From Psychrobacillus sp. INOP01 (GTDB lineage: Bacteria > Bacillota > Bacilli > Bacillales_A > Planococcaceae), in NCBI RefSeq assembly GCF_018140925.1, contig NZ_CP073315.1, positions 3,658,001 to 3,722,000 on the forward strand: a stretch of 64,000 bases of DNA, written 5' to 3'. Below the pieces are notes generated by a model. It was given only the letters and a program-made list of their open reading frames with translations. It ran no database searches and was not told the origin of the DNA. The translations under genes were made by a program, and so were the position numbers. Positions 1 to 64,000 of the stretch are shown one piece after another; position 1 is the first letter of the stretch, and every line of letters starts with the position of its first letter.

Positions 1-525
1 GCACATCTTTGTTTAGCTTATCCAAGTTTAAGTGTAAAAGCGGATAATATTTATAGTCTAGTAGTGATGAATAATATTTTGGGTGGTAGTATGTCTTCTA
101 GGCTTTTCCAAGAAATTAGAGAAGAAAAAGGTCTTGCTTACTCTATCTATTCTTATCATTCTTCCTATGAAGATACAGGGGCACTTGCTATTTATGGTGG
201 TACCTCAAGCAACCAACTAGAGGAACTATCAGAGTCTATTCAGCAAACGATACAAAACGTCCTTGAAAAGGGGTTTACTGAAACGGAAGTCTCCAATGCA
301 AAAGAGCAACTAAAAGGTAATTTACTTCTTGGGTTAGAGAGCTCCAATGCTCGAATGAGCCGTAATGGTAAAAATGAATTACTCTACGGAGAACATCGTT
401 CATTAGATGAAGTAAGTGAATCAATTGATGAAGTCACATTACAATCAGTAATGGATCTTGCTGCAGAGACATTCACTCATAAACCAGCCATATCCATCAT
501 CAAACCAAAAGTCGATCAAAACTGA
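1..525 (+). CDS. mlpA: M16 family zinc peptidase MlpA/YmxG, C-terminal part (cut by window edge)
   Basis: The reading frame is open from base 1 to a stop at 523-525, so 174 residues of a longer M16 (insulinase-type) peptidase are visible. The segment GGSMSSRLFQEIREEKGLAYS is the typical C-terminal domain motif of processing-peptidase-like M16 proteins. The catalytic HxxEH lies in the missing N-terminal half. In B. subtilis mlpA (ymxG) sits immediately before ymxH and dpaAB, exactly as here, which supports the name. The stop codon lies inside the terminator stem. Function within the family (peptidase reported to influence extracellular protease expression) is known only from homologues. Confidence 0.85.
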   Translation, partial: AHLCLAYPSLSVKADNIYSLVVMNNILGGSMSSRLFQEIREEKGLAYSIYSYHSSYEDTGALAIYGGTSSNQLEELSESIQQTIQNVLEKGFTETEVSNAKEQLKGNLLLGLESSNARMSRNGKNELLYGEHRSLDEVSESIDEVTLQSVMDLAAETFTHKPAISIIKPKVDQN

Positions 526-538
526 TCGGCTTTTTTTT
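508..538 (+). terminator. Intrinsic terminator after mlpA
   Basis: A stem (AGTCGATC paired with GATCGGCT) is followed by eight T residues. It overlaps the mlpA stop codon. Confidence 0.8.
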
Positions 539-540
539 AT

Positions 541-1228
541 GAAAGTATATAAAAATAGCAGTGAACACTGGGTTCATAATAATTTAAAGAATTGTTAATA
601 CTAGTGATTTTCGTTTCAGGTGGCGCTTTCTGCGGGCACGGCTTCAGCCTCCTCGTCGTTTCACTCCAGCGGGGTCTTCAGCTCGCGCTGTTCCCGCCAG
701 AGTCACCACCTTGCACTACAATCAATAATGTGAGTAGTACTCCACTATAGGATTTGGCAAAGTGTATCTTAGATAATAAGTTTAGCCCAAGTTAATGTAG
801 GGATAAAATGATTTGTACTCGCTGATGAAGTGGAAATACTATTATGCCCTGATAGAGGAAGGCAGACAATTTTCTTTTACTAGTGGAAATAAAGAGAAGT
901 AGTAAGTGTTTGTCGCATAAAGAAGCGAAGTAGCTCACGAAATTGTATCTTCGTGGGCTTCCTATATAAATTGGAAAGTATCATTTCTCTAGTTATCCAA
1001 AGACGCAATAACCTGTTTCTAAGAGTTGTAGGAGAGCAATGGGCAGACAAACACCATAAAATTACCGAATAAAGGATGCTGGTTGGTTGTTACGTGCGTC
1101 ACAACCAACCAGCATCCCTAAAAATTCATACGGTAATATTATAGCAACAAGTCTGTATAAGCTCTGTGAAAAAAATAGAAACAGGTTTTGAACTAAAGGA
1201 CCTGGCGTCATTTTAACCGGTTTTTCTT
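541..1228 (+). repeat. Dispersed structured intergenic element, copy A (near full length)
   Basis: About 690 bases without a credible gene. The 5' part (GAAAGTATATAAAAATA..., TTTCGTTTCAGGTGG) carries a GC-rich block at about 618-710. The middle has a CACGAA/TTCGTG hairpin near 935-955. The 3' part has a 17-bp hairpin (1073-1089 with 1100-1116) enclosed by ATTACCG (1060-1066) and CGGTAAT (1130-1136). The copy ends in AACCGGTTTTTCT at about 1216-1228. Related copies lie near 7079, 24088, 27728, 30832 and 41229. All are on the + strand and each follows a gene end. Confidence 0.8.
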
Positions 1229-1233
1229 TTATT

Positions 1234-1262
1234 CACTTTGTACTACGAAATGGCATATATAT
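1234..1262 (+). promoter_or_regulatory. Possible sporulation-type promoter for ymxH-dpaAB
   Basis: CAC at 1234-1236 and CATATATATA starting at 1254 roughly resemble a SigK/SigE-type -35 and -10. Dipicolinate synthase genes are SigK-dependent in B. subtilis. The spacing is only approximately right, so this is a weak inference. Confidence 0.25.
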
Positions 1263-1290
1263 AAATAGAAATCAATAAGGGGGAGAATGA

Positions 1291-1563
1291 TTGTTACTTT
1301 CGGAACTTGCAGAAAAAGAACTTATTCAAGTTAAGGACGGCGCAAGATATGGCAAATTAGCAGACACTGAATTACTCTTCAATCCTGAGAATGGGAAAAT
1401 TGAGGGGTTCGAAGTTTTTCAAAAAACAGGATCATTTTTTCAAGGCAGCAAGTCTGGCAAGAAAAAGGAATTTATTGCATGGGAAGAAATTATTCTTATT
1501 GGAAAAGATAGAATCCTGTTTAATGAAGCTAACAATGAAATTGGAGATAGTGAATATTCGTGA
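1291..1563 (+). CDS. ymxH: YlmC/YmxH family PRC-barrel-like sporulation protein
   Basis: A 90-residue protein starting at TTG 1291, a few bases after AAGGGGGAG. It resembles the YlmC/YmxH family: a small beta-rich PRC-barrel-like fold with the signature ELAEKELIQVKDGARYGKL near the N terminus and EFIAWEEIILIGKDRIL in the second half. The molecular function in the family is not established. It overlaps the dpaA GTG start by four bases, so the two are translationally coupled. It has the same position in B. subtilis. This copy has an acidic C-terminal tail. Confidence 0.85.
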   Translation: MLLSELAEKELIQVKDGARYGKLADTELLFNPENGKIEGFEVFQKTGSFFQGSKSGKKKEFIAWEEIILIGKDRILFNEANNEIGDSEYS

Positions 1564-2360
1564 AAAATAAATGTGCAATCGTAGGTACAGATGCCCGTCT
1601 ACCGTTTTTACAGGAAACATTAGAAAACATACTAGATGTGAAATTATTTCCAACGATGATTTGGACGGAAGAACTCAAAGCTGCAATAATCGATTTTCAG
1701 CCTACCATTATCTTTTTACCTATACCACCATTACAAATAGAAAGTTCTTTCGTTTTGCCAGAGTCATGTCTTCTCCTTTTCGTTGGAAAAAAGAATATAC
1801 AAATTGAACAGGAAATAGAAAATAGCCAGGTCCATGCTTTTAATTATTTAGAGGATGAACAGTGGATTTGGGAAAATGCAAATCTTACAGCAGAGGGATT
1901 CATCAATGACTTTTATAGAAGCGAAAACGAATCAATTTATAACAAAAAATTCATCATTACAGGCTATGGAAGAGTAGGGAAAAGACTGGCTTTTGCTCTG
2001 CATCATTTAGGTGCAGAGGTAATTATCTCGGTTCGTTCTGATCATCAGTTATTTGAAGCAAAAAGCTATGGGTATCAGATTGAGCAATTTGAGCATGTAG
2101 CTAAAAATCAAGATGCGCTCTCGACCTATCTGATTAATACCATTCCATATAGATGGCTTAGTCCGTCCGATACGACTAGATTTAAAAAAGTGTATGATCT
2201 AGCTTCAAATCCAGGATGTCTACTCGAGTCAGCCGATTCGATCCCTACAAACTATAAACATTCTACTAGCTTACCAGGCTTGTATTTTCCGAAAGATGCG
2301 GGATATTTAATAGCAAAGACTGTGCAAACTCAATTGGCTATACTGGAGGGGGAAAAATAG
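1560..2360 (+). CDS. dpaA: Dipicolinate synthase subunit A (SpoVFA)
   Basis: 266 residues from GTG 1560. DpaA and DpaB together make dipicolinic acid from the dihydrodipicolinate produced by DapA, for loading into the spore core from the mother cell. A Rossmann nucleotide-binding motif GYGRVG is at residues 135-140, followed by a typical beta-alpha-beta region. The N-terminal domain (about 1-125) is only loosely like the family. The protein is about 30 residues shorter than I remember for B. subtilis DpaA (about 297). It overlaps dpaB by one base. The organism therefore very probably sporulates. Confidence 0.88.
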   Translation: MKNKCAIVGTDARLPFLQETLENILDVKLFPTMIWTEELKAAIIDFQPTIIFLPIPPLQIESSFVLPESCLLLFVGKKNIQIEQEIENSQVHAFNYLEDEQWIWENANLTAEGFINDFYRSENESIYNKKFIITGYGRVGKRLAFALHHLGAEVIISVRSDHQLFEAKSYGYQIEQFEHVAKNQDALSTYLINTIPYRWLSPSDTTRFKKVYDLASNPGCLLESADSIPTNYKHSTSLPGLYFPKDAGYLIAKTVQTQLAILEGEK

Positions 2361-2947
2361 TGTTAAAAGATCTACGGATTGGGTTAGGAATAACTGCTTC
2401 TCATTGTACCTATGAAGAAGTTATCCCAATGATTAAACAGTTTACAGAAATAGGAGCTACTGTAGTTCCTATTATTACGTATTCTGTATTAACCGCAGCA
2501 ACTCGTTTTGGAACAGGTGAGGAATGGATACAGAAAATAGAAGAGGCAAGTGGAAGTAAAGTGGTATCAAAAATAGTAGAGGCAGAACCATTTGGGCCAA
2601 CAAATCCATTGGATTGTATGGTAATCGCACCGATGACTGGCAATTCTATCAGTAAGCTGGCCAACGCCCAAACAGATTCGCCTGTGTTAATGGCCGCAAA
2701 AGCTACATTGCGCAATGGAAAACCGGTAGTGCTCGGAATATCCACAAATGATGCATTAGGATTGAATGGTATGAACATTATGAAACTACTTTCTACCAAA
2801 AATATATACTTTATCCCCTTCGGCCAAGATAATCCTCATAACAAACCAAACTCACTTATTGCTGACTTTGCGAAAATAGTACCAACGGTGGAACACGCAA
2901 TTCAATTCCAACAGCTCCAGCCTTTACTTATTACTCATAAATTATAA
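2360..2947 (+). CDS. dpaB: Dipicolinate synthase subunit B (SpoVFB), flavoprotein
   Basis: 195 residues, starting at GTG 2360 and overlapping the dpaA stop. It is a flavoprotein of the phosphopantothenoylcysteine-decarboxylase-like fold, with the N-terminal stretch RIGLGITASHCTYEEVIP, the conserved IAPMTGNSISKLANAQTDSPVLMAAKATLR (residues about 90-119) and GKPVVLGISTNDALG. It pairs with DpaA in the final step of spore dipicolinate synthesis. Length matches the family (about 200). The operon continues towards asd after a 78-base gap that holds its own promoter candidate. Confidence 0.9.
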   Translation: MLKDLRIGLGITASHCTYEEVIPMIKQFTEIGATVVPIITYSVLTAATRFGTGEEWIQKIEEASGSKVVSKIVEAEPFGPTNPLDCMVIAPMTGNSISKLANAQTDSPVLMAAKATLRNGKPVVLGISTNDALGLNGMNIMKLLSTKNIYFIPFGQDNPHNKPNSLIADFAKIVPTVEHAIQFQQLQPLLITHKL

Positions 2948-2950
2948 ATA

Positions 2951-2978
2951 TTGATGAAGATGTATTTTCATGTATAAT
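2951..2978 (+). promoter_or_regulatory. Candidate SigA promoter for asd-dapA
   Basis: TTGATG (2951-2956), 16 bases, TATAAT (2973-2978), lying 48 bases before the asd start. It would let the housekeeping lysine genes be expressed independently of the sporulation genes upstream. Confidence 0.55.
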
Positions 2979-3025
2979 ATAATACAATATCAAAAAATAG
3001 CATTGGTCTAGGAGGAGAGCTTTTC

Positions 3026-4072
3026 ATGTCACAGGGTTATACAGTAGCAATAGTTGGAGCGACAGGTGCAGTCGGTCAAAAAATTATCGAAAAATTGGTA
3101 GAAAGAAGTTTTCCTTATACAACATTAAAATTATTAGCTTCCAAAAAATCAGCTGGTAAACAAGTAGAAGTAAATGGGAGCTCCTATACAATAGAAGAAG
3201 CGACACCTGAGGCTTTTGAAGGTGTTGACGTAGCATTTTTCTCTGCTGGTGGTTCTATATCTAAAGCTTTAGCAAAAGAGGCTAGTAATAGAGGTGCAAT
3301 AGTTATCGATAATACAAGCGCCTTCCGGATGGATAAAGATACGCCGCTTGTCGTTCCAGAAGTTAATAAACAAGCGTTGCATGAACAAACAGGGATTATT
3401 GCTAATCCGAATTGTTCTACTATTCAGATGGTTTGCGCACTTGAACCAATTAGACAGAAATTTGGTTTAAACAAAGTTATCGTTTCTACTTATCAAGCAG
3501 TGTCTGGTGCTGGAGCAGCTGCAATTAGTGAATTGACAATACAAAGTGAAGACCTAAAAAATAAGCAGGCAAAACCAGAAATTTTACCAGTGAAAAGTGC
3601 TGAAAAGCATTATCCAATTGCAGGAAATGTTATCCCTCAAATCGATATATTCACCGAAGATGGTTTTACATTTGAAGAACATAAAATGATGAATGAAACA
3701 AAAAAAATTATGTCTCTACCAAATCTTGCAATCGCAGCTACATGTGTAAGGGTACCAGTTGTGACGGGACATTCTGAATCCGTATATGTCGAAGTGGAAC
3801 AAGAGAACGTCACGCTAGATCAGGTAAAGCAACTTCTTTCAGCTACTGAAGGTATTACTTTGCAGGATGCTCCAGATCAACAATTATACCCTATGCCATA
3901 CTACGCAGAGGATAAGGACGATGTATTTGTAGGTCGTTTAAGAAAAGATCCTTCGAATGATAAAGGATTTCATATGTGGATTGTATCAGATAATTTATTG
4001 AAGGGCGCAGCACTTAACTCTATACAAATTGCAGAAGCGCTTATTTCTGAAGGTATATTAAAAGAGGTGTAA
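3026..4072 (+). CDS. asd: Aspartate-semialdehyde dehydrogenase
   Basis: 348 residues, with GGAGGAG just before ATG 3026. It reduces aspartyl phosphate to aspartate semialdehyde with NADPH, the branch point to lysine/diaminopimelate, threonine and methionine. An N-terminal GATGAVG (11-17) binds NADP; the catalytic cysteine is C130 in NPNCST; the family segment GHSESVYVE lies in the second half. Length is typical. dapA follows after two bases. In B. subtilis dapG (aspartokinase I) lies between asd and dapA; it is not present here. Confidence 0.95.
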   Translation: MSQGYTVAIVGATGAVGQKIIEKLVERSFPYTTLKLLASKKSAGKQVEVNGSSYTIEEATPEAFEGVDVAFFSAGGSISKALAKEASNRGAIVIDNTSAFRMDKDTPLVVPEVNKQALHEQTGIIANPNCSTIQMVCALEPIRQKFGLNKVIVSTYQAVSGAGAAAISELTIQSEDLKNKQAKPEILPVKSAEKHYPIAGNVIPQIDIFTEDGFTFEEHKMMNETKKIMSLPNLAIAATCVRVPVVTGHSESVYVEVEQENVTLDQVKQLLSATEGITLQDAPDQQLYPMPYYAEDKDDVFVGRLRKDPSNDKGFHMWIVSDNLLKGAALNSIQIAEALISEGILKEV

Positions 4073-4074
4073 AA

Positions 4075-4956
4075 ATGAATATAGGTCCTATTGCTACGGC
4101 AATGGTTACCCCATTTCAAACAGATGGTTCTATCAATTATGCACAGACAGAACTATTAATCGAACATTTACTTGCGACAGGGACTGACTCTATTGTCATT
4201 AGCGGGACAACAGGTGAATCTCCTACTCTATCAACCGAAGAAAAACTAAATTTGTTGAAATTCGTTGTAGAAAAAGTGAATAATAGAGTTCCTGTTATTG
4301 CAGGTACAGGAAGTAATAGTACAGCAGCATCTATTGACTTATCTCTAAGGGCTGAGGCTCTTGGAGTAAATGGACTAATGATCGTCACACCATATTATAA
4401 TAAACCAAATCAACGAGGGTTGGTTGCCCACTTTGCAACAATTGCAAATGCAACAACTTTACCGATTATCGTTTACAATATTCCAAGTCGTTCAGTAATA
4501 AATATGGAGTTGGAAACAGTTGTAACGTTAAGTCAAATTCCATCTATTAAATTTCTAAAAGAAGCTAGTGGCAATTTAGATCAGATGACTAGAATTATGA
4601 CTAAAACAAAAGGTAATATAGAAGTATATAGTGGAGATGATTCACTCACTCTTCCATTATTAGCAATTGGTGGTTCGGGAGTAGTTTCGGTTGCTTCTCA
4701 TGTTGTTGGAAATGATATGAAGAATATGATTTTAGCTTTCCAAAATGGTAATCATTCGGAGGCTGCACGAATTCATCAATCATTATTGCCGCTAATACAG
4801 GCGTTATTTAAACATCCCAATCCGATTGTCGTAAAATATGCACTTTCTAAAGTAGGAATTGAGGCGGGAAATTTACGCCTACCACTTGTTGAAATGGCTG
4901 AAAGTGAAAAACGGGAATTTGATATAATTTGGGAACAATACTTGAATACTAAATAA
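4075..4956 (+). CDS. dapA: 4-hydroxy-tetrahydrodipicolinate synthase
   Basis: 293-residue class I aldolase that condenses pyruvate with aspartate semialdehyde, the first committed step to diaminopimelate, lysine and spore dipicolinate. Visible residues: TTGE (45-48) in the substrate loop, catalytic Tyr in YNIPSRS (Y134) and Schiff-base Lys in KFLKEASG (K162). It starts two bases after asd stops, so the genes are co-transcribed. A strong terminator follows. Its neighbours dpaAB consume its product during sporulation. Confidence 0.95.
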   Translation: MNIGPIATAMVTPFQTDGSINYAQTELLIEHLLATGTDSIVISGTTGESPTLSTEEKLNLLKFVVEKVNNRVPVIAGTGSNSTAASIDLSLRAEALGVNGLMIVTPYYNKPNQRGLVAHFATIANATTLPIIVYNIPSRSVINMELETVVTLSQIPSIKFLKEASGNLDQMTRIMTKTKGNIEVYSGDDSLTLPLLAIGGSGVVSVASHVVGNDMKNMILAFQNGNHSEAARIHQSLLPLIQALFKHPNPIVVKYALSKVGIEAGNLRLPLVEMAESEKREFDIIWEQYLNTK

Positions 4957-4965
4957 TTTTGGCAG

Positions 4966-5000
4966 AAAGGCTGAAGATTTCCTATTTCAGCCTTTTTTTT
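4966..5000 (+). terminator. Intrinsic terminator after dapA
   Basis: A perfect 10-bp stem AAAGGCTGAA (4966-4975) / TTCAGCCTTT (4986-4995) followed by T residues. Confidence 0.9.
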
Positions 5001-5185
5001 ATTTGTGTGAATCGTTGACGTCCGATATAATGAAAATTAGTGGATGTTGGTCGGGTTACCTTCTTCAGCAAAAATTTAACAAGCTAACGTAGGAATAGAT
5101 ATCTCTCAGTTCTGGAGAAAGCGGAGAGATTAATACTAATATGTAATAACAATTCAGTAGGTACTAGCACTTGCTGAAAAGTTAA

Positions 5186-5327
5186 GCCTCCGGCGGATGT
5201 CACAGATTTTGAACGGACTCTTAGAATGTTGTTAGCCTAAAATACGTTGTATACATGCGACGGCGGCTAACTGACCTGCATCAAGCAGGGCTAAGTACAA
5301 TTCAAAATCTGGACGCAATGCCGAGGC
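5186..5327. repeat. Short element bounded by inverted repeats (MITE-like)
   Basis: The left end (5186-5213) and right end (5301-5327) are imperfect inverted repeats. Both read GCCTC...GGC... on the outside and CAGATTTTGAA on the inside when the right end is reverse-complemented. The 87-base interior holds a second inverted pair, GTTAGCC (5231-5237) and GGCTAAC (5265-5271). No gene is visible. It lies in the 353-base gap between dapA and rnjB; the rest of the gap (5001-5185) shows nothing I can name. Confidence 0.55.
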
Positions 5328-5353
5328 GTAATTGATTTATAGGAGGAAAAGAT

Positions 5354-7021
5354 TTGGTAAAAGTAAAAAATGAACTTATTCGAATTATACCGCTCGGTGG
5401 AGTTGGGGAAATCGGAAAAGCAATGTATGTAGTAGAAATAGATGAAGAAATATTTGTCGTAGACAGTGGATTAATGTTCCCAGAAAATGAAATGCTAGGA
5501 ATAGATATCGTTATACCGGACATTACTTATCTAGTGGAAAATAAAGATCGAGTAAAAGGGATCTTTTTAACGCATGGCCACGAAGATGCGATTGGATCAA
5601 TTTCTTATTTACTTCAAAAAGTACAAGCACCAGTATATGGTTCTAAATTGACGATAGCTTTGGCAAAGACGCATTTAAAAGCGTTACCGACGAAGCAACC
5701 AGTCAAATTTTTTGAAGTAACAAATAAAAGCCGTATGAATTTCCAAGGGGCATATGTAACTTTTTTCCATACGACGCATAGTATACCAGATTCACTTGGA
5801 ATCGTGTTCCATACATCTGAAGGTGCAATTGTCCATACTGGGGAATTTAAGTTTGATCAATCGGCTAAAGGAAAGTATCGTCCAGATATAGCGAAAATCG
5901 CCGGTTTAGGAGAAGATGGTGTATTTATTCTTTTATCCGATTCAACTGAAGCAGAAAGACCAGGTTATACAACTTCAGAAGCAGTAATTGAAAACCAATT
6001 ATCAGAAACATTCCACGCTGCTAAAGGTCGTATTTTAGTTGCTCTATATGCATCAAACTTCATCCGTATTCAACAAGTAATTGACAAAGCAATTGAAACA
6101 GGGAAAAAAGTTGCGATTGCTGGGAAAAGTTTAGAAAATATCTTTGAAATTGGTTTAGATCTAGGTTATTTCACTGTAGAAGAGGACACAATTATTTCTA
6201 TCAAAGAAATCTCAAAACACAATGATGAGAATGTTGTCGTTATTGTATCTGGTACGCAAGGTGAACCGTTAGAAGCTTTAGAAAAAATGATTCGCAAACA
6301 CCATAAAGATATTAAAATCAAAGATACAGATACTGTTTTAATCACTTTTACCCCATCTCCTGGTATGGAGGTAGGAATGTATAATACGATGAACCAAATC
6401 GCAAAAGTTGGAGCGAAAGTATTAACTTCCGAGAAAAATGTCCATGTATCCGGTCATGGAAGTCAAGAAGATTTGAAAATGATGTTGAATTTAACAAAAC
6501 CCAAGTACTTTATACCAATTCAAGGCGAATATCGTATGTTAATGGCCCATTCAAAATTGGCGCAAGCAACTGGAATGTCCAAATCGGAAATTTTCATTGC
6601 CGATAAAGGCGATATTGTAGAATATAAGAGCGGTAAAATGAGAATGAGTGGTCGAGTTCAGGCAGGAAATGTACTAATCGATGGAATTGGTGTTGGTGAT
6701 GTGGGCAACATCGTTCTACGCGATCGTAAGCTACTCTCGCAAGATGGTATATTTATTGTAGTGGTCACGTTAAATCGAGCACAGAAGAAAATTGCTTCTG
6801 GGCCAGAAATTCTTTCGAGAGGATTTGTCTATGTTCGTGAGTCAGAGGAGCTAATGGACGAGTCTGCTAAGCTAGTTAGAACAGTTGTTGAAAAATATGT
6901 GAATAAAGAAACGTTTGAATGGACAAACATTAAACAAGAAATCCGTGATACGCTAAATTCATATTTATTCCAACAAACAAAAAGACGTCCGATGATCATC
7001 CCGATTATTATGGAATATTAA
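5354..7021 (+). CDS. rnjB: Ribonuclease J2
   Basis: 555 residues from TTG 5354, with AGGAGG at 5341. It is an RNase J family protein: beta-lactamase/beta-CASP core plus C-terminal domain, acting in mRNA decay and 5' processing in complex with RNase J1. The metal motif reads HGHEDA (H74, H76, D78), with Ala79 where RNase J1 has His, and HTGEFKFD instead of HTGDFKFD. Such changes are typical of J2 proteins, which have weak or no nuclease activity of their own. In B. subtilis rnjB also follows dapA. The downstream tepA found there is missing here. Confidence 0.88.
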   Translation: MVKVKNELIRIIPLGGVGEIGKAMYVVEIDEEIFVVDSGLMFPENEMLGIDIVIPDITYLVENKDRVKGIFLTHGHEDAIGSISYLLQKVQAPVYGSKLTIALAKTHLKALPTKQPVKFFEVTNKSRMNFQGAYVTFFHTTHSIPDSLGIVFHTSEGAIVHTGEFKFDQSAKGKYRPDIAKIAGLGEDGVFILLSDSTEAERPGYTTSEAVIENQLSETFHAAKGRILVALYASNFIRIQQVIDKAIETGKKVAIAGKSLENIFEIGLDLGYFTVEEDTIISIKEISKHNDENVVVIVSGTQGEPLEALEKMIRKHHKDIKIKDTDTVLITFTPSPGMEVGMYNTMNQIAKVGAKVLTSEKNVHVSGHGSQEDLKMMLNLTKPKYFIPIQGEYRMLMAHSKLAQATGMSKSEIFIADKGDIVEYKSGKMRMSGRVQAGNVLIDGIGVGDVGNIVLRDRKLLSQDGIFIVVVTLNRAQKKIASGPEILSRGFVYVRESEELMDESAKLVRTVVEKYVNKETFEWTNIKQEIRDTLNSYLFQQTKRRPMIIPIIMEY

Positions 7022-7028
7022 TGTGAAC

Positions 7029-7067
7029 AAAGGATTTCCTTTCCGAATGCGGAAGGAAATCCTTTTT
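7029..7067 (+). terminator. Intrinsic terminator after rnjB
   Basis: A long stem (left arm from 7029, right arm GGAAGGAAATCCTTT at 7051-7065) followed by T residues. Confidence 0.88.
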
Positions 7068-7078
7068 ATCTTAAACAA

Positions 7079-7427
7079 TAGAAAGTATTTAAAAATGTAG
7101 TGTGAACACTGGATTCATTGTACTTGAAGGAATGATAGCGAACGAAATTGTATCTTCGAGAGCTTTCTTTCTGAATAGGGAAGTATCTTTTCTCTAGTTA
7201 TCCAAAAACGCATTTACTTGTTGGTAAGAGTTGTAGGAGGGCGACGGACAGGGAAACGCCATAAGATTAACGAAAAAAGTGATATTGGTTGTACCGGCGT
7301 CACAACCAATATCACTAAAAAATCACTCGGTAATAATATAGCAACAAGTCTGTCCAAAGCACTTCGAAAACAATAGAAACAGGTTTTAAAATTAAAGGAC
7401 CGGGCACCTATTTGTCCGGTTTTTCTT
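7079..7427 (+). repeat. Dispersed structured intergenic element, copy B (GC-rich block deleted)
   Basis: It shares GAAAGTATTTAAAAATG, GCGAACGAAATTGTATCTTCG, TCTCTAGTTATCCAAA and the 3' hairpin region with copy A, but lacks the GC-rich block. The hairpin is 7278-7292 with 7302-7316 (AGTGATATTGGTTGT / ACAACCAATATCACT). It differs in sequence from copies A and F but still pairs perfectly. The copy ends in GGACCGGGCACC...GTCCGGTTTTTCT, which looks like an intrinsic terminator. It occupies the place where tepA lies in B. subtilis. Confidence 0.8.
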
Positions 7428-7467
7428 AAAAGTGATATTAATGACAATTTAGAAAGTAGGTGACACT

Positions 7468-9774
7468 TTGGCAAGGAAGAAAAAAAGACCGACAAAAAAA
7501 CCCGCAAAAAAAACAATGCACCCGCTACTTTATGAAATTATTGGTCTTCTAATTATTGGATTATCTATCATTTCGTTTTTTGAATATGGGCTTGTAGGAG
7601 AATTTTTGGCTTATATAAGTTATTTCCTATTTGGAAATTGGCATATTGCTGTTCCGTTTATGCTAATCGTTTATGCACTTATAATCATGATCAAACAATC
7701 AGTCCCAGCATGGAATCATCGACTACTATTAGGCTGTGCATTTATATTAAGCAGTTTACTATTGTTTAGTCACATCGCTTTATTTCAACAATTATTTGAA
7801 GGAAAAGCATTAGTAACAAATTCCGTTTTAAGAGAAAGCTATCGTGTTCTAGTTGAAAGTGGTGGAATCATCGATAGAAATAGTTCGTTAGGTGGGGGAA
7901 TGATAGGTGCAATATTCTTTGCGACATTCCATGTTCTATTTGATTCAGCTGGAGCAAAAGTAGCTGGATGGCTTATGTTATTTATAGGGATCGTATTACT
8001 AACTGGAAAAGCACTTGTTCCTTACTTAGTAGAGACATTTCCGAAACTAAAAGAAAGCTTCCTAAATAGACCAAAGAAAAAGAAAGTAAAACCAGCCCAA
8101 GCTCCACCTAGGAGTCAGTCCCGTCGAAGCAAAAAACAAGCTGCTCAGGAAGAAGCGGTTACAGTAATAGAGTCAGTTCCTATTGATACAGTTTCTATAG
8201 AAGCAGAAGAAGTAGAGCAATCCTCATCACCTATTATATCTGCATTCACTGAACGAATAGCTAGAAAAGAAGTCGTGGAAGAACATTCTGAGCCTGTTGA
8301 ACCATTGGAAATTAATATGGAAAATGGAACAGTAGAAAACGAAGATTATCAATTACCTTCTATTAACTTGTTAGATGCACCTGCTCATAGTGACCAAAGT
8401 GGAGAACTAAATGCGATTCAAGCAAATGCCAAAAAATTAGAGCAAACATTTTTAAGTTTTGGAGTAAAAGCAAAGGTTACTCAAGTTCACTTAGGACCAG
8501 CAGTAACAAAATATGAAGTTTTACCTGATGTTGGTGTAAAGGTTAGCAGAATTGTTAGTCTACATGACGACCTTGCCCTAGCGTTAGCTGCAAGAGATAT
8601 TCGGATCGAGGCACCTATTCCTGGTAAATCTGCGATAGGTATTGAAGTACCGAATAAGGAAGTAGCAATTGTAAGCTTACGAGAAGTTCTAGAATCTGAA
8701 GAGAATGATAAACCAAATCTGAAGCTACTAATAGGTTTTGGGCGAGATGTTACAGGACAAGCTGTTCTTGCACAATTAAATAAAATGCCACATTTACTAG
8801 TAGCAGGTTCCACTGGTAGTGGGAAGAGTGTATGTATCAATGGGATAATTACAAGTATTATGATGCGCGCAAAACCTCATGAAGTAAAAATGATGATGAT
8901 CGATCCAAAAATGGTAGAGCTTAATATGTATAATGGTATTCCACATTTACTTGCACCAGTAGTAACCGACCCAAGAAAAGCATCACAGGCTTTGAAGAAA
9001 ATCGTATCTGAAATGGAAAGAAGATATGAATTATTTTCACATACGGGCACACGTAATATGGAAGGCTATAATGAGCATATTGATAGATGGAATGAAGAAA
9101 ATGAAGAAAAACATCCGAAACTACCTTTTATTGTTGTAATTGTTGATGAGTTAGCAGATTTAATGATGGTAGCTTCTAATGATGTAGAAGATTCAATCAC
9201 CCGATTAGCCCAAATGGCTCGTGCTGCTGGTATTCATTTGATTATTGCTACACAAAGACCAAGCGTAGACGTTATAACAGGGATTATTAAAGCTAATATT
9301 CCTTCTAGAATTGCATTTGCGGTATCTTCAGCTATTGATTCCAGAACCATTTTAGATATGGGGGGAGCAGAAAAATTACTTGGTAGAGGAGACATGTTAT
9401 TCCTCCCAGCTGGTAGCTCCAAACCAGTCCGAGTGCAGGGAGCATTTTTATCAGATGCAGAAGTTGAAAGAATTGTAGATTTTGTTATTGAACAACAAAA
9501 GGCAAATTATCAGGATGAAATGATTCCTGATGAAGTGGAAGAATCTGCAGAACAGATAGATAGAGATGAATTATATGATGATGTTGTTCAGCTCGTGACA
9601 GAAATGCAAACTGCTTCAGTGTCCTTACTTCAAAGAAGATTTAGAATTGGTTATTCTAGAGCAGCTCGAATTATTGATCAGCTAGAACTTAGTGGAGTTG
9701 TCGGACCTTATGAAGGAAGTAAGCCAAGACAGGTTTTAGTCTCCAAACATCCTGTAGATGATGATATAATTTAG
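7468..9774 (+). CDS. spoIIIE: SpoIIIE/FtsK family DNA translocase
   Basis: 768 residues from TTG 7468, preceded by GTAGGTG. It is a septal DNA pump that moves chromosome into the forespore or clears it from the division septum. A basic N terminus is followed by four hydrophobic spans between about 20 and 185, then a charged, low-complexity linker (about 190-310) and the motor. Walker A GSTGSGKS is at about 447-454 and Walker B-like [11 protein letters not shown] at about 555. The C-terminal gamma winged helix ([21 protein letters not shown]) reads orienting DNA sequences. The four membrane spans and the position before ymfC favour SpoIIIE over soluble SftA. Confidence 0.92.
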
Positions 9775-9972
9775 GCCAAAAGGGTAATTAGTATAACACT
9801 TTTCAAAAAAAGTATGACAAAATCATTACAAATGAATAAAGTTTTTGTAACAACTTTTAACCTAATGTGAATAAAAGTATTTATTTCATGTTTTAAAAAT
9901 GGTATAGTATGACTGATTAGTAGGAAAGTTTTACATCAGAGGTCTGATCTCTTCAAAATGGTGGTGTTTTAG

Positions 9973-10701
9973 ATGACAATAAAAGTAGACCATCGTCATT
10001 TATATCTGCAAGTGATTGATCGTCTTAAACAAGACATCGATAAGGGCATATTTAAAGAAAAGGAAAAACTTCCTTCTGAATTTGAATTAGCCAAGTCGCT
10101 AGGAGTAAGCCGTGCAACTTTAAGAGAGGCTCTTCGCCTATTGGAAGAAGAAAATGTAATTGTCAGACGACATGGAGTGGGCACCTTTGTAAATTCGAAG
10201 CCCATTTTCACATCGGGAATCGAACAGCTTTCTAGCGTTTCTTCTATGATTCGTAAAGCTGGAATGGAGCCGGGTACTATTTACTTGAGTTCTATGCAAG
10301 CGATTCCTTCTGAGGATGATATTTTAAGATTTCAATGCGGTGATGAGCAATCGGTTGTTACGATGGAACGTGTCCGTACTGCAAATGGCGAACCAGTTGT
10401 GTATTGTGTCGATAAGGTTCCGAAAAATTATTTACCTAATGATTTTCTCATTAGAGAAGAAGGCTCTATTTTTACTGCATTAGAAGAGTCTGGGGAAATA
10501 CGTATTTCGTACGCGGTGACGTTTATTGATCCTGTGGGTTATCACGAGATCGCATCACCAACTTTGAATTGTGAGCCAGAAACTTCATTGCTTGTTTTAA
10601 AACAACTCCATTACGATGAAAACGATCGTGTGGTTTTGTACTCGAAAAATTATTTTCGAGCAGATAAATTTAGCTTTCACGTTGTTCGGAAAAGGGTGTA
10701 A
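9973..10701 (+). CDS. ymfC: GntR family transcriptional regulator with UTRA domain (YmfC-like)
   Basis: 242 residues. An N-terminal GntR winged helix (about 10-75; [29 protein letters not shown] and RRHGVGTFV) is followed by a UTRA effector domain (about 95-240). B. subtilis ymfC also lies right after spoIIIE. The gene reads into the BMP lipoprotein/ABC importer 46 bases downstream, so it probably senses a nucleoside or related sugar and controls that importer. The effector cannot be read from the sequence. Confidence 0.85.
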
Positions 10702-10747
10702 AATGTAACAATTCCTGCTAATAAGAAAAAAAATGGGGGTTTTCAAA

Positions 10748-11836
10748 TTGACAAAGCGTAAATTTGGATTAGGTCTATCACTAGTACTAGCTGCTGGAAC
10801 AATCCTAGGAGCATGTGGTTCTAAAGATGAAGAAACAACTACACCAAAAGATTCAGATGGTAAAGGTTCTGAAGGCACAACTGAAGCAGTAGATTTTTCT
10901 CTAGCAATGGTAACTGATGTTGGTGGAGTTGATGACAAATCTTTCAACCAACTAGCTTGGGAAGGTATTGAAGCTTTTGGTCAAGAAAATGGTCTTGAAA
11001 AAGGCACTGGTGGATATGACTACCTTCAATCTTCTTCAGATGCCGATTATATTACTAACTTAAATAACTTAGTACGTCGTGACTTTGATGTAGTTTATGG
11101 TATTGGTTTCTTAATGGAAGAACCAATTAAAACAATTGCTGAGCAACAACCTGAAGCTCAACTTGCAATCATCGATTCAATCGTTGATGCTCCAAACGTT
11201 GCTTCTGTAATGTTCAAAGAGCAAGAGGGATCATTCCTTGCAGGTGTTGCAGCTGCTCTAATGTCTGAATCTAAACAAATCGGTTTCGTTGGTGGAATGG
11301 AAATTCCTGTAATTGAACGTTTTGAAGCTGGATTCCTAGAAGGTGTTAAAGCTGTAGATCCATCTATTAAAGTAGATGTACAATACACTGGTAAATTTGA
11401 TGATGCTGCACTTGGTAAAACAACTGCTAACCGTATGTATTCTTCAGGCGTAGATATTATTTTCCACGCTGCTGGTGGTACTGGTAATGGTGTATTCGCA
11501 GAAGCAAAAGAACGTAAAACAAAAGATGCTAATGCAAACGTATGGGTAATCGGAGTTGACTCTGACCAATACGAAGAAGGTGCTGTTGGTAACACGAATG
11601 TAACACTTACTTCTATGCAAAAACGTGTAGACATCGCAGTTCAAAATATTGCTAAAGAAGCAATGGCTGGTAAGTTCCCAGGTGGAACAACTGTAACTTA
11701 CGGTTTAGCAGAAGAAGGAGTACAGCTTGCTGATTCTCGCGGAGCAATTCCACAAGAAATTTTAGACCAAGTTCAAGAGTACTCAGACAAAATTGCTGCT
11801 GGGGAAATCGTTGTTCCTGAAACAGTAGAAAAATAG
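10748..11836 (+). CDS. nupN: BMP family nucleoside-binding lipoprotein (NupN-like)
   Basis: Start set at TTG 10748, because GGGGG (10735-10739) is ideally placed for it and overlaps the earlier ATG at 10733. The protein has 362 residues. It is a lipoprotein with signal peptide and lipobox LGAC (lipid-modified Cys23), followed by an acidic, Ser/Thr-rich linker and a periplasmic-binding fold of the Bmp/PnrA type (DVGGVDDKSFNQLAWEG, NRMYSSGVDIIFHAAGGTGNGVF, VIGVDSDQYEEG). Such proteins capture purine nucleosides. It is followed by the ATPase and two permeases of the same importer, with a hairpin between. Confidence 0.88.
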   Translation: MTKRKFGLGLSLVLAAGTILGACGSKDEETTTPKDSDGKGSEGTTEAVDFSLAMVTDVGGVDDKSFNQLAWEGIEAFGQENGLEKGTGGYDYLQSSSDADYITNLNNLVRRDFDVVYGIGFLMEEPIKTIAEQQPEAQLAIIDSIVDAPNVASVMFKEQEGSFLAGVAAALMSESKQIGFVGGMEIPVIERFEAGFLEGVKAVDPSIKVDVQYTGKFDDAALGKTTANRMYSSGVDIIFHAAGGTGNGVFAEAKERKTKDANANVWVIGVDSDQYEEGAVGNTNVTLTSMQKRVDIAVQNIAKEAMAGKFPGGTTVTYGLAEEGVQLADSRGAIPQEILDQVQEYSDKIAAGEIVVPETVEK

Positions 11837-11847
11837 TATTATCCAAC

Positions 11848-11882
11848 ATCATAAAGGCCGATTTCTCTCGGTCTTTATGATA
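11848..11882 (+). terminator. Hairpin between lipoprotein and ABC importer genes (partial terminator or processing site)
   Basis: ATCATAAAGGCCGA pairs with TCGGTCTTTATGAT around a short loop. There is no long T run, so it is more likely an attenuating or mRNA-stabilising hairpin. That would fit higher expression of the binding protein than of the transporter. Confidence 0.6.
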
Positions 11883-11977
11883 TTTTAAATTAATAGATGA
11901 AAGATTTTAACTATTCAGAAGTATAAAGTCTTTCCTGTATTAATTTAGTACTAGAATTATAGTAGGGAGTGAATTCA

Positions 11978-13528
11978 TTGGATTATGTAATAGAGATGCT
12001 TGGCATACGGAAAGAGTTTGGATCGTTTGTTGCAAATGATAACATTACCCTTCAGTTAAAAAAGGGAGAAATTCATGCACTTTTAGGAGAAAATGGTGCT
12101 GGTAAATCCACGCTTATGAACGTTTTGTTCGGATTATATCAACCAGAGGCTGGCGAGATAAAAGTAAAAGGGAAAACCGTTAAAGTGACTGACCCGAATG
12201 TTGCAAATGATTTAGGCATAGGGATGGTCCATCAGCACTTCATGCTCGTTGAGAATTTTACTGTAACGGAAAATATAATATTAGGTAATGAGTTAACAAA
12301 AGCAGGCGTCGTCAATATTAAAGATGCAGCTAAGAAAATACAAAAGCTTTCAGAAATGTACGGACTAGATGTAGATCCTACTGCAAAGATTGAAGATATT
12401 TCTGTTGGGATGCAGCAACGAGTGGAAATATTGAAAACGCTTTATCGCGGAGCTGATATATTAATTTTTGATGAACCGACTGCTTCACTGACTCCTCAAG
12501 AGATTAATGAATTAATTCAAATTATGAAACGTTTAATTCAAGAGGGTAAATCAATTATTTTGATCACGCATAAGTTAAAAGAAATTATGGATGTTTCTGA
12601 CCGAGTAACGGTTATTCGTAAAGGTGAAGGAATTGGTACAGTTGTTACTGCAGAAACAAATCCAAATGAATTAGCCTCCTTAATGGTTGGTAGACAAGTA
12701 GAATTCAAAACTGTGAAAAGTGAAGCAAATCCTGCTGACGATACACTTGTCATTAAAGATCTAGTTGTAGCAGATTATCGTGGCATTGATAAGGTTAAAG
12801 GACTAAACTTAACGGTCCGTAAAGGTGAAATTTTAGGGATTGCTGGAATTGACGGCAATGGTCAAAGCGAGTTAATCGAAGCAATAACAGGTCTGCGAAA
12901 ATCTAAATCTGGTTCTGTATCGATTAACGGAACGAATGTGACCAATCAAAAACCGCGTAAGATTACAGAGTCTGGTGTAGGGCATATTCCACAGGATCGT
13001 CATAAGCATGGATTAGTTCTAGACTTTTCTATCGGTCATAATATTGCATTACAAACTTATTACCAACATCCTATTTCGAAAAATGGAATAATGAATTATT
13101 CAAAAGTTTCCGAGCTAGCGCAAAAAATTATTAAAGATTTTGATGTGCGAACACAAGGGGAGCACACACCTGCACGTGCACTTTCTGGAGGAAACCAGCA
13201 AAAAGCAATTATTGGACGAGAAGTTATACGAGATCCAGAATTATTGATTGCGGCATTACCAACACGTGGACTTGATGTAGGTGCTATCGAATTTATTCAT
13301 CAACGTCTTATTGAACAACGGGATAACGGAAAAGCGGTACTTCTGCTTTCATTTGAATTAGATGAAGTTATGAATGTATCTGACCGTATTGCAGTTATTT
13401 ATGATGGACAAATTGTAGATACATTGTTGCCAAAAGAAACCTCTGAACAAGAGCTTGGGTTATTGATGGCAGGTCAAAAAAAGAATTCAAAGATAGTTAA
13501 TCAGGGGGAAACAACTCATGTCGAATAG
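11978..13528 (+). CDS. nupO: Nucleoside ABC importer, duplicated ATP-binding protein (NupO-like)
   Basis: Start placed at TTG 11978: AGGGAG (11964-11969) is eight bases away, and it overlaps the alternative GTG at 11969. The protein has 516 residues with two tandem ABC domains, as in sugar/nucleoside importers of the CUT2/BMP type. Domain 1 has Walker A GENGAGKST (37-45), signature SVGMQQR and Walker B LIFDEPTASLTP. Domain 2 has a degenerate Walker A (GIDGNGQSE) and signature LSGGNQQK, so one ATP site is probably catalytically weak, as usual for this family. It overlaps the next permease gene by 11 bases. Confidence 0.9.
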   Translation: MDYVIEMLGIRKEFGSFVANDNITLQLKKGEIHALLGENGAGKSTLMNVLFGLYQPEAGEIKVKGKTVKVTDPNVANDLGIGMVHQHFMLVENFTVTENIILGNELTKAGVVNIKDAAKKIQKLSEMYGLDVDPTAKIEDISVGMQQRVEILKTLYRGADILIFDEPTASLTPQEINELIQIMKRLIQEGKSIILITHKLKEIMDVSDRVTVIRKGEGIGTVVTAETNPNELASLMVGRQVEFKTVKSEANPADDTLVIKDLVVADYRGIDKVKGLNLTVRKGEILGIAGIDGNGQSELIEAITGLRKSKSGSVSINGTNVTNQKPRKITESGVGHIPQDRHKHGLVLDFSIGHNIALQTYYQHPISKNGIMNYSKVSELAQKIIKDFDVRTQGEHTPARALSGGNQQKAIIGREVIRDPELLIAALPTRGLDVGAIEFIHQRLIEQRDNGKAVLLLSFELDEVMNVSDRIAVIYDGQIVDTLLPKETSEQELGLLMAGQKKNSKIVNQGETTHVE

Positions 13529-14564
13529 ACTAATAAATATACTTGTCCCTGTAATTTCTGTTATTTTAGGGTTGCTTGTAGGAGCAGTTGTTATGCTGGT
13601 GAGTGATTATGATCCAATAGCTGGCTATGCTGCACTATGGAATGGTATTTTTGGGGATGCCTATGCAATTGGAGAAACTATTCGTCAAATAACTCCATAT
13701 CTACTTGCAGGTTTATCCGTAGCATTTGCTTTCCGTACGGGATTATTTAACATCGGGGTTGAAGGACAATTATTAGTAGGCTGGTTTGCAGCAGCTTATG
13801 TAGGGATTGCATTTGATTTACCTATGTATATCCATTTACCATTTGCTATTATAGCAGCAGCTTTAGCTGGAGCTTTATGGGCCTTTATCCCGGGTCTTTT
13901 AAAGGCCAAATTACAGGTACATGAAGTAATTGTAACAATTATGATGAACTATATTGCTTTACATACAACGAATGCTCTAATTAAAGTAGTGTCGGATGGT
14001 GGGGACAATACAGGTACAATTAGCGCAACTGCTTCATTAAAATCAGCATTTTTTGAAAGTATTACAGATTACTCTCGTTTGCATTATGGTATTTTTATAG
14101 CACTTGCAATGGTTTTACTGATGTGGTTTATATTAGAAAAAACAACAACTGGCTACGAGTTAAAATCAGTTGGATTTAATAAACATGCATCAGAATATGC
14201 AGGTATGAATGTAAATAAAAACATAATTCTTTCTATGGTTATTTCCGGTGCATTTGCGGGACTAGCAGGTGCAATGGAAGCTTTAGGTACTTTCCAATAT
14301 GCAAATGTTAAAGGTGGATTTACTGGTATTGGTTTTGATGGGATTGCAGTTGCCTTATTAGGTGCCAATACACCACTGGGAGTAATTTTCGGTGCGGTAC
14401 TGTTTGGATCGTTAAAATATGGAGCTCTCAATATGCCGAACGAAGCTGGTATTCCAGTAGAAATCGTTTCTATTGTAATAGCTATTATCATATTCTTCGT
14501 AGCATGTGGTTACGTTATTCGATATTTCCTTGAAAAAGCGAATAAGAAAAAGGAGGCGAAATAA
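13518..14564 (+). CDS. nupP: Nucleoside ABC importer permease 1 (NupP-like)
   Basis: 348-residue polytopic membrane protein of the BPD_transp_2 family, with about eight hydrophobic segments. The conserved stretches GLFNIGVEGQLLVG and GANTPLGVIFGAVLFGSLKYGA match the BMP-linked permeases. GGGGG before ATG 13518 lies inside the end of the ATPase gene, indicating translational coupling. It partners with the following permease to form the channel. Confidence 0.88.
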   Translation: MSNRLINILVPVISVILGLLVGAVVMLVSDYDPIAGYAALWNGIFGDAYAIGETIRQITPYLLAGLSVAFAFRTGLFNIGVEGQLLVGWFAAAYVGIAFDLPMYIHLPFAIIAAALAGALWAFIPGLLKAKLQVHEVIVTIMMNYIALHTTNALIKVVSDGGDNTGTISATASLKSAFFESITDYSRLHYGIFIALAMVLLMWFILEKTTTGYELKSVGFNKHASEYAGMNVNKNIILSMVISGAFAGLAGAMEALGTFQYANVKGGFTGIGFDGIAVALLGANTPLGVIFGAVLFGSLKYGALNMPNEAGIPVEIVSIVIAIIIFFVACGYVIRYFLEKANKKKEAK

Positions 14565-14565
14565 T

Positions 14566-15525
14566 ATGAGCTTCTTAGATGTATTATATTTTATTATCCC
14601 TTCTGCTATTTTCTATGCAGCTCCTTTAATCTTTACAGCAATCGGTGGAGTTTTCTCCGAACGATCTGGTGTTATTAACATCGGATTAGAAGGTTTAATG
14701 GTTATGGGTGCATTTATCGGTATTCTATTTAACTTAATGTTTGTTGATACATTTGGTGCAATGACTCCATGGGTTTCGTTAATCGCAGCAATGATTGTTT
14801 CAGGATTATTCTCAGTTATGCATGCTGTAGCATCGATTTCTTTCCGTGCGGATCAAACAATATCTGGGGTTGCGATCAATATGTTAGGGGTTGCAATAGC
14901 TCTTTTCTCTGTGAAAATGATCTATGGTAAAGGACAAACAGATTATATTCAAGAACGATTTATCCGTTTTGATATACCATTATTAAGTGATATTCCAGTA
15001 ATTGGACCAATGTTATTTAAAGATGTATATGGTACTTCTATTTTGGCAATCGGTATCGCTTTGATGGCTTGGTTTGTAATTTATAAAACTCCATTTGGAT
15101 TGCGCTTACGTGCTGTTGGAGAACATCCGATGGCAGCAGATACAATGGGGGTAAATGTTACTAAAATGCGTTATATTGCCGTTATCTTGTCTGGTGCACT
15201 TGCAGGATTAGGTGGAGCAGTATACTCTCAATCGATTTCTGGTGAATTCAGTCACACTACTATAAATGGTCAAGGGTTCATGGCTCTTGCAGCAATGATT
15301 TTTGGTAAATGGCATCCGCTTGGTGCACTAGGAGCGGCATTGTTCTTTGGATTTGCTCAAGCATTAAGTATTGTTGGTGGACAGATTCCATATGTGAAAG
15401 AAGTTCCAACTTATTTCTTGCACATCTTGCCTTATGCTTTGACTATATTGGCGGTAGCAGGATTTATAGGAAGAGCAAACGCACCAAAAGCAAGTGGAAT
15501 ACCTTATATCAAAGGGAAACGATAA
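14566..15525 (+). CDS. nupQ: Nucleoside ABC importer permease 2 (NupQ-like)
   Basis: Start at ATG 14566, which has AGGAGG about 8 bases upstream; an in-frame extension back to 14506 would overlap the first permease. 319 residues, hydrophobic, with the family motifs SGVINIGLEGLMVMGAF, RADQTISGVAINMLGVAI, GLRLRAVGEHPMAADTMGV and GQGFMALAAMIFGKWHPLGA. It forms the second half of the transmembrane channel. It starts two bases after the nupP stop. Confidence 0.9.
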   Translation: MSFLDVLYFIIPSAIFYAAPLIFTAIGGVFSERSGVINIGLEGLMVMGAFIGILFNLMFVDTFGAMTPWVSLIAAMIVSGLFSVMHAVASISFRADQTISGVAINMLGVAIALFSVKMIYGKGQTDYIQERFIRFDIPLLSDIPVIGPMLFKDVYGTSILAIGIALMAWFVIYKTPFGLRLRAVGEHPMAADTMGVNVTKMRYIAVILSGALAGLGGAVYSQSISGEFSHTTINGQGFMALAAMIFGKWHPLGALGAALFFGFAQALSIVGGQIPYVKEVPTYFLHILPYALTILAVAGFIGRANAPKASGIPYIKGKR

Positions 15526-15642
15526 TTCAAAGTTTCGTAGTTACAGTCTAAAACTTTCATTTATTAGTGTGGAGCGAGGAAAGCGTCCGCCTTCCTCGCA
15601 AACCAACAGTATGTATATTGACGTAAATTAAATAGAAAATGG

Positions 15643-15671
15643 AAAAGGGACCAATTAATTGGTCCCTTTTT
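15643..15671 (+). terminator. Intrinsic terminator, perfect palindrome
   Basis: AAAAGGGACCAATT (15643-15656) / AATTGGTCCCTTTT (15657-15670), followed by T and AT-rich DNA. The stem starts about 120 bases after nupQ. In the gap, about 15570-15598 also holds a GCGAGGAA...TTCCTCGC hairpin. Confidence 0.8.
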
Positions 15672-15747
15672 ATATGTACTGATATAATTAGTACATGTAT
15701 AGTGAATCACTATCTGAGATACACTAGAAAGAAAAGGGGGATCACTT

Positions 15748-17025
15748 ATGTTTCAACAATTCGAACTTGCAAGGGGCGTTAAGCTGTTTGTGAGACCTAC
15801 AGAACAATTCAAAACGATTAATATCTCGTTTAAATGGAAACAGCCTTTAACAGTAGAAAAAGCGTCTATTCGTGCAGTATTAGCGAATATATTACAATTC
15901 AGCAATGAGGTATATCCAACAAACGTAGCTTTTAGAAAGCGTTTAGATGATTTGTACGGGGCTGTTCTATACTTTGATACGACGAAAAAAGGTAGTCATC
16001 ATATTTTTTCATTGAACGCGGAAACCGTAAACGACGCATACTTATCCAATGAAAAAATTGTCGATGAAGTTTTTTCTTTATTACATACCGTTATTATTAA
16101 ACCAAATTTAGTGAATGGCAAATTTGATGATTCAATCGTAAAGCGAGAAAAAGAACAAGTGATTGAACGTATCCAATCGATGTATGATGATAAAACGAGG
16201 TATGCACAGCAACGTTTGTTAGAGAATATTCGCCCTAATAATGCAGCTTCTATTACATCTAATGGTACAGTGGAAGCTATTAAAGCGATTACAAACGATC
16301 AACTTGTCAATATGCATCATGATTTACTAACAAAAGATGATTTATCTATCTACGTAGTTGGGGATGTAAACGTGCAGGAAATAAAAGAAAAAATGAAGAG
16401 TCATTTTTCCTTTGCTGATCGTACAGAAAAGATAGAAAAAGCAGTAGATGTACCAAACGAAACGAATAACAATAAATTTCTTCACGAAATACAAGATATG
16501 AAACAAGGTAAACTCCATATTGCCTATCAAACACCTATCACTTTTTTCTCAGAAGAATTTCCAGTTATGCAGCTGACTAATGGTATTTTAGGTGGATTTT
16601 CACATTCTAAGATTTTCATGAACGTACGAGAAAAAGAAAGTATGGCTTATTATGCATCGAGCAGCTACTCTTCACTTTACGGATTAATATTTGTGCTTGC
16701 AGGAATAGATTCTAATTTACAGGAAAAAGCAGTTGCATTAATCGATGAACAGCTAAAAGCATTGCAAGCCGGCGATATTTCCGACTTAGAATTAAACCAA
16801 ACGAAATCCATGCTTACCAACCAACTGAAAGAGGCTTTAGATTCAGCACGTGCTCAAATTGAAATATACGACCAGTATAAAGAATTGAATCCATCCTTTA
16901 CCGTAGAAGATTGGCTAGAAAAGTGGAAGCATGTAACGAAAGAACAAATACAACAAATGGCATTAACTATTGAAAAGGAATTTGTTTATTTCCTTTCAGG
17001 TAAGGAAGGTGCAGCAAATGAATAA
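15748..17025 (+). CDS. ymfF: M16-like peptidase homologue YmfF (EF-P modification-associated)
   Basis: 425 residues with AAGGGGG upstream of ATG 15748. It has the two-domain M16 fold, but I see no HxxEH zinc motif in the N-terminal domain, so it is probably the non-catalytic partner of YmfH. The C-terminal half keeps the arginine/tyrosine-rich segment (MNVREKESMAYYASSSYSS). In B. subtilis ymfF, ymfH and ymfI are linked genetically to the 5-aminopentanol modification of elongation factor P. It overlaps ymfH by 8 bases. Confidence 0.85.
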   Translation: MFQQFELARGVKLFVRPTEQFKTINISFKWKQPLTVEKASIRAVLANILQFSNEVYPTNVAFRKRLDDLYGAVLYFDTTKKGSHHIFSLNAETVNDAYLSNEKIVDEVFSLLHTVIIKPNLVNGKFDDSIVKREKEQVIERIQSMYDDKTRYAQQRLLENIRPNNAASITSNGTVEAIKAITNDQLVNMHHDLLTKDDLSIYVVGDVNVQEIKEKMKSHFSFADRTEKIEKAVDVPNETNNNKFLHEIQDMKQGKLHIAYQTPITFFSEEFPVMQLTNGILGGFSHSKIFMNVREKESMAYYASSSYSSLYGLIFVLAGIDSNLQEKAVALIDEQLKALQAGDISDLELNQTKSMLTNQLKEALDSARAQIEIYDQYKELNPSFTVEDWLEKWKHVTKEQIQQMALTIEKEFVYFLSGKEGAANE

Positions 17026-18319
17026 AACGTATTTTGAACAATTAGAAGAAACATTATACAATGAAACACTTCCGAATGGTTTAGATGTCTACATCTTGCC
17101 CAAAAAAGGGTTTTCAAAGACGTTTGTCACTTTCACTACAAAATATGGTTCGATCGACCGTGAATTTATTCCTTTAGGTAAGGATGAACCTGTCGTTGTT
17201 CCTGATGGAATTGCTCATTTCCTAGAACATAAAATGTTTGAAAAGGAAGAAGGGGATGTATTTCAAAAGTTCAGTGAGAAAGGTGCATCTGCAAACGCAT
17301 TTACTTCTTTTACTAGAACTGCGTACTTATTTTCCTCAACTGACCATGTATTGGATAATACGAAAACGTTATTGGATTTCGTTCAACAACCCTATTTTAC
17401 GGAACAAACGGTAGAGAAAGAAAAAGGGATAATAGGTCAAGAAATTACGATGTATGATGACCAGCCGGATTGGCGTTTATACTTTGGAACAATCGAAAAT
17501 ATGTATAAAGAACACCCTGTAAAGATTGATATTGCTGGAACGATAGAAACGATTAGCCATATTACAGCTGATCATTTATATGAGTGCTATAACACGTTCT
17601 ATCATCCGTCAAATATGGTTTTATTCGTTGTAGGAGCAGTTGATCCCAAAGAGATGATGGACTTTATCAAAGCAGATCAAGCAGCGAAGTCATTTGAGGA
17701 ACCCCAGGCAATTAAACGATTCTACCCTGACGAGCAAAAGGCGGTAGATATAAAAGAACGTACTCTACAGATGGATGTTCAAAAACCTAAAGTATTATTT
17801 GGCATTAAAGCAAGTAATACCGATATTTCTGGTGACGAAATGTTAAATTACGAACTAGCGATGCAAGTTGCTATTGAAATGATATTTGGCAGAAGTTCTG
17901 CATTTTATCAAGAAATATACGAAAACGGATGGATTGATGAATCTTATTCCGCAGATTTTTCAATGGAGCAGGGATATGGTTTTACAATGATTGGTTCAGA
18001 TTCTGTCAATCCAACTGAACTGACCGAGAAAATAAAAGAGACTATTAAGAGCTACGCTTCTAATTGGAATGTAGAAGATGAGGATTTACAACGTATTGTC
18101 CGTAAAAAAATTGGCTTTTTCTTACGAGCATTAAATTCCATAGAATATATTGCAAATCAATTTACACGTTACTCTTTCAATGACATGAATTTATTTGATG
18201 TAGTTCCTGCTTTAGAGAAACTAACAATGGATCAGGTGAGAGCAGCATTCCAATCGTTAACAGATGAAAATGCTCATACAGTATTTACAATCTTACCTTT
18301 AGAGAAAAATAATGAGTAA
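17018..18319 (+). CDS. ymfH: M16 family zinc peptidase YmfH (EF-P modification-associated)
   Basis: Start at ATG 17018 (GGAAGGTG upstream), overlapping ymfF; an earlier in-frame start at 16970 lies deep in ymfF. 433 residues. The zinc motif HFLEH is complete (H67, E70, H71), with a downstream glutamate in the QEITMYDDQP region. It is therefore likely the active half of a YmfF/YmfH heterodimer, like other M16 pairs. It overlaps ymfI by 8 bases, so the three genes form a tightly coupled operon. Confidence 0.88.
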   Translation: MNKTYFEQLEETLYNETLPNGLDVYILPKKGFSKTFVTFTTKYGSIDREFIPLGKDEPVVVPDGIAHFLEHKMFEKEEGDVFQKFSEKGASANAFTSFTRTAYLFSSTDHVLDNTKTLLDFVQQPYFTEQTVEKEKGIIGQEITMYDDQPDWRLYFGTIENMYKEHPVKIDIAGTIETISHITADHLYECYNTFYHPSNMVLFVVGAVDPKEMMDFIKADQAAKSFEEPQAIKRFYPDEQKAVDIKERTLQMDVQKPKVLFGIKASNTDISGDEMLNYELAMQVAIEMIFGRSSAFYQEIYENGWIDESYSADFSMEQGYGFTMIGSDSVNPTELTEKIKETIKSYASNWNVEDEDLQRIVRKKIGFFLRALNSIEYIANQFTRYSFNDMNLFDVVPALEKLTMDQVRAAFQSLTDENAHTVFTILPLEKNNE

Positions 18320-19043
18320 AAAATTTGCATTGGTGCTAGGAGCATCTGGTGAAATTGGTCACGCGATATGTCGTAATCTCGCGGAAGTCGGTTGGTCCAT
18401 GTACCTGCACTATGCTAATAATAAAGAAAGCTTAGAAAAGTTATTAACAGATTTAAACGAGTCCTATCCTGAGCAAGAGTTTATCGTTGTTCAAGCGGAT
18501 ATGAGTAATCCGAATTGTATAGAAACAATAGTCGATTCAGTCTTTACACTTCAAACGATCGTATTTGCGCAAGGACATAGTCTATACAAAGCTTTAGAGG
18601 ACACTAGCTTAGATGATATTCGCCTATTGTTTCAAGTGCATGTGGAGCATCCTATGGCTTTATTGGGAAAACTAAATAGCAAGCTTCGGAAACAGGATAG
18701 TAGTTCAGTCATATTTGTAGGGAGTATATGGGGAGATACAGGTGCCTCTTATGAAGTTGCCTACTCTGCTGCTAAAGGAGCTCAGCATGCCTTTGTAAAG
18801 GCTTATGCGAAAGAGGTTGCTTTACAACGAACAAGAGTAAATGTGGTTGCCCCAGGCTTTATCGATACAAAAATGAACGCTCATATTGAAGAAGAAGCTC
18901 GTCAGCTGATTCTTTCAGAAATTCCTGCAGGTTTTTTGGGATCCGCGCAAGATATAGCGAATGCCGTCGAATTTTTAACTAGTGAAAAGGCGAATTATAT
19001 AACAGGTCAAATTATTCGAGTTAATGGTGGTTGGTATATATAA
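18312..19043 (+). CDS. ymfI: SDR-family reductase YmfI (EF-P 5-aminopentanone reductase)
   Basis: 243 residues, a short-chain dehydrogenase with NAD(P) motif GASGEIG near the N terminus and catalytic YSAAK (YxxxK) in the AYSAAKGAQ segment. In B. subtilis YmfI reduces the 5-aminopentanone group on Lys32 of EF-P to 5-aminopentanol, an unusual translation-factor modification. Position directly behind ymfF-ymfH supports that role over a generic SDR. B. subtilis ymfJ, which follows there, is absent here; only a terminator lies between ymfI and ymfK. Confidence 0.85.
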   Translation: MSKKFALVLGASGEIGHAICRNLAEVGWSMYLHYANNKESLEKLLTDLNESYPEQEFIVVQADMSNPNCIETIVDSVFTLQTIVFAQGHSLYKALEDTSLDDIRLLFQVHVEHPMALLGKLNSKLRKQDSSSVIFVGSIWGDTGASYEVAYSAAKGAQHAFVKAYAKEVALQRTRVNVVAPGFIDTKMNAHIEEEARQLILSEIPAGFLGSAQDIANAVEFLTSEKANYITGQIIRVNGGWYI

Positions 19044-19094
19044 GTGGAGTGCCCGCCTAAAAAGGATATCAACGGAATAGTTTAACTGAGATAA

Positions 19095-19134
19095 AAAGAA
19101 AAGAGAGAAATACACGCTCTTTTCTTTTTTTCTT
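19095..19134 (+). terminator. Intrinsic terminator after ymfI
   Basis: AAAGAAAAGAG (19095-19105) pairs with CTCTTTTCTTT (19117-19127), then a T-rich tract. Confidence 0.8.
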
Positions 19135-19212
19135 TTATTCGACTACAAAATCATATATGATAGAACTAATCATGAAGTGAAACGTCATCTATAGAGAAGG
19201 GAAAGATATAAC

Positions 19213-20019
19213 ATGGCTAGTGAATGGTTTTTTGAATATGAAATTCAAGTTAATCGTCCAGGACTTTTAGGTGACATTTCTTCTTTACTTGGTATGCTTC
19301 GAGTTAATATTGTAACGATCAATGGTGTAGATGAAGGCAGACGGGGTATGCTTATAAAAGCAGAGAAAAAAGAAAACATTGAACGTTTTGAACATATTGC
19401 TTCCACTATGGAAACGATTCAATTGACTAAATTTAGGGAACCTAAGCTTAGAGATCGTCTTGCAGTTCGCCATGGTAGATATATTCAACGTGACGCAGAC
19501 GATAAAAAAACCTTTAGATTTGTTCGGGATGAACTTGGTCTTTTAGTAGATTTTATGGCAGAAATTTTTAAACAAGATGGTCATAAACTTATTGGGATTA
19601 GAGGAATGCCCCGAGTAGGCAAAACTGAATCGGTGGTAGCATCAAGCGTTTGTGCAAACAAAAAATGGATATTCCTGTCTTCTACAATGATCAAGCAAAC
19701 AATTAGAAGTCAATTGGCAGGGGACGAGTTTAGCGATCGTAATATTTTCATATTAGATGGTATTGTAACGAGAAAATCAAATGATGAAAAGCATCTTCAG
19801 TTAGTAAGAGAAATGATGCGGATGCCGACTATCAAGGTTGTGGAACATCCTGATATGTTCATCCAACATTCTGAGTATTCTATTGATGATTTTGACTATA
19901 TTATCGAACTTCGTCACACTCCTGATGAACAAATCACATATGAAATGATGGAAAAAAACCACGGAATGTCTGACAAAGGAATGACAGGCTTTGGCGGATT
20001 TGGTGGATTCAATTTTTAA
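19213..20019 (+). CDS. ymfK: YmfK family protein (DUF3388) with ACT-like domain and P-loop-like motif
   Basis: 268 residues from ATG 19213 with AGAAGGGA upstream. The N-terminal 80 residues look like an ACT ligand-binding domain (VNRPGLLGDISSLLGMLRVNIVTINGVDEG). The middle contains GMPRVGKTE, resembling a Walker A loop, and the end is Gly/Phe-rich (GFGGFGGFNF). It matches the DUF3388 family of Bacillales, which is conserved next to the ymf cluster and has no proven function. An ACT domain joined to an NTP-binding module suggests a small-molecule sensor; that is inference. Confidence 0.8.
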   Translation: MASEWFFEYEIQVNRPGLLGDISSLLGMLRVNIVTINGVDEGRRGMLIKAEKKENIERFEHIASTMETIQLTKFREPKLRDRLAVRHGRYIQRDADDKKTFRFVRDELGLLVDFMAEIFKQDGHKLIGIRGMPRVGKTESVVASSVCANKKWIFLSSTMIKQTIRSQLAGDEFSDRNIFILDGIVTRKSNDEKHLQLVREMMRMPTIKVVEHPDMFIQHSEYSIDDFDYIIELRHTPDEQITYEMMEKNHGMSDKGMTGFGGFGGFNF

Positions 20020-20035
20020 CGGGCAGGTGTTTTAG

Positions 20036-20893
20036 TTGACTGAACTTGGGGCTCGCTTAAAAGAAGCGAGAACAGCAAAGGGTTATAGTATCGATGATTT
20101 ACAAGAAATAACAAAAATTCAAAAACGGTACTTGGCAAGTATTGAAGAAGGTAATTATGCAACTATGCCAGGTGCATTTTATGTTCGCGCATTTATAAAA
20201 CAGTATGCAGAGGCAGTTGGATTGAATGGAGACGAATTATTAGAAACATATAAATCAGAGATTCCCTCTCCATCCAACGAGGAAGTAACAAAAAGTATTC
20301 CTGCAACTCCGTCTAGAAGAGCTTTGGGAGGACGATCAACTAGTAAGTTGATGGAGATTTTCCCGATGGTTATGGTAGTAGTATTTGTTATTGCAATTAT
20401 CGTAATGTCTTGGTTTTTATTTCAAAATAGACCGGATGATTCAGAAGAAAGTGTCACAAACGACGAGTTGCTACAAGAGCAAAAACCGACGTTTGAGGAC
20501 AATGAAAATATACAACCTGATGATGTAGATGAGCCAGAAGAGGAAGAAGTTGTTGAAGAGGAGGTAGAAGAACCAAAACCTACCCAACAGCTAACTTTCG
20601 TAGATATGCAAGGTGTAACTTCAACATATAATTTAGATAATGCTGAAAGCTATTTAGTAAAATTGGTTGCAGTAAATACTACATGGTTGAATATTAGGGA
20701 TGAAAACGACAAAATTCTTGTGGATCAATCTGTAAAGGCCGGAGAAACCTTCGAATTTGATGCAAATGCATTTTCTAAAATCCGTATACGTCTTGGGCAT
20801 GCTCCTGGGAATACTGTTACAATAAACGATGAAGTAGTAGAGTTTAAAAGTACAGAGATTACTCAAAACGCAGTAATACAGTTCAACAAATAG
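20036..20893 (+). CDS. ymfM: RodZ-like membrane helix-turn-helix protein (YmfM)
   Basis: 285 residues from TTG 20036 with GGGCAGGTG upstream. An N-terminal Cro/C1-type HTH (about 1-70; LGARLKEARTAKGYSIDDLQEITKIQKRYL) is followed by a transmembrane span at about 110-130 (FPMVMVVVFVIAIIVMSWFLF), a very acidic linker (about 140-190) and a C-terminal beta-rich DUF4115 domain. This is the RodZ architecture, which links MreB to cell-wall elongation. pgsA follows after 48 bases. Confidence 0.88.
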   Translation: MTELGARLKEARTAKGYSIDDLQEITKIQKRYLASIEEGNYATMPGAFYVRAFIKQYAEAVGLNGDELLETYKSEIPSPSNEEVTKSIPATPSRRALGGRSTSKLMEIFPMVMVVVFVIAIIVMSWFLFQNRPDDSEESVTNDELLQEQKPTFEDNENIQPDDVDEPEEEEVVEEEVEEPKPTQQLTFVDMQGVTSTYNLDNAESYLVKLVAVNTTWLNIRDENDKILVDQSVKAGETFEFDANAFSKIRIRLGHAPGNTVTINDEVVEFKSTEITQNAVIQFNK

Positions 20894-20941
20894 TCATCTT
20901 AATGATGGCTATTTTATTTGATATTGAAAGGAGTTATTTTT

Positions 20942-21526
20942 ATGAAAATGAATATACCAAACCAAATCTCTTTGTTTCGTATATTTTTAATCCCTATTTT
21001 TATGTTTTTTATGCTAGTAGATTTTAATTGGGGAGATGTTACACTACTGGGGGCAACAATTCCTGTAGGACATCTAGTTGGAGCAATTATTTTCATAATT
21101 GCATCGATTACGGACTTTATCGATGGGTATTACGCAAGAAAATATAACTTGGTTACAAATATGGGGAAATTTCTTGACCCTCTTGCAGACAAATTATTAG
21201 TTTCTGCTGCTTTAATCATTTTAGTTCAGTTTGGAATGGCGCCAGCTTGGGTAGTTATATTAATTATTAGCCGTGAGTTTGCTGTAACTGGTCTTCGTTT
21301 AATATTAGCGAATGAAGGGGAGGTAGTGGCGGCCAATCAATTAGGGAAAATAAAAATGTGGACACAAATTGTTGCGATTTCTTCACTTTTATTGGGTAAT
21401 ATATTCTTTGAAATGTTCCATATTCCTTTTGATATGATCATGCTATATGTATGTCTATTCTTTACGGTTTGGTCTGGATGGGATTATTTTTATTTGAATC
21501 GCAAGGTGTTACTAGATTCTAAGTAG
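20942..21526 (+). CDS. pgsA: CDP-diacylglycerol--glycerol-3-phosphate 3-phosphatidyltransferase
   Basis: Start at ATG 20942, eight bases after GAAAGGAG; the earlier in-frame TTG at 20918 precedes that site. 194 residues, integral membrane protein that makes phosphatidylglycerol phosphate, the first committed step to phosphatidylglycerol. The CDP-alcohol phosphotransferase signature is complete: D-x2-DG-x2-AR-x8-G-x3-D-x3-D in TDFIDGYYARKYNLVTNMG then KFLDPLADK. About five hydrophobic segments. It lies between rodZ-like ymfM and cinA as in B. subtilis. Confidence 0.94.
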   Translation: MKMNIPNQISLFRIFLIPIFMFFMLVDFNWGDVTLLGATIPVGHLVGAIIFIIASITDFIDGYYARKYNLVTNMGKFLDPLADKLLVSAALIILVQFGMAPAWVVILIISREFAVTGLRLILANEGEVVAANQLGKIKMWTQIVAISSLLLGNIFFEMFHIPFDMIMLYVCLFFTVWSGWDYFYLNRKVLLDSK

Positions 21527-21540
21527 GAAGGAAGTTCTTC

Positions 21541-22797
21541 ATGAAAGCAGAAATTATTGCAGTAGGCTCAGAACTATTACTAGGGCAGATTTCTAATACA
21601 AATGCCCGTTTTATATCCACTCAACTTGCAGAAATCGGTCTGGACGTATACTATCATACGGTAGTCGGAGATAATGCGGATAGGCTGTTAGAATCGATTC
21701 AAATAGCAGAAAAACGAGCAGACCTTATTATTTTCACGGGCGGATTAGGTCCTACAAAAGATGATTTAACAAAGGAAACTATAGCGAAGCATTTAGGTAT
21801 GAACTTAGTGCTAGATAATCATGCAATCATGTATATTGAAGATTTCTTTAAGCGCATGGATCGTAAAATGACGGAAAACAACAAAAAACAGGCACTTGTT
21901 TTAGAAGGGTGCACTGTACTTGAGAATAAACATGGAATGGCACCGGGAATGTTACTCTCTACGGAAAGTCATTCATATATACTACTTCCCGGACCTCCAA
22001 AAGAGATGGAGCCTATGTTCCAATTCGAGGCGAAGCCATTATTACCGAAGCTCCTTTTGGATGAAAGTGTTATTATGTCCCATGTTATTCGCTTCTATGG
22101 AATAGGGGAAGCAGAATTGGAAACAGAAGTGCAGGATCTGCTAGACAACCAAACGAATCCAACACTTGCACCACTTGCCTCTGATGGTGAGGTTACACTT
22201 CGATTAACGGCAAAAAGTAATTCGGAAGAGGAAGCTTGGAAAAAGATTGAAATATTACAAGCTGAAATCCTCAACCGTGTTGGCAAATTTGTTTATGGCT
22301 ATAATAATGATTCTTTACCATCGAAGCTGAGGGAAATCCTTATTGAAAATGACCTCACTATCTCAGCGGCTGAGAGTATGACGGCAGGACTATTCCAATC
22401 GGAGCTTGCTGCAGTACCGGGAATGGGAGAAGCTTTGGTAGGTGGAATGATAACCTATACAGAAGACGTGAAGATCAAGCAATTAGGTGTCCATGCTGAT
22501 ATTATCGAGAAATATAGCGTAGTTTCTAGTCAATGTGCAGAGCAAATGGCACTTCGAGTAAAAGAAATATTTCAGACTGATATAGGTGTAGGCATTACTG
22601 GAGCAGCTGGTCCGGATGGTCATGGTGGTCAACCAGCGGGTACAATTTGGATTGGAATCGCATTAGGTGATATTAAGCCGGTAACGTATAAACTTAATCT
22701 ATCAGGTTTACGAAACACGAATAGAATTAGGGCAGTGAAATTTACGATCTATTATTTGATACGTTTACTGCGAGAACAAAAATTAGCAGGAATTTAA
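21541..22797 (+). CDS. cinA: CinA: competence/damage-inducible protein, nicotinamide-nucleotide amidase family
   Basis: 418 residues. The N-terminal MoaB/MogA-like domain (about 1-170, KAEIIAVGSELLLGQISNTNA and FTGGLGPTKDDLTKE) acts as ADP-ribose pyrophosphatase in the family. The C-terminal PncC-type domain (about 255-415, LTISAAESMTAGLFQSELA and GVGITGAAGPDG) deamidates NMN in homologues. It lies directly upstream of recA, the usual Gram-positive arrangement, but a terminator separates them here. Confidence 0.92.
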   Translation: MKAEIIAVGSELLLGQISNTNARFISTQLAEIGLDVYYHTVVGDNADRLLESIQIAEKRADLIIFTGGLGPTKDDLTKETIAKHLGMNLVLDNHAIMYIEDFFKRMDRKMTENNKKQALVLEGCTVLENKHGMAPGMLLSTESHSYILLPGPPKEMEPMFQFEAKPLLPKLLLDESVIMSHVIRFYGIGEAELETEVQDLLDNQTNPTLAPLASDGEVTLRLTAKSNSEEEAWKKIEILQAEILNRVGKFVYGYNNDSLPSKLREILIENDLTISAAESMTAGLFQSELAAVPGMGEALVGGMITYTEDVKIKQLGVHADIIEKYSVVSSQCAEQMALRVKEIFQTDIGVGITGAAGPDGHGGQPAGTIWIGIALGDIKPVTYKLNLSGLRNTNRIRAVKFTIYYLIRLLREQKLAGI

Positions 22798-22808
22798 TTT
22801 TGATTAAC

Positions 22809-22843
22809 AAAAACGGCCCAAAATTTAATTTTGAGTCGTTTTT
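22809..22843 (+). terminator. Intrinsic terminator between cinA and recA
   Basis: AAAAACGGCCCAAAATT pairs with AATTTTGAGTCGTTTTT with two wobbles or mismatches. It insulates recA from cinA transcription. Confidence 0.75.
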
Positions 22844-22876
22844 CACGCCCAAAATTAAATAGATGCAAAAAATAAA

Positions 22877-22890
22877 CGAATGAACGTTCG
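22877..22890 (+). promoter_or_regulatory. LexA (DinR) SOS box upstream of recA
   Basis: CGAATGAACGTTCG fits the Bacillus SOS box pattern CGAAC-N4-GTTCG with one deviation. It lies nine bases upstream of the recA -35, so LexA could block polymerase. Confidence 0.85.
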
Positions 22891-22898
22891 CTTTTTTC

Positions 22899-22927
22899 TT
22901 GTAAATTTCTCAAAGACCGAGTATAGT
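22899..22927 (+). promoter_or_regulatory. SigA promoter of recA
   Basis: TTGTAA (22899-22904), 17 bases, TATAGT (22922-22927); about 50 bases before the start codon and next to the SOS box. Confidence 0.8.
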
Positions 22928-22976
22928 AAGAATAGAAATAAAAAACATCATCATTTCTTTTGAGGAGGAAATATAA

Positions 22977-24047
22977 TTGGCTAATAATGATCGTAAAGCA
23001 GCTTTAGATATGGCGTTAAAACAAATAGAGAAACAATTTGGTAAAGGTTCAGTTATGAAACTAGGTGAAAAAACAAATCTTGAAATTTCTACTTCTTCTA
23101 GTGGTTCTTTAGCATTGGATGCAGCACTAGGAATAGGCGGATATCCAAGAGGACGTATTATTGAAATATATGGTCCAGAGAGTTCGGGTAAAACAACCGT
23201 TGCTCTACATGCCATTGCAGAAATACAAAAAACTGGTGGTCAAGCAGCCTTTATTGATGCTGAGCATGCATTAGATCCAGTCTATGCACAAAAACTTGGT
23301 GTAAATATTGATGAATTACTTTTATCTCAACCGGATACAGGGGAGCAAGCACTTGAAATAGCGGAAGCACTTGTACGTAGTGGCGCAATTGAGATTTTAG
23401 TAATTGACTCGGTAGCTGCTTTAGTACCAAAAGCTGAAATTGAAGGAGAGATGGGAGATTCTCATATCGGACTTCAAGCACGTTTAATGTCACAAGCATT
23501 ACGTAAGCTATCGGGTGTTATTAATAAATCGAATACGATTGCAATATTCATTAACCAAATTCGTGAAAAAGTTGGAGTAATGTTCGGAAATCCAGAAGTT
23601 ACACCAGGTGGTCGTGCACTTAAATTCTATAGTTCTGTCCGTTTAGAAGTAAGACGTGCAGAAGCTATTAAACAAGGTACCGATATTATGGGTAACAAAA
23701 CGAAAATTAAAGTAGTGAAGAACAAAGTAGCTCCACCATTTAAAACTGCAGAAGTAGATATTATGTATGGTGAAGGTATTTCTCAAGAAGGAGAAGTAGT
23801 TGACATAGGATCAGAGTTTGACATAATTCAAAAAAGTGGTTCTTGGTATGCGTACAATGAAGAGCGCATAGGTCAAGGTAGAGAAAATGCTAAACAGTAC
23901 TTAAAAGAAAATCCTTCTATTAAGGCTGAAATCACTGGTAAAATCCGTGAATCTCTTGGAATGGCAGCAAGTTCCTTAACGATTGGTGGTCATGAGATCG
24001 AAGAGGAAGAAGACGAAGAATTTGAATTATTATTAGATGAAAAATAA
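22977..24047 (+). CDS. recA: Recombinase RecA
   Basis: 356 residues from TTG 22977, nine bases after GAGGAGG. It forms filaments on single-stranded DNA, promotes strand exchange and triggers LexA self-cleavage. Walker [10 protein letters not shown] is at residues 66-74; the L1/L2 loop regions ([43 protein letters not shown]) are intact; the C terminus is the usual acidic tail ([11 protein letters not shown]). It is preceded by an SOS box and its own promoter and followed by a terminator, so it is a single-gene unit. Confidence 0.98.
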
Positions 24048-24054
24048 AATCCTG

Positions 24055-24087
24055 ATAGTCTCTCATTCATTTGAGAGACTATTTTTT
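24055..24087 (+). terminator. Intrinsic terminator after recA
   Basis: Perfect stem ATAGTCTCTCA (24055-24065) / TGAGAGACTAT (24072-24082) followed by six T residues. Confidence 0.92.
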
Positions 24088-24615
24088 GAAAGAATGTATA
24101 TGAAATATACTATGAACAATTGGGGTTCATAGTACTTTGAAAATTGATAAAGCCTGCTGATTTCCGTTTCAGGTACACGTTCCGTGGAGTGAGCGATGAA
24201 TCCTCATCGGAGTTGCCACCTTTTACTACAATCAATGAAGTTAGTAGTACCCAATGAGAAGATTTAGCACAGCCCATCGCTAAGACAATAGAATTAGTTT
24301 AAATAATTGTAGTGATAATAATATTCTGTAATCGTTGTTTAATGGCGGCCACTACTATTGGTAGTGGACTACGGAGAAATAATAAGCGTTCACGCAATAA
24401 AGAAGCGAAATAGCGAACGAAATTGTATCTTCGTGAGCTTACTCTACGGATTAGAAAGTATTTTTTCTTTCATTACACAAGAATGCACTAAAACTGTTCT
24501 TAAAGTTTTAGAAGGGCGACGATCAGTCTCTCTAAAAGATCAGACGCTAATAATATAGCGAGATGTCTGTACAAAGCACTTCGATAACAACAGATACAGG
24601 TTTTACCTTAAATGC
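24088..24615 (+). repeat. Dispersed structured intergenic element, copy C
   Basis: It matches copy A over most of its length: a GGGTTCATA segment, CTGATTTCCGTTTCAGGT, a much shortened GC-rich block (about 24170-24222), ACTACAATCAATGAAG, AATAAAGAAGCGAA, AACGAAATTGTATCTTCGTGAGC and the 3' tail GTCTGTACAAAGCACTTCGATAACAACAGATACAGG. The long 3' hairpin is replaced by a short one (GATCAGTCTCTC...GATCAGACG). It starts right after the recA terminator. A 66-codon open frame at 24358-24558 is not conserved in other copies and I do not call it. In B. subtilis pbpX lies here. Confidence 0.78.
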
Positions 24616-24747
24616 ACTTGCACTTCTACATAGTTAAAATTTGAAGGGCTAATTTTAGAATCACTAGTCGAACAGTCTTAATTTTTAAAAATACACAAGT
24701 ACAGGTGTTTATTTTGTCCTACTTTTCATATATTATACCTCCCTTCC

Positions 24748-24776
24748 TTGACAGAGTATTTCTACATCTATACAAT
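24748..24776 (+). promoter_or_regulatory. SigA promoter of rny
   Basis: Consensus TTGACA (24748-24753), 17 bases, TACAAT (24771-24776). It leaves a 5' leader of about 100 bases before rny. Confidence 0.75.
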
Positions 24777-24884
24777 TAAAATTGTATAATTTCTTTATTA
24801 TTAAATGATTATAGGCATTACGTATATGTTTTTGTATATACGTGCCGACTGAAACTAAAAAGTATAGCAATAGGGGGTGTTCGA

Positions 24885-26441
24885 ATGACAGAAATTATCA
24901 TCTCCGCTTTGCTTGGTCTATTTGTCGGTGCCGTTGTTGGTTATATTTATCTGAAAAACGTGAACGATTCAAAAGTGACTGGTGCAAAACAATCTTCAGC
25001 AATCATCATAGATGAAGCAAAGCGAGAAGCGGAAGCGTTGAAGAAAGAAGCACTTTTAGAAGCCAAAGATGAAACTCACAAATTACGAAATGAAGCAGAA
25101 TCTGACATCCGTGAACGCCGAGGCGAACTGCAAAAACAGGAAAATCGGTTATTACAAAGAGAAGAGAACCTTGATCGTAAAGATGATGCTCTAAACAAGA
25201 GAGAAGTAGGTCTTGAGCGTAAAGATGATGCTCTAACTGAAAGACAACAGCATATCGAACAGAAAGAAAACAAAGTGGATGAACTAGTTAACAAGCAACA
25301 AACTGAACTAGAAAGAATTTCTACTTTGACTCGAGAAGAAGCGAAAACAATTATTCTCCAAGAAGTAGAAAATGAGCTTGCGACGGATATTGCTGTGATG
25401 ACAAAGGAATCGGAAACTAGAGCTAAAGAAGAATCCGATAAAAAGTCTCGTGAAATTTTATCCCTTGCGTTACAACGTTTTGCAGCAGATCATGTTGCTG
25501 AAACAACCGTTTCTGTTGTTAACTTGCCAAATGATGAGATGAAAGGTCGCATTATTGGCCGTGAAGGACGAAACATTCGTACACTTGAGACGTTAACTGG
25601 TATTGATTTAATTATCGATGATACGCCAGAAGCTGTAATTCTTTCAGGCTTTGATCCAATTCGAAGAGAAACAGCCCGTTTAGCACTTGAAAAACTGGTA
25701 CAGGATGGACGAATTCATCCTGCACGAATTGAAGAAATGGTAGAAAAGTCTAGAAGAGAAGTAGATGAACAAATTCGCGAAATTGGTGAACAAACTACAT
25801 TCGATATTGGTGTTCATAATTTACATCCAGATCTTATGAAAATTCTAGGTAGACTCCGTTATCGTACAAGCTATGGTCAAAATGTGTTAAAACACTCAAC
25901 AGAAGTTGCCTATTTAGCAGGGTTGTTAGCTGCAGAACTTGGTGAAGATGTAACACTTGCAAGACGTGCAGGGTTACTACATGACATTGGGAAAGCAATT
26001 GACCATGAAGTAGAAGGTAGCCATGTAGAAATTGGTGTCGAGTTAGCAACAAAATACAAAGAACATCCAGTAGTTATTAATAGTATTGCTTCCCATCACG
26101 GGGATACAGAAGCTACATCTGTTATTGCCGTATTAGTGGCAGCTGCCGATGCATTATCTGCAGCAAGACCAGGTGCGAGAAGTGAAACATTAGAAAACTA
26201 CATTCGTCGTTTGGAAAAACTTGAGGAAATTTCTGAGTCCTATGAAGGTGTAGAAAAATCTTTTGCTATTCAAGCAGGTCGAGAAATTCGCATAATGGTT
26301 CGTCCAGATCAAATTGATGACCTAACAGCTCATCGTTTGGCGAGAGATATCCGTAAACGAATCGAAGAAGAATTAGATTATCCTGGTCATATTAAAGTGA
26401 CTGTTATAAGAGAAACTAGAGCTGTAGAATACGCTAAATAG
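24885..26441 (+). CDS. rny: Ribonuclease Y
   Basis: 518 residues with AGGGGGTG upstream of ATG 24885. It is a membrane-anchored endoribonuclease that starts mRNA turnover. One N-terminal transmembrane helix (about 3-23) is followed by a long charged coiled coil (about 35-180, with the repeated block [23 protein letters not shown]), a KH domain ([21 protein letters not shown]) and an HD domain with [13 protein letters not shown]. All key elements are present and length is standard. ymdB follows, as in B. subtilis. YmcA (at 32840) belongs to a complex that modulates RNase Y in B. subtilis. Confidence 0.96.
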
Positions 26442-26484
26442 CATACAGTAATGGTGTTCTAATGTTTCATAAGTTAGTATTAAC

Positions 26485-26514
26485 AAAAAGGCTTCGAATT
26501 GAAGCCTTTTTTTC
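26485..26514 (+). terminator. Intrinsic terminator after rny
   Basis: AAAAAGGCTTC/GAAGCCTTTTT stem with a T run. The T run lies next to the ribosome binding site of ymdB, so some read-through is expected. Confidence 0.85.
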
Positions 26515-26534
26515 GTGAAAGGAATGAAATAGTA

Positions 26535-27332
26535 ATGAGAATATTATTTATAGGTGATATCGTTGGATCAATGGGTCGCGATACGTTAGAAGATTATTTA
26601 CCAAGACTAAAAAGAAAATATGATGTGGATGTAGTTATTGCAAATGGGGAGAATGCAGCTGCAGGTCGTGGGATTACGAAAAGTATTTTTCAGTCATTGC
26701 TCCATATGGGGGTAGACGTAGTAACAATGGGTAACCATACTTGGGATCAAAAAGAAATTATGGACTTTATTGATGACACGGACTATTTAATCCGCCCTGC
26801 CAACTTTTCAGAGGATGCTCCTGGTAAAGGAATGACTTCCATCTCCAAAAATGGTCATACCATTTCAGTGATCAATATGCATGGTCGCACATTTTTACCA
26901 CCACACGATGATCCATTTAAAATGGCTACGGAAATGGTTGAAGAAGCCAAAAAATTATCACCTATAGTCTTTGTAGACTTTCATGCAGAAGCTACAAGTG
27001 AAAAGATTGCATTTGGTTGGCATCTAGATGGAAAGGCCTCTGTCGTAGTTGGAACACATACACATGTTCAAACGGCAGATTCTCGTATATTACCAGGAGG
27101 AACAGCTTATATCACAGACGTTGGTATGACAGGTCCGTACGATGGTGTTCTAGGCATGAAAAAAGAAGATGTACTCTACCGTTTCCAAACAAATATGCCA
27201 GCTCGTTTTGAAGTACCTAAGATTGGACGTTCTGTACTTAGCGGTTTCTTCGTGGAAGTGGACAATACCACTGGGAAAGCAATACACCAAGAACGAATTT
27301 ATATAAACGAGGATTACCCGTTTAAAGGCTAA
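26535..27332 (+). CDS. ymdB: YmdB family metallophosphodiesterase
   Basis: Start at ATG 26535 with GAAAGGAATG upstream; the frame is open back to 26499 through the terminator, which argues against the longer form. 265 residues of the calcineurin-like YmdB family (TIGR00282). Metal ligands are visible in GDIVGSMGRD, NGENAAAG, MGNHTWD, DFHAEATSEK and VGTHTHVQTAD. B. subtilis YmdB hydrolyses 2',3'-cyclic nucleotides and is needed for biofilm gene expression. It is co-located with rny and spoVS. Confidence 0.92.
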   Translation: MRILFIGDIVGSMGRDTLEDYLPRLKRKYDVDVVIANGENAAAGRGITKSIFQSLLHMGVDVVTMGNHTWDQKEIMDFIDDTDYLIRPANFSEDAPGKGMTSISKNGHTISVINMHGRTFLPPHDDPFKMATEMVEEAKKLSPIVFVDFHAEATSEKIAFGWHLDGKASVVVGTHTHVQTADSRILPGGTAYITDVGMTGPYDGVLGMKKEDVLYRFQTNMPARFEVPKIGRSVLSGFFVEVDNTTGKAIHQERIYINEDYPFKG

Positions 27333-27417
27333 AAAGTCTAAAAGATTACTCCTGCGCATACGTTAGGTTATGGACCAGAAGCAAGTTCATAATATAGCGA
27401 CAAAAGGAGAAATGATA

Positions 27418-27684
27418 GTGGATTCTTTAAAAGTATCTTCCCGTTCAAACCCAAATTCAGTTGCTGGGGCATTAGTTGCAGTAATTAGAGAACAAGGGTA
27501 TGCAGAAATGCAAGCAGTAGGAGCAGGAGCATTAAATCAGGCTATCAAAGCGATAGCGATTGCCAGAGGATTTGTTGCCCCAAGTGGAACAGATCTAACT
27601 TGTTCTCCAGCTTTCACCGATATTGTCATATCTGGTGAAGATCGAACAGCTTTAAAGTTACTTGTTGAAAAAAAGGCAAAATAG
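27418..27684 (+). CDS. spoVS: Stage V sporulation protein S
   Basis: GTG 27418 is chosen as start because AGGAG (27405-27409) is eight bases upstream; the ATGs at 27412 and 27370 are too close to it or before it. 88 residues, almost the length of B. subtilis SpoVS (86), with the family core SSRSNPNSVAGALVAVIREQGYAEMQAVGAGALNQAIKAIAIARGFVAPSGTDL. It is a small Alba-like protein needed for septation timing, spore coat assembly and heat resistance in B. subtilis. A terminator follows immediately. Confidence 0.94.
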   Translation: MDSLKVSSRSNPNSVAGALVAVIREQGYAEMQAVGAGALNQAIKAIAIARGFVAPSGTDLTCSPAFTDIVISGEDRTALKLLVEKKAK

Positions 27685-27690
27685 ACAGGG

Positions 27691-27725
27691 GGTCGCTACT
27701 TTTATAGTAGCGACCTCTCTTTTTA
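27691..27725 (+). terminator. Intrinsic terminator after spoVS
   Basis: GGTCGCTACT (27691-27700) / AGTAGCGACC (27706-27715), then TCTCTTTTTT. Confidence 0.88.
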
Positions 27726-27727
27726 AA

Positions 27728-27975
27728 GAAAGTAAATTACTGCCGATTTCCGCAAGGTGATCGATGAAACATCACCGCTACTTACGCGTCGCTTGTGATG
27801 TTTCATCTGACTCACTCATTGCGCCAGAGTCGCCGCTCTCCGCGGATATCAAAGAAGTGAGTAGTACCTGTGAGTTAGATTAGACAGCCTAGCAAAAATT
27901 AACCGGTAATAATATAGCTACAAGTCTGTCCAAAGCAACTCGGAAAGGATAGAACCAGGTGTTGACCTTTAGAAC
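27728..27975 (+). repeat. Dispersed structured intergenic element, copy D (shortened)
   Basis: It has the GATTTCCG start, a GC-rich block with the perfect 13-bp hairpin GATGAAACATCAC (27763-27775) / GTGATGTTTCATC (27795-27807), then GTGAGTAGTACC. A deletion follows, and then the common tail CGGTAATAATATAGCTACAAGTCTGTCCAAAGCA. The hairpin in copy F is the same except for a paired change (A-T to C-G). The rest of the gap to korA (27976-28162) shows nothing distinctive. Confidence 0.75.
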
Positions 27976-28162
27976 TCACTCATATTTTTCTTAGATGGTA
28001 ATATTTTCATTTTATAATTTTTAAGAATAATTTGTGACGATACGTTTCCGTCAAAGGTCTGAATTTCAATAAAAATACGGGGAATACATAGTGATAAACG
28101 CTACTTCATGATAAACTAATGAAGGAAATTAGCATTTAATCGAATAGTAAGGAGATGTTTAT

Positions 28163-29917
28163 ATGTTGCAACAGCTTTCTTGGAAAGTAGGAGGGCAGCA
28201 AGGAGAGGGTATTGAAAGTACAGGAGAAATATTCTCTATGGCGATGAACCGCCTAGGATACTATCTATACGGATACCGTCATTTCTCTTCTCGAATTAAA
28301 GGTGGCCATACAAACAATAAAATCTGTGTACGTCCAACGCAAGTTCGTACAATTCCAGATGATTTAGATATTTTAGTAGCATTTGATCAAGAAACAATTG
28401 ATGTCAATTACAAAGAGTTAACTGAAAAGAGTATTATTCTGGCAGACGCAAAATTCTCACCAGTAGAACCTGAAGAATGTAAAGCGCCTATGTATATTGT
28501 CCCTTTCACAGAGATAGCTGCAGAGCTTGGAACATCTCTTATGAAAAATATGGTTGCAATTGGTGCAAGTGCCGCATTACTTAACTTGGATAAAGCTGTA
28601 TTCCAAGGTGTGGTAGATGAAATTTTCGGGAAAAAAGGACAAGAAGTAGTAGAAAAAAATATGCAAGCTATTCAACAAGGCTTCGATACAATGGCTGAAC
28701 AGCTAGGAGATCGTCTAGGAGAGTGGGAAATAGCTCCGGCCGACGGAAAACACCGTATGTTTATGATAGGAAATGATGCAATTGCACTTGGCGCATTAAC
28801 AGCGGGTGTTCGTTTTATGGCAGCTTATCCAATCACTCCAGCTTCCGAAATAATGGAGTATATGATTAAAAAGCTACCACTATTTGGTGGAGCAGTTATT
28901 CAAACAGAGGATGAAATTGCCGCTGCTACAATGGCAATAGGTTCAAACTATGGTGGAGTTCGTGCGTTTACTGCATCAGCAGGTCCGGGACTTTCACTTA
29001 TGATGGAAGCAATCGGTCTTTCTGGTATGACCGAACAACCGCTTGTGATTGTAGATACACAGCGTGGAGGACCTTCAACAGGACTTCCGACGAAGCAGGA
29101 GCAATCCGATTTAATGCAAATGATTTATGGTACTCATGGAGAAATTCCAAAAGTTGTTATTGCACCGAGTACTGGGGAAGAAGCATTCTACGATACAATT
29201 CAAGCCTTCAATATTGCAGAGGAATTGCAGCTTCCTGTAATTATCTTATCGGATTTACAATTGTCACTTGGTAAACAAACAGTGGAGCCATTTGATTATT
29301 CTAAGGTTGAAATCCGTCGTGGAAAATTAGTAGAAAATGAAGAAATTCCTGTAGCTGAAGATAAATCGTACTTCAAGCGTTATGAACTAACGGAAGATGG
29401 GGTTTCCCCACGTGTTCTACCAGGAACCGAGCACGCTATTCACCATGTAACTGGAGTAGAGCATGATGAAACAGGTAAGCCATCTGAAGCGTCTACAAAT
29501 CGTAAAGCTCAAATGGATAAACGATTAGGGAAGCTGAAGCATATTAACTTTAAAGAGCCAGTATATGTGAACGCACCATACGAAGAAGCGGATATACTAT
29601 TTGTTGGCTTCAATTCTACTAGAGGAGTGCTAGAAGAATTACAGCAAACACTTATTGAAAGTGATGTTAAAGTAAACCATGCACATATTCGTTTAATCCA
29701 TCCATTCCCTGTAGAGGAAATGCTACCACTAGTTGCGAAAGCGAAAAAAGTAGTAGTAGTCGAAAATAACGCAACAGGCCAATTAGCAAGTATCATTAAA
29801 ATGAATGTTGGCGGTCATGATAAATTGGTCAGTGTTACGAAATATGACGGCACACCATTTTTACCATTACAGCTTGCAAAACAAGTAAAGGAGTTGCTAA
29901 CAGATGGTAACATTTAA
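28163..29917 (+). CDS. korA: 2-oxoacid:ferredoxin oxidoreductase, alpha (fused gamma-alpha) subunit
   Basis: 584 residues with AAGGAGATG upstream of ATG 28163. With KorB it oxidatively decarboxylates a 2-oxoacid (probably 2-oxoglutarate) to the acyl-CoA, passing electrons to ferredoxin. The N-terminal gamma domain (about 1-190, GGQQGEGIESTGEIFS) is fused to the alpha pyrimidine-binding domain (FMIGNDAIALGALTAGVRFMAAYPITPASEIMEYM and ASAGPGLSLMMEAIGLSGMTEQPLVI). It overlaps korB by 14 bases. The substrate is assigned from the family and is not proven by the sequence. Confidence 0.92.
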   Translation: MLQQLSWKVGGQQGEGIESTGEIFSMAMNRLGYYLYGYRHFSSRIKGGHTNNKICVRPTQVRTIPDDLDILVAFDQETIDVNYKELTEKSIILADAKFSPVEPEECKAPMYIVPFTEIAAELGTSLMKNMVAIGASAALLNLDKAVFQGVVDEIFGKKGQEVVEKNMQAIQQGFDTMAEQLGDRLGEWEIAPADGKHRMFMIGNDAIALGALTAGVRFMAAYPITPASEIMEYMIKKLPLFGGAVIQTEDEIAAATMAIGSNYGGVRAFTASAGPGLSLMMEAIGLSGMTEQPLVIVDTQRGGPSTGLPTKQEQSDLMQMIYGTHGEIPKVVIAPSTGEEAFYDTIQAFNIAEELQLPVIILSDLQLSLGKQTVEPFDYSKVEIRRGKLVENEEIPVAEDKSYFKRYELTEDGVSPRVLPGTEHAIHHVTGVEHDETGKPSEASTNRKAQMDKRLGKLKHINFKEPVYVNAPYEEADILFVGFNSTRGVLEELQQTLIESDVKVNHAHIRLIHPFPVEEMLPLVAKAKKVVVVENNATGQLASIIKMNVGGHDKLVSVTKYDGTPFLPLQLAKQVKELLTDGNI

Positions 29918-30770
29918 AGATTTTCGTAATAACGTAAAACCTAACTGGTGTCCAGGTTGTGGTGACTTCTCAGTGCAGGCGGCTATTCAACGTGCTGCAG
30001 CAAATGTTGGCATTCAACCACATGATTTAGCAGTAATTTCTGGTATCGGCTGTTCTGGACGAATTTCTGGTTACATTCATTCATATGGTTTTCATGGTAT
30101 TCACGGTCGTGCACTTCCAATAGCTCAAGGATTGAAAATGGCAAACAAAGATTTACACGTTATCGCTTCTGGCGGTGATGGTGATGGATTTGCAATAGGG
30201 ATGGGTCATACTATACATTCTATACGTCGTAATATTGATATAACATATGTTGTTATGGACAACCAAATCTACGGATTAACAAAAGGTCAAACGTCCCCAC
30301 GATCAGCAGAGGGCTTTAAAACGAAGTCAACTCCTGGTGGAGCAATTGAACCTTCTGTTCAACCATTAGAACTGGCTCTTACATCTGGCGCAACATTTGT
30401 AGCACAAGGATTTTCTTCTGATATTAAAGAGCTAACTGCTATTATCGAAGCAGGGATCAATCATAAAGGCTTCTCGTTCATCAATGTGTTTAGCCCGTGT
30501 GTAACATACAATAAAGTAAATACGTATGATTGGTTTAAGGAACATCTTACAAAGCTTTCTAATATTGAAGGATATGACTCTACAAACAGAGAAGAAGCTA
30601 TGAAAGTAGTAATGGAAAGAGAAGGACTTGTAACAGGTATCATTTATCAAGATGAAAATGCACCATCCTACCAAGAACAAGTTCCTGGTTACGCACCTAC
30701 ACCACTAGTCGATCAAAATTTGAAGATGAGTGAACAGGAATTCAATGCATTACTTCAAGACTTTATGTGA
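29904..30770 (+). CDS. korB: 2-oxoacid:ferredoxin oxidoreductase, beta subunit
   Basis: 288 residues, the thiamine-diphosphate subunit. The N-terminal NWCPGCGDFSVQAAI holds CxxC ligands; the TPP/Mg motif is GGDGDGFAIGMGHTIHSIRRNIDITYVVMDNQIYG (about residues 92-126); GQTSPRSAEGFKTKSTPGG follows. The start is nested in the end of korA, ensuring equal production of the subunits. A terminator follows 10 bases after the stop. In B. subtilis tdh-kbl lie between spoVS and miaB; here korAB fill that interval. Confidence 0.93.
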   Translation: MVTFKDFRNNVKPNWCPGCGDFSVQAAIQRAAANVGIQPHDLAVISGIGCSGRISGYIHSYGFHGIHGRALPIAQGLKMANKDLHVIASGGDGDGFAIGMGHTIHSIRRNIDITYVVMDNQIYGLTKGQTSPRSAEGFKTKSTPGGAIEPSVQPLELALTSGATFVAQGFSSDIKELTAIIEAGINHKGFSFINVFSPCVTYNKVNTYDWFKEHLTKLSNIEGYDSTNREEAMKVVMEREGLVTGIIYQDENAPSYQEQVPGYAPTPLVDQNLKMSEQEFNALLQDFM

Positions 30771-30779
30771 TTAATATTT

Positions 30780-30813
30780 AGCTCATGAATTTTAACGTTC
30801 ATGAGCTTTTTTA
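30780..30813 (+). terminator. Intrinsic terminator after korB
   Basis: GCTCATGAA (30781-30789) / TTCATGAGC (30798-30806) followed by seven T residues. Confidence 0.88.
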
Positions 30814-30831
30814 TTATTTGGAAATAATAAA

Positions 30832-31028
30832 GTTACAAAATTATTTTGATTTCCGTTTCAGTCGGACACTTTCCGCGGGCGATGCCGAGCCCCCTCAGGC
30901 AAATATGATATAAATAATGAAGGCTTTATGTATGTGATGTTGTTAGTCTACGTAACCTTATTTACTCCCAGGGGGTCTTGACTTTCAAGCCGGAGTCGCT
31001 GCCCTTTATGTGAAAAACATATATGCAG
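30832..31028 (+). repeat. Dispersed structured intergenic element, copy E (GC-rich block only, interrupted)
   Basis: It begins TTTTGATTTCCGTTTCAGTCGG and contains TTTCCGCGGGCGATGCCGAGCC, CCCCTCAGGC and CAGGGGGTCTTGACTTTC, ending CCGGAGTCGCTGCCC. The arms CCCCCTCAGG and CCCAGGGGG are separated by about 65 AT-rich bases, as though something inserted into, or expanded from, the loop. The 3' hairpin part of the family is missing. The remaining gap to miaB (31029-31292) has no feature I recognise apart from the miaB ribosome binding site. Confidence 0.7.
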
Positions 31029-31292
31029 GATCTATATCTAGTTTTAGATTGGCAACGCACATCCGTTTAGACGATCCCACAATGGAGGGATATTTTGTAT
31101 TGAAAAATATTTACGTGTTTTTTGATTGAATACTCGTGCCGTCCTTAAGAATTCCCAATAACAAATAAAAATTTGAACATAATTTGTCTAATTAAGAAAT
31201 TTTAAGCTGAATGCCTTGTAGGAACAGAGAACTATTCAGTATAATAGGAGGGATATTCGTACTTTTCACGAATGAAGGAAAGGAGAGTTCTT

Positions 31293-32840
31293 ATGAACGA
31301 GGAATCACGTTTACAAAGTACTCAAGTGAAGGAAGCTAGCTCTTTGGATAAAAAATCCGAAAAGGATTATAGTAAATATTTTCAAGCAGTCTATACTCCG
31401 CCATCATTAAAAGATGCGAAAAAACGTGGCAAAGAAGAGGTAGAATACCATAACGACTTTGCTATTGCAGAGCAATTTAAAGGCATGGGTCAAAATAGAA
31501 AATTTTATATCCGCACATATGGCTGTCAAATGAACGAGCATGATACAGAAGTAATGGCAGGTATCTTCATGCAACTAGGATATGAACCTACGGATACTGT
31601 AGATGATGCAAATGTTGTTTTACTTAATACTTGTGCCATTCGTGAAAATGCAGAAAACAAAGTATTTGGTGAGCTTGGTCATTTTAAGCATTTAAAACAA
31701 AAGAATCCAGATGTCTTGATCGGTGTCTGTGGATGTATGTCGCAGGAAGAATCAGTTGTCAACAAAATATTAAAAACTTACAATCAAGTAGATATGATTT
31801 TTGGTACACATAATATTCACCGTCTTCCTAACATACTAAACGAAGCATACCTTTCAAAAGAAATGGTCGTGGAAGTTTGGTCTAAAGAAGGAGACGTTAT
31901 AGAAAATTTACCGCGTGTACGTAAAGGTTCGATTAAAGCATGGGTTAACATTATGTATGGCTGTGATAAATTCTGTACATATTGTATCGTTCCATATACA
32001 CGTGGAAAAGAGCGTAGTCGTCGCCCGGAAGATATTATTCAAGAAATTAGACATCTTGCTGCGCAGGGATACAAAGAAGTAACATTGCTTGGTCAAAACG
32101 TAAATGCATACGGAAAAGACTTTGAAGATCTAGATTATCGCTTTGGTGATTTAATGGATGACCTTCGGAAGATTGACGTAGCTCGCATACGTTTCATGAC
32201 TAGTCATCCTAGGGACTTTGATGACCATTTAATCGAAGTGCTTGCAAAAGGCGGAAATTTAGTAGATCATATTCATCTTCCAGTACAATCTGGATCATCT
32301 GATATACTTAAAATAATGGCTCGTAAATACACAAGAGAGCATTATTTAGAGCTAGTTAGTAAAATAAAAGCAGCTATCCCAAATGTATCATTAACAACAG
32401 ACATAATTGTTGGGTTCCCAAATGAAACAGACGAACAATTTGAGGAAACAATGTCACTATATAAAGAAGTCGGTTTTGAAATTGCCTATACGTATATTTA
32501 CTCTCCACGCGAAGGTACACCTGCTGCTAAAATGGTAGATAACGTACCGATGGAAGTGAAAAAGGAAAGACTTCAGCGTTTAAATAAGCTTGTAAATGAT
32601 ATGTCGGCTGAAGCTATGAAAAAACATGCTGGACAAATTGTGGAAGTTTTAGTAGAAGGTGAAAGTAAAAACAACCCTGATGTACTTGCAGGCTACACAA
32701 GTAAAAGTAAACTAGTTAATTTCGTGGGTCCTAAAGATATTATCGGCCAACTAGTTAAAGTAAAAGTAACAGAAGCAAAAACATGGTCACTTACTGGGGA
32801 ACTAGTAAATGAAACAATAGAGCAAAAGGTGGGAGTATAA
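31293..32840 (+). CDS. miaB: tRNA-2-methylthio-N6-dimethylallyladenosine synthase MiaB
   Basis: Start at ATG 31293, eight bases after AAAGGAGA; an in-frame ATG at 31272 precedes that site. 515 residues. It is a radical SAM methylthiotransferase acting on A37 of tRNAs that read UNN codons. The N-terminal MTTase domain carries its three Fe-S cysteines in [18 protein letters not shown] and CGCMSQEE. The radical SAM cluster is [13 protein letters not shown] (CxxxCxxC). A C-terminal TRAM domain follows. Its stop overlaps the start of ymcA. Confidence 0.96.
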
Positions 32841-33277
32841 TGTCTACTACAAAATATACTAGAGACGATATTATTGAAAAAGCAAAAGAAATTGCAACAA
32901 TGATTGCAAATACTGAGGAAGTTGAATTCTTCAAACGTGCAGAAGAGCAAATCAATGAAAATACAAAGGTACGTGAAAAAATAGCGAGTCTTAAAAGCTT
33001 ACAAAAACAAGCAGTCAACTTTCAGCATTTAGGAAAAGAAAAGGCACTTACACTAATTGAAGGTAAGATTTCAGCAATCGAAGAAGAAATTGATAGCCTG
33101 CCGATTGTACAACAATTCAAACAATCTCAAGGTGACGTAAATAGTCTGCTACAATTAGTTGCAAATTCAATTTCTAATAACGTAACAAACCAAATTATTG
33201 AAGCAACAGATGGTGATTTATTAAGAGGTGAAACCGGCTCTAAGGTAAAAAACACAACATACGATAGTTGTTCATAA
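32840..33277 (+). CDS. ymcA: RicA (YmcA), YlbF/YmcA family regulator of RNA processing
   Basis: 145 residues. It is an all-helical YlbF/YmcA family protein (TEEVEFFKRAEEQINENTKVREKIASLKSLQKQAVNFQHLGKEKAL; KGETGSKV-like LRGETGSKV near the end). A single cysteine lies three residues before the C terminus region (TYDSCS). In B. subtilis RicA-RicF-RicT form a complex that assists RNase Y in mRNA maturation and influences sporulation, competence and biofilm. It overlaps miaB by one base, and a terminator closes the unit. In B. subtilis cotE-mutS follow; here accessory genes begin. Confidence 0.92.
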   Translation: MSTTKYTRDDIIEKAKEIATMIANTEEVEFFKRAEEQINENTKVREKIASLKSLQKQAVNFQHLGKEKALTLIEGKISAIEEEIDSLPIVQQFKQSQGDVNSLLQLVANSISNNVTNQIIEATDGDLLRGETGSKVKNTTYDSCS

Positions 33278-33294
33278 TTAGAAAATCCAATAAG

Positions 33295-33337
33295 GCATAC
33301 ATTTGATCCTAACACGATTAAATGTATGCTTTTTTTT
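33295..33337 (+). terminator. Intrinsic terminator after ymcA
   Basis: GCATACATTT (33295-33304) / AAATGTATGC (33320-33329), then eight T residues. Confidence 0.88.
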
Positions 33338-33381
33338 GAAACCACTTTACCCTCTATAAAATACCGAAAATACTAAATAGG

Positions 33382-33410
33382 TTGACAATTAAATAAATTT
33401 ATATGTTAAT
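33382..33410 (+). promoter_or_regulatory. Candidate SigA promoter of the TAXI-TRAP operon
   Basis: TTGACA (33382-33387), 17 bases, GTTAAT (33405-33410). The -10 is imperfect; neighbouring AT-rich hexamers could serve instead. Confidence 0.5.
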
Positions 33411-33455
33411 ATTAATAAGTGCAAGGGGATTATATATAAAAAGGGAGGAAATGGA

Positions 33456-34454
33456 ATGAGGAAAAGACAGTTAAAGTTTTTGAGTATACTAAGCGTTTTA
33501 GTATTATTGATACTTGCAGCTTGTGGTTCAACAGATGGGGATTCTTCTGACAGTGGTTCAGAAGGCGATTCAGGTAAAACAAAAGATGATTATAAATTTT
33601 TAAGTATGTTAACTGGTGGAACGCAAGGTACTTACTATCCACTAGGTGGAACTTTTGCAGAATTAATCACTACGGAAACAGGTGTTAAAACTACTGCAGA
33701 GGTATCTCAAGCATCTGCAGCTAATATGACAGCATTACAAGAAGGTGAAGGTAATATAGCTTTCGTTCAAACGGATATTGCTTACTATGGTACTGAAGGA
33801 ATAATGATGTTTGAAGGTAAGAAAACAGATGCGGTTTCAGCATTAGGTGCGTTATATCCAGAAACAGTTCAATTAGTTACATTAGCGGATTCTGGAATTA
33901 CTTCATTTGAAGATTTAAAGGGGAAAAAGGTTTCTGTTGGTGCACCAGGGTCTGGTACCTATGCGAATGCAGAGCAATTGCTTGAAATCCATGGCTTATC
34001 AATGGACGATATTGAAGCACAAAATTTAGATTTCGGTGAGTCAACAGATGGTATTCAATCTGGACAAATCGATGCAGCATTTATTACAGCTGGTTATCCA
34101 ACTGGTGCTGTGGAAGCACTAAATGCTACAAACAAAGTTTCTATCATTCCAGTAAGTGATGAAAAAGCAGACGAATTAATCGAAAAATATCCATATTACG
34201 CGAAGGATACAATTCCATCTGGTACTTACGGTTTAACAGAAGAAACTCCAACAGTCTCTGTACTAGCTATGCTAGCAGTAAACAAAGAGCTTCCAGAAGA
34301 CCTAGTATATGAAATGACAAAAGCAATCTATGGAAATACTGATAAAATCAGTCATGCAAAAGGTGAGTTTATCAAAGCCGAAACTGCTTTAGATGGTATC
34401 GGAATTGAAATTCACCCAGGAGCACAAAAATATTTCGATGAAGTCAATAAATAA
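33456..34454 (+). CDS. TAXI family TRAP transporter solute-binding lipoprotein
   Basis: 332 residues with AAAGGGAGG upstream of ATG 33456. A signal peptide with lipobox LAAC (Cys23) is followed by a Ser/Asp-rich linker and a TAXI-type binding domain (FLSMLTGGTQGTYYPLGGTFAELI; LKGKKVSVGAPGSGTYANAEQLLE). TAXI proteins hand organic acids or amino acids such as glutamate to a fused TRAP permease. The DUF1850 protein and the fused permease follow in one operon. The ligand cannot be inferred. Confidence 0.92.
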   Translation: MRKRQLKFLSILSVLVLLILAACGSTDGDSSDSGSEGDSGKTKDDYKFLSMLTGGTQGTYYPLGGTFAELITTETGVKTTAEVSQASAANMTALQEGEGNIAFVQTDIAYYGTEGIMMFEGKKTDAVSALGALYPETVQLVTLADSGITSFEDLKGKKVSVGAPGSGTYANAEQLLEIHGLSMDDIEAQNLDFGESTDGIQSGQIDAAFITAGYPTGAVEALNATNKVSIIPVSDEKADELIEKYPYYAKDTIPSGTYGLTEETPTVSVLAMLAVNKELPEDLVYEMTKAIYGNTDKISHAKGEFIKAETALDGIGIEIHPGAQKYFDEVNK

Positions 34455-34466
34455 TCTAACAGTTAT

Positions 34467-34503
34467 AAGGGGCTCTGTTGCGAATTGCTTCGAGTCCCTT
34501 TTT
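34467..34503 (+). terminator. Attenuating hairpin between binding protein and DUF1850 gene
   Basis: AAGGGGCTC (34467-34475) pairs with GAGTCCCTTTTT (34492-34503), including one G-T pair, followed by T residues. It is probably a partial terminator giving more binding protein than permease. Confidence 0.7.
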
Positions 34504-34531
34504 GTTAACAAAAGTGAGGTTTAACAACTTC

Positions 34532-35041
34532 ATGAAAAAAATAATCGGATTGGTTTTGATTTTTCTTTTAATTATTTTTTGTTTAATCCCTGTCTTTCCG
34601 GCGTTTACTTTTACGGAGACTAGAACGGAGCATCCAACTATTCACTATATTTCAATAGAGAAACAGAATAGCTTTCAAATTATTTTCACACATACTATTC
34701 ACCTTACAGATGTGATAGAAAGCTATAAAGTACTAGAGTCGAATGAAATTCAGTTGGTATCCATGCAATATAGTGATGTTTCAATTGGAATGCCTGGTTA
34801 TGCCGAGAAAGGTCAAACATTGACTTATGAGAATGGTGTATACACGCTCAAATACGATGAAGCAGTTTTGAACGATTTTATTTTACATATTGGAGATGTA
34901 GACAAAAAATTAGATTTTATTTACAACGAGAAACATTTCAATTTAAAAGAAGAGCTCGAAAGAGGTAAGTCGTACGAATTTAAAGTAAAGAAAATCTCGT
35001 TGTTTGAAAAAGTGAAAGGAGTCAAATTGAATGGCAGATAA
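34532..35041 (+). CDS. DUF1850 membrane-anchored protein of TAXI-TRAP operon
   Basis: Start at ATG 34532 (GTGAGGT upstream); the open frame back to 34478 runs through the hairpin. 169 residues: one N-terminal hydrophobic helix (about 4-25, KKIIGLVLIFLLIIFCLIPVFPAF), then an extracytoplasmic beta-rich domain with the family-like HTIHLTDVIESYKV stretch. DUF1850 genes regularly sit between a TAXI binding protein and its fused permease, as here. Their role is unknown; probably an accessory subunit. It overlaps the permease gene by 11 bases. Confidence 0.82.
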   Translation: MKKIIGLVLIFLLIIFCLIPVFPAFTFTETRTEHPTIHYISIEKQNSFQIIFTHTIHLTDVIESYKVLESNEIQLVSMQYSDVSIGMPGYAEKGQTLTYENGVYTLKYDEAVLNDFILHIGDVDKKLDFIYNEKHFNLKEELERGKSYEFKVKKISLFEKVKGVKLNGR

Positions 35042-37043
35042 GAAAAATCAAAATATACAAGACAATCAGTTTGAAGAGCTGTCTTTGGAAGAACAACAAG
35101 AAATTTTAGAGAAATATGATCTGGAGTCGAATACTCGTACTTTAGATGGTGTGCTTAAATACATTATCTATTTTGGTTTAATGGCATTTTCCTTATTTCA
35201 ACTTTATACAGCCATTTACGGTCAATTTCCTGCTCAAATTCAACGAACTGTCCATTTAGGATTTGGTTTAGTTTTTATCTTTTTACTATTTCCAGCACGA
35301 AGAAAATTTTCTAAGTCGAAAATAGCATGGTATGATTTCATATTAACAGCTGGTGCTTTGTTAATCGGAAGCTATTGGACGATAAACTATACTCGTTTAG
35401 TACAAAGTTTAGGTTCCTTAGAGACTATGGACTTCATAGTAGGTTTACTAGCGGTGTTACTTGTCTTAGAGGCATCTAGAAGAGCAGTTGGTTTGCCTAT
35501 TACAATAATCGCCGCAATCTTTTTGGTATATGCATACTTTGGAGAATATTTCCCTGCATTTATGGCTCATAGAGGTCAAAGTGTCGATAATATTGTCAAT
35601 TTAATGTTCTACACAACTGATGGTATTTTAGGAACACCTCTTGCTGTTTCATCTACCTATATTTTTGCATTTTTGCTTTTTGGTGCATTTTTAGTAAAAA
35701 CAGGAGTAGGTCAGTACTTTAATGATTTATCAGTTGCAGTTGCAGGGAAGCTTATAGGGGGTCCAGCGAAGGTTGCAATTTTCTCATCTGCCTTACAAGG
35801 AACAATTTCAGGAAGTTCTGTTGCAAATGTTGTTACTTCTGGAGCTTATACGATTCCAATGATGAAATCGCTTGGCTATAAAAAGGAATTTGCTGGGGCA
35901 GTTGAAGCATCATCTTCCACTGGAGGCCAATTGATGCCTCCAATTATGGGTGCGGCTGCATTCTTAATGGTTGAATTTATCGGTCGTGGCATAACATATT
36001 GGGATATTGCCAAGGCAGCTGCCATTCCAGCAGTACTATATTTTACCGGAATTTGGATTATGACACATTTTGAAGCAAAGCGTTTAGGATTACGTGGATT
36101 AACAGATGAACAAATGCCAGATCGGAAAGAAATATTTAAAAAGATCTATTTAATCCTGCCTATTTTCTTGATCATTATTTTAATGATGGTAGGAGTTCCT
36201 GTTATCCATTCAGCTTTATATGGGATACTAGCTTGTATAGTAGTAGGACTGATAAACAAAGACACAAAACTTGGTCCAAAGGAAATTTTGGACGCCCTAG
36301 TTGATGGAGCAAGAACAGCATTAGGAGTTGTTGCAGCTACTGCATGTGCTGGTATTATCGTTGGGGTAGTTGTAAAAACAGGGTTAGGTTTAAGCTTAGC
36401 GACAAGCTTGGTTAAATTAGCTGGTGGAAGTATCATATTAACATTATTCTTCGTTATGATTGCTTCCCTTATTTTGGGTATGGGTGCACCGACCACTGCG
36501 AACTATGTTATTACTTCTACAATTGCAGCACCGGCTATAATTACTTTGTTAGCTCCAGATGTTGCCCAAAGTGCTGTACCAATTGTTGTATTATTATCCG
36601 CACATTTCTTTGTTTTCTATTTTGGAATAATCGCAGATATAACACCTCCTGTTGCACTCGCCGCCTTTGCAGCTTCAGGGATATCTGGTGGTGATCCTAT
36701 AAAAACTGGACTTGAAGCTTCCAAATTAGCAATTGCAGCTTTTATCATTCCATACATGGTAGTGTTTTCTCCAACATTGTTGATGATTGATACAACATTG
36801 TGGGAAATCATCTGGGTTACATTTACTGCACTAATTGGGATGATTTCTATTGGTGCAGGAATGATAGGCTACTGGTATAGAAAGGTTAATTGGTTGGAAA
36901 GAATTTTTGCAGTAGGAGCAGGGTTGTTATTGATATACCCAGAGAGCATGTCGGATGTTATTGGACTTGTCGTATTCGGGATATTATTTGCAATTCAACT
37001 GCTTACACGCGAAAAGAAAGATTCGAAAGTAATAGCACTCTAA
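35031..37043 (+). CDS. TRAP transporter permease, fused 4TM/12TM (TAXI type)
   Basis: 670 residues, many hydrophobic spans. The N-terminal four-helix part (about 45-160) corresponds to the small TRAP subunit. The rest is the DctM-like large subunit, with GTISGSSVANVVTSGAYTIPMMKSLGY, EASSSTGGQLMPPIMGAAAFLMVEF and GMGAPTTANYVITSTIAAPAI. The system is ion-gradient-driven import of an organic substrate delivered by the TAXI lipoprotein. The acidic N terminus (about 1-30) is probably cytosolic. Confidence 0.92.
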   Translation: MADKKNQNIQDNQFEELSLEEQQEILEKYDLESNTRTLDGVLKYIIYFGLMAFSLFQLYTAIYGQFPAQIQRTVHLGFGLVFIFLLFPARRKFSKSKIAWYDFILTAGALLIGSYWTINYTRLVQSLGSLETMDFIVGLLAVLLVLEASRRAVGLPITIIAAIFLVYAYFGEYFPAFMAHRGQSVDNIVNLMFYTTDGILGTPLAVSSTYIFAFLLFGAFLVKTGVGQYFNDLSVAVAGKLIGGPAKVAIFSSALQGTISGSSVANVVTSGAYTIPMMKSLGYKKEFAGAVEASSSTGGQLMPPIMGAAAFLMVEFIGRGITYWDIAKAAAIPAVLYFTGIWIMTHFEAKRLGLRGLTDEQMPDRKEIFKKIYLILPIFLIIILMMVGVPVIHSALYGILACIVVGLINKDTKLGPKEILDALVDGARTALGVVAATACAGIIVGVVVKTGLGLSLATSLVKLAGGSIILTLFFVMIASLILGMGAPTTANYVITSTIAAPAIITLLAPDVAQSAVPIVVLLSAHFFVFYFGIIADITPPVALAAFAASGISGGDPIKTGLEASKLAIAAFIIPYMVVFSPTLLMIDTTLWEIIWVTFTALIGMISIGAGMIGYWYRKVNWLERIFAVGAGLLLIYPESMSDVIGLVVFGILFAIQLLTREKKDSKVIAL

Positions 37044-37096
37044 AATTGTGAAGAATGGATTTCACCTCATTTAACATGAAAAAATTTACTTAAAGT

Positions 37097-37130
37097 AAAA
37101 ACACGAGCCCATTTACGGCTCGTGTTTTTA
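37097..37130 (+). terminator. Intrinsic terminator after the TRAP operon
   Basis: AAAAACACGAGCC / GGCTCGTGTTTTT, a strong symmetrical stem ending in T residues. Confidence 0.88.
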
Positions 37131-37169
37131 TATAATAGAGATAAGATAGATAGAATTGGGGTATATTAC

Positions 37170-38180
37170 ATGTCGCTAAAATTTATACAAGCTGAAAAGC
37201 AAATGAATGATGCAATACTTTTTCCAGAGTTTAACTTAACAATAAATGAGAGTGAAATTGTTGCACTTTGTACAAACGTCAATGTTCGAGAGCAGCTATT
37301 ATTCACATTATTAGGGAAAATCAAGTTATCAAAAGGGAACATAGAATATAATCCTAAGCAAAAGCTAGGTTTTTATTTCCTACGTGAAGGGGAGTATGAA
37401 AGACTTACAGTGAAGGAATCACTCCAATTCTTCCACCGTATTCATCAATCAGATCAGTCAATTGAAGAGGTTTTACAGATAGTGCAGCTAGATGCCTTAA
37501 AGAATAAGAAAATAAAAGAACTTACATATTCAGAAAAGAAACGTGTTCAACTTGCACATTTACTTATCCAAAATCCTGCAATATACATCATGGAAGAACC
37601 AGATCAAAACCTAGACATGGAGTCTAAGAAAGTCTTAATAAATGCACTTAGACACCTAAGTTTGTCACATAAAACTATTCTCATTTTAACAAATCAAATA
37701 GAAAGTGCTTTGGCTTATTCCGATAAAATATACCGTTTGGATGAAAAAGGACTTCATCCAATTCAAATGGAAGTAGACACACAAGAAGATTCGAATATGA
37801 AATTAGAAAATGATTATGAAGAAAAGATAGTTCAGCCTATTCGTTTTGAAAAAATACCAACTAAAGTAAATGAAAAAATCGTATTATTTGATCCTCCAGA
37901 AATCGATTATATAGAAAGCATGGAAGGGCAAACCTTTTTACATATTAAAGGAGAAAGTTTTCAGTGTACATTTACGTTAAATGATTTAGAAGAAAGATTA
38001 TTACACTTTGGATTTTTCCGTTGTCACAGATCTTATATCGTGAATTTACAAAAAGTGCGTGAAGTAATTACGTGGACTAGAAATAGTTATAGTTTAGTTC
38101 TGGATGATTCGGAAAAATCATCTGTTCCACTTTCGAAGACGAAAATGGCAGATTTAAAGGGAATGTTGGGCCTCAAATAA
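37170..38180 (+). CDS. ABC-ATPase-like/LytTR fusion transcriptional regulator
   Basis: 336 residues from ATG 37170; the frame open back to 37122 runs out of the terminator. The N-terminal part (about 1-205) looks like an ABC ATPase with a recognisable signature-to-Walker-B region (LTYSEKKRVQLAHLLIQNPAIYIMEEPDQNLD). The Walker A position reads CTNVNVREQLLFTLLG, with no GxxGxGKS/T, so ATP hydrolysis is unlikely. The C-terminal part (about 235-336) is a LytTR DNA-binding domain (PPEIDYIESMEGQTFLHI, HFGFFRCHRSYIVNL). It precedes an ABC exporter and probably controls it from the paired repeats at 38182-38213. Confidence 0.85.
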   Translation: MSLKFIQAEKQMNDAILFPEFNLTINESEIVALCTNVNVREQLLFTLLGKIKLSKGNIEYNPKQKLGFYFLREGEYERLTVKESLQFFHRIHQSDQSIEEVLQIVQLDALKNKKIKELTYSEKKRVQLAHLLIQNPAIYIMEEPDQNLDMESKKVLINALRHLSLSHKTILILTNQIESALAYSDKIYRLDEKGLHPIQMEVDTQEDSNMKLENDYEEKIVQPIRFEKIPTKVNEKIVLFDPPEIDYIESMEGQTFLHIKGESFQCTFTLNDLEERLLHFGFFRCHRSYIVNLQKVREVITWTRNSYSLVLDDSEKSSVPLSKTKMADLKGMLGLK

Positions 38181-38181
38181 G

Positions 38182-38213
38182 CTCCATTCACCCCAATTTT
38201 AACTCCATTCACC
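38182..38213 (+). promoter_or_regulatory. Candidate LytTR operator: paired direct repeats
   Basis: CTCCATTCACC occurs at 38182-38192 and again at 38203-38213. The two copies start 21 bases apart, two helical turns, which is the geometry LytTR proteins use. The pair lies between the regulator and the ABC exporter genes, 86 bases before the ATPase start. Confidence 0.7.
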
Positions 38214-38298
38214 TGAAATATAAGGTTTTTAATGAGAATATCTCTTAATCTTAAGTTGTTCATACAAAATGCTCAACAAACAATTAGGAGGGTTTCAA

Positions 38299-39147
38299 TT
38301 GGAAAATGCAATCGAAGTGAAGGGCCTAGCAAAATACTATTCAAATTTTAAAGCAATAGAAGATGTTCAATTTGAAGTAAAAAAGGGAGAGATTTTTGGA
38401 TTTCTTGGACCTAGTGGATCTGGTAAAACAACAACTATTAAAATCTTAACGGGACAATTAAATGCAACAGAAGGAGATGCTTTCGTTTTTGGAGAGAACG
38501 TGTCTGTCCTGAAAAATCCAAAAGCTCGGAAAAAATTCGGTGTTCTAACAGATAATAGTGGGTTATATGGAAGACTCTCAATAATTGAAAATCTTCAGCT
38601 TTACTGTAAACTGTATGATTTACCCATTTCTAAGGTGGATGAGGCACTGGCGTTTGTGAATTTAAAAGAAGCGGGAAAGAAGAAGATTTCTACTTTATCT
38701 AAAGGAATGACACAGCGAGTCAACTTAGCTAGAGCGATATTACACGATCCTGAGTTGTTATTTTTAGATGAACCGACCTCTGCATTAGACCCAGTAAATA
38801 CACTACATATATACAACGGCTTACGAGCGTTAAACAATAGAGGAACAACGATTTTCCTGACTACTCATGACATGCAGGAGGCAGATACACTGTGTGATCG
38901 AGTAGCTTTCCTTCACAAGGGGAAAATTCAGCTTTTAGATAAGCCGAGTGAGCTGAAAAAACCATTCGCTGATGGGACCTTAACTGTAGAATTGTTGAAC
39001 AATGAAAAAATTGTACTCCAAAAGGATTCAGTTGGTGCAGAAGAAATGTTCCAGCTTATGAAAGAAAATCAAATTCAAACCGTACATTCAAACGAACCAA
39101 CTTTAGGAGACATATTTGTAAAGGTGACTGGAGGAGAATTGGTATGA
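38299..39147 (+). CDS. ABC exporter ATP-binding protein
   Basis: Start at TTG 38299, six bases after AGGAGGG (38286-38292); the earlier in-frame ATG at 38269 lies before that site. 282 residues with Walker A GPSGSGKTT (37-45), signature LSKGMTQR, Walker B LLFLDEPTSALDP and switch His in TTHDMQEAD. It is an ABC-2-type drug/antimicrobial or natrium-type exporter ATPase. It overlaps the permease by four bases. The substrate is unknown; cognate LytTR regulators often respond to peptides or membrane stress. Confidence 0.88.
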   Translation: MENAIEVKGLAKYYSNFKAIEDVQFEVKKGEIFGFLGPSGSGKTTTIKILTGQLNATEGDAFVFGENVSVLKNPKARKKFGVLTDNSGLYGRLSIIENLQLYCKLYDLPISKVDEALAFVNLKEAGKKKISTLSKGMTQRVNLARAILHDPELLFLDEPTSALDPVNTLHIYNGLRALNNRGTTIFLTTHDMQEADTLCDRVAFLHKGKIQLLDKPSELKKPFADGTLTVELLNNEKIVLQKDSVGAEEMFQLMKENQIQTVHSNEPTLGDIFVKVTGGELV

Positions 39148-39851
39148 CGTTTTCATGGAAGAGAGTAAATGCAATTTTTCAAAAAGATTTTAAGGATTTT
39201 TCAAGAAATATAGCAGTGTCAATCGTTATTTTTTTACCTCTAATTTTGGCTGCATTATACGAAAGAATGGGAATAGATTCAATTCAAGCTCATTTTATGA
39301 TTATTAATATGACATTTACAATGGTTGGTACATACGTTCAATGCTGTTTAATAGCAGAAGAAAAAGAAAAGAATACTCTTCGCGGACTTATGCTATCTCC
39401 CGCTAGCACATTAGAAATTCTTGGCGGTAAGAGCTTGTTATCATTTATATTAACCATTGCTATAGTTTTCCTCTGTGCATATTTATCAGAATATCGTCCA
39501 GCTAACATCGCAATCGTTGCAGTTGCAATTATTATTTCATCTATTTTCTTCATTGGATTAGGAACTTTACTGGGACTTATTGCAAAATCAGTTATGGAAT
39601 CCTCTGTAATTGTCCTTCCTGTCATTACAATTTTTACAATGGGATCATTTGTAACGGAATGGGCTGATAAGTATCCAATATTGCAGGTAGCTGAATATTT
39701 ACCAAATATTCAGCTCATCGAACTTGCAACAAAAGTGGAACAGGGAGCAGGGTTCGGTGATGTATTTTCAAACCTAGCCGTAATTGTGATTTGGGCAGTG
39801 TTGGTCTATCTATTGACAGCTATTGTGTATAAAAAACGAATGGTGGATTAA
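39144..39851 (+). CDS. ABC-2 type exporter permease
   Basis: 235 residues with six hydrophobic segments (AVSIVIFLPLILAALYE; FMIINMTFTMVGTYVQ; LLSFILTIAIVFLCAYLS; AIVAVAIIISSIFFIGLGTLLGLIA; VIVLPVITIFTMGSF; LAVIVIWAVLVYLLTAIVY). EEKEKNTLRGLMLSPAS is the conserved ABC-2 cytoplasmic loop that docks with the ATPase. It starts in the last codons of the ATPase gene. Confidence 0.87.
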   Translation: MTFSWKRVNAIFQKDFKDFSRNIAVSIVIFLPLILAALYERMGIDSIQAHFMIINMTFTMVGTYVQCCLIAEEKEKNTLRGLMLSPASTLEILGGKSLLSFILTIAIVFLCAYLSEYRPANIAIVAVAIIISSIFFIGLGTLLGLIAKSVMESSVIVLPVITIFTMGSFVTEWADKYPILQVAEYLPNIQLIELATKVEQGAGFGDVFSNLAVIVIWAVLVYLLTAIVYKKRMVD

Positions 39852-39862
39852 CTTTAAAAATG

Positions 39863-40020
39863 ATATAATTTGGAAAAATGAAGCGAGGAAATGAAGGAAC
39901 TTTGCAAATCCCCCTAAGTTCCTTCCGCTTGCTTGAAAAAGGAGCCTGGTATATGAATTGTCCAATCTGATCCCTAAAATCATGTTAAAAAAAACGTGAA
40001 ATTTAATGTGGGGGATTAGA
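39863..40020 (+). promoter_or_regulatory. Possible regulatory leader of the MFS gene
   Basis: TATAAT at about 39864 could be a -10. The leader contains a hairpin (GAAGGAAC at 39893-39900 with GTTCCTTC at 39918-39925) and a 30-codon open frame 39878-39970 starting ATG. Such an arrangement resembles translation-attenuation leaders of efflux genes. The ribosome binding site of the small frame is weak, so the call is tentative. Confidence 0.35.
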
Positions 40021-41220
40021 ATGAAGTCAAATAAGAATTTTATTTTATTAGTAACAGGGCAATCTATAGCCAATCTTGGGGATATATTTTATATAGTTAG
40101 TGTAATTAGTATTTTATATAATTTAACAAGCTCAGCCGCAATATCAGCCATGGTTCCATTTACGATAACCTCTGCAATGTTTCTTTCCAACTTATTAACT
40201 CCATTATTGCTTGGGAAATATCGTTTAAAAACATTGTTAGTCTGGACTCAAGGCTTCAAAACTGTATTGTTAGTCGGACTATTAATATTTGTCCATGTAT
40301 TTTTAAATGGATCTAATTATTGGGTCATTTACTTCATAATCGGATTAATTGGTTTTTTTGATGGGTGTGCCAATCCTATCATGCGGACTTTTCTACCTTA
40401 TTACGTAGAAGATAGATTACTTGTTAAAGCAAATGGTATGCTGGAAACACTTACACAAATGATTCAAATAGTCGCTTGGCTTTTTGGTGGTCTGTTACTT
40501 CTTGCTGTAAGCCCTATCCAAATGATTATGATTGTCAGTTTCTTGTTTTTAATATCAAGTATAACTTTAAGTCTTCTTCAACATGTAAAATATGAAGAAG
40601 AAAAAGAAAAAGAAGCTACCTTCTGGTCAAAGCTCACTGAAGGATGGAGAAGTATAGGTGCTACGCCAGTATTAAGAAAGATCATGCAGATGGATATGAT
40701 TGAGACAATAGCGGGGACAGTGTGGATTGCAGCAATTGTTTACGTATATGTGGAAGAGGTACTTGCAGCAGGAGAACAATGGTGGGGTTTTATAAATGGA
40801 TCATTTTTTATAGGATTTTTGGTTGGAAGTCTTTACTGTTTAAAATTTCCTGACTTAGTAGAAAAATATAAATTTTATTTTATTTGTTTTGGTGCGCTGA
40901 TAAGTGGGATGCTGACGATAGTATTCGGCTCTATTAGTCATCCTGTAATTGCTTTATTTCTTTCGGCAAGTATTGGCCTATTCAGCCAAGTAAAAAATAT
41001 CCCACAGGAAACAGTTATTCAACGAAGTGTTGCTATAGAAAAACTTGTTACTGTATATACCTCACTCGGAACTGTAGGTAGTGGGATATTTGGTGTATCA
41101 GCTCTAGTTATCGGAATTACTACTGATCTAATTGGTGTAAGAGCAGTATTTGTTATTTCAGGTTTACTATTGGTTATTGTGACCTTAATTGTTTTTTTGA
41201 ATAAAAAATTATTTGTTTAG
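40021..41220 (+). CDS. MFS transporter, probable multidrug/macrolide-type efflux
   Basis: Start at ATG 40021 with GGGGGAT upstream; the earlier in-frame ATG at 40006 overlaps that site. 399 residues, about 12 hydrophobic segments. The N terminus NKNFILLVTGQSIANLGDIFYIVSVISILY is typical of MFS efflux proteins related to macrolide exporters; a charged cytoplasmic loop (KYEEEKEKEATFWSKLTEGWRSIG) lies between the halves. The substrate is not predictable. A possible regulatory leader precedes it and a dispersed repeat follows it. Confidence 0.82.
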   Translation: MKSNKNFILLVTGQSIANLGDIFYIVSVISILYNLTSSAAISAMVPFTITSAMFLSNLLTPLLLGKYRLKTLLVWTQGFKTVLLVGLLIFVHVFLNGSNYWVIYFIIGLIGFFDGCANPIMRTFLPYYVEDRLLVKANGMLETLTQMIQIVAWLFGGLLLLAVSPIQMIMIVSFLFLISSITLSLLQHVKYEEEKEKEATFWSKLTEGWRSIGATPVLRKIMQMDMIETIAGTVWIAAIVYVYVEEVLAAGEQWWGFINGSFFIGFLVGSLYCLKFPDLVEKYKFYFICFGALISGMLTIVFGSISHPVIALFLSASIGLFSQVKNIPQETVIQRSVAIEKLVTVYTSLGTVGSGIFGVSALVIGITTDLIGVRAVFVISGLLLVIVTLIVFLNKKLFV

Positions 41221-41228
41221 TAATTCAT

Positions 41229-41790
41229 GGGATGCCTTTAATGGGACCTTAAAGAATGAATAATACAACTGATTTCCGTTTCAGGTGGAGACAAAGGAAC
41301 GAAGGCTAAGAACGCCACCACGCGAGCGCAACGCCTTCGTGACCAACATCCTGTTGGCCTCCGCAGGGTGAGCGATGAACCATCACCGTCGCTTGCGCGT
41401 CGATGTGATGGTTCATCTGTCTCACTGATCCTGCCGGAGTCGCCACCTTTCACTACAATCAATTAGTGTGTAGTACTCCACCATAAGATTTAGCCTCGCT
41501 TATCGCTTAGATGATAGGATTGTTTTACGGGCAGTTATCTCCCGCTTATGCTTTTGTCGCTTAGGTCAAACATCGAAATGGGAGTGTACTGCCCGTTAAA
41601 GCGGGACAAACGCTATAAGATTACCGAAAAAAGGGATGCTGGTTGGTTGTGACGTTAGTCACAACCAACCAGCATCCCTAAAAATTCATTCGGTAATCAT
41701 ATAGCAAAACGTCTGTACAAAGACCTTCGAAAACAATAGAAACAGGGTTTGAACGGAAAGGACAGAGCATCTTTTAGCCCGGTTTTTCTC
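41229..41790 (+). repeat. Dispersed structured intergenic element, copy F (near full length)
   Basis: It contains CTGATTTCCGTTTCAGGTGG, a long GC-rich block with a 13-bp hairpin (41374-41386 / 41405-41417) and CACTACAATCAATTAG. Further along come a stem ACGGGCAGT (41527-41535) / ACTGCCCGT (41588-41596) and a perfect 21-bp hairpin with a 4-base loop (41633-41653 / 41658-41678). ATTACCGA (41620-41627) and TCGGTAAT (41690-41697) enclose that hairpin. The copy ends GCCCGGTTTTTCTC. The block at 41319-41364 (GCGCAACGCCTTCGTGACC...) is extra relative to copy A. A 74-codon minus-strand frame inside is not conserved. Confidence 0.8.
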
Positions 41791-41898
41791 AAATTATAAG
41801 ATAGAAGCAAGAAAAGCGTATTTTCACCAAGTAAGTGTATAATAATATAGAGAAAAGTAACAAGTCTGATTTTATCACTATACAGATAGGATGATACG

Positions 41899-43368
41899 AT
41901 GACAGAAGATAATATAAAAGTAGGTTGGAACCTGGAAAATACCTATACCAGCCTTCCCCATATAATGTTTACAGCTATTAATGTAAATCCTGTAAGCGAT
42001 CCAAAATTAGTCATCTTAAATGATGTATTGGCAACTTCGTTAGGGTTAGATACTAACGCACTAAAAAGTAGACAAAGTGTTGAAGAACTCGCAGGTAATC
42101 GCGCATTAGAAGGTGGTATACCATTAGCACAGGCTTATGCTGGACATCAATTTGGACATTTTACTATGCTAGGTGATGGAAGAGCTCTATTGCTTGGTGA
42201 ACAAATTACGCCCTCAGGAGAACTATTTGATATACAGTTGAAAGGCTCTGGTAGGACACCATATTCACGAGGCGGAGATGGTCGAGCAGGACTTGGACCA
42301 ATGCTACGTGAATATATTATTAGTGAATCTATGCATGGGCTTGGTATTCCAACAACACGTAGCCTCGCCGTAGTCATCACTGGGGAAGATATTATGCGGG
42401 AAGTTGTCCAACCCGGTGCTATTATGACGCGTATAGCTGCAAGTCATCTACGAGTAGGTACATTTCAATATGCTGCAAAATGGGGAAGTATAGACGATCT
42501 AAAGGCATTAGCAGATTATGCAATAGAGAGACATTATCCAATATTTATGGATAAAGAAAATCGTTATCTTTTATTACTTCAAGAAGTGATTGAACGCCAG
42601 GCCGCTTTAATAGCCAAATGGCAACTTGTCGGTTTTATTCATGGAGTGATGAATACTGATAACATGACAATAAGTGGGGAGACAATCGATTATGGTCCAT
42701 GTGCTTTTATGGACATTTATAACCCTAAAACAGTATTTAGCTCAATTGATACTCATGGTCGTTATGCTTATGAAAATCAACCGAATATTGCCGCTTGGAA
42801 CTTAGCAAGATTAGCAGAAAGCTTATTGCCTCTTATTCATGAAGACCAGGATGAGGCTCTGGAACAAGCGCAAGAAGCGATGACAACTTTTCCGGAAAAG
42901 TATGAAGCACACTGGCTAACAGGAATGGGAAATAAGCTAGGGATTTTTAATATAGAAGAAGAGGATATTTCATTAATTGATAACTTACTTCAACTTTTGA
43001 AGAAATATGGAGCAGACTATACTAATACATTCCGCTTATTGACTCTCGGTAAATTAGAAGAGACAGTTTTGGTTGGCAAAAAGGACTTTGAACAGTGGCA
43101 TGAAACTTGGCAAGCTAGATTAGAAAAACAAGAAGTATCTAAAGAATTTATAAAGCAACTAATGCAAAAAAGTAACCCTGTAGTCATTCCCCGTAATCAC
43201 CGGGTAGAAGAAGCACTTGAAGCAGCTGTGGTTAAAGAAGACTATAGTGTATTAGAGAATCTTCTTAAAGTAATATCCAACCCTTACGATTATAATTCGG
43301 AATATTTGGACTATACTTCACTTCCTCTAGATACCTCAGGACCATACAAAACATTTTGTGGTACCTAA
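41899..43368 (+). CDS. selO: Protein adenylyltransferase SelO (YdiU family)
   Basis: 489 residues. It is a pseudokinase-fold enzyme that transfers AMP from ATP to Ser/Thr/Tyr residues of proteins and is linked to redox stress in other organisms. Family motifs are intact: [78 protein letters not shown] (metal-binding N and D). Length is standard. The last residues before the stop are KTFCGT; many SelO proteins carry a C-terminal cysteine (or selenocysteine) near the end, and here it is C487. Confidence 0.93.
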
Positions 43369-43379
43369 TAAAAGCGAAA

Positions 43380-43416
43380 GACAAGCCTGTAAACGTTATA
43401 AGTTTACAGGCTTGTC
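43380..43416 (+). terminator. Terminator hairpin after selO
   Basis: Perfect 15-bp stem: GACAAGCCTGTAAAC (43380-43394) with GTTTACAGGCTTGTC (43402-43416). Only a short T stretch follows. Confidence 0.75.
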
Positions 43417-43520
43417 TTATGGTTGTGTTTCAAATTCACAATTGTATTATGTGTACTAATAGTGCTTGGTAGTAAGATTCTGACTTGTAACCAACCTATT
43501 TTTTCTTTAAAATTATAAAA

Positions 43521-43537
43521 TGAACAATCTTTGTTCA
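43521..43537 (+). promoter_or_regulatory. Palindrome upstream of the YitT gene
   Basis: TGAACAA-TCT-TTGTTCA, a 7-bp inverted repeat 33 bases before the start. It is a candidate operator; the binding protein is unknown. Confidence 0.4.
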
Positions 43538-43569
43538 ATCTGTTTATTATAAGGGAGTTTTTCAAGCGT

Positions 43570-44430
43570 ATGCAAAAGAACAAAGTGGCGGACACAATCC
43601 GTAAAATAATTATGATTGTAATAGGTGCAGCAATTGCGGCTTATGCACTTGAAGCAGTTTTAATACCGAACTCAGTTATTGATGGTGGAGTAACAGGAGT
43701 TAGTATCATGGGTATGTACTTATTTAACATTCCTCTTGGAGTATTATTATTTGTGTTAAATATTCCGTTTGTGTACTTAGGTTATAAACAAGTCGGTAAA
43801 ACCTTCGCAATAATGAGTATTATTGGGATTGCATCATTATCTATATCTACAGTTTTAATGCATCATATTGAGCCAATTTTAAGTGCACAGGATCCCTTAT
43901 TAGTAGTAATTTCTGGTGGTGTTATGCTAGGTGTTGGTATTGGAGTTGTCCTACGTAACGGTGGAGCACTCGATGGAGCAGAAGTTCTCGCAGTCCTTGT
44001 TTCTCGCAAAGTACCTTTTTCAGTAGGAGATATTATTCTTTTCATAAATGCGTTTATTTTCGTAGGTGCAGGTTTTATTTATGGATTAGAAAGTGCTCTA
44101 TATTCAGCTACAACTTATTACATAGCTAAAATTGTTATAGACGTTATTCAAGTAGGACTTGAAAATTCAAAATCTGTTCGGATTGTTAGTAAAAAATCGG
44201 AGGAAATTGGTTCTGCAATTCAGGATCGTTTAGGTCGTGGTGTTACATATTCCAGTGGCCGTGGTGGTTTTTCTAATGAAACAATGGACATTGTCACATG
44301 TGTAATCACTCGAATGGAAGAAAACAAATTAATAACGATTATTAAAGAAATGGACCCAACTGCTTTTGTTGTTATCACTGAAGTGGCAGAAGTAAGAGGT
44401 GGTAGCTTCAAAAAACGAGATATTCACTAA
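43570..44430 (+). CDS. YitT family membrane protein (DUF161 x2 plus DUF2179)
   Basis: Start at ATG 43570, since AAGGGAG (43551-43557) lies upstream; the in-frame TTG at 43531 precedes that site. 286 residues. The N-terminal half has about five membrane helices (IGAAIAAYALEAVLIPNSVIDGGVTGVSIMGMYL; FVLNIPFVYLGYKQVG; VISGGVMLGVGIGVVLRNGGALDGAEVLAV). A C-terminal soluble DUF2179 domain follows (about 215-280, ITRMEENKLITIIKEMDPTAFVVITEVAEVRGG). YitT proteins are widespread in Bacillales; their transport function is unproven. Confidence 0.88.
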   Translation: MQKNKVADTIRKIIMIVIGAAIAAYALEAVLIPNSVIDGGVTGVSIMGMYLFNIPLGVLLFVLNIPFVYLGYKQVGKTFAIMSIIGIASLSISTVLMHHIEPILSAQDPLLVVISGGVMLGVGIGVVLRNGGALDGAEVLAVLVSRKVPFSVGDIILFINAFIFVGAGFIYGLESALYSATTYYIAKIVIDVIQVGLENSKSVRIVSKKSEEIGSAIQDRLGRGVTYSSGRGGFSNETMDIVTCVITRMEENKLITIIKEMDPTAFVVITEVAEVRGGSFKKRDIH

Positions 44431-44434
44431 TACA

Positions 44435-44476
44435 AAATACCCGTTAAATGAGTATTTAATCATTTAACGGGTATTT
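44435..44476. terminator. Bidirectional terminator between YitT gene and the minus-strand small gene
   Basis: Perfect 17-bp stem AAATACCCGTTAAATGA / TCATTTAACGGGTATTT, A-rich on the left and T-rich on the right, so it can stop transcription in both directions. Confidence 0.85.
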
Positions 44477-44491
44477 ATTGTATAGAAATTA

Positions 44492-44713
44492 TTATCGTTT
44501 TTTCTTCCCAAGATCCTTAATAGAAGTTTTATTTTTATCCACAACTTTTTCAAATTCTACTTGTACTCGGATACCATTTTCTTCTGTTTCTTGAACGCTA
44601 ATTATTTTGCCTTTTCTTCCTTTAATTTTTAGTTCCTCATCTACTGCAGGGATAACTCTTAATACTTGAGTTAAAACAATTATATTTTTCTCCATAAAAT
44701 GAACTGCAAACAT
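44492..44713 (-). CDS. Small conserved-looking protein, KOW-like, unknown function
   Basis: 73 residues on the minus strand. Start set at the second ATG (44713), eight bases after GGGGG; the first ATG at 44719 is too close. Sequence: a hydrophobic N-terminal strand (MFAVHFMEKNIIVLTQVLRVIPAV) followed by DEELKIKGRKGKIISVQETEENGIRVQVEFEKVV, which looks like a small beta barrel of the KOW/SH3 type, and a Lys-rich end (KDLGKKKR). A good ribosome binding site and a shared terminator support coding. I do not recognise the family. Confidence 0.6.
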   Translation of the reverse strand: MFAVHFMEKNIIVLTQVLRVIPAVDEELKIKGRKGKIISVQETEENGIRVQVEFEKVVDKNKTSIKDLGKKKR

Positions 44714-44805
44714 TTCCATTTCCCCCTTTTTTTCTAAATTAGAATCTATGTATTTTATGATTTTCTAAAAGATATAGAACTTCGATAAGTTATAAAACAT
44801 ATTAG

Positions 44806-44835
44806 TTTATCGATAAATAGTTTAGTGTTAAACTA
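44806..44835 (+). promoter_or_regulatory. Candidate MarR operators upstream of the SDR-MarR pair
   Basis: Two adjacent palindromes: TTTATCGATAAA (44806-44817) and TAGTTTA-GTGT-TAAACTA (44818-44835), 37 bases before the SDR start. MarR proteins bind such AT-rich palindromes near their own promoters. Confidence 0.5.
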
Positions 44836-44871
44836 TATTGGAAATAAAAATTTATTAAAGGAGTGTTACGA

Positions 44872-45627
44872 ATGAGTAAACTTCAAGACAAAGTTGTAAT
44901 TATTACTGGTGGTGCCGGAGGAATTGGGTTCGGAATGGCAAAAGCAATGGTGAAAGAAGGAGCAATCGTTACGATTGTAGATGTTAATGATGAAACAGGA
45001 AATGCAAGTGAAAAATTATTGCAAGAAATTTCTCCAAAATCTATGTTTGTAAAAGCTGATCTTATGGATCGTGAAAACTTACCTAATATCATTAAAACAG
45101 TAGTTGATAAGTACGGTAAGATAGATGTACTTGTGAATAATGCACATGCATCGAAACAATTGACGTTTGAGAACATTACACAAGCTGATCTAGACCTATC
45201 ATTTGGTACTGGATTTTATCCTACATTCTATTTGATGCAGGCAGCACTTCCTTATCTAAAAGAAACGAAAGGAAATATTATTAACTTTGCTTCTGGAGCA
45301 GGGCTGGCCGGGCATGAAACACAAGCGGCATATGCAGCTGCAAAAGAAGCTATTCGCGGAATATCTCGAGTTGCAGCAAATGAATGGGGTCGCTTTGGCA
45401 TTAATGTAAATATCATTAGTCCGCTGGCAAACTCAGAAGGGGTACAAGCATGGGCACAAGCACAACCTGAATATTATGAATCTGTAGTAAGTAAAATTCC
45501 AATGGGTCGCTTTGGTGATGTGGAAGAGGATATTGGTCGTGTAGCTGTGTTTTTAGCAAGTGAGGACTCTAGGTATATGACAGGTCAAACAATGATGGTG
45601 GATGGCGGATCCATCATGCTCCGCTAA
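44872..45627 (+). CDS. Short-chain dehydrogenase/reductase (SDR)
   Basis: Start at ATG 44872 (AAAGGAGTG upstream). 251 residues. The cofactor motif is GGAGGIG near residue 15, the NNAH variant stands where NNAG is usual, and the active-site segment is Ser in NFASGAG plus YAAAK (YxxxK). The C-terminal GQTMMVDGG is standard. Asn-Asn-Ala-His at the NNAG position is a mild deviation. It is followed after 15 bases by a MarR-type regulator, so it probably acts on a small aromatic or aliphatic compound sensed by that regulator. Confidence 0.85.
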   Translation: MSKLQDKVVIITGGAGGIGFGMAKAMVKEGAIVTIVDVNDETGNASEKLLQEISPKSMFVKADLMDRENLPNIIKTVVDKYGKIDVLVNNAHASKQLTFENITQADLDLSFGTGFYPTFYLMQAALPYLKETKGNIINFASGAGLAGHETQAAYAAAKEAIRGISRVAANEWGRFGINVNIISPLANSEGVQAWAQAQPEYYESVVSKIPMGRFGDVEEDIGRVAVFLASEDSRYMTGQTMMVDGGSIMLR

Positions 45628-45642
45628 ATAAGAGTGATTTGT

Positions 45643-46083
45643 ATGGAAAAAACAAATTTATTTAAACTTATTCATTCAAGTGAATTAATTTCAAACGAAA
45701 ATATTGTCAAGTTTTCCTCTAAGTTTGCATATCCAGTTGGAATATCAGCAATTTTAGTATTAGCTCAGTTACGTACAAATGGACCGAAAAAACAAAGTGA
45801 ATTAGCAGACATTCTTCAATATTCAAAAGGAGCAATAACCAATATTTCATCAAAACTTGTGAAATTTGAGCTTGCTGAACGACTGTATGATGAAGAAGAT
45901 CGCAGGACGATCCATCTGAAGATAACCGCTAAAGGTCAATCAGCTCTAATTGAAGCACAAAAACTAGGTGAAGAAATATATGTGGAGTTATTTGAAGAAT
46001 TAACCGAGGAGGAGCTTGACCAATATTTAAGCATACAGAAGAAAATATTAAATGGTATGAAAAATAAAAGATTGTCAATATAA
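45643..46083 (+). CDS. MarR family transcriptional regulator
   Basis: 146 residues; ATG 45643 is preferred to GTG 45634, which overlaps the likely ribosome binding site. Winged helix of the MarR type: ILVLAQLRTNGPKKQSELADILQYSKGAITNISSKLVKFELAERLYDEEDRRTIHLKITAKGQSAL (helices plus the wing with D-x-R-R). Co-transcribed with the SDR and likely its repressor, using the palindromes at 44806-44835. Confidence 0.88.
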   Translation: MEKTNLFKLIHSSELISNENIVKFSSKFAYPVGISAILVLAQLRTNGPKKQSELADILQYSKGAITNISSKLVKFELAERLYDEEDRRTIHLKITAKGQSALIEAQKLGEEIYVELFEELTEEELDQYLSIQKKILNGMKNKRLSI

Positions 46084-46109
46084 CCTTCTATTTACACAAA
46101 TTTGTAATT

Positions 46110-46147
46110 CGTCAATTACCTTTAAATGAGGGAATTGGCGTTTTTTT
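46110..46147 (+). terminator. Intrinsic terminator after the MarR gene
   Basis: CGTCAATTACC pairs with GGAATTGGCG (one bulge, one wobble) and is followed by seven T residues. Confidence 0.75.
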
Positions 46148-46213
46148 ATATCGTTTTCTTATTTTATTATTTTTTAGATAAGGGTGAGTCATCGTAATAA
46201 AAGTCTAACTTCC

Positions 46214-46242
46214 TTGCAAATAAATTCAAGTCTTGCTATTCT
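46214..46242 (+). promoter_or_regulatory. Candidate SigA promoter of the riboflavin operon
   Basis: TTGCAA (46214-46219), 17 bases, TATTCT (46237-46242), about 18 bases upstream of the first FMN aptamer. Confidence 0.55.
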
Positions 46243-46259
46243 AATATCAGTTAAATAAA

Positions 46260-46388
46260 TTATCCTTCGGGGTCGGGTGAAAGTCCCAATCGACAGTAAG
46301 AGAGTAATCTCGGAGCCTGTGAGCCGTAAAACGCATGATTTGGTGTGAATCCAAAGCCGACAGTTACAGTCTGGATGGGAGAAGGAGT
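46260..46388 (+). promoter_or_regulatory. FMN riboswitch aptamer 1 (RFN element)
   Basis: Complete RFN consensus: CTTCGGGGTCGGGTGAAAG, CCCAATCGACAGTAAGAG, GAGCC...GTGAGCCGT, GATTTGGTGTGAATCC, AAAGCCGACAGTTACAGTC, TGGATGGGAGAAGGA. It binds FMN and should terminate transcription when FMN is plentiful. It is the first of three tandem copies; its expression platform ends at the terminator 46466-46495. Confidence 0.95.
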
Positions 46389-46465
46389 AGGTCGCCTATT
46401 GTCTAGGTTTTTTTAGTTCTGCTAAAAAGACTTAACGAAAGGGCTTATTAAAGTATGACTTCTCT

Positions 46466-46495
46466 CGCATCCGATAAATTTTGGATGCGTTTTTT
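46466..46495 (+). terminator. Terminator of riboswitch unit 1
   Basis: CGCATCC...GGATGCG stem followed by TTTTTT. The same sequence ends unit 2. Confidence 0.9.
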
Positions 46496-46505
46496 AATTG
46501 AATAA

Positions 46506-46635
46506 TTATCCTTCGGGGTCGGGTGAAAGTCCCAATCGACAGTAAGAGAGTAATCTCAGAGCCTGTGAGCCGTAAAACGCATGATTTGGTGTGAGTCCAA
46601 AGCCGACAGTTACAGTCTGGATGGGAGAAGGAGTA
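46506..46635 (+). promoter_or_regulatory. FMN riboswitch aptamer 2
   Basis: Near-identical to aptamer 1 (differences: CTCAGAGCC for CTCGGAGCC and GTGTGAGTCC for GTGTGAATCC). Start offset from copy 1 is 246 bases. All conserved RFN positions that I can recognise are kept. Confidence 0.95.
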
Positions 46636-46713
46636 GGTCGCCTATTGTCTAGGTTTTTTTAGTTCTGCTAAAAAAAAACGTAACGAAAGGGCTTATTAAA
46701 GTATGACTTCTCT

Positions 46714-46743
46714 CGCATCCGATAAATTTTGGATGCGTTTTTT
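46714..46743 (+). terminator. Terminator of riboswitch unit 2
   Basis: Same CGCATCC/GGATGCG stem and T run as unit 1. Confidence 0.9.
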
Positions 46744-46753
46744 AATTGAATAA

Positions 46754-46884
46754 TTATCCTTCGGGGTCGGGTGAAAGTCCCAATCGACAGTAAGAGAGTA
46801 ATCTCAGAGCCTGTGAGCCGTAAAACGCATGATTTGGTGTAAATCCAAAGCCGACAGTTACAGTCTGGATGGGAGAAGGAGTAG
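46754..46884 (+). promoter_or_regulatory. FMN riboswitch aptamer 3
   Basis: Third copy, offset 248 bases from copy 2, with the same consensus and one distinctive change (GTGTAAATCC in the P-stem after GATTTG). After GAAGGAGTAG its expression platform diverges completely from units 1 and 2. Confidence 0.94.
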
Positions 46885-46940
46885 TTCAATGCTTTTTGAG
46901 AGTTAATGACAAAAGGCTTATTTGAATCTACCTAATTTTC

Positions 46941-46969
46941 CTCCGACACCTATGTGTACGGAGTTTTTT
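46941..46969 (+). terminator. Terminator of riboswitch unit 3
   Basis: CTCCGACAC...GTGTACGGAG stem with TTTTTT, different in sequence from the terminators of units 1 and 2. It is followed 56 bases later by ribE. Confidence 0.85.
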
Positions 46970-47024
46970 ATTTATATGGGATTTACAATTTTCGCCTTAA
47001 AATACTTAGTAAAAGGAGGAAGCA

Positions 47025-47657
47025 ATGTTTACAGGAATTATTGAAGAGCTAGGCACAGTAAAGAACGTTCAAAAAAGTGCAAGCAGTATGCAACTTGTTA
47101 TACGTGCCGAACGAATTTTAGAAGACATAAAATTAGGTGATAGTATCGCAGTGAATGGTGTTTGTTTAACAGTAATTGAGTTTTCACAATTCCAATTTAC
47201 AGTAGATGTTATGCCAGAAACGTTTCACGCGACTACAACAAAATTATTAAACAGTGGTTCAGCTGTAAACTTAGAAAGAGCAATGGCGGCAAATGGTCGA
47301 TTTGGTGGTCATTTCGTTTCAGGGCACGTTGACGGAGTCGGTACAATTTTGAAGAAACGTCCTACTGCAAATGCAGTTTATATTGATATAAGTGTACCAG
47401 AAGAAGTGAGTCACTTTTGTATACCAAAGGGCTCCATTACGATTGATGGCACAAGCTTAACGATTTTTGAAATAAATAAATCGACAATAACCGTGTCCCT
47501 AATTCCCCATACAAATAAGGAGACCGTCCTAGGGATGAAAAAAGAGCGTGAACTAGTCAATATTGAATGTGACATGCTAGGAAAGTATATGCATCAATAT
47601 GTTACAAATAAGGAATCGACTATTACACGAGATTTTTTAAAGCAGAACGGTTTTTAA
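47025..47657 (+). CDS. ribE: Riboflavin synthase alpha chain
   Basis: 210 residues with AAAAGGAGGAAGCA before ATG 47025. It dismutates two 6,7-dimethyl-8-ribityllumazine molecules to riboflavin. Two lumazine-binding repeats are visible: MFTGIIEELGTV...DSIAVNGVCLTV (about 1-95) and GGHFVSGHVDGVGTI...GSITIDGTSLTI (about 96-190). It is the first gene after the three FMN riboswitches; in B. subtilis ribD precedes it, but there is no ribD here. Confidence 0.95.
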   Translation: MFTGIIEELGTVKNVQKSASSMQLVIRAERILEDIKLGDSIAVNGVCLTVIEFSQFQFTVDVMPETFHATTTKLLNSGSAVNLERAMAANGRFGGHFVSGHVDGVGTILKKRPTANAVYIDISVPEEVSHFCIPKGSITIDGTSLTIFEINKSTITVSLIPHTNKETVLGMKKERELVNIECDMLGKYMHQYVTNKESTITRDFLKQNGF

Positions 47658-47669
47658 GGAGATAATAAC

Positions 47670-48281
47670 ATGCTAAATACGATAGAAGAAGCAATTTCGG
47701 ATCTAAAACAAGGAAAGCTCATTATTTTAGTAGATGATGAAAACCGCGAAAACGAAGGTGATTTCCTTTGCTTAGCAGAATTTGCAACACCAGAAAATAT
47801 TAATTTCATGGCCAAGTATGGTCGAGGATTGATTTGTATGCCAATTCATGAGGAAATCGCACAGGAATTGCAATTACAACCGATGGTTTCTAACAATACA
47901 GATTTTCATCAAACTGCATTCACTGTGTCGATTGATCACGAGACCACATCTACAGGTATTAGTGCATTCGATCGTTCAGAAACAATGCTGCAAGTCATTA
48001 ATCCACAAGCAAGTGCACTTCAATTTAAGCGACCTGGACATGTCTTCCCACTAATTGCAAAGCCTGGTGGTGTATTAGAAAGACGTGGACATACAGAGGC
48101 TGCAGTGGATTTTGGAACACTTTGTGCTTCAGCTAAAGCAGGTGTAATTTGTGAAATTATGAAAGATGACGGATCAATGGCACGTCTACCGGATTTACTT
48201 GAATTTGCCCAACAATTCCATATGAAAATTGTAACAATCGAAGAATTATCAAGTTATTTAATAAATATTAAAGCTAGCTAA
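47670..48281 (+). CDS. ribB: 3,4-dihydroxy-2-butanone-4-phosphate synthase, stand-alone
   Basis: 203 residues with AAGGAGA upstream of ATG 47670. It makes the four-carbon unit of riboflavin from ribulose 5-phosphate. Motifs: [11 protein letters not shown] (metal/substrate acidic loop, about 22-32), [19 protein letters not shown] and [10 protein letters not shown]. Bacillus usually has a RibBA fusion of about 400 residues; this protein stops after the RibB domain, so GTP cyclohydrolase II (RibA) is not encoded in this operon. The reading frame shows no sign of a recent break. Confidence 0.94.
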
Positions 48282-48294
48282 AGGAGAGAATAAA

Positions 48295-48759
48295 ATGGTA
48301 AAAACAATAGAAGCAAATTTAATTGGCACAGATTTGAAAATAGGTATTGTCGTAGGGCGTTTTAATGATTTCATCAATGCAAAGTTAGTTGATGGTGCAA
48401 TTGATGGATTAAAACGTCATGGAATAGCAGATGATAACATTGAGGTTGCTTGGGTTCCTGGTGTATTTGAAGTTCCTTTTATTGCGAAAAAAATGGCTGA
48501 ATCCCATAATTACGATGCTGTCATTGGTCTTGGAACTGTAATAAGAGGATCTACCACACACTATGATTATGTATGCAATGAGGCGGCAAAAGGAATTGCA
48601 CAGGTAGGTTTACAAACTGGGGTACCGGTTATTTTCGGTATTGTTACAACAGAATCCATTGAGCAAGCAATAGAACGGGCAGGTACAAAAGCTGGAAACA
48701 AAGGATACGATGCAGCAATCTCAGCTATTGAGATGGCAAACCTTTTGAAAATAATGTAA
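48295..48759 (+). CDS. ribH: 6,7-dimethyl-8-ribityllumazine synthase
   Basis: 154 residues with AAAGGAGAG upstream of ATG 48295. It condenses the RibB product with the pyrimidine intermediate to lumazine, the substrate of RibE, and usually forms 60-mer capsids. Motifs: [62 protein letters not shown]. It is the last gene of the operon; a hairpin at 48781-48810 follows. Confidence 0.95.
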
Positions 48760-48780
48760 CTTCCGAGTCGTAATGTGAGA

Positions 48781-48815
48781 GAAAGCCAATGACATGCATG
48801 ATTGGCTTTCTTAAT
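48781..48815 (+). terminator. Terminator after ribH
   Basis: GAAAGCCAAT (48781-48790) / ATTGGCTTTC (48801-48810), then a T/A-rich stretch. Confidence 0.75.
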
Positions 48816-48869
48816 AATTTTAGTGCTAATGTCTAAAAAACAATGAACAAAATAGTGCTTAAATTTATC

Positions 48870-49193
48870 CTAAATTTCTTGGATTTGAATATTAAGTAGC
48901 TCATCAGTCTCTGTCTTAAATTCAATTTTTACAGAGACTCCAAATTCTTTGTCACTATCTTTTAACCATAATCTAAATTTTTCAATTGTAGTATTTCCTT
49001 TAGATTCTCTTCCTTCGTGGAGGTAGTCAATAATACTCGCATTGGGATATTTGGATTGAGTTTCTTTTATAGCGAGCTGTCCCCACTTAGCGTAGGCAGG
49101 TATTTCTTGTTGTGCGAGAGCAATTGTAGGTATATGTGTTGAAACTGATTGGGTGGAAGCGATAATTCCAAATGCAACAACTATTTTCTGCAT
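48870..49193 (-). CDS. DUF3889 family secreted protein (YqzG-like)
   Basis: Minus strand. AAAGGAG lies just before ATG 49205; ATG 49193 is better spaced from it, giving 107 residues (the ATG at 49205 would give 111). An N-terminal hydrophobic stretch with possible signal cleavage after IALAQQ is followed by the DUF3889 core: YAKWGQLAIKETQSKYPNASIIDYLHEGRESKGNTTIEKFRLWLKDSDKEFGVSVKIEFKTET. It is typical of small secreted or cell-envelope proteins of Bacillales. No function is known. It is transcribed opposite to the flanking genes. Confidence 0.8.
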   Translation of the reverse strand: MQKIVVAFGIIASTQSVSTHIPTIALAQQEIPAYAKWGQLAIKETQSKYPNASIIDYLHEGRESKGNTTIEKFRLWLKDSDKEFGVSVKIEFKTETDELLNIQIQEI

Positions 49194-49421
49194 AATTGAT
49201 TTCATCTCCTTTACCTTAGGATGTGTCATTTACTATAAATCATTCTGTATCTAGTATGTTTACTGAAAAACAACACACAACTATAATGTATATACATTTA
49301 GAAATAAAGTACTCCCACTTAAATTCTAATCTTTATAATTGCTTTACTAAGAAAGGAAATATATGATGTTTATGTAGGTAAATAATTTTTTGTATCACAA
49401 TTATAGTGGAGGTTACATGTC

Positions 49422-50510
49422 ATGAAAATTAAAGCAGCAGTTACACCGGGACAAGGGGAAGCATTCCAAATTGAAGAAGTTGATCTTGCTAATCCAAAAT
49501 CAAACGAGGTATTAGTGAAAATTGTTGCAACCGGTGTTTGTCATACAGATGCAGTTGCACGTGATTTAGCAATTGCTCCACTTCCAGCTGTACTTGGTCA
49601 CGAAGGATCAGGAATTATTGAACAAGTTGGTGATGGGGTTAAGGGACTAGAGGTTGGTGATCATGTTGTCCTATCTTTTGCTCATTGTGGTTCTTGCTCG
49701 AATTGTTTAACAGGACATCCAACAGTTTGCGAAACGTTTAATGATTTAAACTTTGGTGGAGTTCATGATGATAATACAAAAAGGTTAAGTAAAGACGGAG
49801 TTGAACTTTCAACGTTCTTTGGACAATCTGCTTTTGGGACATATGCAATTGCACACGAACGTAATGTTATTAAAGTAGACAAAGATGTAGATTTGGCATT
49901 ACTAGGACCTCTAGGGTGTGGAATTCAAACAGGTGCAGGTACTGTTCTTAACCGTATCCAGCCTGAATTTGGTTCGTCAATCGTAATTTACGGAAGTGGA
50001 GCTGTTGGTTTATCAGCAATAATGGCAGCAAAAATTGTTGGCTGCAAGCATATTATTGCTGTGGATGTACATGATTCACGTCTTGAATTAGCCAAAGAGT
50101 TAGGAGCAACACATACATTGAACGGACGTAACGTAGATGTAGTGGCAGAAGTGAAGGCCATTACTAATGGTGGTTCTAATTATGCAGTTGAAACAACAGG
50201 TGTACCTCCAGTCGTTAAACAAAGCTTAAATGCCCTTCGCCCTCTTGGTACTTGTGCAATTGTTGGGGTAACACCAGAAATGCCAATAGATATACATAAT
50301 GATTTAATGGCAGAAGGTAAAACAATGATGGGGGTTATCGAAGGAGATTCAGTGCCACGAGTATTCATACCAGAACTTGTTGCATACTACAAAGCAGGGA
50401 AGTTCCCATTTGATAAACTAGTAAAATTCTATGACTTCGATCAAATTAACGAAGCTTTCGAAGATTCTAAATCTGGTATTGCAATTAAACCTATATTAAA
50501 AATTAGCTAA
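49422..50510 (+). CDS. Zinc-dependent alcohol dehydrogenase (MDR superfamily, aryl-alcohol type)
   Basis: 362 residues, GTGGAGG upstream of ATG 49422. Catalytic zinc: C39 in GVCHTDA and the GHEGSG motif. Structural zinc: CGSCSNCLTGHPTVC. NAD binding: YGSGAVGLSAIMAAKIVGC. The arrangement resembles NAD-dependent benzyl/aryl-alcohol dehydrogenases. It is flanked by a terminator and an SDR, and an HpaB-like monooxygenase lies further downstream, so aromatic or aldehyde metabolism is a plausible but unproven context. Confidence 0.85.
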   Translation: MKIKAAVTPGQGEAFQIEEVDLANPKSNEVLVKIVATGVCHTDAVARDLAIAPLPAVLGHEGSGIIEQVGDGVKGLEVGDHVVLSFAHCGSCSNCLTGHPTVCETFNDLNFGGVHDDNTKRLSKDGVELSTFFGQSAFGTYAIAHERNVIKVDKDVDLALLGPLGCGIQTGAGTVLNRIQPEFGSSIVIYGSGAVGLSAIMAAKIVGCKHIIAVDVHDSRLELAKELGATHTLNGRNVDVVAEVKAITNGGSNYAVETTGVPPVVKQSLNALRPLGTCAIVGVTPEMPIDIHNDLMAEGKTMMGVIEGDSVPRVFIPELVAYYKAGKFPFDKLVKFYDFDQINEAFEDSKSGIAIKPILKIS

Positions 50511-50515
50511 TTCAT

Positions 50516-50550
50516 AAACCCAGTACATATTTTAGTGTACTGGGGTTTTA
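50516..50550 (+). terminator. Intrinsic terminator after the alcohol dehydrogenase gene
   Basis: AAACCCAGTACA / TGTACTGGGGTTT stem followed by TT. Confidence 0.85.
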
Positions 50551-50638
50551 TATGACCTGAGCAATAATTCTGACAAATGATAAACTTGTAATATAATGAA
50601 AGATGAACAAGATTACTGAATTAGAGGAGGGCAACACT

Positions 50639-51424
50639 ATGGAATTAGGGTTATCAGGAAAAGTAGCGATAGTAACTGGTTCAAGTAAAGGGATAGGTTT
50701 ACAAACTGCTTTACAATTAGTCCAAGAAGGAGCTAATGTAGTTCTTTGCGCACGTGGAGAAGAAGAATTAAAAGAAGCAGCAGCGTTCATTAAAAGTGAA
50801 ACTGGAACAGAGGTATTAATTGCTCCTGCTGATATTACAAAAGAGGATGCGTGTAAAGAAATTGTTCAAAAAACAGTAGATCGTTATGGACGTATTGATA
50901 TTTTAGTTAATAATGCCGGTACTTCGTCCGCGAATCCTTTTGAATCAGTTGATACAGATTTATGGCAAACAGATTTAGACTTAAAATTATTTGGAGCAAT
51001 ACATACTTCAAAAGCCGCTCTACCATATATGAGAAAAGTAGGCGGGGGAGCGATTGTGAACGTAACGGCAGTTTTGGGGAAAACACCGCCTGCCAATTCT
51101 TTACCAACGACAGTTAGTCGAGCAGCTGGTATGGCATTGACTAAAGCTATGAGTAAAGATTTAGGAAAAGACAATATTCGTGTTAATACAGTTTGCATTG
51201 GCCTAATCAGAAGTAATCAAATCGAATTAAAATGGAAAAAAGAAGCTCCTGAACTTACTTGGGAGGAATATTCAAGAAATGTAGTTGGCCCTTCGGTTCC
51301 ACTCCAACGAATTGGTGAAACAGCAGAAGCAGCAAATGTCATTACTTTTTTAGTCTCAGATGCAGCATCTTATGTTACTGGAACATCTGTAAACATCGAC
51401 GGTGGATCTGGTGGAACACTTTAA
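50639..51424 (+). CDS. Short-chain dehydrogenase/reductase (SDR)
   Basis: Start at ATG 50639, seven bases after GAGGAGGG; an in-frame ATG at 50603 lies before that site. 261 residues. Cofactor motif TGSSKGIG, NNAG motif intact (LVNNAGTSSANPF), C-terminal VNIDGGSGG. The catalytic region reads VNVTAVLGKTPPANSLPTTVSRAAGMAL: the usual Tyr of YxxxK is not evident (TTVSRAAG stands there). That may make this an atypical or inactive SDR. The substrate is unknown. Confidence 0.82.
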   Translation: MELGLSGKVAIVTGSSKGIGLQTALQLVQEGANVVLCARGEEELKEAAAFIKSETGTEVLIAPADITKEDACKEIVQKTVDRYGRIDILVNNAGTSSANPFESVDTDLWQTDLDLKLFGAIHTSKAALPYMRKVGGGAIVNVTAVLGKTPPANSLPTTVSRAAGMALTKAMSKDLGKDNIRVNTVCIGLIRSNQIELKWKKEAPELTWEEYSRNVVGPSVPLQRIGETAEAANVITFLVSDAASYVTGTSVNIDGGSGGTL

Positions 51425-51764
51425 ACAAAAAATGAACCCGAATGGAAGACCTATAAACGGTCCCATTCTGTTCTTATATGGGGAAATTAACTTCTGAAAT
51501 TGATTGGCTACAAATTTTAACAACAGATCCACTTCCTCGTAGCTTTTGCCTATCGTGTCTGATTCTAAAGACATAGAGAATGGAACCATAAATAAGTATC
51601 TAGTAGGTGGTATGTTACAGATTCCCAAGAAGAGATGGCATTGAAAACAGTGAAGCTCTACTATTTTGAGTGAGGAGACAGCTTTGTTTATTTTATAGTC
51701 ACACCTTAACTAAAATAGTAATAATATAATGCTAAGAACAGCCTAATGCATTAGGAGTGAGAGT
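51425..51764 (-). other. Gap with minus-strand hairpin and possible gene remnant
   Basis: 340 bases without a convincing gene. A hairpin at about 51430-51475 (GAACCCGAATGG...CCCATTCTGTTC) is followed on the minus strand by a T run, as though it ended a minus-strand gene. The adjoining minus-strand frame (51476-51628) encodes SYEEVDLLLKFVANQFQKLISPY, which looks like the end of a sensor domain, but the frame then runs into the SDR gene and has no clear start. It is possibly a decayed regulator. Confidence 0.3.
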
Positions 51765-53198
51765 ATGCCGGCTATAACGGGGAAACAGTATATTGATCGG
51801 ATTGACCAGTTGAAAACGGACGTTTGGATAGACGGAAAGCCTGTCACAGGGAATATTTCGGAGCATCCTGCGTTTAAAGGAATTATCAAAAGTCAGGCAG
51901 CATTATATGATCTGCAGCATCATAAAGACTTAATATGTGTTCTAACGTATTTGTCACCAATTAGCAAAAACCGGATAGGTATGTCGTATTTGCAGCCGAA
52001 GACAAAAGAGGACTTAGTGGCAAGACGTGAAATGGTACAGCACTGGGCTAAATCGAATAATGGATTAATGGGAAGAAGTCCAGATTATATGAACACAACA
52101 TTAATGGCTTTAGCTTCATCCGTTCATTTGTTGCAGGATCAAAAGAACTGTTTTCCAGATAATCTGCAATCATTTTATGAATACGCAAGAGAAAATGATA
52201 TCTCCATGACCCATACTTTTATAGAACCACAAGTAAATCGAACACTACTGTATGTGGAGCGTTCGAATGAACCGATTGCCGCAAAAATAATAGATAGGAA
52301 CGAAGATGGAATCATAGTAAAAGGTGCACGACTCCTTGCGACACAAGGTGGAATAACGGATGAATTATTAGTAATCGCAGCAGGAGGGAAAGTAGAAGAG
52401 GATAATAGTTTCGCATTTTCCATACCTAGTAATACAAAAGGGTTAAGGTTCATATGTAGAGAATCATTTGTTGGAGGGGATTCCTCTTTTAACTATCCAT
52501 TAAGTTCGAAATATGAAGAAATGGATAGCGTTGTAGTGTTTGATAATGTCTTAGTTCCCTGGGAGCGCGTATTTTATTATGATAATATCCATATATCAAA
52601 TAATTTTATGAAGTCGAACTCGTTCCTACCCTTTACACTTCATCAAGTAGTATCTAGGCAAATTATAAAAACCGAATTCATACTGGGGATTGTCCAATTA
52701 ATTATCGATGCCATTAATATTGATGAATACCAGCATGTGCAAGAAAAAGCATCTGAAATAATCATAGCTCTGGAGACGATGAAAGCATTAGTGATAAAAT
52801 CAGAGGTAGAGGCCCAAATAGACAAAGGGGGTTGGATGCAACCAGATCGCGCCACATTACAAATTGCAATGAATGTATTTCCACACATTTATCCGAGGTT
52901 TACGGAAATCATTCAGCTCTTAGGTGCGAGTGGATTAATGTCCATCCCAACCGAAAGTGCATTTCAATCACCTATTAAAAACGAGTTAAATCATTACTTA
53001 CAATCCAGTGAGGACATTGGAGAGGACCGTGTGAAACTTTTTCGATTAGCATGGGACTTAACGATGAGCGCTTTTGGCACAAGACAAACTCTATACGAAC
53101 GTTTTTTCTTCGGGGATCCTGTCCGACTTGCTAGTCAGCTATACTATTCCTATGATATGGATGAATATGTGCAACGAGTGAAAAATATATTGGAATGA
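51765..53198 (+). CDS. HpaB-like flavin-dependent monooxygenase (4-hydroxyphenylacetate 3-hydroxylase family)
   Basis: 477 residues with TTAGGAGTGAG upstream of ATG 51765. It belongs to the FADH2-dependent HpaB oxygenase family: acyl-CoA-dehydrogenase-like fold with THTFIEPQVNRT, the flavin-binding GARLLATQGGITDELLV and PWERVFYYDN. Family members ortho-hydroxylate phenols and need a separate flavin reductase (HpaC), which is not encoded nearby. The neighbouring alcohol dehydrogenase and SDR may belong to the same catabolic set. The specific substrate is uncertain. Confidence 0.85.
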   Translation: MPAITGKQYIDRIDQLKTDVWIDGKPVTGNISEHPAFKGIIKSQAALYDLQHHKDLICVLTYLSPISKNRIGMSYLQPKTKEDLVARREMVQHWAKSNNGLMGRSPDYMNTTLMALASSVHLLQDQKNCFPDNLQSFYEYARENDISMTHTFIEPQVNRTLLYVERSNEPIAAKIIDRNEDGIIVKGARLLATQGGITDELLVIAAGGKVEEDNSFAFSIPSNTKGLRFICRESFVGGDSSFNYPLSSKYEEMDSVVVFDNVLVPWERVFYYDNIHISNNFMKSNSFLPFTLHQVVSRQIIKTEFILGIVQLIIDAINIDEYQHVQEKASEIIIALETMKALVIKSEVEAQIDKGGWMQPDRATLQIAMNVFPHIYPRFTEIIQLLGASGLMSIPTESAFQSPIKNELNHYLQSSEDIGEDRVKLFRLAWDLTMSAFGTRQTLYERFFFGDPVRLASQLYYSYDMDEYVQRVKNILE

Positions 53199-53382
53199 GT
53201 CCACAGAACTTTGAAGCTTTTTGCGTTTGCAAGGCTTTTTGTCATAAACACTGGTTTTCAAATGAATCAAAAAATGGTTAGTATTAACTTGAACTTATTC
53301 ATTCATTAATGTAGAAATTGAAGGCTTCTGATACTGAGCAGTTTGCGGCTAATATAAACACTATTAGCATTCGGAAAAATAA

Positions 53383-53411
53383 TTGACACTATTTACTAAA
53401 TTTGTTATAGT
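53383..53411 (+). promoter_or_regulatory. SigA promoter of ileS
   Basis: TTGACA (53383-53388), 17 bases, TATAGT (53406-53411): near-perfect consensus, leading into the T-box leader. Confidence 0.85.
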
Positions 53412-53417
53412 ACTATT

Positions 53418-53690
53418 CAATAAAAGCATATAAATTCGTTGAAGAGAAAGAGTAATGTATCTATAAGTTCCCCAGAGAGCTGACAAATTGGTGAAAGTCA
53501 GTGTGCAAGTGATACATGAATATCCTCTCTGAGAAGAAGAGCTGAAGATTTTAGTAAGCTTATCCGGGTGTCTACCGTTAAAAAGAACACGTATGATTTG
53601 TACGTTGCTAAGTGCTATTGGATCGGCTCAATAGAATTAGGGTGGTATCGCGGTTAACCCCGTCCCTTTACTCGGGACGGGGTTTTTTGT
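53418..53690 (+). promoter_or_regulatory. T-box leader (isoleucine) of ileS
   Basis: The T-box core AGGGTGGTATCGCGG is at 53639-53653. It is followed by the terminator CCCCGTCCC/GGGACGGGG plus TTTTTT (53658-53688), the alternative structure. Upstream lies the large Stem I with GAGAGCTGACAAATTGGTG and the loop GAATATCCTCTCTGAG, where ATC is the likely specifier codon for isoleucine. Uncharged tRNA-Ile should stabilise the antiterminator and switch on ileS. Confidence 0.92.
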
Positions 53691-53725
53691 ATGCCTTTTA
53701 TACAAAATGTATAGGAGGAAAAGTT

Positions 53726-56700
53726 ATGAGCATGCATGAAGTAAAAGAAAGTAAAGTAGAACGGGAACAAAGAATACGTGAGTATTGGCAAAACAATAAT
53801 ACCTTCGAAAAATCTGTACAAAATCGGGAAGAGGCTACACCATTTGTCTTTTATGAAGGTCCACCAACAGCAAATGGACTTCCACATGTAGGCCATGCAC
53901 TCGGAAGAACGATTAAAGATGTCGTAGCTCGCTATAAAACTATGCAGGGATACAAAGTAAAGCGAAAGGCAGGATGGGACACACATGGTTTACCAGTTGA
54001 ACTAGGGGTGGAGAAACAGCTAGGAATCTCAGGTAAACAAGATATCGAAAATTATGGTATTGAGGATTTTGTTAAGAAATGCAAGGAAAGTGTATTCACA
54101 TATGAAAGAGTTTGGCGTTCCTTTACGGAGGAACTAGGTTATTGGGTAGACATGGATAACCCTTATTTAACATTAAGTAACGATTATATTGAAAGTGTAT
54201 GGAATATTTTAAGTAAAGTGCATCGCGATAAATTGCTCTACAAAGGTCATCGTGTGTCACCTTATTGTCCTAGCTGCCAAACATCCCTGAGTTCACATGA
54301 AGTGGCGCAAGGTTATAAGGATGTGAAAGATCTCTCAGCCACTGTTAAATTTAAACTCGCAAATGTTAATGAATTTTTTCTCGGTTGGACTACAACGCCT
54401 TGGACGTTACCAGCTAACGTAGCGCTTGCTATGAATCCTTCTCTTGTTTATGTCCGAGCTAAGGTAGAAGATGAAATATATATAGTTGCAAAATCATTAG
54501 TTCCTGCTGTATTAGGAGAAAAAGCTATCATCCTAAGTGAACATTCAGGAGACGAATTTGATGGTGTTCCTTACCTTCCTCCATTCCATTATGTAGACGT
54601 ACCAAAAGGGCATCTTGTCGTGTTAGCAGATTATGTAACAGAAACGAGTGGTACAGGGATTGTGCATATTGCCCCGGCATATGGTGAGGATGATTATCGA
54701 ACAGTGCAACAAAATGGACTTTCCTTTGTAAATGTCGTGGATCAGCGAGGGTGTTATACAGAAGTAGTCACGGATTTAGAGGGTAAATTTGTGAAAGACT
54801 GTGACGTTGAGATTATTAAGCTATTATCGACCAAGGGGTTACTATTTCATAAAGAGAAATATGAACATAGCTATCCCCATTGTTGGCGATGTGATTCTCC
54901 ACTTCTTTATTATGCAACGGACAGTTGGTTCATCAAGATGTCAGCATTAAAAGAGCAACTAGTTGAAAATAATGAAAAGGTTAATTGGTACCCTGATCAC
55001 ATTAAAAATGGGCGCTTTGGTAATTTCTTAGAAAATGTAGTGGATTGGAATATAAGCCGTAATCGTTACTGGGGAACCCCTTTAAACGTGTGGATTTGCT
55101 CAACTTGTGGAAACGAAGAGGCACCGACAAGTGTTGCATCTTTAGCCAGACTCGCATCTCAGCCATTACCGGGAAATTTAGAGTTGCATAAGCCATATAT
55201 AGATGCCGTTATCTGTACTTGTCCAAAATGTAGTGGGGAGATGCTACGTACGCCTGAAGTAATAGATGTATGGTTTGATAGCGGATCGATGCCTTTTGCA
55301 CAGCATCATTATCCATTTGGTGATAATAAACAATTTAACGAACAGTTCCCAGCGGATGTAGTGATAGAAGGAATTGACCAAACTAGAGGTTTCTTCTATA
55401 GCTTACTAGCGGTTTCAACACTTTTTACAGGAAAGGCACCTTATAAAAATGTATTATCACTTGGCCATGTATTGGATGAACAGGGACAGAAAATGTCAAA
55501 AAGCAAAGGTAATGCATTAGATCCACTCGAATTAATGCATCAGTACGGTGCCGATGCATTGCGCTGGGCATTATTGGTCGATAGTTCTCCATGGAATCCA
55601 AAACGTTTTTCAACAAAGATTGTCCAAGAAGCGAGTTCAAAGCTACTTGATACGCTTGATAATTTATATAAATTTTATTCACTATATGCAAATATTGATC
55701 AGTTTTCCTTTGATACAACAAAACCCGGTAACCAAACAAAAATGGACCGATGGATTCTTTCGCGGTTGAATAGTACGATTCAAAGGGTAACAATATATAT
55801 GGATGATTATCAGTTTACCCAAGCTACTCGTGAAATCGCTGAGTTAGTAGAGGAAGTAAGTAATTGGTATGTACGTCGGTCAAGACAACGGTTTTGGGCA
55901 ACAGGTTTTTCTGAGGATAAGCGTGCAGCCTTTAATACGTTATACTACGTATTAAGTAATGTTAGTAAGTTAGTTGCGCCGTTCAGTCCTTATATCGCAG
56001 AGGATATTCATTTAAAATTACACAATAATAGCGTTCATCTACGGGACTACCCAAAACATGACAGTAGTTTAATCGATGGAAAATTAGAGGATGATATGAA
56101 TGCTGTATTGAAGATCGTTGAGTTAGGTCGCAGTATCCGTAGTTCATATAACTTGAAAGTGAAACAGCCACTAGCTGAAATGGTCATTTGTACAAACTTA
56201 TCCAACGAAAGCTTGAAGGACTTTGGCTCCATTATTCAAGACGAATTAAACATAAAAGTATTAACTTGGGTAACAGATTTAAATGAATTAGAAGAAATTT
56301 CGTTTAAGTTAAATTTCAAAGTAGCTGGTGCTATATTTGGTAAAAATGTGAATAATGTAAAAAAGTATGTGGAGAATTTAACAGCTACCCAAAAACAATT
56401 ATTGTTATCAAAAGGAAGTATACCAATAGTTATTTCAAATGAATCCTATGAATTATTAAAGGAGCATGTAATTACAGAAACCCATGTAAAAGAGGGCTAT
56501 GCATTTGTAGAAGATGGTATTTATAAGGTACTTATTAATACGAAGTTAACCTCTGAGTTATTAGAAGAAGGACTGATTCGTGATTTTATACGAATCATTC
56601 AGGACACACGTAAAAAGTATAATTACCCAATTGAAAAATATATCAACCTTTCAATAAATTGTAGCGAAGATTCCAAATCATTAATCCAGCGCTTTGAATT

Positions 56701-56821
56701 TTTAATAAAATCAAATGTCTTAGTCCATAATATACAGTTTGTTTCAGAGCTTGTAACTGAATCAGCAATAACTGTTATGTTGAATAACCAAGAAGTAACC
56801 CTTAACATGCAGTTAGAATAA
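53726..56821 (+). CDS. ileS: Isoleucyl-tRNA synthetase, type 2 (eukaryote-like)
   Basis: Start at ATG 53726 with AGGAGGAAA upstream; the frame is open back through the T-box terminator, which is not translated. 1031 residues. Class I motif HVGH (in [15 protein letters not shown]), editing domain ([34 protein letters not shown]) and KMSKS ([14 protein letters not shown]). The N terminus ([29 protein letters not shown]) and the long anticodon/C-terminal region fit the type 2 IleRS group, known for mupirocin tolerance. A type 1 ileS may exist elsewhere in the genome. Confidence 0.92.
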
Positions 56822-56835
56822 TCGCTAAAAAGCAG

Positions 56836-56870
56836 CATTCGACAATTTATTATTGTTGAATGTTTTTTTT
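56836..56870 (+). terminator. Intrinsic terminator after ileS
   Basis: CATTCGACAA (56836-56845) pairs with TTGTTGAATG (56853-56862), then eight T residues. A related terminator recurs at about 60386-60418. Confidence 0.85.
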
Positions 56871-57167
56871 ATTTAAAGAACATTATTAATGTCTACTTTT
56901 ATCGAGGAAATTGAACAATATTAAAATAAAGGAATAGTATGGGGAAACTTATTATTTTCAATTAGTGAAACTTTCTTTTATAAAAAACGTATTTCTATTA
57001 CCGTTTTTATAAACTAAATATTATGCAATTTAAACTAGATAATAAATCATCTTTAAAAGAATGTGAAAAAGTGATTATAAAAAAGAGAGCTATGCTGCCG
57101 GAAAATTCACTTACGCAGCAATTTAGTTTTACAAAGGAAAAGAATAAATTGAGGTGAGGTAATACTT

Positions 57168-57692
57168 ATGTTTTTTGTACAAATGTCTGGCTTCCCAGGC
57201 TCCGGTAAATCCACTCTTGCACGACAAATTTTTAAAAGAACTGGAGCAGTTATCATTGATCATGATATTGTAAAATCGGCTTTATTACATTCTATAGAGG
57301 AAGGTGTTATTGATTTAAATCTTGCTGGTAAGATTTCATACAATATTGATTGGTCTTTAATTGAATTTCACTTATCACAAGGACAAGATGTAATATTTGA
57401 TAGCCCTTGCTTATATCAAGAAATGATTGATAAAGGAACATCTTTATCTAAAAAATATAATGTGAAATATAAATATGTAGAGTGCTATCTTAACGATATT
57501 CATGAAACTAATTCTAGGTTAAAAAATCGTGAAAGAATGATAAGCCAAATAATAGAAATAAAGTCTGAAATAGCTTTTAAATCCACGATTGAAAATAGTA
57601 AAAAACCATGGGGATATAAGTACATGACTGTTGATACTGGACAACCATTAGAAAGTTACATCCAAGATGTAATGAATTATATATACGAATAG
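57168..57692 (+). CDS. P-loop NTPase, zeta-toxin/AAA_33-like small-molecule kinase
   Basis: 174 residues with GAGGTGAGG before ATG 57168. Walker A SGFPGSGKST (about residues 7-16), IDHDIVKSAL (catalytic/substrate Asp region), VIFDSPCLYQEMI (Walker B-like) and a lid with LKNRERMIS. It resembles chloramphenicol-phosphotransferase-like and polynucleotide-kinase-like single-domain kinases. There is no adjacent antitoxin, so a toxin role is unlikely. The 297 bases before it (56871-57167) hold no feature I recognise. Confidence 0.78.
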   Translation: MFFVQMSGFPGSGKSTLARQIFKRTGAVIIDHDIVKSALLHSIEEGVIDLNLAGKISYNIDWSLIEFHLSQGQDVIFDSPCLYQEMIDKGTSLSKKYNVKYKYVECYLNDIHETNSRLKNRERMISQIIEIKSEIAFKSTIENSKKPWGYKYMTVDTGQPLESYIQDVMNYIYE

Positions 57693-57835
57693 TGAAAGAA
57701 ATTTTGTTTAGTCACCTTAACTTCTTGTTTATCTACTGCAATCGAAGCAATTGTTATTTCCTCCCTTATCCCTAAAACGAGGCGGTTAAATAGAAGGTTT
57801 TAGGTCTCTTGTTTTTAGTAAAATTGTTTTCGTTC

Positions 57836-57880
57836 ACTAAAAAAATAGTAGCGCAAACCACTACAATGGTTTGTGCTACT
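57836..57880 (-). terminator. Intrinsic terminator of the sigma/anti-sigma operon
   Basis: On the minus strand, AGTAGCACAAACCA pairs with TGGTTTGCGCTACT (right arm 57867-57880, left arm 57847-57860 on +), then T-rich. It lies six bases past the anti-sigma stop. Confidence 0.88.
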
Positions 57881-57885
57881 TAAGG

Positions 57886-58701
57886 TTAAAAATTATCTGC
57901 ATTCAGTAAGATAAATTCTTTTACAAACGCTACAACTTCATCTATGGGCTGTTTTAAATCATAGCCTATATGATAAATATTTCCTTTGTAGTAGGTGTAC
58001 AATTCATTTGCAGATGTTACATTTACAGAAATGAGATCAGTCGCTTCATCATAATCATAATAACGATATACAAGTGCAGAGGGGGTTGTGCGAATTTGAT
58101 GCATAAGGTATACCGATTCAGAGAGAGATTCCATTTGAACAGAATTGCCAACCCCATCCTCTGTTATTTTTGTGAAATCATTCAAAATAAATGGATTTAT
58201 ATCACTATTGCTCACCGAAATCACTAAAAAATCGGTAATTTTTTTATATTCATCACGTTTATCAAACATGAACTGCGTTTCGAATCCTATGTCACTTTCC
58301 ACAACTATTACCGTGGAATCATATTGTTTTAGTTGAATGGAAGTTTCTGGAATTTTTATTGGGGATAGTGCCGCATATTCCTCTAAACTTATCGGTCGAT
58401 AATACGTCAATTCACGATCAGCTTGATCATCATAATGTCTAAACATTTCACTGCTTGTAGCACCACCTAGACTCTCTACTTCAATCAAATTTTCCGAAAG
58501 GGAGGAATAAGTAGGAGGTAATGAAGACTTCACTACATTCAAAACAATAAAAATCATTGCAATAGTGACTACAGTAACAGTTAATCTATAAACAAGATGG
58601 TTTGTTTTCTTCGGACGATGCATGTTTGTTCGTACATATTGTTTCACGGATTGTGCCTCTTTTGTTATATCTTGAAGCTCCTTTAATCGAAAGTTAGCCA
58701 T
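57886..58701 (-). CDS. Probable transmembrane anti-sigma factor
   Basis: 271 residues on the minus strand; GGGAGG upstream of ATG 58701. The cytosolic N terminus (about 1-35, FRLKELQDITKEAQSVKQYVRTNMHRPKK) would bind sigma. There is one membrane helix (about 38-59, LVYRLTVTVVTIAMIFIVLNVV) and a large extracytoplasmic domain with no motif I can name (SVYLMHQIRTTPSALVYRYYDYDEATDLISVNVTSANELYTYY). It overlaps the sigma gene by eight bases, the standard sigma/anti-sigma arrangement. The signal it senses is unknown. Confidence 0.78.
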   Translation of the reverse strand: MANFRLKELQDITKEAQSVKQYVRTNMHRPKKTNHLVYRLTVTVVTIAMIFIVLNVVKSSLPPTYSSLSENLIEVESLGGATSSEMFRHYDDQADRELTYYRPISLEEYAALSPIKIPETSIQLKQYDSTVIVVESDIGFETQFMFDKRDEYKKITDFLVISVSNSDINPFILNDFTKITEDGVGNSVQMESLSESVYLMHQIRTTPSALVYRYYDYDEATDLISVNVTSANELYTYYKGNIYHIGYDLKQPIDEVVAFVKEFILLNADNF

Positions 58702-59206
58702 TCAATAGCGCCTCCCAATCTGCATTTTTTAATTGTTCTCTTAAACGTTCTCTTGCTTTATTTAGTCGAGATTTAATCGTACTTTCAGGTACTTTTAACA
58801 AATAGGAAATTTCTCTTGTCGTATATCCTTCAAAATAATAGTAGGTAATGGTTTCCCGTTGTTTTAGTGGTAAAGAGAAAATAGCTTCACTAATTTCATC
58901 CTCTTCCTCTTTCTGTATGAGGTGATTTGTATCATTACTGGATTGCGAGAACATTTTTTCGACTATTTTCATTTTCCGATAATGCCAGCTTTTTAAGTAA
59001 TCCTTTGATTGATTAATAACCATCCTCAACAAGTAAGGCTTCATTTCCTCATCGAATAATGCAATTTGTTTATGATAAAACCTAATATACACTTCCTGTA
59101 CAATATCTTGCGCTGTATGCATATTGTGCGTGTAATAATAACTCACACGAAGCAATTCTTTTGTATATTGCTGCATGAGCCGCTCTAATTTATCTTCGTC
59201 TATCAA
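58694..59206 (-). CDS. ECF-type RNA polymerase sigma factor
   Basis: 170 residues from TTG 59206, eight bases after GAGGGGG. Region 2 is IVQEVYIRFYHKQIALFDEEMKPYLLRMVINQSKDYLKSWHYRK; region 4 is LPLKQRETITYYYFEGYTTREISYLLKVPESTIKSRLNKARERLREQL. No region 1.1/3, so it belongs to the ECF group (SigM/SigW/SigV-like size). It is co-transcribed with the downstream anti-sigma factor. A TATAAT at 59301-59306 (complement) is a candidate -10; I could not recognise a clear autoregulated ECF promoter. Confidence 0.88.
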   Translation of the reverse strand: MIDEDKLERLMQQYTKELLRVSYYYTHNMHTAQDIVQEVYIRFYHKQIALFDEEMKPYLLRMVINQSKDYLKSWHYRKMKIVEKMFSQSSNDTNHLIQKEEEDEISEAIFSLPLKQRETITYYYFEGYTTREISYLLKVPESTIKSRLNKARERLREQLKNADWEALLNG

Positions 59207-59488
59207 GAAATTACCCCCTCTACAAGGAAAACGATTCTACTATTCAAAAAGACGACTTATTAAAAAATAACTTTTCAAATTTAATTAACCTTTTTTCTCC
59301 ATTATAGAATAAATCGGGAACTATTCAGAATTGTTTTTGTTACTAATACAGGGAGGTTACTAAATCTACTTGGACAGCTTTTTTGATATGACTCACCCAA
59401 TCCCACTGAGTTGAATACGATGTAAAGGATACAAATATGCACATTGTTTTTTGATTGGTATTTAGATAGGGGAGTGAAGTATAAGCAT

Positions 59489-60238
59489 ATGAATAATTTT
59501 TCAAATGGCGGATTTATCTATATTGTTCAACCTGGAGATAATTATTGGAGAATCGCACAGAGGTTTAATACAACTCCAGAGAATATTTTTACTGTTAATC
59601 GAGGTGTTAATCCGTACTCCCTTTTAGTAGGACAACATATTTTCATCCCAGTTTCACAAACAGCTATTCAAAATGTAGGACGAAACGAATGTATTAATCA
59701 GTCAGCAGTGGATCTAATGAATGATAATCGTAGTTTGTGGGAGGAGCATGTGGCATGGACTAGAATGGCGATTATAAGCCTTACATTTAACCTGCCAGAC
59801 GTAGATTTTGTCATCGCACGTCTCTTGAAAAATGCGACAGATATGGGAGAAATGATTCGACCATTATATGGGGATGCTGCAGCTGACAGGTATGCAGAAC
59901 TAATTAAGGAACATCTTACTTTTGCAGCTGATTTAGTAAAAGCAACGTTAGCTAAGGACCAGGAAGCAGCGAGAATTGCAGAACAAAAATGGTATGCTAA
60001 TGCGGATGAAATCGCTGTATTTCTTAATAGCATTAACCCGTATTTACTGGAAGAAGACGTAAGAGAAATGTTCTACCACCACTTAGATTTAACAAAGCAG
60101 GAAGCTGTTTATATGATAAACAAGGATTATCAGAAAGACATTGAAGTATATGATAAGATTGAGGAACAAGCAAGGGAAATGGCGGATACCATATCGAAAG
60201 CAATGATTAGATTATATCCTAATATGTTTATGAAATAA
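59489..60238 (+). CDS. LysM protein with conserved helical C-terminal domain
   Basis: ATG 59489 is chosen; GGGGAG lies upstream and the in-frame GTG at 59474 overlaps it. 249 residues. A single LysM (about 8-52, YIVQPGDNYWRIAQRFNTTPENIFTVNRGVNPYSLLVGQHIFIP) binds peptidoglycan glycan. The rest is helical: LWEEHVAWTRMAIISLTFNLPDVDFVIARLLKNATDMGEMIRP and WYANADEIAVFLNSINPYLLEE. I know this second domain from Bacillales proteins sometimes mislabelled acetylglutamate kinase. It has no kinase motif. There is no signal peptide; it may be attached to spores or released on lysis. Confidence 0.78.
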   Translation: MNNFSNGGFIYIVQPGDNYWRIAQRFNTTPENIFTVNRGVNPYSLLVGQHIFIPVSQTAIQNVGRNECINQSAVDLMNDNRSLWEEHVAWTRMAIISLTFNLPDVDFVIARLLKNATDMGEMIRPLYGDAAADRYAELIKEHLTFAADLVKATLAKDQEAARIAEQKWYANADEIAVFLNSINPYLLEEDVREMFYHHLDLTKQEAVYMINKDYQKDIEVYDKIEEQAREMADTISKAMIRLYPNMFMK

Positions 60239-60240
60239 TT

Positions 60241-60783
60241 TCACACTATTTATAGAGGGATAGAATACTTAAATCTAACTTATACATGCTGAAGTAAAAT
60301 GATTCTGATTGAGTTTGTGACGAACATAACTGTGATAAACAAGAAGCAACCCTTAGCATGCAGTTAGAATAATCGCTAAAAAGTATTCGATGATTTAATA
60401 TTGTTGAATGCTTTTTTTATTTGAAGAACATTATTATTGTGATTAATTATTAAAGGTTTTTTGCCATTTTTATTGAAATAGTGGATTAGCAATAATCTTT
60501 AAAAGTTTGTTTTCTTTGATTGTCTACATATTCTAGGTGAACTTTTGAATTTTCGACTACTAGGTTTAATTTATTTGATAATACTTCTGTTGGAGAGAAT
60601 GGTTGAATTATTAAAGCACCTAACATCTGTATAATCACTTTCATTGTATTAATGTTTTAATCTAGCTGCATATGGGAAAGTGGAGTTAAAAGTTTAACGA
60701 ATATATATTTATCAATTGTTGGTTAAAATAGATTATCTTAAAGTTTTTTTATTTATCACAGATTTAACCGGAGGTGGAACCAT
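60241..60783 (+). other. Intergenic region; includes decayed ileS 3' end duplicate (60326-60440)
   Basis: At about 60326-60440 the sequence repeats the ileS 3' end and terminator (56766-56893): AACCCTTAGCATGCAGTTAG, AATAATCGCTAAAAAG, TTGTTGAATG with a T run, and GAAGAACATTATTATTG. It is diverged and has small deletions, so it is a non-functional remnant. Bases 60441-60783 show no gene; GGAGG precedes the next start. Confidence 0.8.
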
Positions 60784-61503
60784 ATGGGGTATTTATTTAT
60801 TTTAATATATTTAACCATTATTTTAGTTGTAATAGAAATTAATACCCTCCTATTTACTTTTACAGGACTTAAAAAGCATATTGCCAGATTTCAGGTTATC
60901 TCCATGCTTACAGGAACTGGATTTACGACTGGGGAATCAGAACTAATTATTGATCATCCCATACGCAGAAGGCTTGGTGCTTTTTTAATCCTCTTTGGTG
61001 CATTTTCATTAGCGGTTATTATTTCTGCAATTAGCAGCATACTGTCAGATGAATTTTTCACTATGAAAATAGGCTATGTCGCAGGAGTATTGGTTTTTTT
61101 CCTATTTGTTTTGAAAGTAGGTAAAGTAAAGAACAGACTATCCGACTTATTCGAGCGTGAATTGGAAACAAACTTTGATATTCAAGATTTGACAATAAAA
61201 GATGTCTTCCTAACAGAAGAGAATGATTACTTAGTGGAAGTTCCTCTACACAGTACTTCCAGCATGATTGGAGGGAAACTAATAGAAAAATTAAATTCAG
61301 AGGAAGACATAAATATTCTATTAATAAAGCGTGGTGAAATCATTATCCGAAAGGGAAGACTAAATACTGAACTTCAAGCTGGAGACTTCATCCTAATGTT
61401 CGGTGACAAAGAAGTGATTAGGAGTATGTTTAAAGCGGAACTGAAAGAACATGAAGCGGAGGCGAAGGGCGAAATTGATCGAAGGAATAATATCCAATCC
61501 TAA
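60784..61503 (+). CDS. Membrane protein with RCK_C (TrkA-C) domain
   Basis: 239 residues with CCGGAGGTGG before ATG 60784. The N-terminal half has about three hydrophobic segments (LFILIYLTIILVVIEINTLLFTFTG; GAFLILFGAFSLAVIISAISSIL; YVAGVLVFFLFVLKVG) and the stretch FQVISMLTGTGFTTGESELI. The C-terminal RCK_C-like domain runs from about 145 to 220 (DYLVEVPLHSTSSMIGGKLIEKLNSEEDINILLIKRGE...LQAGDFILMFGDKEVI), a ligand-sensing fold of K+ transporters. No channel filter is evident. It is probably a regulatory or transport-associated protein; the specific role is unknown. Confidence 0.75.
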   Translation: MGYLFILIYLTIILVVIEINTLLFTFTGLKKHIARFQVISMLTGTGFTTGESELIIDHPIRRRLGAFLILFGAFSLAVIISAISSILSDEFFTMKIGYVAGVLVFFLFVLKVGKVKNRLSDLFERELETNFDIQDLTIKDVFLTEENDYLVEVPLHSTSSMIGGKLIEKLNSEEDINILLIKRGEIIIRKGRLNTELQAGDFILMFGDKEVIRSMFKAELKEHEAEAKGEIDRRNNIQS

Positions 61504-61612
61504 AATATATAATTAGAGATATAAAAAAATTGATGGTAAATTAGAAGCCGAATATGTAGGAAGTCTCCAAATTAGAAAACACTTTTATTTATATGAAGGT
61601 ATTCTTTTATTT

Positions 61613-62254
61613 GTGAGAAACTTTACAATAAACACTTTGGTTTTTCATTATCTTATTGGACAACCGCCTAATAGTGGTAAAGCTCCGATTGGAACGAATT
61701 TAACGCCACCTGGTACACCACAATGGGGGAAAGAATTTAAAAAACAATCTTTATTCTATCATAATCGTTCGTTGACATTAGTTAGTCAAAAAGCGACGTT
61801 ACCGTATAAAAATAACTATCTTGATTTAGACCCGATTTACAAAGATGAAAATGGAGATCAACTAATTCGCATTACGTGGGATTATTCCGATAACGATCGT
61901 GAAATTCATGCATTTATTCAAGAAAAGCAAGTTGAAATAATGGAAAAGTTGGGTGCCACACATTTGCTACCAGTTCTTATGGCTGAACATTATGCTGGAG
62001 GACTTGCTTATCAGTATAATGGAAGCGGCGTCATTATGGGTTCCGAACATAATACAAGTGCCGTAAACAATTATCTTCAAATGTGGGATATGGAAAACCT
62101 ATTCGTATGTGGTGCTTCGGCATTCCCTCACTTTGGTGTAACAAACCCAACAACAACAGCTGCAGCACTCATTTACCGCGCAACTGAAGGGATGATTAAA
62201 TACTTAAAAGATGGTGGCGGCCTGTTAGTTGAAGCAAGATTGAATAAAAACTAG
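61613..62254 (+). pseudogene. Truncated GMC oxidoreductase (C-terminal domain only)
   Basis: 213 codons matching the C-terminal domain of GMC/gluconate-dehydrogenase-like FAD oxidoreductases (GATHLLPVLMAEHYAGGLAYQYNGSGVIMGSEHNTSAVNNYLQMWDMENLFVCGASAFPHFGVTNPTTTAAALIYRATEGM). The N-terminal FAD-binding Rossmann domain (about 300 residues) is missing. The start at 61613 gives an unrelated hydrophobic leader (RNFTINTLVFHYLIGQPPN). No strong ribosome binding site is seen. It is most likely a remnant of a deleted or rearranged gene. Confidence 0.8.
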
Positions 62255-62424
62255 TTTGATATATTGAAAATGCTCCCTGTGTTAGAAATAAATCGAAAAC
62301 TATTCTATACTGTTTTGAATTGTATTTAACACAGGGAGACTTCAAAGTAGCCAAACACTATAGTTGGTTCTATCTTTCTTTTTTCTGATTACACTTAATG
62401 TAAGAAAGTGTGAATGGAGTTGAA

Positions 62425-63696
62425 GTGCATTTGAGGAAAAAATACGGAATTACTGCTCTTTTGTTATTTGGGGTATATGCATTAGTAATGTATGTATATA
62501 TTTTTCATAGTAATAGTGGGGGGATACCAGGATCTTTGAAAGGTACGGTTGCAGATCCACAGGTTTTTATGTCGGAGCAGGAATTGTACCTTAGTGAGGA
62601 GTATTCAAAAATAAAGAATTTCCTCTTTTTTGTAGCTACACCTTTCGAGTGGCTTGTCTATATATTTGTATTATCTACTGGACTTTCTCGAGCATTTGAA
62701 AAATGGAATCCTTTGCGAAACAAATGGGCAATAGTGCAAAACGGAGTATATTTATTTTTGCTTTCCCTTTTTATATTTATCGTATTCTTTCCTTTAGACT
62801 ACTACAGATATTCTTTAGGTAAGAGCTACGGGGTTAGTACCCAGGTTTTCGCTTCCTGGATGCGGGATAATGTAATTGGATTTTGGGTGGACTTCGGAAT
62901 GACTGTAGTAATTGTGTCCGTTCTTTATTGGTTGATTAAGAAAAGTTCCAAAAAATGGTGGCTACTAGCTTGGCTATTAATGATTCCTTATTCCATCTTC
63001 CTTATGTTCATCCAACCAGTAGTAATCGACCCATTGTATAATGATTTTTACCCACTAACCAATAAAGAATTGGAGACGAAAATACTCACTTTAGCCGATC
63101 AAGCAAATATTCCAACCGAGCATGTGTATGAAGTGAATATGGCGGAAAAGACAAATGCGCTAAATGCTTATGTTACAGGTATTGGTAGTAATTCCAGAAT
63201 CGTATTATGGGATACGACGTTAAACCGCTTATCAGAAAATGAAATTCTCTTCATTATGGCTCATGAAATGGGGCACTATGTGGAGAAACATATATATTTC
63301 GGAATAGCTGAATATATTTTAACTATGTTTCTGGGGCTCTGGTTAACAGCGAAAATAATGCCTTGGATCGTCGCTAGGTTTGGGCGTAGTTTAAAAATAA
63401 GGCAGATAAATGCTATTCACTCGTTACCATTGTTTTTACTAATTACATCCTTTCTATTATTCGCTTCAAGTCCACTTTCAAATTATATTTCTAGATATCA
63501 AGAAACAAGGGCTGATCAGTATGCAATAGAGTTAGTCGCAGACCCAAGTGCTGCTGTGAGCACTTTTCAAGAACTTACAAGAGCCGGGTTAAATGAAGTG
63601 AATCCTCCACTCCTTGTAAAATGGTTTCGATATTCCCATCCGACAATGCTGGAAAGGATTAATAAAGTAGCCAATGAAATAAAATCTAAAGAGTAA
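62425..63696 (+). CDS. M48 family membrane metallopeptidase (Ste24/HtpX-like)
   Basis: About 423 residues. Candidate starts at 62410 (GTG), 62425 (GTG) and 62431 (TTG); GGAG (62416-62419) best fits the last two. There are about seven hydrophobic spans, with an extracytoplasmic-looking insert near 45-75. The zinc motif HEMGH (IMAHEMGHYVEKH) is intact. A further glutamate downstream is in SRYQETRADQYAIEL (typical E-x3-D). Fold and length match Ste24-type CAAX-like proteases such as B. subtilis YhfN. Substrates in bacteria are unknown; probably membrane protein quality control. Confidence 0.85.
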   Translation: MHLRKKYGITALLLFGVYALVMYVYIFHSNSGGIPGSLKGTVADPQVFMSEQELYLSEEYSKIKNFLFFVATPFEWLVYIFVLSTGLSRAFEKWNPLRNKWAIVQNGVYLFLLSLFIFIVFFPLDYYRYSLGKSYGVSTQVFASWMRDNVIGFWVDFGMTVVIVSVLYWLIKKSSKKWWLLAWLLMIPYSIFLMFIQPVVIDPLYNDFYPLTNKELETKILTLADQANIPTEHVYEVNMAEKTNALNAYVTGIGSNSRIVLWDTTLNRLSENEILFIMAHEMGHYVEKHIYFGIAEYILTMFLGLWLTAKIMPWIVARFGRSLKIRQINAIHSLPLFLLITSFLLFASSPLSNYISRYQETRADQYAIELVADPSAAVSTFQELTRAGLNEVNPPLLVKWFRYSHPTMLERINKVANEIKSKE

Positions 63697-63711
63697 ATAA
63701 GAAGATAATAT

Positions 63712-63746
63712 AAAAGACTTGTCCTTTATAAAAGGCAAGTCTTTTA
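63712..63746 (+). terminator. Terminator after the M48 gene
   Basis: AAAAGACTTG...CAAGTCTTTT stem with a T run. The remaining 63747-64000 contains no gene; GAAGGGAGAAAGGG at 63981-63994 could be the ribosome binding site of a gene starting beyond the window. Confidence 0.8.
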
Positions 63747-64000
63747 AATCTTCCTCCTTCTAATCTAACGAGAAAGAAAACAATCAACATGATTAACCTG
63801 GATGTAGAAGGATACAAGTCATAACTCTCTACTGCCTTTTATAATTTTCAATTTAACAGGAAAGAATTCATTTTGAATAACCTTCTATATATTCATTTTT
63901 TATTAGAATACATAGGATATGGACAATTCTAGAATGAAAACCACAATGACTTTTGAGATAACCAATGAGTAAAAAGTTGTTGAAGGGAGAAAGGGTGTTT

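Follow-up and report, generated by a model that had tools for sequence, protein, structure and literature searches.

Three tandem FMN riboswitches before the ribE-ribB-ribH operon of Psychrobacillus sp. INOP01 and related arrays in its family

Background

Tandem riboswitches that respond to FMN have been recorded in surveys of bacterial leaders. In the text of one survey 31 doublet and four triplet FMN riboswitches were counted and classed as pseudo-cooperative (PMC9481103). The main text of a second placed tandem FMN switches, 87% of them double and 13% triple, at the ribE, ribB and ribH genes of Bacillota, and singled out glycine, T-box and c-di-GMP as the sole families with pronounced contiguity (PMC12452182). 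In the surveyed text of both, the tandem FMN switches are counted and not dissected.

Several of these systems come close to the array described here. The pseudo-cooperative tandems are, as presented in the text of PMC9481103, independent switches for the same ligand placed in series, each with its own expression platform, and the FMN cases among them are merely counted. The tandem FMN riboswitches of Bacillota (PMC12452182) are like the present array in ligand class, genes, phylum and number of units (up to three), but are given in the main text as percentages without species, sequence histories or arrays of four or five units. A triple riboswitch of Bacillus thuringiensis, a species named in the text of PMC9481103, likewise has three complete switches of one class in a single leader; it has a different ligand, and its function was tested. 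Tandem glycine riboswitches also repeat homologous aptamers, but in the text of both surveys (PMC12452182, PMC9481103) their adjacent aptamers share one platform, whereas each aptamer described here has its own.

Since surveys already report double and triple FMN switches before ribE, ribB and ribH, arrangements like that of the triplet in Psychrobacillus sp. INOP01 are already known. FMN arrays of four or five units are not mentioned in the main text of either survey, supplements aside, and a literature search found the exact phrase 'tandem FMN riboswitches' in no paper. Here we describe the triplet, its leader, and its counterparts in the genus and family.

Results and discussion

The window analyzed was a stretch of 64,000 nucleotides from contig NZ_CP073315.1 of Psychrobacillus sp. 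INOP01. A search of the whole window with cmscan and Rfam 15 gave three matches to the FMN model RF00050, each extending over model positions 1-138, with E-values from 2.3e-23 to 5.7e-23. All three are on the plus strand and full length: aptamer 1 at 46259..46390 (104.4 bits), aptamer 2 at 46505..46636 (103.6 bits) and aptamer 3 at 46753..46884 (105.1 bits). They exceed the gathering score of 66.2 bits by 37-39 bits. A preliminary description of the locus had recognized three complete head-to-tail aptamers and had expected three full-score Infernal matches, and both were found, with none below the threshold; the offsets that it gave between units (246 and 248) were exact and its unit starts were one base late.

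The gaps between successive aptamers measure 114 and 116 nt, and each contains a terminator. Pairwise identity among the three aptamers is 98.5%, and units 1 and 2, which differ in length by 2 nt, share 98.4% identity over 246 ungapped columns. Their terminators are identical in sequence, and the two units are near-copies, as had been claimed. The platform and terminator of unit 3 differ from those of units 1 and 2, and the folding script and the alignment both confirmed the earlier view of a near-identical third aptamer on a different platform. For comparison of the core bases we used 46 single-copy aptamers, taken from 79 named loci that were required to have one motif site and a usable 5' end (33 were dropped), in which 65 columns, or 50% of all columns, were at least 95% conserved. 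Each window unit matches 61 of these 65 columns, and the same four columns deviate in all three window aptamers.

The array lies upstream of three riboflavin genes, all on the plus strand: ribE, encoding riboflavin synthase (47025..47657; TIGR00187, 247.3 bits against a cut-off of 156.6), ribB, encoding DHBP synthase (47670..48281; TIGR00506, 242.5 bits), and ribH, encoding lumazine synthase (48295..48759; TIGR00114, 196 bits against a cut-off of 84.6). The sole Pfam match of RibB was PF00926, over residues 6-196 of 203, and the protein is without a GTP cyclohydrolase II domain. The host assembly consists of one contig of 4.30 Mb, and the nearest named relative found was Psychrobacillus antarcticus, whose RibE is 89% identical. 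A fourth FMN riboswitch (125.7 bits) elsewhere in the host genome precedes the gene for an ECF transporter substrate subunit (PF12822) that matches the riboflavin-type model PF07155 below its cut-off; this subunit is most likely RibU. Other RNA elements in the window include a T-box leader at 53430-53670 (plus strand, 141 bits), which precedes a 1069-aa open reading frame (53612-56821) resembling isoleucyl-tRNA synthetase by eye, and a Bacillaceae-1 RNA (RF01690) at 41290-41357 (plus strand). A copy of RF01690 was also seen in genome G014 of the genus (locus L127, 2330-2396, plus strand), between the FMN array and ribE and on the strand opposite to them.

A probable single promoter is located at 46214..46242 on the plus strand, with the sequence TTGCAA, a 17-nt spacer and TATTCT preceded by a TG extension. 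Its -10 hexamer (46237-46242) ends 16 nt upstream of aptamer 1, and the site is conserved in all six aligned genomes with the pattern TTGCAA ... TTG[C/T]TATnnT. By our own count it has 8 of 12 consensus bases, which is under the limit of the consensus scan. Between 46050 and 47050 that scan found no promoter, compared with 2.6 expected in shuffled sequences; it also misses the probable promoter upstream of unit 1, and its failure to find a promoter between the units is to be read with this blindness in mind.

A terminator hairpin with a U-run follows all three aptamers, giving each the platform of its own that characterizes pseudo-cooperative tandems. Intrinsic terminators 1 (46466..46495 with its T-run, hairpin 46466-46489) and 2 (46714..46743, hairpin 46714-46737) have the same sequence and a predicted energy of -13.2 kcal/mol, and were the two found by a consensus terminator scan, against 0.6 expected. 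Terminator 3 (46941..46969 with its T-run, hairpin 46941-46963, -10.5 kcal/mol) is of a proximal type; it was detected by the folding script and missed by the consensus scan, and the unit 3 platform aligns with the platforms of five other genomes. In each unit, pairing is possible between the aptamer's 3' strand and the platform, across the 5' arm of the terminator. The putative antiterminator strand of unit 1 (46457..46476) is complementary to the 3' end of aptamer 1, with a duplex energy of -22.5 kcal/mol, and overlaps the 5' half of the terminator by 11 nt. The corresponding strands are at 46705..46724 in unit 2 (-22.5 kcal/mol) and, with a different sequence, at 46927..46948 in unit 3 (-17.0 kcal/mol), and these features are all on the plus strand.

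In the folding prediction unit 3 appears as a clean switch: its ligand-free fold contains the antiterminator and lacks the terminator, which comes back for 1.0 kcal/mol when helix P1 is forced. Units 1 and 2, once finished and free of ligand, are predicted to have the terminator in their minimum-energy fold. Pairing of their aptamer 3' strand with the platform is predicted mainly in shorter transcripts, comprising 13 bases in unit 1 at a transcript length of 214 and, in unit 2, 5 bases at 214 and 9 at 232. Because the finished ligand-free fold keeps the terminator, switching by units 1 and 2 would have to be kinetic.

We consider it very probable that the array represents three independent, transcription-terminating FMN switches in series, of the kind called pseudo-cooperative; FMN binding, termination, the independence of the units and their presence on one transcript are what we infer from these features. 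Weighing against this reading are the ligand-free folds predicted for units 1 and 2, the poor discrimination by antiterminator energy among the units examined, and the four conserved columns at which every window aptamer deviates. Transcription would start at the single promoter upstream of unit 1. Bound FMN would keep helix P1 of a unit closed, which would free the platform and allow the intrinsic terminator to form, and without FMN the aptamer 3' strand (GGAUGGGAGAAG) would pair with the platform and break the terminator. RNA polymerase would pass three such decisions before reaching ribE-ribB-ribH, and with three decisions in series read-through would equal the product of three pass probabilities. 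At high FMN very little would leak through, the FMN threshold would fall, and the response would become modestly steeper. Copy number would shift by tandem duplication of units, with the aptamers partly homogenized and the platforms kept distinct.

The expected dose response was modeled with identical, independent units in series. For three units the half-maximal ligand concentration was 0.26 of that for a single unit, the 10-90% range went from 81-fold to 32-fold (effective Hill coefficient 1.26), and a 10% leak fell to 0.1%, with a lower fully-on level. The 10-90% range had a floor near 22-fold for any number of units, so that the earlier suggestion of a response made digital by tandem units was overstated. 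Serial units would, according to this model, gain mainly in leak and threshold and less in sharpness, and the multiplied shut-off by three terminators that had been proposed is plausible.

FMN matches were found in all 19 genomes of the genus and arrays in 17, comprising doublets in 14 genomes and triplets in three (the host, G000, together with G006 and G014). The genes ribE-ribB-ribH are downstream of each of the 17 arrays, and all 17 genomes in which the operon was found carry at least two units; in G018 the operon behind the array also holds a GTP cyclohydrolase II domain. The two genomes without an array (G011 and G012) have one FMN match each. The preliminary statement that FMN switches nearly always occur singly may be true of bacteria as a whole, but it fails for this genus and overlooks the published tandems, and the comparison with related species that it called for gave doublets or triplets before the same genes in 16 other genomes of the genus. 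An arrangement unique to the host is ruled out by the published doublets and triplets together with the arrays of the genus.

The units of six genomes (G000, G001, G006, G007, G014 and G016) fall into distal and proximal types, a split with 100/100 support, so that the doublet predates the six species. Across the 17 arrays, distal and proximal aptamers of the same genome had a mean identity of 95.0% (20 pairs), compared with 82.7% for proximal aptamers of different genomes (136 pairs), and in only 8 of 17 cases did a proximal aptamer find its closest counterpart within its own genome. Among the six genomes the same comparison was narrow (96.6 vs 94.7). Within-array aptamer identity in the 16 arrays other than that of the host ranged from 85.3 to 99.2%. 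Homogenization of the aptamers is supported by these comparisons, not proved. The recent duplication or gene conversion proposed earlier is likewise supported, as duplication or homogenization, by the near-identity of units 1 and 2.

An insert of about 120 nt was observed after the distal terminator in loci L119 and L127, and in a shorter or diverged form in L120 and L129. In G006 and G014 the insert is present in each of the two distal units, which implies either duplication together with the unit or spread through conversion. G000 is without it, and the G014 insert was absent from the window at up to 3 mismatches. A tree of ribA-ribD pairs G000 with G014 at 87/79 and would allow a single origin for the triplets of G000, G006 and G014, with which the insert pattern is discordant.

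These differences among units bear on the possibility that the array is a staged sensor, in which the units differ in affinity or kinetics and are not equal multipliers, units 1 and 2 acting kinetically and unit 3 near equilibrium. The full separation of the platform types, the stronger distal and weaker proximal terminator, and the different ligand-free folds predicted for units 1-2 and unit 3 all point in this direction. The close identity of the aptamers, in the window and in the other arrays of the genus, argues against it, in that it suggests similar sensing, and we regard a staged sensor as possible but somewhat unlikely.

In a family sample searched with stricter filters, 199 of 200 genomes had FMN matches. 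Outside the genus, four or more matches were present in 14 sampled genomes, and in each of these the positions were resolved; the array sizes given for the family refer to these 14 and to the window genus. The largest array had five units (G112). Arrays of four units were found in G035 and G079, arrays of three in nine genomes (G022, G032, G040, G057, G058, G068, G073, G088 and G100), an array of two in G060, and arrays of three and two units together in G184, which has a partly duplicated operon and a truncated aptamer of 31.8 bits. A further Rfam scan, covering 12 of these loci, confirmed full-score aptamers numbering five in L140, four in L142 and four in L143.

The arrays of these three loci stand before ribD-ribE-ribBA-ribH, and the five units of L140 (621-1545) have a period of about 202 nt. 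At L141 the rib operon is partly duplicated in tandem with an FMN array on each copy, and an aptamer remnant of 31.8 bits lies ahead of one array. In G088 (L152) a run of N between units 2 and 3 starts inside another aptamer. The run represents a gap in the assembly or else masked sequence, and the array probably has at least four units; such a run inside an array suggests that draft genomes may understate the number of units. Within the genus of G112, three FMN matches were present in 28 of 32 genomes, one in two genomes, and more than three only in G112 and G184; the genomes inspected had a pair about 240-370 nt apart and one separate match. Among 72,556 plasmid records 21 gave a match, two at 80-90% and 19 at 60-80% identity, and none covered 80% of the query; the 20 of these 21 matches that were listed were rib genes or FMN aptamer fragments.

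Constraint on the copies was assessed in 88 units, all from the window genus and the resolved family genomes: 84 in 32 tandem arrays (the arrays of G184 counted separately) and four single units. A hairpin of -9 kcal/mol or lower with a U-run was present in 82 of the 88, compared with 65 of 880 shuffled platforms, and a terminator with an overlapping antiterminator in 54 of the 88, compared with 20 of 880; the folding script picks the best hairpin per region, and the true terminator may be another in some units. Antiterminator energy alone discriminated little (mean -15.8 vs -14.8 in shuffles), and an overlap of 3 nt was absent in 22 of the 88 units. Variation within the 32 arrays and their 84 units involved 327 columns, of which only 11 belonged to the conserved set, a set that makes up 50% of the columns. 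This number rules out decay after duplication, and the conserved-column and terminator tests indicate that the array copies are kept under purifying selection.

At one position in J2-3, located two bases ahead of the conserved G of 'ACCGGCGG', 78 of the 84 array units have U, and the 46 single-copy aptamers have a C that is at least 95% conserved. Some single aptamers in the genus show the same C-to-U change, which is thereby ruled out as a mark specific to arrays.

The constraint bears most directly on neutral tandem duplication, according to which slippage or recombination produced the additional units as a side effect, with no role in control. Copy number is labile, with two or three units in the genus and up to five in the family, and this, the near-identity of units 1 and 2, and the truncated aptamer and partly duplicated operon of G184 speak for such a process. 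It accounts poorly for the scarcity of differences at conserved columns, for the strong terminators retained in nearly all units, and for the presence of at least two units in every genus genome in which the operon was found, and we consider it improbable. An assembly artefact, in which the genome itself would hold only one or two copies, finds some ground in the near-identity of the repeats but is highly unlikely, since the three units can be distinguished within a single-contig assembly and triplets or doublets recur in the other genomes. To truly cooperative aptamers on one platform we give almost no credence: the aptamers are homologous and in tandem, as in glycine riboswitches, but that type is defined in the text of PMC12452182 by adjacent aptamers and one platform, and here 114 or 116 nt and a terminator intervene and each aptamer has its own terminator, on which grounds we reject it.

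The host ribA and ribD genes form a separate operon on the minus strand (C1:559946-561530), followed by a gene for a HAD (NT5C-like) phosphatase. RibA scored 184.7 bits, below the model cut-off of 205.85, and matched PF00925 at 156.4 bits (cut-off 23.3). By eye, TTGACA-17-TATAAT is present upstream of ribA (locus L154, G000:C1:558800-562800). An Rfam search of this locus with E up to 1 gave no FMN motif, the only match being isrJ at 23.6 bits against a cut-off of 37. RibD was matched in all 19 genomes of the genus, with ribA adjoining in each. When positions were compared, the 10 kb on either side of ribD were free of FMN matches in all 19 genomes; the nearest match, about 12 kb away in G009, is the rib array. 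The G013 ribD match was in two overlapping pieces near codon 33, resembling a frameshift, and in G017 a weak FMN-like match (G017:C30:401770-401905, 34.3 bits, below the cut-off) was seen about 48 kb from ribD.

The two genus genomes without an array, G011 (L171) and G012 (L172, a genome of one contig), retain ribA-ribD and gave no match for RibE, RibH or RibB. The RibE query was a single protein, the window RibE, which recovered the 60%-identical RibE of G018. Judged by these searches, G011 and G012 would keep the early half of the pathway without the late half. The single FMN switch of each precedes a gene that resembles the host transporter by its first residues. Retention of ribA-ribD without RibE, RibB and RibH in two genomes may point to a second use of an early intermediate. 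CofH is the enzyme that routes an early riboflavin intermediate to coenzyme F420. No CofH match was found in any of the four genomes searched, and F420 as the second use is thus unsupported.

A broader and rather doubtful proposal is that the number of FMN units, from 2 to 5, serves as an evolvable gain control on a valve that partitions a shared intermediate between riboflavin and another use. Whole units would be gained and lost, and conversion would homogenize the aptamers, with the distal and proximal platforms remaining specialized. The array would gate ribE-ribB-ribH, with ribA-ribD, the half of the pathway from GTP to ribitylaminouracil, on its own FMN-insensitive operon.

Conclusions

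To the published tandems this analysis adds arrays of four and five units, for which we claim no priority, selection on the copies, a history of the doublet, and a model of leak and threshold. The constraint data suggest that the additional copies are of consequence for the cell. A genus with two or three units and relatives with four or five would form a natural dose series, in which leak, threshold or steepness may be compared. With ribA-ribD in an operon of its own, the role that early riboflavin intermediates may have in these bacteria becomes a question amenable to testing.
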